A DNA stretch of 33,929 nucleotides from Myxococcales bacterium (GTDB taxonomy: Bacteria; Myxococcota_A; Bradymonadia; Bradymonadales; Bradymonadaceae), in the NCBI GenBank assembly GCA_026988815.1, contig JALSKP010000799.1:1-33929 (forward strand), given 5' to 3'. Made by a program: the position numbers and the translations under genes. Below, one piece after another: positions 1 to 33,929 of this stretch; within the stretch, counting starts at the first letter, position 1; every line of letters begins with the position of its first letter. The notes beneath the pieces were generated by a model that was not told the origin of the DNA, ran no database searches, and saw nothing but the letters and a program-made list of their open reading frames with translations.

Positions 1-2
1 AA

Positions 3-794
3 CGCCAGCGATCCTATTCCGATGTTGCCGCCTTGAGAGTGCGCGATAATGATGAAATCGGTTGGGTTCTCCCCGGAGGTACGCGCGCAACGGCAATGTT
101 TTTCACCAGTGCGGGCCGCTGTTATACCATGCGTATTGCCGACATTATTCAGACAACAGGTTACGGCGATCCCTTGGCTGCCCTCTTTGCGTTTTCCGAC
201 GGCGAACGCGTTGTTGGTGTTGTGACCGATGATGCTCGTGTTCTTTGGTCACCCCCACCGATCGTCTCAGATCAACAAACCATCGATGGCGAAGTCGAAT
301 ACTCCGAACCGGGATCTCCACAATTTGTGGCGGTGAGTGAGAAAGGACAATCTTTGCGTTTTGCCCTAAGAAACTTCCACGAAATAAGCACAAAGAAAGG
401 AAGGGTCTTCATGAAGTTGGCCAAAGGAGATCGCGTTCTCAATCTTGAACCCACCGTTCGGGACGAGGAAATGATCGTCATCGCAACGACAAACGGACGT
501 GGACTTATCTTTAATGTTTCAGAAATTTCTTTCGTTAAAAATGCCGCCAAAGGTGTGCGTGCCATAACCTTAGAAAAAGGAGATTCCGTACTCGACTTTA
601 CTTTATCTAGAAATTCTATGGAGGGTTTGGACGTGGAAACCAATCGCGGCGCGCGCGTCATTATTCGGTCTGCGAAGGCAAAGTTTGAACCCTCATCGAG
701 GGCCAATAAGGGGCGCTGGATTATTAAACGCGGACATCTCATTCGCTCACACCGAACCACCGTCGAATACTCTGATGAAAACGAAGAGGAATAA
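3..794 (+). CDS. Type IIA topoisomerase subunit A (GyrA/ParC), C-terminal domain, 5' truncated by window
   Basis: The frame is open to the left edge of the window, so this is the 3' end of a larger gene; the TTG at 33 is not a real start. The visible ~263 residues look like the C-terminal DNA-wrapping beta-propeller of GyrA or ParC: repeated blades of the form FFTSAGRCYTMRIADI, then a conserved G-x-P-L turn and short strands such as ERVVGVV and EMIVIATTNGRGLIF. In the family this domain binds and bends DNA around the cleavage core. The last blade ends in a basic stretch (ANKGRWIIKRGHLIRS) and an acidic tail. No clear GyrA-box (QRRGGKG) is visible, so gyrase and topoisomerase IV cannot be separated from this fragment. 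The stop lies 27 bp before the next gene, which may be co-transcribed. Confidence 0.75.
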   Translation, partial: RQRSYSDVAALRVRDNDEIGWVLPGGTRATAMFFTSAGRCYTMRIADIIQTTGYGDPLAALFAFSDGERVVGVVTDDARVLWSPPPIVSDQQTIDGEVEYSEPGSPQFVAVSEKGQSLRFALRNFHEISTKKGRVFMKLAKGDRVLNLEPTVRDEEMIVIATTNGRGLIFNVSEISFVKNAAKGVRAITLEKGDSVLDFTLSRNSMEGLDVETNRGARVIIRSAKAKFEPSSRANKGRWIIKRGHLIRSHRTTVEYSDENEEE

Positions 795-821
795 AAAACC
801 TCTCCTACCTATGGTTAAAAT

Positions 822-3800
822 ATGAAGGGCAAAAACGAGCAACTCGCAATTTCACAAGTTCAAGATTTCGACTGGTTAAAACGCGTCGATGGATTTTTTG
901 TTGTCGTAAAGGGACAGCTTTGCATCGTAAGTCATCCGGACAGAAATAAGTGGATTTTCGAAGAAGTGTATCGTTGTATACTTTCCCAGACCTTTTCGAC
1001 TGCAGAACTTCGCCGTGTGTTTAGTTGTCGCGAAGTCGTCGTCGTGGACCTCTCCTTTCTTTCTCGGTGGCGCTATCACGAGAAACGCCTTAACCTTGCG
1101 ACTCTGGAAAAGCTTATTCAATCCGGAATTGGGCCTGCGAAAACGCTAAAAAATAAGCGCTGGAAACAACGGCTGTCTTATCTTCGTGCACGCTATGAAA
1201 TTCTCAAATCTCTTTTTCATTCACAGGATTTTAACCATCCGCTTCTTCTTCAGCCCCGACAAACAAAAGACATCGAAAAGTCCTTTTTGCACCAACAGCT
1301 TTCCTTTTTCTACGGAACGAGAAGCGCAAATGAGGCTCTTTCGCGCTTTCAAAAATCTACGCCTTTTGAGGTGATTTGGGGGAAAATTCAACCCCATCTT
1401 TTCGAGTACGATCGTCTAAAATTAATTATGACCATGCTCGGCGACGAAGACCTCTCGTTGCATTCCTATAAAAAGGACCTCGCCCGATTGTTGAGCGGAT
1501 ACAAAGAAAAACGCAAGCCATTGGTAAGAGACCTCCTGCAGAAAATTTACGAAGATAGCGAAAAACGTCGTCGTGATTATCTCTCCCTTAAATCGATTCA
1601 AAGTATTCACGCCTCGATTCTTTTCCCGGAATTCGTCGACATCCTGCTAGCTTTTCCGCAAGACAATCTTGCTTCTATTTTATCTTATAAAGATCGTTCA
1701 AGACTGGAAGCGGTCCTTTGCGCAACGCGCGGAAAAGATTTAAAGGTGAGAGACTTGTTTGACCTGGCCGAAAGTAAACTCCATCGCGACGACTTGGAGT
1801 CGGGTTACGAAATCGTTCATGAACTTCATTATTTCAAATCCCAATCCGCGCTAAAAAGGTATCTCCGCGTTCGGCGTCGCCATCCCAAAGCGTCAATTCT
1901 CAACCAAGAATGGGTGATGCGATTGTTTCACTCAACCGATGATTGGGTCGGCAATCTCGCGCTTTCTCTCATCGCGCCGAGAAAAGAATTTGATCTCGCC
2001 GGTTTGTTTACGCTTACTTCAACGCTTCTCAAAGATGTTCTTCCCGAATTCGAAGAAGAGATGGCGATGTGGGATAATCCCACCTTAGAGACGAGGCCCG
2101 AAGGATGGGAAAAGGTCGCCGATGCGCTAAATATTACAACCAGCACCGTAGACGCCTATCTTTATTATCGTAAAATATTAGGAGAAGGGTTTACCTTTTC
2201 TACCGCTTTGGAAGAGCCTTTGCGTTTGGTCGAAAATGAAGAAAAACAACTTCTATTCTTGAAAAAGAAATTAAAGGATACTCCCGAGAATCATAAAATA
2301 GCAGAAATTATAACGGGCTTAGAAGACCCCGAGGGTCGAGATAAGCGAATCGAGAAGGCTCGACTGAGCGCACAAAAAACGATGAAGCGTGCGATAGAGA
2401 ACATGAAAAGCGATGCGCTTAATGGTGTTCTGATAAAGATCGCAAAAAGGGTTTTGAATCGAAAATATGGATTACGCAAAGATGCCGTTTTCTCGTCTTC
2501 GCTACTCAACGCCTTTCATCTCCTCAATTCAGAACGTGTGGACAGTAAATTATTGGCGAGGTTTTTTAAAGCCATCGTCGAAGGTGAGTCGTTTTCACAA
2601 TGGCCGGAAAATCAAAAGTTTTTGACTAGAAAAAGAGAATTTGATTCCCAAGTTTGGCTCGAAGGATTTGATATCCGTTGTGGTGATTATCGTATTTATG
2701 TTGAAAAAGATCCGCTGGAAGCGATTAAAATGGGGTCCTACTTTGATACCTGTTTGGGATTAGAAAATGGGATGAATGCCTTTAGCGCACTCGTGAATGT
2801 ATGCGATGTGAATAAGCATGTGATCTACGCCAGAAATAGGAAGGGCGCCGTCGTTGCGCGAAAACTTGTGGCCCTAGATTCCAAAAATGGTTTGCTTGGT
2901 TACCATACTTATATGCAGTCAAGTGCTCGCGAGAACCTGGGACCCTTCTTTTCCAGCGCGATAGAAGCGTTTGCCGATCGATGTGCGCTGACCTTGGTTG
3001 ACCAAGGAGAGCCGGAAATACTCACAAGTAAAAATTGGTATAATGACGGCTCGCAGAGCTGGTCCGGGCTGACCATCGAAAACGAGAAAGACCCAGATTG
3101 GGAGGCCTTCTATTTGAAGGCGTCGCGGGAGGTTGATCTCGATGCGCTCAAAAAGGTCGCAAAGGAAGGTTATATGCCTTGGCGGACGCTCGCAGAAAGC
3201 GAACTTCTCCAGAGAAAAGACTATAGGAGGTGTTATTTCAATCGTATTGGATTTTACCGAATTCAGGATTGTTTTGAGTCTCCAAAGTTCCGATGTGATT
3301 GGATAGCCGACGCCTTTCTTAGATCTCGTGGTAGTTGTGAATTCGACTCATATGGTGAATCCTCACTGATTCGAATCGATATTTCATTCTCCTCTCTAGG
3401 CCCCAAGACGCTGGTTTCCATTCTCGAAAAATACTGGAAGGTTGCCAGGGCGTTACCAATCCCTTGTCTGGTTGAGCGTTTTCATGATGATTGTTTCAAG
3501 AGTTTTGAAAAAGCCTGGCGAGACCTTTTTTTGGCCGCCCATCTTTCGGGCGAGGATATCTCTTGTGTTGAAAGTCTGCTCGATCACCGCCATGCGAGTG
3601 TGCGTCGCATTGCTCTCTTGGTGTTTGCCTGCGTACCAACGCCCCCAAGAAAATTGCGAAAGTTACTAAAACAAACGAAAGAGACGAAGGAAGGGATTGA
3701 TATAGTAAGAGCACTTACCTTATGCGCAGATCAAAGAGACCTCGGTAGTATAAAAAATCTATTTCTTAAGGCGCCTTCAAATTCGGTGTTCGCTTATGCG

Positions 3801-4634
3801 TTGATGCTGCTCGGACAAGAGGCGCTTGTCCGGAAAAACTGGGTTTTTGATGAAAAGGACGAGAGCGAAGAGGCGCTAGCTCTAGGGCGATCGCTTGGGC
3901 CCTTGGTTACTTTCGATGGGTTCAGGAAAAAGATATATGGTTCAGACAATCGAAAGGAGCGTGCCGAGTTGTTGGAAAAACTTCTGCAGTTCGGTCAGTT
4001 CTTCGGGGACGTGGAGAAACTCGACAGACCCAAAACTCAACTTTATACGCACATCGAAAGCATCAAAAAAGGTAAAAATGACGCCTATTTTTCGAAGGGA
4101 AGTATAGGCGCCCTTTATGGTCCAGGTGTCGCTTTTTCAATGTTAGAATGTATTGCTCAAGAAAAAGAGGATAGACGTTCGGCGCTCTTTTCCCTTTTAA
4201 AAAGGTCAAGGGAGCTTTTATTGGCAAGCTATATCTCTCCCGGAAGAGTCGTTTATGTGGGACGAGAAATTGAAGCTCAAAAATGCATACATAGTAAAGT
4301 AAAAGACTATTTTTCGCTCGGACAAACAGTCATAGCAGGCGGTGATTATGAAAGGATTACCCTAGCGTTGCGAACCCAAGAACCTGTTCGCCTTCGCGCT
4401 CTGAGGCGTTTGCGAAACCAAATTCTAAACAATGGTGGTCGAGGCATATCGATGTTTTTTGAGAATGTTTGTAATAGCGTCGTGTTGGAAAAAGGTGACG
4501 CCTTTATCGAAGAGACCCTACGTATGGTCAAGATCGACGATGCCCCGTGGTATATTTCAACCTTGCTCAATCAGCATGATCGCATCGTGGCAATCGTGAA
4601 GAAAGTATGGCCGGACCTCCTTCCCAAGCAGTGA
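822..4634 (+). CDS. Very large uncharacterised protein (1270 aa) with a conserved central module and HEAT-like C-terminal half
   Basis: I do not recognise a named family. The protein is soluble, rich in Lys, Arg, Glu and Leu, and mostly helical by composition. It has no signal peptide or membrane segment. The central part (about residues 620-700) is the most family-like: a D-P-L-E-A-I-x-M-G-S-Y-F-x-T-C-L core, then N-x-F-S-A-L-V-N, D-V-N-K-H-V-I-Y-A-R-N-R and V-V-A-R-K-L-V-A. I associate this kind of segment, from memory only, with large uncharacterised proteins of myxobacteria and planctomycetes. Residues ~900-1000 contain HEAT-like helical pairs (HASVRRIALLVFACVPTP). The gene starts 27 bp after the topoisomerase subunit stop. 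No strong Shine-Dalgarno is visible before the ATG at 822, but the next upstream ATG in the spacer is closed by a stop. Existence as a gene is near certain; function is unknown. Confidence 0.85.
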   Translation: MKGKNEQLAISQVQDFDWLKRVDGFFVVVKGQLCIVSHPDRNKWIFEEVYRCILSQTFSTAELRRVFSCREVVVVDLSFLSRWRYHEKRLNLATLEKLIQSGIGPAKTLKNKRWKQRLSYLRARYEILKSLFHSQDFNHPLLLQPRQTKDIEKSFLHQQLSFFYGTRSANEALSRFQKSTPFEVIWGKIQPHLFEYDRLKLIMTMLGDEDLSLHSYKKDLARLLSGYKEKRKPLVRDLLQKIYEDSEKRRRDYLSLKSIQSIHASILFPEFVDILLAFPQDNLASILSYKDRSRLEAVLCATRGKDLKVRDLFDLAESKLHRDDLESGYEIVHELHYFKSQSALKRYLRVRRRHPKASILNQEWVMRLFHSTDDWVGNLALSLIAPRKEFDLAGLFTLTSTLLKDVLPEFEEEMAMWDNPTLETRPEGWEKVADALNITTSTVDAYLYYRKILGEGFTFSTALEEPLRLVENEEKQLLFLKKKLKDTPENHKIAEIITGLEDPEGRDKRIEKARLSAQKTMKRAIENMKSDALNGVLIKIAKRVLNRKYGLRKDAVFSSSLLNAFHLLNSERVDSKLLARFFKAIVEGESFSQWPENQKFLTRKREFDSQVWLEGFDIRCGDYRIYVEKDPLEAIKMGSYFDTCLGLENGMNAFSALVNVCDVNKHVIYARNRKGAVVARKLVALDSKNGLLGYHTYMQSSARENLGPFFSSAIEAFADRCALTLVDQGEPEILTSKNWYNDGSQSWSGLTIENEKDPDWEAFYLKASREVDLDALKKVAKEGYMPWRTLAESELLQRKDYRRCYFNRIGFYRIQDCFESPKFRCDWIADAFLRSRGSCEFDSYGESSLIRIDISFSSLGPKTLVSILEKYWKVARALPIPCLVERFHDDCFKSFEKAWRDLFLAAHLSGEDISCVESLLDHRHASVRRIALLVFACVPTPPRKLRKLLKQTKETKEGIDIVRALTLCADQRDLGSIKNLFLKAPSNSVFAYALMLLGQEALVRKNWVFDEKDESEEALALGRSLGPLVTFDGFRKKIYGSDNRKERAELLEKLLQFGQFFGDVEKLDRPKTQLYTHIESIKKGKNDAYFSKGSIGALYGPGVAFSMLECIAQEKEDRRSALFSLLKRSRELLLASYISPGRVVYVGREIEAQKCIHSKVKDYFSLGQTVIAGGDYERITLALRTQEPVRLRALRRLRNQILNNGGRGISMFFENVCNSVVLEKGDAFIEETLRMVKIDDAPWYISTLLNQHDRIVAIVKKVWPDLLPKQ

Positions 4635-4656
4635 ACAGACTTCTAGAAGGCAAGGA

Positions 4657-4727
4657 AAACCTCCCCCCTTGGGAGAGAGGATAAGAAAAAACCTCGCTCC
4701 TCCGCCGGGAGCGGGATAAGAGGAAAA
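4657..4727. repeat. Two tandem REP-like imperfect palindromes between convergent genes
   Basis: Two related units follow one another. Each begins AAACCTC and ends GGATAAG(A). The first has stem CTCCC (4661-4665) and GGGAG (4671-4675). The second has stem CGCTCC (4695-4700) and GGAGCG (4708-4713). They lie between the ends of the convergent 1270-aa gene and the P450 gene. The layout suits a REP-type interspersed repeat and could also act as a bidirectional terminator. There is no long T-run after either stem. Confidence 0.5.
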
Positions 4728-4775
4728 TAAAGTTACTCATACAAATAACCGAACTCTTAAACGAATTTAAGAAAT

Positions 4776-6152
4776 TTATGATCTCGCAGTCAATTCGAGA
4801 TGGATGGGTGTGATCGGTCGCAAGGTGATCGCGGGTTCAAGGACGAGTTCGTCTTTAGTAACATCTTTTACAGAATATTTTTGGAGGATAGTTGAAACAA
4901 CGAGAAGCATTTCCATCATCGCAAAATGCTTTCCGATACAGAGCCGAGCGCCGCCGCCGAATGGGATAAAAGCAAAGCGCGGATTGTTATCCAGCGAGCC
5001 GTCCAGCCATCGAGAGGGATTGAACTTTAAAGGGTTTTTATACCAGCGGGAGTCGTGATGAATCGCACAAATGGGAATACCAACTTGGTGGCCTTTTTTA
5101 TAAGTGATCCCGTCGATATCAAAATCGTCGGTGATTTCTCGAGCGATAAGCCAGGCGGGCGGATACAAACGCATGGCCTCATTTGCAAACGCCTCCAAAT
5201 AGATCAGCTCTTTGGTGTGTTCCATATTGGGGATTTCCTCGCCGATGATCTCGTCGATTTCTGTTTGAGCACGCCTTAAGGTATCCGGGTTTTTTGCCAA
5301 CAAAAGTAACATATAGGTGATCGAGAGGGCCGTGGTTTCGTGACCGGCAAGGAACATCGTTATCGCTTCATCACGAAGTTGTTTGTCTGACATGGCATTG
5401 CCGTCTTCGTCCTTGGAAATCATAAAACGATTCAGCAGATCATCGCTATCGCCGTCTTCTTTTCGACGCGTATTGATAACGTCATAAATGATTTTATCGA
5501 GAATTTGAATGGAGGCTTGAAAGGTTTTTCGGTGAGGCGCGTTCACGAATTTTGGAACCATCGTCCACGCGGTGTGATGCTCTTTTGCAAAACTTTCCAT
5601 CGTGTCGTCGATCGCCTTTCCTGCCTCTTTTGCGATATCCAACTGATCGATACCTAAGAGGGTTTTCATGACGATGCGTAGGGTGAGGGCCATCATTTCT
5701 TTTTGGGTATGGATGACTTGCCCATCTTTCCACGTCGAGACGGCATCCCTTGTATAGTCGGTCATCGTCGTCGCATAGGAGCGGATTTGTTTAGGGCTCA
5801 ATGAAGGCGAGGCGAGTTTTCGCTGCTTTTTCCATGATTCTCCTTCGTTGGTCAGCAAGCCAATACCAAGAAGATCGTCCAAAGAATGTGTGATGACATC
5901 TTTTTTTAGATTGGCGTTGTTTTTTAGAAGAAGGGTTTCGATGACCTCAGGATCGTGAATGGCATAGAATGGAATGTTAGCCAAACGGTACCAATAGGTG
6001 TCTCCATATCGGCCCTTCATTATTTTGAAAAATCGTATTTGATCTTCGAAAAATAGTTTTTGAGTCGCCAACCATTGCGAAGATGCCGGACCTTTGGTTC
6101 CTGCAGGACGCATTTTTAAAAAATCGAAATTCTCTTTTATTTCTTCAAACAT
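4776..6152 (-). CDS. Cytochrome P450 monooxygenase
   Basis: This is a complete 458-aa P450, a haem-thiolate enzyme that inserts an oxygen atom into an organic substrate using electrons from a ferredoxin or flavodoxin partner. Family hallmarks are all present: C-helix WxxxR (W107-R111), I-helix oxygen-activation motif AGHETT (269-274), K-helix ExxR (E325-R328, NEAMRLYPP), and the haem loop FGGGARLCIG with the ligand Cys405. There is no signal peptide or membrane anchor, so it is probably cytosolic. The layout resembles bacterial CYP102/CYP110-like fatty-acid-type P450s, but the substrate cannot be read from the sequence. Start: ATG at 6152 with GGAG about 6 nt upstream. No reductase or ferredoxin is adjacent; a ferredoxin lies 8 kb away at 14560-14901. 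The gene stands alone, divergent from the BRCT gene. Confidence 0.96.
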   Translation of the reverse strand: MFEEIKENFDFLKMRPAGTKGPASSQWLATQKLFFEDQIRFFKIMKGRYGDTYWYRLANIPFYAIHDPEVIETLLLKNNANLKKDVITHSLDDLLGIGLLTNEGESWKKQRKLASPSLSPKQIRSYATTMTDYTRDAVSTWKDGQVIHTQKEMMALTLRIVMKTLLGIDQLDIAKEAGKAIDDTMESFAKEHHTAWTMVPKFVNAPHRKTFQASIQILDKIIYDVINTRRKEDGDSDDLLNRFMISKDEDGNAMSDKQLRDEAITMFLAGHETTALSITYMLLLLAKNPDTLRRAQTEIDEIIGEEIPNMEHTKELIYLEAFANEAMRLYPPAWLIAREITDDFDIDGITYKKGHQVGIPICAIHHDSRWYKNPLKFNPSRWLDGSLDNNPRFAFIPFGGGARLCIGKHFAMMEMLLVVSTILQKYSVKDVTKDELVLEPAITLRPITPIHLELTARS

Positions 6153-6253
6153 GTTGTCTCCGTAGAAGAAGGGAAGGGTAGAGGAATTACCGAGACTTTC
6201 AAGCGGAGAAAATAGTTGACCAGTTTACTACATGTGCAAAGGGGGCCGCTGCC

Positions 6254-6281
6254 TTGAAACGCTAGCGTAAGCGTGTATTAT
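6254..6281 (+). promoter_or_regulatory. Candidate sigma70-type promoter of the BRCT/MORN gene
   Basis: TTGAAA at 6254-6259 and TATTAT at 6276-6281 are separated by 16 bp, close to the -35/-10 consensus. The site lies about 50 bp before the ATG at 6333, on the correct strand. A small palindrome, CGCTAGCG, sits in the spacer and might be an operator. This was found by eye only. Confidence 0.4.
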
Positions 6282-6332
6282 TTAATGGGTAAATAGCTGT
6301 TGATAAATGTGTACTAAATAGAGGAATGAAAA

Positions 6333-7187
6333 ATGGATCATCTAAAAGGAAAAACAATCGTGTTAAGCGGGACCTTCAGCGCATTTTCACGAAACGAAGC
6401 TGCCACCGTTTTAAAGGCGTGTGGGGCGCGCGTTACAGGCTCAATTAGTGGAAAAACGGACGCGCTCATCACGGGGAAAAATCCAGGATTGAGCAAACTC
6501 ATCAGTGCTAAAAAACATGATGTCGTTATTCTGAACGAAGACGATCTGCACGATATTTTGAAAGGTTTGGCGCTTCCCGGCGACCTTCTCCAGGAAGAAC
6601 CCGAAGAGGTCGAAAGACAAACGACTCCTATTCCTTATGAGGAGGAAATTAGAGATGGTAAAAAGACAACCTATTATCCCAACTCAAAACAGATCCACAT
6701 TGTCGGTGAATTTAAGAAGGGTTTACGCGAGGGGTCTTGGAAAGAGTACTGGCCCAATGGTCAAATGAAACAAGATTACGGTTGGAAAGATGGCCTCAAA
6801 GATGGCGTGGAATACGATTGGCGAGATGACGCGATTCAGGTTTGTGAAGGCCAAAATAAAAAACACCAGCGACAAGGTAAATGGGTTTATTGGCACAGAA
6901 ATGGAGAGTACAAACAATCCTATCAATATAAAGCTGGCAAAACTTTCGGCGACTATATTTGGAACGGCGAGGACGGAAAGCCAAAGGGAAGAGGCGCCTT
7001 TGAAGACGGAAAACGTGTTGGTCGCTGGGAATGGTGGGAGGACAAAGTGCACCACCATACGATTACCCATTACGAAAACGGACAACGCGACGGCGCAAAC
7101 GAGGTCTTTTATAAAAACGGACAGTTGGCCTATAGCGTTCGTTACGAAGATGGGCATAAAAATGGACCATTTTTGGGTTGCGTTTAA
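6333..7187 (+). CDS. BRCT domain + MORN-type (YwqK-like) repeat protein, probably the 5' part of a frame-broken gene
   Basis: The 284-aa product has an N-terminal BRCT domain (residues 1-~78: hydrophobic strand KTIVLSGTF, then GGxxTxxI-like ACGARVTGSISGKTDALI and the HDVVILNEDDL segment). BRCT domains of this ligase/RFC1 type bind DNA ends or phosphopeptides. Residues ~105-280 are about six repeats with the pattern G-x-W-x-x-Y-x-x-N-G-Q-x-x-x-x-x-x-Y-x-x-G-x-x-x-G, typical of MORN_2/YwqK proteins. The ATG at 6333 follows GAGGAATGAAAA. The frame closes with TAA at 7185-7187, in what looks like mid-repeat (DGHKNGPF), while the +1 frame continues open with family-like sequence for 280 more residues. 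This suggests that one gene has been split; see the next entry. Confidence 0.85.
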   Translation: MDHLKGKTIVLSGTFSAFSRNEAATVLKACGARVTGSISGKTDALITGKNPGLSKLISAKKHDVVILNEDDLHDILKGLALPGDLLQEEPEEVERQTTPIPYEEEIRDGKKTTYYPNSKQIHIVGEFKKGLREGSWKEYWPNGQMKQDYGWKDGLKDGVEYDWRDDAIQVCEGQNKKHQRQGKWVYWHRNGEYKQSYQYKAGKTFGDYIWNGEDGKPKGRGAFEDGKRVGRWEWWEDKVHHHTITHYENGQRDGANEVFYKNGQLAYSVRYEDGHKNGPFLGCV

Positions 7188-8031
7188 GGCGATAAGGAAT
7201 TGCCCGACCTCGCCCCTTCTAAAGGCCGCTTTTTTGAGATTGCTCGACGAAGAAAAAACAGGAGACTATCAGGCCTATCAACATCTAAAGTCGGGGATTG
7301 AGGGATTGCTCAATCCGAAGGCTTGGGTGGAATGGATTCATGAAAATGGGGGTGGAGCGGCTTCGAGCGAATACGCACAGATCTATGGAAAAACATTTTC
7401 AGCCTTTAAAGACAATCTCGGTAAAAGCGAACAAAAGCCTTTGGATAAGATTGAAAAACTTCAACTCGAATGCGGTGATCTAGGCGAGACGATTTATGCA
7501 TTGCGAAAGCTAGAAGAAGCAAAAGATAAAACCCACTTGAATTTGATTGGCGGAGTCGCGCCCGGAGTGGATGCCTCACGTTGGCCCCAAGAGGATGATG
7601 AGTGGATGGAGCATAAATTTACGCTTGATCTGGACACGATGCCGGATTTGAAAAAGCGTTTTCCAGATTTTCGAACGATGTCGTTTTTTTGTGATGATGA
7701 GAGCGATAATTATATCGACGGTGGCGGGACGCAGGTGCTTTTTTCTACCGACGCGCAGGTGCAAAAAAATGATGCGCCTGAGGATCTGAATTCTAGTCGT
7801 CCCAGATACTTCGAAGCCGTGGAACTCAAGGTCGATATGAGCAATGAATCCCAACGTGATAAAGTCTATAGCCTACCTGCAAGGGTGCTCGGCGATCCTA
7901 TCTGGCTGCAAGGTGAGGAAGGAGGCGCAAACTTTATTATGCAATTTGACGAATTCTGTTGTGATATCAATTTAGGGGACATGGGTCTGATGTATGTTTT
8001 CTCGGACGATGCCTTTTGGCAATGCCATTAA
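7150..8031 (+). CDS. YwqG/DUF1963-like domain protein, probable 3' part of the frame-broken BRCT/MORN gene
   Basis: This reading frame (+1 relative to the upstream gene) encodes a helical segment (LLKAAFLRLLDEEKTGDYQA onward) and a C-terminal beta domain. Its ending resembles DUF1963/YwqG proteins: a D-P-I-W-L-Q motif, FIMQFDEF, then GDMGLMYVFSDDAF. YwqG domains are uncharacterised and often sit near MORN_2/YwqK proteins. A separate start is uncertain: ATG at 7150 or 7162 lacks a good ribosome site, and TTG at 7234 has AAAGG eight bases upstream. The coding sequence overlaps or abuts the upstream stop. Removing one T from the TTTTT at 7170-7174 would join both into a single protein of about 560 residues. 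Confidence 0.7.
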   Translation: MGIKMDHFWVAFKAIRNCPTSPLLKAAFLRLLDEEKTGDYQAYQHLKSGIEGLLNPKAWVEWIHENGGGAASSEYAQIYGKTFSAFKDNLGKSEQKPLDKIEKLQLECGDLGETIYALRKLEEAKDKTHLNLIGGVAPGVDASRWPQEDDEWMEHKFTLDLDTMPDLKKRFPDFRTMSFFCDDESDNYIDGGGTQVLFSTDAQVQKNDAPEDLNSSRPRYFEAVELKVDMSNESQRDKVYSLPARVLGDPIWLQGEEGGANFIMQFDEFCCDINLGDMGLMYVFSDDAFWQCH

Positions 8032-8101
8032 AAATCTACCCCCTCAAATCGACAATCTAAAACAAAGCAGGTAAAAGGCTGGGAACCTAAAGGATTTGAA
8101 T

Positions 8102-9001
8102 ATGAAACGTACCATGCTTGGTTTTGTGATTTTAAGCTGCGCGCTTAGTTTGGGCTGCGAAACGCCTGAAGAAAAAGCGCGCAATCTCATTGAGCGTAGC
8201 CTCAAAGATTGTAAAAAAATGGAAGGCGAGTTTGTCACGATTAAACTCAATGTGGGCGAAGATCGTATTCTTAAATCGACCTGCGATAATCCAATCACAA
8301 GTCTTAAAATGAAAGAAGGTGATATGGCTGATGTCATGGTTGGTCCCTATCTTTGGAGCGCCGGTTTACACGAAGTTTCCGGTGTTTGGGTTGTGGCTAA
8401 TATCGAGTGGGAAGATCTCGATAAGGCGATTCGAATGACCAAAGACGACGCCAAAATTGAATCGAGAACCAAAGGCATTCCGATGTGGGAGTCCGTTCAG
8501 AAAACGCTGCCCACCTCGCCCTGGATTCGTGAACAACGCTTCGATAACGTTCTTGCCCTTCGTAAAAAAACGCGAGGGAAATCAAAAAATCCGACCGAGC
8601 TCGGTCCAGCCAAAGCGGTCTTTGATGAGCTCGTGAACTGGGCGAAAAAAGATCATCCCGATCTGGCAGCACAGACCCAGTTAAAAGTGGTTAACTACTT
8701 TAAAGATCAGGGCGATAAATTAGAAATGGCCTTGGAAGGTATCGGATCTCAAGACGGCCATTTTGAGGCCTCTATTCGTCAGGCAGAAAAAGATGGCGAT
8801 AAGAAAACGATTGAAAAATATACGAAAAAACTCGAAGAATCTCGTGCCGGGCGAGATGCCGAGATCGCGTTGGTGAATCAACGTATTTCGATAGTGAGAA
8901 AGCATGCATGTGATATTTCAAAACAAATATCTCCATCGAGCGTGACCAATCCTGATTTAAAAAAGACCCTCGCTTCGTCGTTGAGCGGTATCTGCAACTA
9001 G
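8102..9001 (+). CDS. Lipoprotein of unknown function (299 aa)
   Basis: The N-terminus MKRTMLGFVILSCALSLGC is a type II signal peptide: two basic residues, a hydrophobic core and a lipobox ending in Cys19, so the mature protein should be lipid-anchored in the envelope. I chose the ATG at 8102 rather than the TTG at 8096 because AAAGGA lies 8 nt upstream. The mature part is charged and mainly helical. Residues ~215-275 (DKKTIEKYTKKLEESRAGRD) could form a coiled coil, and a few cysteines (C40, C62 region and near the C-terminus) could form disulfides. I recognise no domain. The stop codon overlaps the convergent neighbour's stop in a shared CTAG. Confidence 0.85.
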   Translation: MKRTMLGFVILSCALSLGCETPEEKARNLIERSLKDCKKMEGEFVTIKLNVGEDRILKSTCDNPITSLKMKEGDMADVMVGPYLWSAGLHEVSGVWVVANIEWEDLDKAIRMTKDDAKIESRTKGIPMWESVQKTLPTSPWIREQRFDNVLALRKKTRGKSKNPTELGPAKAVFDELVNWAKKDHPDLAAQTQLKVVNYFKDQGDKLEMALEGIGSQDGHFEASIRQAEKDGDKKTIEKYTKKLEESRAGRDAEIALVNQRISIVRKHACDISKQISPSSVTNPDLKKTLASSLSGICN

Positions 9002-10194
9002 GATTCTAGAATTGCGTCCCAGAGATCTTCCAAGACAATAAGTCGATCGTGGGTGGAGGAACTTACCTCCGAGCTTTCCCGAGATTCAAAACCAAAAGGG
9101 TCACGAAGACGAATGGTCGTATCATCGATCTTAATGAGGCCTACCGCTTCCAGAATATCAACCAGATCTTGATCTGTACTTTGTTCCGAAAAAGGCCCAA
9201 CTCCAGAATGTTTGAGAATCCCAATACCTTTACGAGAGAGCGCCTTTTCGATGAGCTTTATTGGGCTGCCGATATCGCGACCGCGAAACCAAACACGAAT
9301 CCCATACATATCTGTTGACCAGGTGAGCACCGAGCGCTGGTGGTCTTGTAAGGAAAGCATCGATAGGGCCAACGTGATGTAGGGCACTGTGGTGGACAAC
9401 AAGGCGCGGAGATCGGGACCGCCGCGCTTAAGGGTAGAAATAGTAGACGAGTTTACAGGTACGTTTCCAAACCAAGGCGCATCGTCGATTTCTTGGGTGG
9501 CAGATCCCCACGTTTTTTGAGAAAATTCTAATTCCGCGTCAACGACAAAGGCCTTGACTTGGCGTGGAAAACCCACGTGCATGATCCCCGAGGCGCCAAA
9601 GCTTCTCGCCGCCATCGCGGTTAAAAAAGCTCGCCCTTCATACTCAAAACTTCCGCCGCTAGGTTCAATCGTATCGCCGTTTTCCCAATTGATGGCGGAG
9701 GGTTTGTAGGCAATTTCCAACATCGTTGTAATACCTGATGCACGTCGTTTGATCGTTGCCTCGGATAGCTCAGAGCGCGCCGCGATGGCCGCCATCGCGG
9801 CGCGTTTGGTATCAGCGTCTCCAGTCTCTCTTTTGATCTTTTGGATGTCCCGAATAAGGGAGCGAGCAAACATCGCGTCTCGGAAAAGTCGGGCTCTCAT
9901 GTCTAGATTTTTAGTAAAGATACGTCCTATGTCCGTAAGCTTGATGACGCCTTTTTCTGGTAGGAAAGAAAACTTTAGCCAACGCGAAAAATCCGAATAA
10001 TAGCGTACCGTTCGTGCATCGATGAGCATCATGCGCGCCAGCTCATCCAAGTCATGATTGCCTGCGTGAACGAGATTTAGAAAATCAATGAAAAGCGCAA
10101 TGCTGTTAGCCTGAGGAATCTCGGCTGTGGTCCGTAGAAGATCGAGCTGAGCGTCTTTTTTTCCCGACTCCTTTCTATCGTCATTCTTGCTCAT
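8998..10194 (-). CDS. Predicted winged-helix DNA-binding protein (398 aa)
   Basis: This is a soluble protein with no signal peptide. The N-terminal ~130 residues resemble a winged helix (DLDELARMMLIDARTVRYYS, then a short wing and DIGRIF). A second helical segment around 140-170 (SELSEATIKRRASGITTML) has the form of wHTH regions found in some AAA-associated or restriction-linked proteins. The C-terminus (~320-375, SDQDLVDILEAVGLIKIDD pattern) looks like another winged helix. Together these suggest a transcriptional regulator or a DNA-recognition subunit; the target is unknown. Start: ATG at 10194. A TATACT sits only about 7 nt before it on the minus strand, so the message may have a very short leader. 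Confidence 0.75.
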   Translation of the reverse strand: MSKNDDRKESGKKDAQLDLLRTTAEIPQANSIALFIDFLNLVHAGNHDLDELARMMLIDARTVRYYSDFSRWLKFSFLPEKGVIKLTDIGRIFTKNLDMRARLFRDAMFARSLIRDIQKIKRETGDADTKRAAMAAIAARSELSEATIKRRASGITTMLEIAYKPSAINWENGDTIEPSGGSFEYEGRAFLTAMAARSFGASGIMHVGFPRQVKAFVVDAELEFSQKTWGSATQEIDDAPWFGNVPVNSSTISTLKRGGPDLRALLSTTVPYITLALSMLSLQDHQRSVLTWSTDMYGIRVWFRGRDIGSPIKLIEKALSRKGIGILKHSGVGPFSEQSTDQDLVDILEAVGLIKIDDTTIRLRDPFGFESRESSEVSSSTHDRLIVLEDLWDAILES

Positions 10195-10659
10195 CGTTAA
10201 AGTATAGCTATTTTTTGGAAAAAAAAGTAGCGCTTAAAATTAATCGTCAATCATGATTGACTATATGTGGTTTTACTAAAAGGATAGGTATGAAATTCTG
10301 GAAAAAAATAGATAAAGATATTTGGGAATACACATATAAATTAAGAACGCCGGTGGTATTTGGTTTCCAATCCGCTGTACGGCGATTCGTTTGGCCTCCG
10401 GTGAAATATGGTTGCATTCTCCGTGTTCATTTTCGGAGGAGGGCGCTCGAGAATTAGCGACCTTGGGAGGTTAAATACATTATTGCACCCAACGCCTACC
10501 ATCATCTATTTGTGCCCAAGACAGCTCATTTGTTCCCGAACGCAGAAAAATGGTGCGCTCCGGGCGTCCAGAAAAAGCAGAAAAAATGTTTCTTTGAGGC
10601 CACAGCTTTTTCCCCACCTGTCGGTCGAAGGCGATCGCATCGCGCGCTCTTCGTAGGGC
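10195..10659. other. Poorly coding segment between the winged-helix gene and the MarR remnant
   Basis: About 465 bp without a convincing gene apart from a possible 55-aa ORF. Short ORFs exist in two plus-strand frames, but their composition (many Arg, Ser, Pro, Cys) is unlike the neighbours. The frame that leads into the MarR-like sequence is closed by a TAG at 10654-10656. The segment looks like a decayed or rearranged stretch that once held the N-terminal half of the MarR gene. Confidence 0.45.
10290..10457 (+). CDS. Possible small protein (55 aa), low confidence
   Basis: The ATG at 10290 is preceded by AAAAGGATAGGT, a good ribosome site, and the first ~25 residues (MKFWKKIDKDIWEYTYKLRT) read like a real protein start. 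The rest becomes very Arg-rich before the stop. It may be the surviving start of a gene broken in this messy segment, or chance. No family is recognised. Confidence 0.25.
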   Translation: MKFWKKIDKDIWEYTYKLRTPVVFGFQSAVRRFVWPPVKYGCILRVHFRRRALEN

Positions 10660-10959
10660 GTGGCCTTGTGCCTCGCCTCGTTTACCGAGATCGCCAAGAA
10701 AATGGGAATTTCAAAACAAGCGCTTGCTAAATCAGTGGATGAACTCGAAGCGATGGGGGCGGTGGAGAAGATTCCCGATCCCCTTGATGGTCGTGCCAAT
10801 TTGGTCCGACTGAATCCACGTGTATTTCTCGCGGGTTTAGACGCTCTTCGCGAGATTGAGCATTCCTTTAGAGAAGAAATCGGAGCCAAGAGAATGGATG
10901 CCTTTTTTGATACGCTGCTTGATTTGAATACCTTTTTAGATAAGCAGGAAGAGTCCTAA
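10660..10959 (+). pseudogene. MarR-family regulator, N-terminally truncated remnant
   Basis: The sequence SFTEIAKKMGISKQALAKSV, followed by DELEAMGAVEKIPDPLDGR and A-x-L-V-R-L-N, is the classic recognition helix and wing of MarR-type winged-helix regulators. A helical C-terminus (AFFDTLLDLNTFLDK) would be part of the dimer interface. A full MarR protein needs 40-60 more residues of N-terminal helices before this point. Here a TAG lies four codons upstream of the only available GTG, and nothing family-like is seen in the other frames. The remaining 99-aa frame could be expressed from the GTG at 10660, but dimerisation would be impaired. It lies 64 bp before the ArsA operon, so it may have been that operon's regulator. 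Confidence 0.6.
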
Positions 10960-11023
10960 AATTTAAATTGGGTTTGTATCCCCGAACTGGTAGAAAGATC
11001 TTTATCAATATCGATGTAGTATT

Positions 11024-11971
11024 TTGAAAAGCGATTTATACAAGCGACGACTCGTTCTATTCACCGGCAAGGGCGGTGTGGGCAAGACCACGGTGGCTAG
11101 CGCCTTCGCGCTGAGCTGCGCGAAACGCGGCATGAAAACCTTGCTAATGCAAGTCAATGCCAAGGATAGAATAGGTGCTATTTTCAACCAAGATCCCATC
11201 GGCGAGGAAATGGTTGAATTGGGTCCCAACCTCTATTGCGTGAATAGTACGCCAGCCTCGGCGATGCGCGAATACGCATTGATGACCCTAAAAATAAAAA
11301 TTATCTATAGGGCCGTGTTCGAGAATAAAATCGTGCAGTCCTTTCTGAACGCAATTCCGGGGATCAGCGAACTCGTCCTACTTGGTAAAGCCTACTACCA
11401 TGCGGCGGTCGAAAAGAGGGGGAAAAAACGACGTTGGGATATTGTGGTATTGGATGCGCCAGCGACAGGCCACGGGATTTTTCTTTTAAAAATACCCAGC
11501 GTAGTGACCTCGATTATTGAAAGTGGTCATATGTTTGAAGAAGCCGAGCGTATGAAAGCCATGCTCGAAGATCCAGAATTTACGTCTGTGAATATCGTAA
11601 CATTGTTGGAAGATTTGCCGATTAACGAATCGAAGATGTTATCGGAAACGCTCCAGGAGGAACTCAATATTGCGGTTGATTACATTTTTGCAAATAAAGT
11701 TCTTTCTAATCCATTTACAGAAGAAGAAGAAAATACTTTGCATCGCTTAGAGGATAGCGACACCCTGTTGGACTCGCTTTTCCAGAGCGCGCGTTTTCAC
11801 GGCGCGCGTGTAGCATCACAAAAAAAGTATGCTGATATACTCAAGGAGAAAATCGATTGTTTTACCATAGAAATACCCTATTTCTTTGACGGCGCAGATC
11901 GGGCCGAGCAGATCGAAAAGATATCGAAGATCATTTCGACACAATTGAATCAAACAGGAGAGGTAGAATGA
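11024..11971 (+). CDS. ArsA/Get3-family ATPase, first copy (with signature lysine)
   Basis: A 315-aa single-domain ArsA-like P-loop ATPase. The deviant Walker A motif GKGGVGKTT (residues ~16-24) carries the signature lysine that in this family reaches across a dimer to the partner's nucleotide. The switch segment DAPATGHGIF matches the Walker B/switch II D-x-P-x-T-G-H of ArsA proteins. Family members pump arsenite with ArsB, target tail-anchored proteins (Get3), or have unknown roles in bacteria. No arsB or arsenite-binding cysteines are seen here, so arsenic transport is unlikely. The start is a TTG at 11024 with a weak ribosome site; the nearest ATG upstream is closed by TAG. The stop overlaps the next start in ATGA, so the two ATPases are translationally coupled. 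Confidence 0.9.
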   Translation: MKSDLYKRRLVLFTGKGGVGKTTVASAFALSCAKRGMKTLLMQVNAKDRIGAIFNQDPIGEEMVELGPNLYCVNSTPASAMREYALMTLKIKIIYRAVFENKIVQSFLNAIPGISELVLLGKAYYHAAVEKRGKKRRWDIVVLDAPATGHGIFLLKIPSVVTSIIESGHMFEEAERMKAMLEDPEFTSVNIVTLLEDLPINESKMLSETLQEELNIAVDYIFANKVLSNPFTEEEENTLHRLEDSDTLLDSLFQSARFHGARVASQKKYADILKEKIDCFTIEIPYFFDGADRAEQIEKISKIISTQLNQTGEVE

Positions 11972-13110
11972 GCGTCTCCACGTCAGGAAAACTCGCCGAA
12001 TTGGTTTCAAGAAAACGTGTCATTATTTGCGTTGGCTCCGGCGGCGTAGGTAAAACCACAACCAGCGCCATTATAGCTCTCCAAGAAGCCAAACGCGGTA
12101 AAAAAGTAATCGTTCTTACTATTGATCCCGCGAAACGCTTGGCCAACGCTCTGGGTCTGGCCTCCTTTACCGGAAAAGCGCAGAAGGTCGAACTTGAGAT
12201 GGAAGGCGAGTTATGGGCGATGATGTTGGACATGAAAGCCTGCTTTGATGAGGTCGTCGTTCGCTACGCTCCTCCAGAAAGTCGGGATGAGATTCTTAGT
12301 AACCGAATTTACGAATATTTTTCAACAAGTCTAGCCGGTACACAAGAGTACGCTGCCTCGGAACGCCTCTACCAATTATACGAAAGCGGCGAATACGATC
12401 TTATTGTGCTCGATACTCCGCCAACAACCCATGCCCTGGATTTCTTGGAGGCGCCCAATCGCCTCGGAGATGCCGTAAATAGTCGAGCGTTGCAATGGTT
12501 GTATAAACCCACAGTATTTGCGGGGAAAAAAGGATTGGGTGTATTTTCAATGGGGACAACCTATGTGGTTCGTATTCTCAGCAAGCTAACCGGCGCGCAG
12601 CTTCTAGAGGAGTTTTCAACTTTCCTCAGTGCTTTTTCGACGCTTTTTGACGGACTTCAAGAAAGAGGAAAGGCGGTGCGTGATTTGCTTTCTCGCGATG
12701 AAAGTACCTTCATCGTCGTTTCTACGCCCGATCCTTTGACCTTAAAAGAGGCCGCTTTCTTTTACGAAAAGTTGGGAAAAGATCAAAATACAGTGGGCGC
12801 TTTTGTGATCAATCGTGTGCACGATTTTGGTATTGACGATGAAGATTTACGCCGACCCATTGTAAATATTTCTACTAAACTCGATACACAATTTGAAAAC
12901 CCGCGTAGTGTTGCACAAAAATTAGTAGACATTGCAAGTAAATATAGCACCTTGAAGAAGCAAGATTTTAGGGCAATGAAGGATTTGAAAAATAATGTGA
13001 GCGGCGATGTCCCCATCGTTTATATGCCTTATTTCGATCGTGATATTCATAATGCTGAAGGGTTAGAAAGAGCGCGTTTAGAACTCTTCGATAAGGAAAA
13101 GAGGATTTAA
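11968..13110 (+). CDS. ArsA-family ATPase, second copy (lacks signature lysine)
   Basis: A 380-aa ArsA-like ATPase. The P-loop reads GSGGVGKTTT, so the catalytic P-loop lysine is kept, but the first signature lysine of the deviant Walker A is replaced by Ser. Downstream come TIDPAKRLANALGL (the switch I-like D-P-A-x-x-L) and DTPPTTHALDFL (switch II-like). The pairing of one GKGGVGKT and one GSGGVGKT copy is a pattern I recall from actinobacterial and myxobacterial ArsA pairs, and suggests a heterodimer in which each half supplies different catalytic groups. No CxxC zinc motif of Get3 is present. An AGGAGAGG ribosome site lies just upstream of the ATG, which overlaps the previous stop. The next gene starts inside this stop (TAATG). 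Confidence 0.92.
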   Translation: MSVSTSGKLAELVSRKRVIICVGSGGVGKTTTSAIIALQEAKRGKKVIVLTIDPAKRLANALGLASFTGKAQKVELEMEGELWAMMLDMKACFDEVVVRYAPPESRDEILSNRIYEYFSTSLAGTQEYAASERLYQLYESGEYDLIVLDTPPTTHALDFLEAPNRLGDAVNSRALQWLYKPTVFAGKKGLGVFSMGTTYVVRILSKLTGAQLLEEFSTFLSAFSTLFDGLQERGKAVRDLLSRDESTFIVVSTPDPLTLKEAAFFYEKLGKDQNTVGAFVINRVHDFGIDDEDLRRPIVNISTKLDTQFENPRSVAQKLVDIASKYSTLKKQDFRAMKDLKNNVSGDVPIVYMPYFDRDIHNAEGLERARLELFDKEKRI

Positions 13111-13511
13111 TGTTTGGCTTGAGCAAAGACATTCTTGAAGAAATAAGAGCCCACTTGGAGGCCAGGAAAGGCGAACTTCTGTGCGAGGGAGACGGCAAAG
13201 CCGATCCCAACCGCACCGATTCGCTGTCGGTTCCCGATGAGGATACTCAACCTTATACTGAAATGAACCAAGTTCTGACCTCCCGACAGAATCGCCTTCG
13301 TGCTGAAGAGCTTGAGAAGGTAGAGGTTGCACTCCAACGTCTTGAAAACAATCCTGATGAATTTGGTCTTTGCCAAACATGCGAGGAGGCGATCAAGACA
13401 GGGCGTTTGAAAGTCATGCCTTGGGCGCGTTTCTGTGTTCCGTGTAAAGAGGAGGCCTCTGATAACAAACGTGGATACCGTCGTAGAAATACGCGTGATT
13501 TTATCGAATGA
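13110..13511 (+). CDS. TraR/DksA-type zinc-finger protein
   Basis: A 133-aa protein with the DksA/TraR architecture: an N-terminal helical hairpin region (residues ~5-85) and a C-terminal C4 zinc finger with C-x2-C (CQTC) and C-x2-C (CVPC) separated by about 17 residues. Proteins of this family insert into the RNA polymerase secondary channel, often with ppGpp, and adjust initiation. The hairpin tip acidic pair D-x-x-D/A of DksA is not clear (the region has DEDTQPYTEMNQ), so the activity may differ. The ATG overlaps the stop of the ArsA gene, which makes it the third member of that operon. The basic tail (KRGYRRRNTR) could touch nucleic acid. Confidence 0.88.
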   Translation: MFGLSKDILEEIRAHLEARKGELLCEGDGKADPNRTDSLSVPDEDTQPYTEMNQVLTSRQNRLRAEELEKVEVALQRLENNPDEFGLCQTCEEAIKTGRLKVMPWARFCVPCKEEASDNKRGYRRRNTRDFIE

Positions 13512-13529
13512 AACGGATTTTCGATTGAA

Positions 13530-13889
13530 CTAGGATTTTGCGCCACGAAAGATCGCCACAGCGGCAACGACAAGGGCGAAAATGTTTCCCATCGCTATTT
13601 TCACAGGCGCCATCGCGAATTCGGTACCACGGGCGCGCATCGCATCGGCGCTTCCCGCTTTGGCAAATTTGATGGCGTCTTCCAATTCCCCCATCGCAAG
13701 CCCGTAGGCCAAAGCGGCAAAGCCAAAAGAAATAAGGGCAATGACGATCAGGCAAGCTCCGAGCGCGACCCAGGACCTCTTAGCGTTTTTCGGCGGAGAA
13801 AGGAAAGTGTATATAGTAAAAAAGCTTACGAAAATTCCGCCAACAAGGGTGAAAATAACGATCATCGAAAAGGGTCCTAATTCCTGCAT
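13530..13889 (-). CDS. Small integral membrane protein (119 aa)
   Basis: Three hydrophobic segments are visible at about residues 7-29, 42-64 and 96-114, separated by a short basic loop (SPPKNAKRS) and a polar, mixed-charge loop. It is therefore a small inner-membrane protein of unknown function. GGA lies 7-8 nt before the ATG. It ends 18 bp from the convergent DksA-like gene. No family is recognised. Confidence 0.75.
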   Translation of the reverse strand: MQELGPFSMIVIFTLVGGIFVSFFTIYTFLSPPKNAKRSWVALGACLIVIALISFGFAALAYGLAMGELEDAIKFAKAGSADAMRARGTEFAMAPVKIAMGNIFALVVAAVAIFRGAKS

Positions 13890-14016
13890 TTTTTTCCAAT
13901 AGTTTTATAGTTGTGAGGGAGCATGGTTGGAATGCTTCCCGACAAAAGTTTTTAGTAATTATCAGATCTTTAGAAAAGACACGTTCGAGTAAAAATGCGA
14001 AGACCGGAGGTCTTAC

Positions 14017-14550
14017 TCAATCAAGCGTGGCGAGGTACTTTTCGACGCCGCGATTGGCCTCTTTCATATTTGGCGTAATCATTTTCACGACAAATTTCTC
14101 AATGGCGCCGCCGACTTTTCCGGCAATAAGGCGAGGCACGCCAGGTATCTTTTTTGCGTCTACTTTTAAGTCCCCAAGAATGTGAACCTCAGTTTGGTCG
14201 CCAACTTTTTTGTAGGTTGTTTTACCACCACAGGAGATCGCATCGCTCAGAAACCCAACTTCCATATCCCACTTTACTGAAAATTCTTCGTCATCCCAAT
14301 GTGCGGTGTCTTTCCACTGGAGCATTTCCTGGCTGATGAATCTCTGGGCCAAAGAAGGAATATCTTCGTCGGCGGCGTACCAAATATTGACGATTTTTAC
14401 GGAATTCTCATCCACGCGTTCGTAATCGGTTCGCTCAATATTTTTTACCGTCGGGAGATAAGGTAGAAGTTCTACCAAATTATCTCGAAAGGTTTCGTAA
14501 ACCGTGTCACGATCGAAGGTGACTTTGTCAGTAATGTCGATTTTTGCCAT
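14017..14550 (-). CDS. DUF2505 / SRPBCC-fold protein
   Basis: A 177-aa soluble protein resembling DUF2505, a START/SRPBCC-like lipid- or hydrophobic-ligand-binding fold. The N-terminus (KVTFDRDTVYETFRDN) gives the first strand and helix; later strands read VKIVNIWYA and VKWDMEVGFL; the C-terminal long helix (ITPNMKEANRGVEKYLATL) closes the pocket in this fold. No catalytic residues are known for the family. AGGA lies 8 nt before the ATG. It follows the ferredoxin gene by 9 bp, so the two are almost certainly one transcript; whether the protein has any redox link is unknown. Confidence 0.8.
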   Translation of the reverse strand: MAKIDITDKVTFDRDTVYETFRDNLVELLPYLPTVKNIERTDYERVDENSVKIVNIWYAADEDIPSLAQRFISQEMLQWKDTAHWDDEEFSVKWDMEVGFLSDAISCGGKTTYKKVGDQTEVHILGDLKVDAKKIPGVPRLIAGKVGGAIEKFVVKMITPNMKEANRGVEKYLATLD

Positions 14551-14559
14551 GTTTTTTTC

Positions 14560-14901
14560 CTATTTTTTATAATTTTCGGGTTTCCATCCAGGAAAGTCCG
14601 CAGGTTGCCCTTGCTCAAAGAACTCTGCATTAAGCTCAATGAAGGGAATCCATTTTTCTGGAGTATCGTCCTCTTCAAAAATAGCTTCTACGGGGCAATC
14701 GGGTTCGCACGCGCCGCAATCGATACAGATATCTGGATCAATATAAAGTTGTAGATTTCCAAGCGCCGCTACACCATCGTTATCACGAATGGCCTTGATT
14801 TCATCAAGGGGTAGAGGACCGATAATACAATCCACAGGACAAACGGAAACACAGATCGTGTCACAGGTGCCTATGCATGGTTCAGCGATGATAAATGCCA
14901 T
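14560..14901 (-). CDS. Ferredoxin with two [Fe-S] cluster motifs
   Basis: A 113-aa ferredoxin. The first motif, near residues 9-25, is C-x3-C-x3-C-x3-C-P-V-D-C-like (CIGTCDTICVSVCPVDC). The second, near residues 57-70, is the textbook C-x2-C-x2-C-x3-C-P (CIDCGACEPDCP). The layout, with a long insert and a C-terminal W-x-P-F-I-x-x-N extension, matches 7Fe/8Fe bacterial ferredoxins of the FdxA type. It carries low-potential electrons in the cytosol; the P450 at 4776-6152 is one conceivable client, but that is only inference. GGAG lies 6 nt before the ATG. It is the first gene of a two-gene unit with the DUF2505 protein. Confidence 0.92.
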   Translation of the reverse strand: MAFIIAEPCIGTCDTICVSVCPVDCIIGPLPLDEIKAIRDNDGVAALGNLQLYIDPDICIDCGACEPDCPVEAIFEEDDTPEKWIPFIELNAEFFEQGQPADFPGWKPENYKK

Positions 14902-15074
14902 CGTTACTCCTTCTCTTTCCGCGTTGTGCGGACCAGGCCTATCATTGACAAAAATAAACTTTTCGCAACCCTATTTTTGCTTTTTTTACCCTATGGTTTA
15001 TTGGAGAGTTTTCGATCGAATAAATCGGCGTCAGACTAGCGATCTTTGCTGACTTTTATTACCTTCTGGCGGTT

Positions 15075-17714
15075 ATGAACAAAGAAAAAACACCAACAGA
15101 CTTCTGGGAAACACCAAAAGGTTTTAAAATCGCTTTATCAATGACGATAGCGATCGTGGGAATGATCCTTTTTTGGAATATTTCCAAGATTGGAATCTGG
15201 GAACCTTGGGAGGCAAACGATATCGTGATCGCTGAGGAATACGCGACACGCGGTGAAGCGCCACCCAAAGAAAAGGTAGGCGATAAATCTTGGAATTGGT
15301 CGGTCCCAACAAAAGACAAGACGTCGGTGTCCCGCTCGCTTTTAAAAACAATGCTCCTAAGTCAAACGATTGGGTATTTAGAAGTGAGTGGTCAAAATCT
15401 TGGGACGATTGAATTTCGTTCCAGGGCACCCATCGCCTTTTTAATCTTCCTTATCACCCTTCTGGGGTTCTTTACGCTACGCGGCAATATTGGAAACCTT
15501 GGCGCGATGGTGGCAAGTGTTGCCTTCGCCACGATGCCAGCCATCTATATAGGCTCCCATAATCTGGGGAGCGACATGATGCTTATCGCCTTTAGTACGG
15601 GAAGTTTGCTGCTCTTTTACATGGGTTCGCAAAGTGGAGGGACAAAGAAATGGATCTGGGGCATTGCTTTTGGACTTTTCCTAGCGTTGGCTTTTTTGGA
15701 CCAACGTCTCTTTGGACTCTATCTTCCTCTTTTCGTGATTACCGTGGCCGGCCTAGTCGAACGAATGCTGGAGCCTAAAGGTAAACTAGGAAAACTCGAT
15801 TGGGCGGCGCTCGCACTCGGCGCGCTTGGTCTGATAGCGATTGTACTTTGGAACTTTAATACTGTGCCTGATAAGGAAAACGCAACCTTTTTGCCGCATA
15901 TTTTGCAGTGGTCGGCGCTTATGAGTCCGATTGTTGTCATGGTAGTGGCTACCTTTTTGGCGAGATCGACCTGGGTGGGAAAGACGCTTTTTTCGATTCC
16001 CTTTTTGGTTTCTTTTACGCTTCCTGTGGCGGCCATTGTTTTGGTGTCCTCAGCATATGGTGACGCGAATCCGGTTCTGCTTAAAGAAGGCGTTATTTTC
16101 GGAAAAATCCCTCTTCTTACCTTTCTTTTGGAAAACCAGATTTTTGACAAAAGCGTGATTCGTTCCCATGTTAGTTTTGATATTTGGATTCGTCAGATCG
16201 GATTTTCGATGCTTCCCTGGGCGGGCCTTGCACCTCTAGGTTTTGCTTTCCTGGGCAAGAACGACATGGGGAGTAAATCGCCTTTTCGACGATTTGCTTT
16301 GGTTTGGATCCTTGTCACTTTTGTTTGGACGGCTTTTGCTTCGGGATATAATCACTATTTTTTCTCCGCATATTTCCCCATCGCATTTGGTATCGGCGGC
16401 GCATTTAGCTCCGAAAGTTTTTGGAAAGAATTAAAGAAAGATCCTTTAACCAAACTTGGTATCGGCGTGTTTGCGATCGCTATCGTGATGATGTTGGGCA
16501 AAGACATTGAACGTTTTCCGACGCGATTTATCGAGGCTTATGTGGCGATGACCGACAACGTCGATCTGGCCAAAGAGTTCTCTTTTGGAAAAATACAAAA
16601 GGTCCTTAAATATCTTTGGATGGTGACTTTAGGGCTCTTCTTTTTCGGTTGGATTTCCTTCTCGTTTTTAAGTTTAGGCGCGTTCAAATCTCCCAAGAAA
16701 TTTTTAAAGGAACTCTTTTCCGATGACAATTCTTTGGCGGATCACCTCAAGAAAAAAGAGGATTTTTTGGCGAGTGGGCAACTCGGGAAATTTGCCTCCT
16801 TCTTTGAAAAGCCACGTACCTTCGTGCTTGTTCTTGTCGCTCTTTTTTCGCTTTCCGCGTTTATCATTCTTACGGTTTTTATTCCGAAGTTGACTTTGAA
16901 TCTTTCACAACGTGGCGTTTTTGAAACCTATACGAAACTCGCTCAGCAGGATGAGGCGATTTTTAAATACCAAGTTTCGGGAAAAGAGAATTCTGTCTAT
17001 TTGGGCGACATCGAAACGATTCGTGGGAGTTCGAAATTTCTCAAACGATACGAGGAAAAAGAGCGTATGTTTGCCGTTATTCCACGTTCGAAATTAGCGG
17101 CCGTGAACCGAGATATACGACGAAAAAACAAAACCAATATTCCTGTTTTGGATGCCCGATCGAGTCGGTTGGTTCTTGTGAGTAACCAATTGAAAGAGGG
17201 CGAAAAAGACGAAAACTTCATCGCCGATCTCATCGTCGAAGGGGAGCCCAAACCCGAGTATTCGCTCGCCAAAGACATTGACGGAAAGAAAACCTTTCCA
17301 GTCTTTGACGGACAAATAGAAATGCTGGGGTACGATCTGGATCGCCCTGCGGGGAAAGACGGACTGGTAAGTTATGCCTGGGGTGAACAAGCGGTGTTTA
17401 CCTACTATTTTAGGGTTCTAAAACGCATGCCCAGCAACCAGAAAATCTTTCTCCATGTCGATCACCCTGGGGTTAGAATCAACGGCGATCATGTTCCCAA
17501 TGAAGGTATTTTCCCAACGAATTATTGGATGAAAGGAGACGTTGTTAAGTCCGTTCATTCTTTGGAAATTGAATCCTACTCCACCCCCGGGAAATACTCC
17601 GTTCATTTTGGGTTCTTCCTTGGATCCAAACGTGCCAAAGTTAGTCCCAAAGGTCTTCAAGACGGGCACAACCGAGTCGACTTAGGTTATATTCGTGTTC
17701 GATCAAGTTTCTAA
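15075..17714 (+). CDS. GT-C type membrane glycosyltransferase (PMT/ArnT-like), with C-terminal beta domain
   Basis: An 879-aa polytopic protein. After the first membrane helix (~20-40) comes the periplasmic motif GIWEPWEANDIVIAEEY, matching the acidic D/E-containing first loop of ArnT/PMT (GT39/GT83-like) enzymes that take sugars from polyprenyl phosphate carriers. Many hydrophobic helices follow up to about residue 465, then two more near ~515-535 and ~580-605. Residues ~620-879 are soluble and probably periplasmic. The last ~110 residues (TYYFRVLKRMPSN, FLHVDHPGVRINGD, FPTNYWMKGDVV, PGKYSVHFGFFLG) form a beta-sandwich pattern seen at the end of many large GT-C proteins. Acceptor and sugar are unknown. 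No glycan cluster surrounds it. The ATG at 15075 has GGCGG about 6 nt upstream. Confidence 0.8.
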   Translation: MNKEKTPTDFWETPKGFKIALSMTIAIVGMILFWNISKIGIWEPWEANDIVIAEEYATRGEAPPKEKVGDKSWNWSVPTKDKTSVSRSLLKTMLLSQTIGYLEVSGQNLGTIEFRSRAPIAFLIFLITLLGFFTLRGNIGNLGAMVASVAFATMPAIYIGSHNLGSDMMLIAFSTGSLLLFYMGSQSGGTKKWIWGIAFGLFLALAFLDQRLFGLYLPLFVITVAGLVERMLEPKGKLGKLDWAALALGALGLIAIVLWNFNTVPDKENATFLPHILQWSALMSPIVVMVVATFLARSTWVGKTLFSIPFLVSFTLPVAAIVLVSSAYGDANPVLLKEGVIFGKIPLLTFLLENQIFDKSVIRSHVSFDIWIRQIGFSMLPWAGLAPLGFAFLGKNDMGSKSPFRRFALVWILVTFVWTAFASGYNHYFFSAYFPIAFGIGGAFSSESFWKELKKDPLTKLGIGVFAIAIVMMLGKDIERFPTRFIEAYVAMTDNVDLAKEFSFGKIQKVLKYLWMVTLGLFFFGWISFSFLSLGAFKSPKKFLKELFSDDNSLADHLKKKEDFLASGQLGKFASFFEKPRTFVLVLVALFSLSAFIILTVFIPKLTLNLSQRGVFETYTKLAQQDEAIFKYQVSGKENSVYLGDIETIRGSSKFLKRYEEKERMFAVIPRSKLAAVNRDIRRKNKTNIPVLDARSSRLVLVSNQLKEGEKDENFIADLIVEGEPKPEYSLAKDIDGKKTFPVFDGQIEMLGYDLDRPAGKDGLVSYAWGEQAVFTYYFRVLKRMPSNQKIFLHVDHPGVRINGDHVPNEGIFPTNYWMKGDVVKSVHSLEIESYSTPGKYSVHFGFFLGSKRAKVSPKGLQDGHNRVDLGYIRVRSSF

Positions 17715-17733
17715 ATCCTAAGCTTGAAATAGG

Positions 17734-18471
17734 TTACTCTTCTTTTTTTTTTGGCGCCCAAAAAATACTAAGATCGATGGCCTTGCTTGGCTTATCTCCG
17801 ATTCGATTTTCGATCTTCGAGAGGCTTTCAAAGATCGATTCGTAGAGTTCAGCTAACATCTCGTCGCCGCCTTCGACCGGGATACGTAGCGTTAAAGTAC
17901 GCGCAAAAGCGCTTTTATTATCCTTCACAAAACGTTGGAGAATGACCGAGTAGAAGGTGTCCACAAGGTGGTTGAGCCCATCGATTCTCGAGAGAAAACC
18001 ATCTTCATATAGGCGAGCCTCCTTTCGGGATAGTTCAAATAATTCCTTTCCTATACCTCGGCCTTGTAGGGGTTTGGTGGATTGAATCCGCTTTTGTTGG
18101 ACGAGCTGATCGATGGCCTCATTTATTTCGCTCACCTCGTATTCGGATCCCAACAATTGCTGCACACGTTTTCGAGAAATGGGTTCCCCCCAAACCAAGT
18201 ATTCGATACGACGTGGAAGTCCAAAGTCATGCTCCGCGAGGAGGAAGTTTTTCCTCAACTTTTCAGAGAGCTGAGAGGTTTTTCGAGAACCGATTTTAAG
18301 ATGTTTGGCAATTTCCTTTAGCGTTCTGCCTTTTTGTCGAAGCGTATGAAAATGCGCCGTTTCCAACCAATGTTTGGTGTCTTTTAAACTCAACTCAAAT
18401 TCATTTGCCATTTTTGCGGGTAACATCATGAGCGAGAAAACGATGCGATTTTTTCTTTCTGATTGATTCAC
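17734..18471 (-). CDS. Predicted helix-turn-helix regulator (245 aa)
   Basis: Two winged-helix-like segments are visible: residues ~45-72 (GRTLKEIAKHLKIGSRKTSQ, a standard HTH) and ~92-125 (EPISRKRVQQLLGSEYEVSE followed by an INEAIDQLVQQKRI recognition-like helix). The C-terminal ~120 residues are helical and end in a basic tail. No ligand domain is recognised. The start is a GTG at 18471, chosen because GAG sits 7 nt upstream and the overlapping ATG is followed at once by a stop. It is convergent with the glycosyltransferase gene, with 19 bp between the stops; a T-rich stretch follows the plus-strand stop. Confidence 0.7.
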   Translation of the reverse strand: MNQSERKNRIVFSLMMLPAKMANEFELSLKDTKHWLETAHFHTLRQKGRTLKEIAKHLKIGSRKTSQLSEKLRKNFLLAEHDFGLPRRIEYLVWGEPISRKRVQQLLGSEYEVSEINEAIDQLVQQKRIQSTKPLQGRGIGKELFELSRKEARLYEDGFLSRIDGLNHLVDTFYSVILQRFVKDNKSAFARTLTLRIPVEGGDEMLAELYESIFESLSKIENRIGDKPSKAIDLSIFWAPKKKEE

Positions 18472-18576
18472 ATTTAACTCTTTGATGATGATTTATCTTA
18501 GCGTTCTTTCCTCGCAAAGTACAAAACGATTCCTAGCTCGTGATTTCGTTGTAGGGTTTACAATGAGCGTCCTATC

Positions 18577-19389
18577 TTACAGACCCAAAAGTGGATTTGC
18601 GCAGTCCACCCTCATGTCACAAATTGTCGTCCCGTCCGTCGCGTTATTGGAAATTCCCACGCATTCGACAAGCGCAGTATAGTCTTCTGTAGTAGCCGAG
18701 TTTACGAAGTTATCGCAGGTCATTCGAAGGCTTTCGCGATCGGCCTCATCAATACATGTTTGTTTTGGACTCACCAAGTTATCGCAGGTGGAAAGGCGAC
18801 CGCCGCGTTGAGAAAAGCATTCGTCATTGTATTCGTGGCAAACCCGAAGGTGAGCACCCATGCAACTCGAGATCTCGACGCAAAAATCGCCATCTCCGAG
18901 TTGGGAATTGTTGCTTTGGGACAGGCAGTCATTTACCGCTGCCCAATCTTTATTTGCCGCGCCGATCGCCGCCGCTTCACACGCCTCCTTTAGCGCAAGT
19001 TGCTCGGCCTCGCTTAAACACAAAGTCTCAAGCGCGAGCACATTACAATCCGCCTGGCGCGCCGCCGAAACCGTGATGGGAGAGCAAAAATCGGAAGTCG
19101 AGTCTTCGCAAGTTAGCAGACCCCCGTCTTGGATTACACCAAGCTGCTCGGGACTTAAGTCAGGATTTTCGCTACAAACCGCGCCTTCCTCGAACTCGAA
19201 AAAATAGGGCGTTCCTTCTGGGCATAAAAAACCGGTTTCTTGGATCGGAAAACGAAACGAACACACATTAATGCGTTCACCCTCGCTCCCTTTCTCTGCG
19301 CATCCCTCGTTTGAGCTCTCGTCCGCTTTCGTTTCTCCACAAGAAACCAACCCAAACCATCCTAATAGCAACATCATTCGTAATATCAT
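18577..19389 (-). CDS. Cysteine-rich lipoprotein with a duplicated six-cysteine module
   Basis: The N-terminus MILRMMLLLGWFGLVSC is a type II signal peptide with the lipobox LVSC; Cys17 would be lipidated and the protein exposed in the envelope. I chose the ATG at 19389 because AGG is 8 nt upstream; the ATG at 19395 is too close to it. The mature part has 20 cysteines, an even number that fits extensive disulfides. Residues 115-176 and 202-263 are two copies of one module: cysteine spacings 8-12-17-14-5 and 9-12-17-13-5. Both copies share an EA(D/E)-rich helix after the second Cys and a SNN after the fourth. The N-terminal third (C30 to C102) is a separate cysteine-rich segment. No named domain is recognised. 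Confidence 0.82.
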   Translation of the reverse strand: MILRMMLLLGWFGLVSCGETKADESSNEGCAEKGSEGERINVCSFRFPIQETGFLCPEGTPYFFEFEEGAVCSENPDLSPEQLGVIQDGGLLTCEDSTSDFCSPITVSAARQADCNVLALETLCLSEAEQLALKEACEAAAIGAANKDWAAVNDCLSQSNNSQLGDGDFCVEISSCMGAHLRVCHEYNDECFSQRGGRLSTCDNLVSPKQTCIDEADRESLRMTCDNFVNSATTEDYTALVECVGISNNATDGTTICDMRVDCANPLLGL

Positions 19390-19537
19390 CGTCATTTCCT
19401 ACGCTAGTAATAGATTGAGTGTGAATGTATTGCATTTTTATGCAACAGTTTTATCGAATTATTTAAACATGATAGAAAGATGTTGGTCGAACCCAAACTT
19501 CTATGGGATGCTTCAGGTCATCGAAACGAGAAATTGA

Positions 19538-21526
19538 ATGGAAAAACCAGTTCTTCAAAGATTGATTCTTGTCCTGATTTCGGCAGTAGTTTTACTAATT
19601 CTACTCCTTATCATGAGTTTTCTTCCGATTCCGGTAGCCGTACAAGCGACGCTTTCGGCGGTGATCGGGATGGGGACGATGTTTCTATTATACGAGAGCG
19701 CTCGCTTTTTTGAGGGCTCGACCGACAATAACACTCTCGAATCGGTTGAAGTTGCTCGGCCCTTGATTTCCTCACAGGTTGTCCAAGCACCGCCGCAGAT
19801 CGGTGGAAGTTCTTTTGCCAAAGCCCATTTACCTGGTGTGATTCTCAAGGATGTTCGGCTCTCAAAAGTCTGCCTTGATGATGTCAACCTTGAGGGTGCA
19901 GATCTGTCTGGCTCAGACCTCAAGGAGGCGAGTTTAACGAACGCCATATTAAAAAGCGCCAATCTTTCAAGGGCAAATTTTGCGAAAGCAAGGTTAAAGG
20001 GGGCCACGTTAAGTAAAGCTCAGGGAAGCCAAAGTTTTTTTGATGAGGCTTCTTTAGAGGGCGCGAATTTTAGTTATGGAAATTTTAGCTCTTCTGGTTT
20101 CAAGGGGGCGAATTTAAAGAATGCGACGATTGAAAGTTCGAATTTTTCAAACTCGGAATTGAATGGCGTTGTGATATCCCATGCGGAGATCAAAAAGACG
20201 AATTTTAGCCAAGCGAAATTGGGAAAGGCCGACTTCCAGAAATCCAACGCTATTGAGTGTAATTTTACGGGCGCAGATCTGTCTTCTTCCCGTTTAGACG
20301 ACGCTCGTTTTGACCAAAGTAATTTTAAAAATGCCACATTAATTGGCAGCCAGGGGACAGGCGTAGGTTTTCAACAATCGCAACTTATCGGAGCGCTACT
20401 GAGTGAATCCAACTTGGAGAATGCGAATTTTCGAGGTGCTGTTTTGGATAACGCTCAACTCAATGATGGGCGATTCCAGTCATGCGATTTTTCGGGTTCG
20501 ACATTTTCTCGCACAAACTTCGAGAATAGTGATCTGAGTCAATCCAATTTTTCGGGGACGGATTTAAGTCAAACCAATCTAGAGGGTGCAACCTTGGTCG
20601 GTTGTAATTTCAAGCAGTGTAAACTTACGAAGTTATCGCTCGCCGAGTTGAGAATTAAAGGTGCTGATTTCCGAGGTGCGACGATTAGTTATTGTGATTT
20701 TAGACGCAGCGATCTTACGAGCGCGCTTCTGGAACGCGCAAATGTAAGTCGTAGCAATCTCTCTGGTGCAAATCTCGCCGGAGCGGATTTGAAAAACGCG
20801 AACTTGTCTCACACGAATTTGGAACATGTAAATTTTACGGGAGCGGATTTACGCGGTGCCAATCTTAGCGACGCGAATTGTAAACATGCAAACTTTAATA
20901 ATGCCTTACTTGAGGGCGCACAACTTGAACGCGGGCAGTTTAGCGATGCTCTTTTTGAGGGTGCCAACTTGAGTCGTGCCAATCTAAGCGGAGCCAATGT
21001 TGAAGACGTTGATTTCAGTAATACCAAGGTCGATCAAATTATTAGAGTAGATGTGAAGGAGAACATTCTTACTTTATGGCCTGAGGGCGTTTCGGCGAAA
21101 CCTGAGGCCATACCGACCTCACCAAATGAACTTCCCCAGCCAGGAATTAATGATGAGATGTCCTCATTACATGGTTTAAGCGAACTCGCCAAACTTGCTG
21201 GATTACCAAAAACGAAAAAATTGGTGGATGATGCCATTCAACATGATCTCTCCGAGGCCAGTGAGGTCGAAGAGGCAAGTTCGACCGAAATGATGTTCAA
21301 AAACAACCAGAAGCCCACTAGAAAACGGCTAGGAACGGTACCTATTACAAGCTCGGACTTAGAGATTATGGAGGATATCACTGATGTTAAGGGTATTCCT
21401 GCGATGAAAACATTGCCTCCACCACTCTTAAAAAAAGACGATGAATCTCCAGATGCATTGAAGCCCGAAGATGCGGTAGATGAGACCTCGGAAATAGAAA
21501 CCAATGATACCAAGGAAGAGAAGTAG
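19538..21526 (+). CDS. Membrane-anchored pentapeptide-repeat protein (662 aa)
   Basis: Two hydrophobic segments at about residues 9-29 and 34-52 anchor the N-terminus in the membrane. From about residue 100 to 500 the sequence is an almost unbroken run of A(D/N)LXX pentapeptide repeats (such as ANLSGANLAGADLKNANLSH), predicted to form a long right-handed quadrilateral beta-helix of about 80 five-residue faces (20 coils). Such helices act as scaffolds or, in Qnr/MfpA, as DNA mimics; here the membrane anchor favours a scaffold. Residues ~500-662 are acidic, Pro/Ser/Glu-rich and probably disordered. The Hsp90-like gene starts 4 bp after the stop, so this gene heads a three-gene operon. The ATG at 19538 has only a weak ribosome site. 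Confidence 0.9.
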   Translation: MEKPVLQRLILVLISAVVLLILLLIMSFLPIPVAVQATLSAVIGMGTMFLLYESARFFEGSTDNNTLESVEVARPLISSQVVQAPPQIGGSSFAKAHLPGVILKDVRLSKVCLDDVNLEGADLSGSDLKEASLTNAILKSANLSRANFAKARLKGATLSKAQGSQSFFDEASLEGANFSYGNFSSSGFKGANLKNATIESSNFSNSELNGVVISHAEIKKTNFSQAKLGKADFQKSNAIECNFTGADLSSSRLDDARFDQSNFKNATLIGSQGTGVGFQQSQLIGALLSESNLENANFRGAVLDNAQLNDGRFQSCDFSGSTFSRTNFENSDLSQSNFSGTDLSQTNLEGATLVGCNFKQCKLTKLSLAELRIKGADFRGATISYCDFRRSDLTSALLERANVSRSNLSGANLAGADLKNANLSHTNLEHVNFTGADLRGANLSDANCKHANFNNALLEGAQLERGQFSDALFEGANLSRANLSGANVEDVDFSNTKVDQIIRVDVKENILTLWPEGVSAKPEAIPTSPNELPQPGINDEMSSLHGLSELAKLAGLPKTKKLVDDAIQHDLSEASEVEEASSTEMMFKNNQKPTRKRLGTVPITSSDLEIMEDITDVKGIPAMKTLPPPLLKKDDESPDALKPEDAVDETSEIETNDTKEEK

Positions 21527-21530
21527 CAAC

Positions 21531-23372
21531 ATGGAACATAAATTCAAAATCAACCTGGGAGGGATGATCGATCTATTAAGTAATCATCTTTACAATAGTC
21601 CAAATGTCTACATTCGAGAATTATTGCAAAATGGGGTCGACGCGATTACCGCAAGAAAGGAATACGAGCCCGATCACGAAGGGTTGATTTCCATCCATGT
21701 TGGTATGGACGAGGAATCTCTGCCGGGAAAAGGCAGGCGAGCGAAGATTGTTTTTCAAGACAATGGCATTGGTCTTAGCGAAGAAGAAACCCACAAATTT
21801 CTCTCCACGATCGGGGAATCTTCAAAGAAGTCCGATGAGTTAGAAAGTAAACGTTCCGACTACATTGGACAATTCGGTATTGGACTCTTGTCCTGTTTTG
21901 TCGTGAGCGATGAAATTGTTGTCATTACAAAATCTGCAAAAACAGCCGACGCCGACGTTGTAGAATGGCGAGGTCGCCACGACGGAACCTATTCTATTCG
22001 TGTGCGCAAAGACGAGACGGTTTCTGCGGGGACGACGGTCTATCTTTTGTCCAAAGAACATTTTGAGGAGTGGTTCGAAGAAGAGCGGGTTATTGAATTG
22101 ACCCAACACTTTGGTGCTCTTCTTCCTTTTCCAGTCGTGGTCGGTAGCGGCGACGACGAGAAAGTAATCAACATCACGCCTCCGTGGAAAACAAAATACG
22201 AAAGCCGTACCGAAGAATGGGACGCCTATATGGCTTTCGGAAAAGACATGTTCGGGCAGGAATTTTTTAGTTGTATTCCCCTGCGTTCAGACATCGGCGA
22301 AGTGGAGGGCATTGCCTACATTCTTTCCTACTCGCCTAATCCGACCGCTACCCGCAAACATCGTGTCTACCTGAAAAACATGTTGCTCTCCGAAACCTCT
22401 GAGAATCTACTACCCAAATGGGCGTTTTTTGTGACCTGTGTGATTAACACAAAAACCCTTCGGCCGACCGCGTCTCGAGATTCATTTTACGAAGACGATA
22501 CCTTGGCCGATACGCGAGATGCGTTGGGTAAGGCCCTCATCGATTACCTCGTAAAGTTAAAAGAAAAAGATCCCGCAAGATTGGAAACGCTGATCAATTT
22601 GCACTATCGGGCCATCAAAGCACTTTGTGTTTACGATGATAATTTTTGTAGGATTTTTGCCGATTGGCTTCCCTTCGAGAGTTCGATGGGACGTATGAGC
22701 CTCGGTGATTTTCGCGAAGAAAACGAGGTCATTCGCTACGTGCCGAGCGTGGATGCGTTTAGACAAATTGCCCAAGTAGCGGCCTCCCAATCCATTGGAA
22801 TCATCAATGCTGGGTACAGTTACGATGTTGATATTATCGAAAAATTACCTCGTATCTTCGGCGTGAAAATCGAGCGTGTGGATTCAACAGATCTTTCCGA
22901 TTCTTTTGAGAAACTCAGCGCTGAGGAATCCGTTCAAGCGGAGCGTTTCCTTGCTATAGCTAATCTCGCGCTTTCCGAGTTTCAGTGTAAGGCCGATATT
23001 CAGAAGTTCGAACCAGCAGATCTACCGGCGTTGTTTCTAGCGGGTGAAGATGTCAAATTCATGCGTTCATTACAGAAATCTAGAGAAGTTTCAGATGACC
23101 ATTGGTCCTCTATTTTGGACAATATCGCCGGATCCTCAAAGAGTGATGGCGTCGCTCAATTGTGCTTTAATTACAAGAATCCCTTGGCCCGAAAACTTGC
23201 AGGAATGAACAACAAAGAAGTTCTCAAACTTGCCGTTCATATGCTCTATGTTCAATCCTTGCTGATGGGTCATCATCCGCTGTCCTCAAAAGAAATGACC
23301 TTATTGAACACCGGACTTATTGATCTCATCGAATTGGCCATCGGAGACGATTCAGAAAACTGGTTAAACTAA
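21531..23372 (+). CDS. Hsp90-family ATPase, non-canonical (actinobacterial-type HSP90-like)
   Basis: A 613-aa GHKL ATPase. N-box: Y-I-R-E-L-L-Q-N-G-V-D-A (catalytic Glu30, Asn34, Asp37). G1: DNGIGL with Asp77. Lid-hinge: GQFGIGLLSCFVV (113-125). GTTV at 167-170. In the middle domain, LRPTASRDSF places Arg316 where canonical Hsp90 has its ATP-sensing Arg (LPLNVSRE). The N-terminal wording (NLGGMIDLLSNHLYNSPNVY) and the short total length match the 'HSP90 family protein' group I recall from actinobacteria rather than true HtpG. There is no long charged linker and no C-terminal MEEVD. The start at ATG 21531 is preferred over the upstream in-frame ATG at 21504, which lies inside the previous gene. 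It shares a TAATG overlap with the next gene. Confidence 0.92.
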   Translation: MEHKFKINLGGMIDLLSNHLYNSPNVYIRELLQNGVDAITARKEYEPDHEGLISIHVGMDEESLPGKGRRAKIVFQDNGIGLSEEETHKFLSTIGESSKKSDELESKRSDYIGQFGIGLLSCFVVSDEIVVITKSAKTADADVVEWRGRHDGTYSIRVRKDETVSAGTTVYLLSKEHFEEWFEEERVIELTQHFGALLPFPVVVGSGDDEKVINITPPWKTKYESRTEEWDAYMAFGKDMFGQEFFSCIPLRSDIGEVEGIAYILSYSPNPTATRKHRVYLKNMLLSETSENLLPKWAFFVTCVINTKTLRPTASRDSFYEDDTLADTRDALGKALIDYLVKLKEKDPARLETLINLHYRAIKALCVYDDNFCRIFADWLPFESSMGRMSLGDFREENEVIRYVPSVDAFRQIAQVAASQSIGIINAGYSYDVDIIEKLPRIFGVKIERVDSTDLSDSFEKLSAEESVQAERFLAIANLALSEFQCKADIQKFEPADLPALFLAGEDVKFMRSLQKSREVSDDHWSSILDNIAGSSKSDGVAQLCFNYKNPLARKLAGMNNKEVLKLAVHMLYVQSLLMGHHPLSSKEMTLLNTGLIDLIELAIGDDSENWLN

Positions 23373-24466
23373 TGGACCGTTTGAAAGAATACGAAATCTC
23401 CGAATTCTTGTGGGATTGTGAAGATCTTGAGTACGGGGAGGAACGTCTTCGAAGAGTTGAAGAGGCCGTTGAGGCAGCCGACTTTTATCAAAATGCAGAG
23501 TTACAATTTCAGGCTCGACTAAAGCTCATCGATGCTAGCACCTTTACCGGATTCATCGAAAAAGCGATTGTTGCCTTTTCTTGGTGTGTTGCCCTTTCTG
23601 ATAAAGAGCCCGATGTCTATCCTTCGATTGCGTTATTGTGGTCCTATAAATGGATCAATCTTAATATGATTCAATTTTCCTCGATAAGCAGAGAGCGTAT
23701 CAATGCTACGATGAAAGATTTCCAAAAGCGTTACGAAGCTCAAGGCGTAAGTTTACGGCCGGTCCATTGCCAACACGTTCGAAATCATATCGCCTTGAGT
23801 GCAGATGAAGAAAGGGTTCGCAAAGCCTTGAATGACTTTGTTCAATCGCCACGAGATAGGTATTCCGATTGCGCGGCATGCGAACAAAATTTCCTCGTCA
23901 GCGTTTGTCTTTTTCAGAAAGATTTCGAGAAAGCCAAACGATACGCGGCGCCTATTTTTAACGGCACTCAAAGTTGTGCGGAAGTACCTCATATCACTTA
24001 TGCAATCATGACCCTTCCAAGTTTTTTCGAAGGAGAACTTGAGCTTGCTGAGCGCTATGCCACGCAAGCAACGCGTTTGTGCATGGGCAATCGAGATTTT
24101 TTGGAGGAGTTATCCGATGTGATGGCCTACCGTATCGCGACAGGAAAACGAGACGCCGCTCTTGAGATTTATAAACAATGCTATCGTTGGGATCTTGAAA
24201 CACGTATGGATTGGCGGCAGTTGAAATTCTGTGTTTCGGCAGCCCTCTTGTTTGAGACCTTCGACCCTTCTGATCTTTTGACTTTGAATTTTCCTAAAGA
24301 TGGCGAAATGTATAATGCCCGAGGGGAGTACCAGGCTCAGGAATTGGTAGACTTTTATACTAAAAAAAGTCAGTGCATCGAAAAGAGATTTGATGAACGT
24401 AACGGCAACGCGATCGTGTCAAAAGGAAGGCAATCCTTTCGAGAAGCCATAAGAAGTGCGAGATAG
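23372..24466 (+). CDS. TPR-like helical protein, putative partner of the Hsp90-like ATPase
   Basis: A 364-aa soluble protein built of helical pairs. Residues ~180-275 show TPR-like periodicity (DFEKAKRYAAPIF; GELELAERYATQATRL; KRDAALEIYKQCYRW). A distinctive motif is D-C-A-A-C (Cys167, Cys170) followed about 32 residues later by C-A-E-V-P-H (Cys202, His207), which could bind a metal. I recall a similar D-C-x-x-C ... C-x-x-x-P-H pattern in actinobacterial tetratricopeptide proteins. Its ATG overlaps the Hsp90-like stop by one base, implying coupled translation and matched amounts. The obvious inference is a client adaptor or co-chaperone, as TPR proteins are for eukaryotic Hsp90, but no experimental basis is visible. 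Confidence 0.75.
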   Translation: MDRLKEYEISEFLWDCEDLEYGEERLRRVEEAVEAADFYQNAELQFQARLKLIDASTFTGFIEKAIVAFSWCVALSDKEPDVYPSIALLWSYKWINLNMIQFSSISRERINATMKDFQKRYEAQGVSLRPVHCQHVRNHIALSADEERVRKALNDFVQSPRDRYSDCAACEQNFLVSVCLFQKDFEKAKRYAAPIFNGTQSCAEVPHITYAIMTLPSFFEGELELAERYATQATRLCMGNRDFLEELSDVMAYRIATGKRDAALEIYKQCYRWDLETRMDWRQLKFCVSAALLFETFDPSDLLTLNFPKDGEMYNARGEYQAQELVDFYTKKSQCIEKRFDERNGNAIVSKGRQSFREAIRSAR

Positions 24467-24963
24467 AAGGCAAAAAAGCCCTTCGAATCTAAAAGAAGAA
24501 ATCCTCTAAATTGTAAAAGGGAATACTAAATTCTAGGAAAAGCGAATGCTTATACTTGTCCCGATTTCGTTTTCCCTCGATGTTTTGCCAATACACGGAA
24601 AAAGGCTAGGAGGAGCAACCCACTCGCTTGGGTATTTCGCAGTCGGTGAACATAGACGTCCTGACCCAAGGATTTCAGTGGAGCTCATTCCCTACAAACC
24701 ACTTCTTCGTTCTTTTTCGAACGCGCAAAATGATTTTGGGCAATCTGAATCGTTCCGAGATTCATCGTTTTCGGTGTGTACAGAAGTATCCTAAAACGCC
24801 TCATTCCGCTTGAACAGGGCGATTTATTTGGTTTACAAAATGGGTCCTCGCACTCGTTGGTTCGACAATTAGCGCTGACGCAAAGGCTTTCCTAAGATCG
24901 CCCCTCGTCGTAATATTTGTGGTTATCCTGACCGCAACTACACGCCTGTTCGTGAGGTCCCAC
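24467..24963. other. 497-bp stretch without a convincing gene
   Basis: After the Hsp90 operon comes an imperfect hairpin, GAAGGC-A6-GCCCTTC (about 24467-24485), with no T-run. An 82-codon ORF at 24546-24794 has a fair ribosome site (AGGAAAAGCG), and a second frame is open across 24628-24813. Neither has recognisable protein character. No tRNA fold or known RNA signature was seen. It may be decayed coding sequence or carry an unknown RNA. Confidence 0.4.
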
Positions 24964-25881
24964 CTACTTTTGGTTCATCCTTTCGTCGAGTTCTTCCAAG
25001 GTCTTAGGCCAGTCTTTCTTGAGCAACTTTGATAGGCAACGATCGGCAAATAGTTTCCCGCCGGTTTGACAATGTGCGCAATAATTGGATTCGTTGGAAG
25101 CGTATCGAATGCGTTGAATTTTGTTCCCACAGACTGGACAGGGTTCTTTGTATTTTCCATGGACGGCCATCTCCTTCCGAAAGGCGGTGACTTTATCGGG
25201 AAAGCCATCGTCAACTTCCTGTCGAAATCGGGTCGTCCATTCCTCAAGAACAGCCTTACAACTTGCGTTAAGATTTTTGAATTCCTCCTCGCTGAAGGTT
25301 TTGGTTTGTTTATATGGGGAGAGTTTTGCGTGGTGAAGAATTTCGTCAGAATAGGCATTGCCAATGCCGCTTAAGATACGTGGATCTGTGAGGGCGCGTT
25401 TGATGGTATGATTTTTCCGCGACAGGGCCTCAATAAATTTTTGCGTATCGGCGAGGAAAATATCAATGCCACCGCGATCATGAAGGGACAATTCTTCCTC
25501 GCCGGAAACGATATAAATCGAGGCTCTTTTTTTCGTCGAGGCCTCCGTTAAGACGAGGCTTCCTTTTTCAAAATCAAAGACCGCAAGGCCTCGTTTTCGA
25601 GCGACCTTGGCGTTCTTTTTTTTCCACCGAAGGCGTCCTGCAATCATGAGATGGAGAACCAAGAAAAGCGGTGCTTGATCGCCTTCGCTTTTAAATTCGA
25701 AAACGATACGTTTTCCAATATTTCTAAAGGCGACAATTTTTTTCCCGATAAGGTCCTTCATTCCCGGTTCTACGGATCTGAGGACGAAGGGATTAATGAG
25801 CCGAAGATCGAGCAAGACCTCGCCTTTTAGATGCCTCTCCAAAGACTCGACATAGATTGTGATATCGGGTAATTCTGGCAA
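24964..25881 (-). CDS. Fpg/Nei-family DNA glycosylase
   Basis: A 305-aa base-excision repair enzyme that removes oxidised bases and nicks the abasic site. After Met removal the N-terminus is P-E-L-P, giving the catalytic Pro and Glu. Lys57 (GKRI) is the conserved beta-hairpin lysine, and GIGNAYSDE (172-180) is the helix-two-turn-helix signature. A zinc finger with Cys248, Cys251, Cys268 and Cys271 follows. Between the cysteine pairs the usual Fpg Arg (G-R-S/T-T) is replaced by N-E-S-N, and the C-terminus is extended by ~34 residues (FADRCLSKLLKKDWPKTLEE), so this is a divergent subfamily rather than textbook MutM. The start is a TTG at 25881, forced by the position of the P-E-L-P motif, with GAGG about 5 nt upstream. 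Confidence 0.93.
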   Translation of the reverse strand: MPELPDITIYVESLERHLKGEVLLDLRLINPFVLRSVEPGMKDLIGKKIVAFRNIGKRIVFEFKSEGDQAPLFLVLHLMIAGRLRWKKKNAKVARKRGLAVFDFEKGSLVLTEASTKKRASIYIVSGEEELSLHDRGGIDIFLADTQKFIEALSRKNHTIKRALTDPRILSGIGNAYSDEILHHAKLSPYKQTKTFSEEEFKNLNASCKAVLEEWTTRFRQEVDDGFPDKVTAFRKEMAVHGKYKEPCPVCGNKIQRIRYASNESNYCAHCQTGGKLFADRCLSKLLKKDWPKTLEELDERMNQK

Positions 25882-25937
25882 AAGATCCTCGGCAAAATAG
25901 ATATTCTATTTTAGCCTAATGGTCGGGAGTGTGTAAA

Positions 25938-26939
25938 ATGAAAGCTTTTGAAGACCTTACATCAAGGGGACAAGCGGGACGTATTCGTCCGATGGCCATC
26001 GCGCTTCTTGATTTGCATCGTCGTCCATTCGATAGTTTGTCGTTGATTCATCACGGCGAAAATACGACCTTTCGCGCGCAAAAAAACGATGCACATTATC
26101 TGTGTCGTATTCACCGGCCAGGCTACCAAACCTTAGAAAGCATTCGTTCGGAAATGGAATTTATCGACCATTGTCGAAAAGCAGGTTTGAAGGTTCCTGA
26201 AGCGATTTATTCAAAGAAGAAAAAGGAAGCTGTGCATCTGCTCAGTCTCGAAACGATAGACGGCGTCCAACCTGCCGCAGATCGCTTTGGTGTTCTTTTT
26301 ACTTGGCTGCACGGGACCTTTCGAAGCAAAATGAGTTTACGCTCCGCGCCCAGGATAGGCGCTTATATGGCAAAGATGCATCTGGCCTCCGAGCGTTTTA
26401 AGCCCTCCTCTTCCTTCTATCGTCCGCGTTTAGATGAGAAGGGGATTTACACTGTAATGGGCGGAAATGTAGATCATTTCAAACCAGCCGATCGCGAGAA
26501 GATCATTCTTATTCAAGAGATAGCGGCCGTGTTTTTTGATGAAATTGGTAAAGATGCCTCCCAATTTGGAATGGTACATAATGACTTCCACGCCGGAAAT
26601 AGACTCTTCGTTGACGGCGAAATTGCGGCCATTGATTTTGACGATTGCGGTTGGTCGTGGTTTATTTATGACATCGCGGTGTGTCTGAGTTACCACCGAT
26701 CCCAGGATAATTATCCGGCCATCGTTCAGGCTTTTTTTGAGGGATATCGACTGGTACGGGAGATTTCTGAGGAAGAAGAAAAGGGCCTTGAGTTGTTGGT
26801 CCAGGTCAGACGTATTCAACTTTTACTGTGGATCGAGGGGCGCTCCGATAACCCGCGATTTGTAACTCGCCTGCCTGCCTATCTCGAATGGGCGCTGGAA
26901 TCGATCAACGCTTTTTTGAAAAAAAGTACGTTAACTTAG
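25938..26939 (+). CDS. APH-type small-molecule kinase
   Basis: A 333-aa protein of the aminoglycoside phosphotransferase / choline kinase fold. HNDFHAGN (214-221) is the Brenner motif with catalytic Asp216 and Asn221; IDFDD (232-236) holds the metal-binding Asp. The N-lobe shows a G-loop-like HHGENTTFRA and YLCRIHRP, where the usual lysine region is Arg-based. Sequence style (SLIHHGENTTF, HRPGYQ, W-x-x-Y-D-I-A) is close to SrkA/YihE or homoserine-kinase-like members rather than true resistance enzymes. The substrate is unknown. The ATG at 25938 was chosen over the GTG at 25929 because GGGAG lies 8 nt upstream. It diverges from the glycosylase gene with 56 bp between starts. Confidence 0.88.
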   Translation: MKAFEDLTSRGQAGRIRPMAIALLDLHRRPFDSLSLIHHGENTTFRAQKNDAHYLCRIHRPGYQTLESIRSEMEFIDHCRKAGLKVPEAIYSKKKKEAVHLLSLETIDGVQPAADRFGVLFTWLHGTFRSKMSLRSAPRIGAYMAKMHLASERFKPSSSFYRPRLDEKGIYTVMGGNVDHFKPADREKIILIQEIAAVFFDEIGKDASQFGMVHNDFHAGNRLFVDGEIAAIDFDDCGWSWFIYDIAVCLSYHRSQDNYPAIVQAFFEGYRLVREISEEEEKGLELLVQVRRIQLLLWIEGRSDNPRFVTRLPAYLEWALESINAFLKKSTLT

Positions 26940-26944
26940 GTTGT

Positions 26945-27307
26945 TTATTTTTGGGACCAAAAGGCGAGGACGTTTTTATCGGCATCTTGGAAAAGTTGAA
27001 ATACGCCGTCGTCTTCTGAAATAACGACTTTGGCACCCATTAAGTTTGCACCCAAGGCTTTGGCTTTCTCGGAGGAGGCGTCGACGCTTTCAACAGTGAG
27101 ATAGATGACCGTTCCTGAACCTTGGTCAACCTTTTCTTCCAAACGAAAAGCGCCGATGGTTCCCGAAGGTGCGGTGATCATTTCGTATCCTGGTCCCATG
27201 CGCGCGAAGGTCCAAGGGAAAAGTTCTTTGTAGAAGGCTTTCGCTTTTTCGATATCTGTGACTGGAATATCAAACCAGCAAATACTTCCCATAGATTGTT
27301 CAGACAT
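26945..27307 (-). CDS. VOC-family (glyoxalase/dioxygenase fold) protein
   Basis: A 120-aa protein with the paired beta-alpha-beta-beta-beta modules of the vicinal oxygen chelate fold. It opens with I-C-W-F-D-I-P-V-T-D-I-E-K-A-K-A-F-Y and ends with GVFQLFQDADKNVLAFWSQ. The usual first metal His is replaced here (W-F-D), while the final position carries A-F-W instead of E; this resembles the PhnB/'glyoxalase-like' subgroup that often lacks metal. The function is unknown. AAAGGA lies 7 nt before the ATG. It is convergent with the kinase gene, with only 5 bp between stops. Confidence 0.88.
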   Translation of the reverse strand: MSEQSMGSICWFDIPVTDIEKAKAFYKELFPWTFARMGPGYEMITAPSGTIGAFRLEEKVDQGSGTVIYLTVESVDASSEKAKALGANLMGAKVVISEDDGVFQLFQDADKNVLAFWSQK

Positions 27308-27598
27308 TTATTTTTCCTTTTCTGAGGTGTGCAATCAATTAGCATTTTCCCTTCAGAGATTAAAGTTTTTTCTAAAAGCGGGTGTTTGAGTTTTGAAAGT
27401 GATTTGTATCCCGATCCGTCGTGACACGATTATGTTTTGTTAGGTTTCGTCGCGTTGCTTTTACCTCGACACGGGCCATCTACACCAACCTAGGAATATT
27501 GCTTTTATAATGGCGTTGATCCCGCTTACAACGAAGATTTCGGCGTGGACGTGCTTTGACGCCAATGTTAAGCAAAAGTACACATTCAAGGACACCCT

Positions 27599-28096
27599 AT
27601 GCCAGATATTATCGCAAAAGATCTCGTCGTTATTTACAACTACACCCTTCGTACGCAGAGCGAAGAAGTTGTAGGAAAAGACGAAGGCGAGCAAACACCC
27701 TATCTCCACGGTTATGAAAATATTTTCCCGAAAGTAGAAGCGGAAATGGAAGGGAAAAAAGTTGGCGATCGTTTTTCGATTTCACTTTCTGCCGAAGATG
27801 GCTTTGGGGAGAAAACACCAACGACACCTCAGCAAGTACCAAGAAGTGCGTTCCCCGAAGACGCGATTCTAGAAGAGGGCGTAGCCTTTAATCTGGAAAC
27901 GCCCACTGGCGAAATCATGCCCTTTTGGTTGAGTGAGGTAGATGAGGAGTTTGTCTATCTTGATAGCAATCATCCTTTGGCTGGCGAAAAATTATTTTTT
28001 GAAATTGAGATTACGGGGATACGCGAGGCCAACGCCGTTGAGCTCGAACATGGCCATCCTCACGGTGTGGATGGACACGCTGGCCACCATCATTAA
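27599..28096 (+). CDS. SlyD-type FKBP peptidyl-prolyl isomerase
   Basis: A 165-aa isomerase that speeds cis/trans change at proline bonds and chaperones folding. The FKBP core is split by the insert-in-flap domain as in SlyD: Y-L-H-G (35-38), E-x-x-x-x-G-x-x-x-G-D (KKVGDRFSI, 53-61), PEDGFG-like AEDGFGE (66-71), the flap domain (~75-125), then L-A-G-E-K-L-F-F-E-I-E-I (127-138), closely matching SlyD's LAG-x-x-L-x-F. The tail is histidine-rich (HGHPHGVDGHAGHHH), as in SlyD proteins that bind nickel for hydrogenase or urease maturation. AAGGA lies upstream of the ATG. The stop overlaps the convergent HAD gene's stop in a shared TTAA. Confidence 0.94.
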   Translation: MPDIIAKDLVVIYNYTLRTQSEEVVGKDEGEQTPYLHGYENIFPKVEAEMEGKKVGDRFSISLSAEDGFGEKTPTTPQQVPRSAFPEDAILEEGVAFNLETPTGEIMPFWLSEVDEEFVYLDSNHPLAGEKLFFEIEITGIREANAVELEHGHPHGVDGHAGHHH

Positions 28097-28923
28097 CGTT
28101 GTTTCGAGTCCAAAATTGTAAATAAATCACCGATACCATCTTCTTTGATATCGGGTAAATTAGTAAACTTACATCGTAATTCTTCATCAGCGTTGGCCAT
28201 CACGAAAGGAAATCCTACGGCCTCCAACATGCTTAAATCACCCAGGGTATCGCCAACGCCGGATGTCTTTTGGGGGTCAACTTTGTAGAGATCACACCAC
28301 CTTCGCACAGCATCACCTTTGCTCACCTGACTATCGGTGATACTTGCGAAACGCATTTTCGGAAGGGCTGGGCTTCCGGCGCGGGCGGTATGAATACCTT
28401 CTAATTTGATGGCCAATGCTTGTTCAAAATTATGTTCGCGCGCAATCCAGTGGCAGCGAATGACGGTTTTACTTGCGTTGATTTCCAGTAGATCTGCGGC
28501 TTGGAAGGGCATGTTCAAAACCTCAGAATGTCGAATACCATCCACACTTCGCTGGTCCGCAAAAACGCCTTCGGTGGTATATAATTCTAGGGGAATATCG
28601 AAGGTACGGCTGTGTTCAACGAGCGCGATGACAGATTCTTTTTTCATGGGAAAGCTAAAATCAACACGTCCATTATGGGGTTGGATACCAAGGGCACCAC
28701 CATCGTAAATATGGGCATAGTGAAGGTCCAAATTCTCCTCAAAACGAAGGCCAATATCTTGGGCCACGCCGGCGCAAGTACGTCCCGTGCAGACGACAAA
28801 AAGATATCCCTTTGACTTTTGCTCTTCAAGAATTTGCCAAACTTTCTCGCTCACCCCGCCATTGGCCCCGACGATGGTTCCATCTAAGTCGAGAAAGACG
28901 ATTTTCTTATGCGCCAAATTCAT
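28093..28923 (-). CDS. HAD-superfamily phosphatase, Cof type
   Basis: A 276-aa hydrolase. Motif I is D12-L-D14-G-T (FLDLDGTIV), with Asp12 the nucleophile; motif II is T46 in VVCTGRT; motif III is Lys202 (SKGDAVRRW); motif IV is GDTLGDLSM (224-232) with Asp225 and Asp229. A ~120-residue cap domain (about 80-195) between motifs II and III is of the C2 type found in Cof/YbjI sugar-phosphate phosphatases. The substrate is unknown. The ATG overlaps the stop of the TPR-like gene in ATGA, so it is the last gene of the topA operon. Confidence 0.92.
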   Translation of the reverse strand: MNLAHKKIVFLDLDGTIVGANGGVSEKVWQILEEQKSKGYLFVVCTGRTCAGVAQDIGLRFEENLDLHYAHIYDGGALGIQPHNGRVDFSFPMKKESVIALVEHSRTFDIPLELYTTEGVFADQRSVDGIRHSEVLNMPFQAADLLEINASKTVIRCHWIAREHNFEQALAIKLEGIHTARAGSPALPKMRFASITDSQVSKGDAVRRWCDLYKVDPQKTSGVGDTLGDLSMLEAVGFPFVMANADEELRCKFTNLPDIKEDGIGDLFTILDSKQR

Positions 28924-30032
28924 TCTAATCCTTCCTTATCAAGAGGTGTTTTCGGGAAGAAAAAGGAATGTTGAATGTCCCTAAGTTCTTTTAGTTCTCG
29001 AGGTCCCAATGCTTTTCTGGCCGAGGCATCAGGAAAAAAACTTACTTGAAATTGGGCAACGAGGATACGAACCGCGGCGAGCATTTGCTCTCTTTGGGTC
29101 CCATACATTTCTTCCAAATCGTCGATCGATGTGGGCATTCGCCAATGGAGCTTTTCTACAATCCAATGAATTGCAGCAGCAAGTGTTGGTGTTGAGAAAT
29201 ATTCATCATAAGAAATGTCTTTTGACTTTGCCCACAAGGCTTTTGCAGACTCAAGAAGCGGTGCGTTTCGATCTTTGATGCTAAGCATGTTTACCAAAAT
29301 ATTTAGACCTGGAGCGAACTCGGTTGCAACGAGATCACTATTCATGTTTACCAATTCCCGATCACCCACCAAGCGGAGTTGGGATTGTAAAGTTTGGGAA
29401 ATCTTCTCAAGGCGAAGTTTAATATCGGCAGCTTCCGGGCTTTCTAAACTTGCCGCAGGTTGTGAAAAAGAGGCATTGAGGGGATCTTTTTCGATGAGTT
29501 CCATAAGCGTGAATCCGACATCCTGCGCTTTCTTCCATTCCTCGCGGCTTTCGTAAAAGTGTTCCAAGGCTGACAAAATAAAAGAATCATGAGGATTGCG
29601 TTCCAGGGCGCCCAATAAAACGGAGAGTGCGACTTCACCGAAATTAAGACGTGCAAATGCCTCGGCAATACCACGTATGATTTCTGAACCTTTATCTTCC
29701 TCGTTTGTCTTATGCAGGGCGCTTAAATAATTCATTAGCGCAAACCACCAGGTTCCTGTTTCGGACGCGGTTTGTCCGATGAGAAACAAAACCTCGGGAT
29801 CTTCGCTTTCGATACTTAAGGCGGCCTTGAGATATTTTTCGGTATTAACGAGATTATTTTTTGCCGCAGCGAGGCGTCCAAGATGGCGCAAACAATAGGC
29901 CTTCTGGAAAGGCGAGGTGGTGATTTTGAGACATTTTTTAAGATAATTTTCCGCGCTGGAATCGTCGTTGTCGATCAGGACTTCGATATGCTGAAAGAGC
30001 CAGGTGGTTTGGTCGACGATGCGATCAGCCAC
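28920..30032 (-). CDS. TPR-like helical protein (370 aa)
   Basis: A soluble, mostly helical protein with tetratricopeptide-like pairs: NLVNTEKYLKAALSIESEDP and EVLFLIGQTASETGTWWFAL-type units between residues ~40 and 190. After a linker comes a second helical half with no repeats (LNILVNMLSIKDRNAPLLES; TPTLAAAIHWIVEKLHWRMP). It is probably a protein-binding scaffold; I recognise no named family. The start is GTG at 30032, only 3 bp after the stop of topA, and its stop overlaps the HAD gene. This suggests co-expression with topoisomerase I, which may be functional or merely historical. Confidence 0.8.
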   Translation of the reverse strand: MADRIVDQTTWLFQHIEVLIDNDDSSAENYLKKCLKITTSPFQKAYCLRHLGRLAAAKNNLVNTEKYLKAALSIESEDPEVLFLIGQTASETGTWWFALMNYLSALHKTNEEDKGSEIIRGIAEAFARLNFGEVALSVLLGALERNPHDSFILSALEHFYESREEWKKAQDVGFTLMELIEKDPLNASFSQPAASLESPEAADIKLRLEKISQTLQSQLRLVGDRELVNMNSDLVATEFAPGLNILVNMLSIKDRNAPLLESAKALWAKSKDISYDEYFSTPTLAAAIHWIVEKLHWRMPTSIDDLEEMYGTQREQMLAAVRILVAQFQVSFFPDASARKALGPRELKELRDIQHSFFFPKTPLDKEGLE

Positions 30033-30035
30033 GAT

Positions 30036-31028
30036 TTATTCGGTCTTCTTTGTTACTTTTTTCTTTGGTGCACTTTTCTTTTTTGCGGGTGCTTTTTTCT
30101 TAGCAGGCGCTTTTTTGGTCGCTGCTTTCTTTGCTGGTGCTTTCTTTTTAGCAGGCGCTTTTTTCTTTGCAGCGGGTTTCTTTTTCGCCGCAGTTTTCTT
30201 AGCGGGGGCTTTCTTCTTGGTTGCTTTCTTCTTGGTTGCTTTCTTTTTGGCTGGCTTCTTTTTCTTGTTCGCCATTTTTGCCTCACGTTCCTCGATCAGT
30301 TCGAGCGCACGTTCAACGCTAACCTCTTCCATCTTTGTCCCTTTAGGAATGCCTGCATTCACTTTTCCGAACTTAATGTAGGGACCATAACGTCCATCTA
30401 ATACAGTAATTTCTTCGCCGCTTTCAGGGTGCTTGCCGATAACATGAAGCACCTTTTGAGAACGCCGTCCTTTGGGTTTGCCCAACATTTCCAACGCTTC
30501 TTTGAGATCGATGGTGAATACTTTTTCGTCATCTTCCAAGGAGCGGTAGTTTTTCAGATGTTTAACATAAGGACCATAGGGGCCAATGGCTACAGCAACG
30601 GGTTTGGAATCGTCTGGATGTTTACCAAGTAGTCGTGGAAGAGAGAGCAATGCGATTGCTTTTTCCAGACTCAACTCGTCAGGGTTGATCGACTTGGGAA
30701 CCGATCCCGTTTTTGGTTTTTTGTTCTCGTCCGTTCGTTCACCAAGTTGCAAGTAAGGGCCGAATCGTCCCCTTAACAAAAAGATCGGCTCACCGGTTTC
30801 AGGGAAGTTACCGATAATTTCTGGGCCTTTTTCCTTTTCGACGACCAATTTTTGGAGGTGTTCCATGGTTAAATCGGCAGGCGCAACATCGTCGGGGACA
30901 TTCACTTTAGAATCGCCAATGACCGCGTAAGCACCATAAGGTCCAACCTTTAGAACGGCGCCTTCGAGATCGATGAGATCGACGATTTTCGCTAAATCTT
31001 TGTCAATTTCGTTTTTCGCCTTTATCAA
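30036..31028 (-). CDS. topA: DNA topoisomerase I, C-terminal repeats and Lys/Ala tail (out of frame with the catalytic part)
   Basis: This frame is +1 relative to the catalytic fragment and has no proper start of its own; family-like sequence begins at KAKNEIDKDLAKIVDLIDLE, exactly where the other frame ends. It contains four topoisomerase C-terminal repeats, each with a G-P/R-Y/F-G-P/A-Y core (VGPYGAYAVIGD; RGRFGPYLQLGE; IGPYGPYVKHLK; DGRYGPYIKFGK), which in the family bind DNA or assist strand passage. The last ~75 residues are almost only Lys, Ala, Pro and Thr (KKKAPAKKK pattern), a histone H1-like DNA-binding tail common in topoisomerases of several lineages. The coordinates given start at the first in-frame TTG near the junction. 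The fragment is separated by 3 bp from the downstream TPR gene. Confidence 0.85.
   Translation of the reverse strand: MIKAKNEIDKDLAKIVDLIDLEGAVLKVGPYGAYAVIGDSKVNVPDDVAPADLTMEHLQKLVVEKEKGPEIIGNFPETGEPIFLLRGRFGPYLQLGERTDENKKPKTGSVPKSINPDELSLEKAIALLSLPRLLGKHPDDSKPVAVAIGPYGPYVKHLKNYRSLEDDEKVFTIDLKEALEMLGKPKGRRSQKVLHVIGKHPESGEEITVLDGRYGPYIKFGKVNAGIPKGTKMEEVSVERALELIEEREAKMANKKKKPAKKKATKKKATKKKAPAKKTAAKKKPAAKKKAPAKKKAPAKKAATKKAPAKKKAPAKKKSAPKKKVTKKTE
30045..30272. repeat. Low-complexity repeat encoding the Lys/Ala-rich tail
   Basis: This block repeats short units on the minus strand (AAGAAAGC and CCTGCTAAGAAA types) that encode KKKAPA-like peptides. Such DNA is prone to slippage, so tail length probably varies between strains. 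It contains no stop in the topA frame, and the opposite strand is open by chance, which produces long spurious Phe-rich ORFs. Confidence 0.8.
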
Positions 31029-32796
31029 GCTGATCTTTAAACGCGCCCTCGGTGCGATAAAAAGTATGCAGATAATCGACTTTGCTTTTCTTGCCGTCGG
31101 CGATCGCATCGAGCTGGTCTTCCATCTTTGCTGTGAAACTCATATTCACAAGTTCTGGGAAATGAGCGGAGAGGAAATCAGCAACAGCAAAGGCGATATA
31201 GGTTGGAATGATGGCCTTTCCCGAACGATGTCCGTAGCGACCGTCGGTGATTTTTTTCAAAATCGATGCATAGGTACTCGGACGTCCAATGCCCTCTGTT
31301 TCTAATTTTCGAATGAGACTGGCTTCGGTATAACGCGCAGGCGGTTTGGTTTCATGACCTGAGGCGTCTACTTTTTTGCACTCCGCACCATCACCGCTTT
31401 TCAAATCGGGCAGCAAGACTTCGGTGTTATCCAACATCGCTTCTGGATCGTCAGATCCTTCGACGTAGGCACGCATAAATCCGGGAAAGTCGATGCGATT
31501 TCCGTTTGCACGGAAGAGTAATTTTTTTCCATCGAGTTCAAATTCGAGATCGATTCGGATGCCGGTTTTCTTTGCATCTTTCATTTGGCAAGCGACGGTT
31601 CTCTTCCAGATAAGGTCGTAGAGTTTAAATTCTCTTCCTTTCAAACCAGTCGTATTGGGCTGGGTAAAAGAATCTCCAGTGGGACGAATGGCTTCGTGCG
31701 CTTCTTGGGCACCTTTGGATTTGCCTTTATAGACGCGAACGCTATCAGGCAAAAATTCATCGCCATAAAGGGATTTAATCGCATTACGGGCGGCGTCGGT
31801 CGCTTGAGAAGACAGGTTCGTGGAATCTGTTCTCATGTAGGTAATGTAACCATTTTGGTACAAACTTTGGGCGATTCCCATCGTTTGACTCGCTGACATG
31901 TTAAGCTTACGTGAGGCTTCCTGTTGCAAAGTCGAGGTTGTGAAAGGTGCCTTTGGTCGCGATGTATAGGGGCGATAATTTACATCGATCACTTTGGCGT
32001 CTTTGCCATTGATGTGGGCCTCGATCTTTCTCGCGAAATCTTCTTCAAGAAGTAAAACGTCTTTTCCGTCAACGATTTTACCTGTATTTTCGTTAAAATC
32101 TTTTCCGGTGGCAATGCGTTTTCCGTCTACACTCAACAAATCAGAGGTAAAACTACCCTGATTAAAAAGTTCAGCTTTGATACCCCAATAGGATCCTTTT
32201 CTGAATTTACGACGCTCTCTTTCGCGATCCACGATCAGACGAAGAGCAGGCGACTGAACTCGCCCGGCCGAAAGTCCATATTTGATTTTCTTCCAAACCA
32301 AGGAAGAAAGAGGGTAGCCGATGAGACGATCTAAAATTCTACGTGTCTCTTGGGCTTCAACCAAGGACTGATCAATGGAACGCGTATCGGCCAAGGCGGC
32401 CTGAATGGCGGATTTGGTGATCTCGTGAAAAACCATCCTTTTAATGGGGACTTTGGGTTTAAGAGCTTCGACCAAGTGCCAAGAAATAGCCTCACCTTCG
32501 CGATCCTCATCGGTTGCGAGAATGAGTTCGTCGGCTTTTTTTAATTCTGCGCGTAAATCCTTGAGCGCGCGTTGTTGATCCGCGTTTTTAATGACGTAGA
32601 TAACATCGAAATCTTTTTCGACGTTGACGCCAAGCTTCGCCCATTCTTCCTTTTGATATTTTTCTGGAAGCTGTTTGGCATTGTTCGGAAGATCGCGAAC
32701 GTGTCCCACAGAGGCTCGAACGACATACTCATCGGGTAAATACTTTTCGATGGTTTTAGCTTTTGAAGGTGATTCCACAATAACTAGAATTGACAT
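31003..32796 (-). CDS. topA: DNA topoisomerase I catalytic core, frame broken before the C-terminal repeats
   Basis: A type IA topoisomerase that relaxes negatively supercoiled DNA by passing one strand through a transient break in the other. TOPRIM domain: Glu8 in ILVIVESPSKAKTIEKYL and the acidic DxDxE at Asp96, Asp98 and Glu100 (ATDEDREGEA). Cleavage tyrosine: Tyr320 in NGYITYMRTDSTNLS, with Arg322. Family motif SAGRVQSPAL lies at 176-185, and RIRTEA-like segments extend to RYTEASLIRKLETEGIGRPSTYA. The core ends with MEDQLDAIADGKK and then GAFKDQLDK, after which the frame runs into TGA at 31003-31005 (five residues later). The repeats continue in the +1 frame. 597 aa cover the core almost exactly. 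The ATG is at 32796. It heads the minus-strand operon topA-TPR-HAD. Confidence 0.97.
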   Translation of the reverse strand: MSILVIVESPSKAKTIEKYLPDEYVVRASVGHVRDLPNNAKQLPEKYQKEEWAKLGVNVEKDFDVIYVIKNADQQRALKDLRAELKKADELILATDEDREGEAISWHLVEALKPKVPIKRMVFHEITKSAIQAALADTRSIDQSLVEAQETRRILDRLIGYPLSSLVWKKIKYGLSAGRVQSPALRLIVDRERERRKFRKGSYWGIKAELFNQGSFTSDLLSVDGKRIATGKDFNENTGKIVDGKDVLLLEEDFARKIEAHINGKDAKVIDVNYRPYTSRPKAPFTTSTLQQEASRKLNMSASQTMGIAQSLYQNGYITYMRTDSTNLSSQATDAARNAIKSLYGDEFLPDSVRVYKGKSKGAQEAHEAIRPTGDSFTQPNTTGLKGREFKLYDLIWKRTVACQMKDAKKTGIRIDLEFELDGKKLLFRANGNRIDFPGFMRAYVEGSDDPEAMLDNTEVLLPDLKSGDGAECKKVDASGHETKPPARYTEASLIRKLETEGIGRPSTYASILKKITDGRYGHRSGKAIIPTYIAFAVADFLSAHFPELVNMSFTAKMEDQLDAIADGKKSKVDYLHTFYRTEGAFKDQLDKGEKRN

Positions 32797-33067
32797 ACTG
32801 CCTCGGGCCTTAGGGAAAATTTACGCCTTGTTATTAGGGAAGCCTAAAAGCTTTGTCCAGTATTCTTATCGCTACCTTTACAATCGAGATTGTTCGATAG
32901 AGATTTTCAGTGCAAATGTACTCCCAAATGGTGGAGGCGGGTTTTAGACTCGTTTAATAATTATTGAATGAATAAGACGATTTAATCGTTGAATGCGTTG
33001 ACATTCCAAAAAGAAAATCTAAAAGAGGTCCTGGACGAAGACCCTTATTGAGAGTTACGGTGCGCAT
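32797..33067. other. Divergent intergenic region between topA and the SUKH gene
   Basis: About 270 bp holding the promoters of both genes. AT-rich patches lie near 32815-32830 and 32950-32990 (TTTAATAATTATTGAATGAATAA). No near-consensus -35/-10 pair stood out by eye, and no structured RNA was recognised. Confidence 0.35.
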
Positions 33068-33929
33068 ATGAGTGATGGACGAATTGAAGATTTAACAGCC
33101 TTATTTTCTGAAACATTATCCAAGATGGACTGGATGGGTCGTACGACTTACCCACGTCTGAGATCGTCGGCTTCGGCCTCCGAGCTTGAAAAAATGACGA
33201 CTCTGCTTGGTCGCGAAATCCCGACCGATTATCGCGCCTTCCTGAAGATGGCCAATGGTATGATGGGTGGAGAGCAATTTGACTGGATGCTTGCAGGGTG
33301 TAGCCCGCCAAATAAAGGCGAGTTATTCAGTAAAGTTCAGGAACAAATTGTGAGCACCTTGAGAGGAAGTAAGCCTGAAAGCGAACTTGCCGACCAGCTC
33401 GAAAAAAGCGTCGTCGTTGGAACCGACTTTGATAGTTTTTGCGTCTTTTTTGACGCCACGACCTTGGATGCAGACGAACCTGCATTGTTGAAAATCAGCA
33501 TGGACGATCCAGATGAAGTGCATCCTGGATTTGAGAATTTTGAAGCCTTCTTGAAATTTATTGTAGATTTTTATGAAGAAACGGTATCTTTCATGCAGAT
33601 ACCTGTCGAAGAGGATGATGATATGGAGATGCCCGACATGGCCGATATGGGCTTGGGCGATCTCATGCCGACGCGCAAGAAAGCGAAAAGCGAAGACGAT
33701 TCTCGTCTACTCGCCGAATTAGATTCATTGTTGGGAGGTTTTGACTTCTCTGAGGGTGGAATCGAAGAGGAAGAAGAGGAAGAGGAGGAAATGCAAATCT
33801 CACCTGAGATGCAGATGGCCTCCGATATGTGCACCTACGTGATCGATCAGCTGATCGTAACGAATTTGGTTGAACTCATTCCTGGTCCCGAAAACAAAGA
33901 GAACTTAGAAGATTTTATGTTACGTAAAC
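33068..33929 (+). CDS. SMI1/KNR4 (SUKH) family protein, 3' end outside the window
   Basis: The frame starts at ATG 33068 and is open to the right edge (287 codons). Residues ~37-75 match the SUKH opening: S-A-S-E-L-E-K-M-T-T-L-L-G-R-E-I-P-T-D-Y-R-A-F-L-K-M-A-N-G-M-M-G-G, then a hydrophobic core. VVVGTDFDSFCVFFDA and the E-N-F-E-A-F-L-K-F-I end of the fold follow at ~118-175. SUKH domains occur as immunity proteins of contact-dependent or polymorphic toxins and as general scaffolds. No toxin gene is visible upstream (topA is divergent). After the SUKH domain is a very acidic stretch (residues ~238-245, all Glu/Asp), then a second helical region that leaves the window. No strong ribosome site is visible. 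Confidence 0.8.
   Translation, partial: MSDGRIEDLTALFSETLSKMDWMGRTTYPRLRSSASASELEKMTTLLGREIPTDYRAFLKMANGMMGGEQFDWMLAGCSPPNKGELFSKVQEQIVSTLRGSKPESELADQLEKSVVVGTDFDSFCVFFDATTLDADEPALLKISMDDPDEVHPGFENFEAFLKFIVDFYEETVSFMQIPVEEDDDMEMPDMADMGLGDLMPTRKKAKSEDDSRLLAELDSLLGGFDFSEGGIEEEEEEEEEMQISPEMQMASDMCTYVIDQLIVTNLVELIPGPENKENLEDFMLRK

What the first reader, a model, noticed from the sequence alone, without database searches (positions are those of the whole stretch)
30990..31050. topA is split by a +1 frame break exactly between the catalytic core and the C-terminal repeats
In one frame the minus strand reads the whole type IA core to ...GAFKDQLDKGEKRN and stops at TGA (31003-31005). In the +1 frame it reads on as KAKNEIDKDLAKIVDL, GPYGAY repeats and a Lys/Ala tail that end 3 bp before the next gene. 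The break sits by a run of five A (31012-31016, minus strand). The gene is normally essential, so three readings compete: a single-base assembly error, a tolerated mutation leaving only the core, or programmed +1 recoding giving short and long enzymes. The stop context AAT TGA C would allow a prfB-like +1 slip (next codon GAC is in the repeat frame), but the AGG upstream is farther away than prfB's spacing. The exact coincidence with a domain border makes recoding worth testing.
Basis: partly seen in the sequence, partly recalled or inferred. Interest (0 to 1): 0.7.

Follow-up and report, generated by a model that had tools for sequence, protein, structure and literature searches.

The report
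Private one-base break in topA
The gene for DNA topoisomerase I is interrupted here by one extra base that no relative shares, most likely a sequence error or a very recent private mutation in a fragmented draft genome rather than a regulated way of making two enzymes.

Summary
On the minus strand a 597-codon type IA topoisomerase core ends at TGA 31003-31005; the C-terminal repeats and Lys/Ala tail follow in the +1 frame, down to 30036. Recoding is not supported. All 18 same-family relatives that cover this site, including the same-genus sister (89% identical core, 919-codon open frame), read straight through it. They have two codons between a conserved acidic codon and the conserved Ile codon; this window has seven bases there, at or just after a run of five A. 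A frame model places the switch at 31014, inside that run. The part after the break is as constrained as the core. Published truncations of homologues to the core lose relaxation activity, and this is the only type IA topoisomerase found in the genome, so long-term loss is unlikely. AAA-CGA is not avoided in this genome's genes, and A5 runs are very common. The genome is a 903-contig draft, about 88% complete; a 344-kb sample held one more one-base break, again at a mononucleotide run. Most likely this is a consensus error; next, a recent private mutation. Reads were not available to decide.

The parts
31003..32796 (-). topA, first frame: Toprim plus type IA catalytic core, 597 codons and stop TGA (31003-31005)
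   Evidence: Pfam PF01751 and PF01131; TIGR01051 topA_bact over its cut-off, 743.9 vs 456.4 bits
31007..31016 (-). Site of the break: AAAAACGAAA on the minus strand, between the conserved GAA codon and the conserved Ile codon ATT. Seven bases stand where relatives have six; the A5 run is 31012-31016
   Evidence: codon-level comparison with 18 family members; frame model switches at 31014
30036..31010 (-). topA, second (+1) frame: four Toprim_C_rpt (Topo_C_Rpt) repeats and a Lys/Ala-rich tail, stop TAA 30036-30038
   Evidence: PF13368 x4, E 2.6e-62; 86% identical to the sister in the 236 aa searched
28920..30032 (-). next gene, 370 aa, no Pfam family; starts 3 bp after the topA stop; unbroken and in the same order in the sister genome

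Best explanation
This is an ordinary, full-length, actinobacterial-style topA (Toprim + core + four cysteine-free C-terminal repeats + Lys/Ala tail, about 920 codons). In this one assembled sequence it carries a single extra base at or next to an A5 run in the linker between core and repeats. The most likely cause is a consensus (sequencing or assembly) error in a fragmented draft genome. Shown: the break, its absence from all relatives that cover the site, its location, the constraint on both halves, and another break of the same kind in the same genome. Inferred: that the living cell has an unbroken gene.
For: Same-genus sister G001 (= CALJNB010000017.1) has core and C-terminus in one 919-codon frame; its codons GGC GAA GTC GAT ATC GAC line up with ours except that seven bases stand where it has six. 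All 18 family relatives that cover the site are in one frame; short open frames among them are contig ends. Core and C-terminal repeats are equally constrained against the sister (dN 0.086 and 0.095, synonymous sites saturated), and our C-terminal part has no excess of private replacements (7-12 ours vs 9-12 sister against six outgroups). It is the only PF01131 gene found in the genome, and no second copy of the junction exists in it. In 303 kb of modelled coding sequence, the scan of this genome finds topA plus one more clear one-base break, at a G run in an FG-GAP-like repeat gene (L102), against no clear one in 350 kb of the sister. Published work: C-terminal truncations abolish relaxation in E. 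coli and Mycobacterium (PMC4678816; PMC7192597), so a lasting loss would be costly.
Against: No reads or coverage were available. The many short contigs suggest short-read assembly, in which single-base errors at an A5 run are uncommon, so a real indel in some or all cells is not excluded. The genome is 87.6% complete, so another type IA topoisomerase could be in the missing part. The comparison of break rates (2 vs 0) is too small to be significant, and the second break may be a genuine pseudogene.
Confidence: 0.72

Rival explanations
1. A genuine, very recent mutation in the sequenced strain or in part of its population: one base was gained at the A5 run. The cells survive by some remaining activity of the core, a second enzyme in the unsequenced part, or compensatory changes elsewhere.
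For: A5 runs are places where polymerases can slip, and this genome's long ORFs hold 532 of exactly five A in 243 kb. Nothing in the sequence separates this from an error; both predict a private break with no decay downstream.
Against: Only one type IA topoisomerase found in this genome. Truncated enzymes lacking most of the C-terminal domains have no relaxation activity in E. coli and Mycobacterium (PMC4678816, PMC7192597).
Confidence: 0.2
2. A split enzyme: the core is made from the first frame and the repeats are made separately by re-initiation at ATG 31109 or TTG 31028 in the second frame; the two parts then work together in trans.
For: The second frame is open from ATG 31109, which has GGAAG about nine bases upstream. 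Separated N- and C-terminal parts of M. smegmatis and S. coelicolor TopA restore activity when mixed (PMC7398561).
Against: The dicodon model sees no coding in the second frame before about 31014, so the first ~30 residues of such a product would be accidental sequence. No relative is split.
Confidence: 0.04
3. Programmed or natural +1 recoding (or transcript slippage at the A5 run) makes a short core and a long full enzyme from one gene.
For: Any +1 shift between the A5 run and the TGA gives a full-length protein that lines up with the sister's without a gap; AAA followed by CGA, or AAT before TGA, could in principle slip.
Against: No conservation of TGA, A5 run or overlap in any relative. 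AAA-CGA pairs occur as often as expected in this genome's long ORFs (28 vs 26.1) and CGA is not rare (9.1 per 1000), so the pair is not avoided as a slippery site should be; A5 runs are common. A slip at the TGA would replace a nearly invariant Ile by Asn. The AGG-like element is 9 nt from AAT, not the 3 nt of prfB. No strong structure follows (z -1.2). No paper in the library links topA with programmed frameshifting (the recoding review PMC5009743, in the part held, does not mention topA).
Confidence: 0.03

Closest known systems
Actinobacterial-type TopA (Mycobacterium smegmatis 6PCM, M. tuberculosis 5D5H)
   Same: Best match among solved structures for the core (residues 4-580, E 6.7e-186) and the only one for the repeats; cysteine-free Topo_C_Rpt repeats and a Lys-rich tail
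   Different: Here the gene is in two frames; the intact sister shows that this is not typical of the lineage
Homopolymer indel frame breaks in draft genomes (PMC9262707)
   Same: One-base length change at or beside a mononucleotide run, gene otherwise well conserved, other breaks in the same assembly
   Different: That paper deals mainly with nanopore consensus; the platform of this genome is unknown, and five A is a short run
prfB (release factor 2) programmed +1 frameshift
   Same: TGA in the first frame followed by C, downstream coding in the +1 frame
   Different: No CUU, no Shine-Dalgarno-like element at 3 nt, late in the gene, not conserved in relatives

Membership tests
Bacterial topoisomerase I (TopA, type IA) | Toprim plus Topoisom_bac core and match over the topA_bact cut-off | tested here: met
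   PF01751, PF01131; TIGR01051 743.9 bits vs cut-off 456.4
Bacterial topoisomerase I (TopA, type IA) | C-terminal DNA-binding repeats in the same reading frame | tested here: not met
   Four Toprim_C_rpt repeats present but in the +1 frame in this sequence; in one frame in all covered family relatives
Programmed +1 frameshifting (prfB-like) | Shift site and two-frame layout conserved in relatives | tested here: not met
   0 of 18 family relatives that cover the site have it, the same-genus sister included
Programmed +1 frameshifting (prfB-like) | Slippery P-site codon that re-pairs in +1, with a close stimulator | tested here: not met
   AAT to ATT would mismatch in the middle; AGG-like element 9 nt away (read from sequence); AAA-CGA not avoided in the genome sample
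Programmed +1 frameshifting (prfB-like) | Two products of one gene in cells | not testable with these tools
   needs proteomics
Consensus (sequencing/assembly) error | Private to one assembly, one-base, at a mononucleotide run, no decay after the break | tested here: met
   but a recent real mutation gives the same pattern
Consensus (sequencing/assembly) error | Reads disagree with the consensus | not testable with these tools
   no reads held

The most novel reading that the evidence does not exclude
The break is real and fixed in this species, and the cell makes both a core-only enzyme and, by +1 slipping at the A5/AAA-CGA site or by re-initiation, the repeats: a young case of two-part or two-length topoisomerase I.
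Probability: 0.04. Interest if true: 0.6.

Novelty: not a real feature. Interest (0 to 1): 0.08.

Why it matters
If it were recoding, it would be the first regulated two-length topoisomerase I known to me. As it stands, it is a useful warning: an essential gene broken near a domain border by one base in a draft genome is not evidence of recoding unless relatives share the break.

Tried and rejected
Searching for the organism's own prfB as an internal yardstick: no full prfB in this incomplete genome; the best match is a prfA fragment at a contig end, by my reading. Looking for shared contig ends to infer the assembler type: no overlaps. Looking for a second copy of the junction: none. Other frame-break candidates of the scan (L105, L109 in this genome; L120, L122, L124 in the sister) were judged ordinary gene borders by reading the sequences or their gaps, not by further tests. 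One family search failed for a wrong frame and was redone. The plasmid search only showed that topA-like genes are common there.

Full report
Observation. The minus strand carries a 597-codon ORF 32796..31003 ending at TGA, and a second frame, +1 to it, that is open down to TAA 30036-30038. The first frame holds Toprim and the type IA core, the second holds four Toprim_C_rpt repeats and a Lys/Ala tail. NCBIfam names the first part topA_bact well over its cut-off. A Viterbi model of dicodon use, trained on this genome, moves from one frame to the other at 31014, inside the A5 run 31012-31016.

Context. The window is the whole of contig C799 of a draft genome of 4.64 Mb in 903 contigs, 87.57% complete, and this is its only PF01131 gene. 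The nearest held relative, of the same genus, is G001, whose contig C17 is CALJNB010000017.1 by its length and coordinates. The gene order topA - 370-aa gene - HAD hydrolase is shared with it.

Relatives. Of 58 relatives searched with the core, 57 have a match. In the 18 same-family loci that cover the site, the core runs on into the repeats in one frame; where the open frame is short the contig ends there. A second search with the repeat part gives the same result from the other side: nearly all its matches lie in the same long open frames (848-972 codons where complete) as the cores; one (G015) lies on a separate short contig, its core being cut by a contig end. No relative has the TGA or the A5 run. 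The sister reads GAT AAA GGC GAA GTC GAT ATC GAC AAA; the window reads GAT AAA GGC GAA, then seven bases, then ATT GAC AAA. The break therefore lies between the conserved acidic codon and the conserved Ile codon (Leu in one relative), where relatives have six bases. This also argues against a slip at the TGA itself, which would put Asn in the Ile column.

Constraint. Against the sister, dN is 0.086 for the core and 0.095 for the repeats, with synonymous sites saturated in both. With six outgroups, our branch has no excess of replacements in the repeats (7-12, sister 9-12). The repeats were thus under normal selection as part of a working enzyme until very recently, or still are. This cannot tell an error from a new mutation.

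Recoding tests. AAA-CGA occurs 28 times in the long ORFs sampled, 26.1 expected, and CGA is not rare; runs of exactly five A number 532 in 243 kb. So neither the codon pair nor the run is avoided or special. The downstream RNA fold is not unusual (z -1.2). From the sequence, the AGG-like element is 9 nt from the AAT codon, and AAT would re-pair badly in +1 (my reading, from general knowledge of prfB). I found no paper in the library on programmed frameshifting of topA.

Genome quality. The same frame scan over 344 kb of this genome (303 kb coding) flags three places: topA; a gene border in L109; and L102, where FG-GAP-like repeats plainly continue in another frame after a G run. In 407 kb of the sister it flags two places that I judge ordinary borders. 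Two breaks are too few for statistics, but they show that topA is not unique in this assembly.

Function if real. In E. coli TopA a truncation that removes D7 and what follows abolishes relaxation (PMC4678816); in M. smegmatis and M. tuberculosis forms with D1-D5 or D1-D6 only are inactive (PMC7192597). The mycobacterial enzymes are the closest solved relatives. A core-only product would thus not be expected to relax DNA. Separated halves can work when mixed (PMC7398561), which leaves a split enzyme by re-initiation as a minor rival, but the frame model sees no coding upstream of the break in the second frame.

Verdict. An ordinary topA with a private one-base break, most likely a consensus error (0.72), next a recent private mutation (0.20). 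Split enzyme 0.04, recoding 0.03. Reads at 30900-31120 would settle it.

Noticed in passing
L102 (G000:C50), minus strand, about position 4074-4077 of the reverse complement: A second one-base frame break in the same genome, in an FG-GAP-like repeat gene...FGETLALSG continues as DGSHLLVGASYED in another frame, beside a GGG run.
   Followed up: partly
window 6333-7187 (+): 284-aa protein with an N-terminal BRCT domain like that of LigA followed by MORN_2-like repeats, an unusual pairing.
   Followed up: no
window 822-4634 (+): 1270-aa ORF without any Pfam or NCBIfam match.
   Followed up: no
window 30036-30290 (-): The TopA tail is a long low-complexity Lys/Ala repeat (AKKK/PAKKK) as in Actinobacteria, also present but different in detail in the sister; an antisense ORF of 172 aa at 29883-30401 is only its shadow.
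   Followed up: partly
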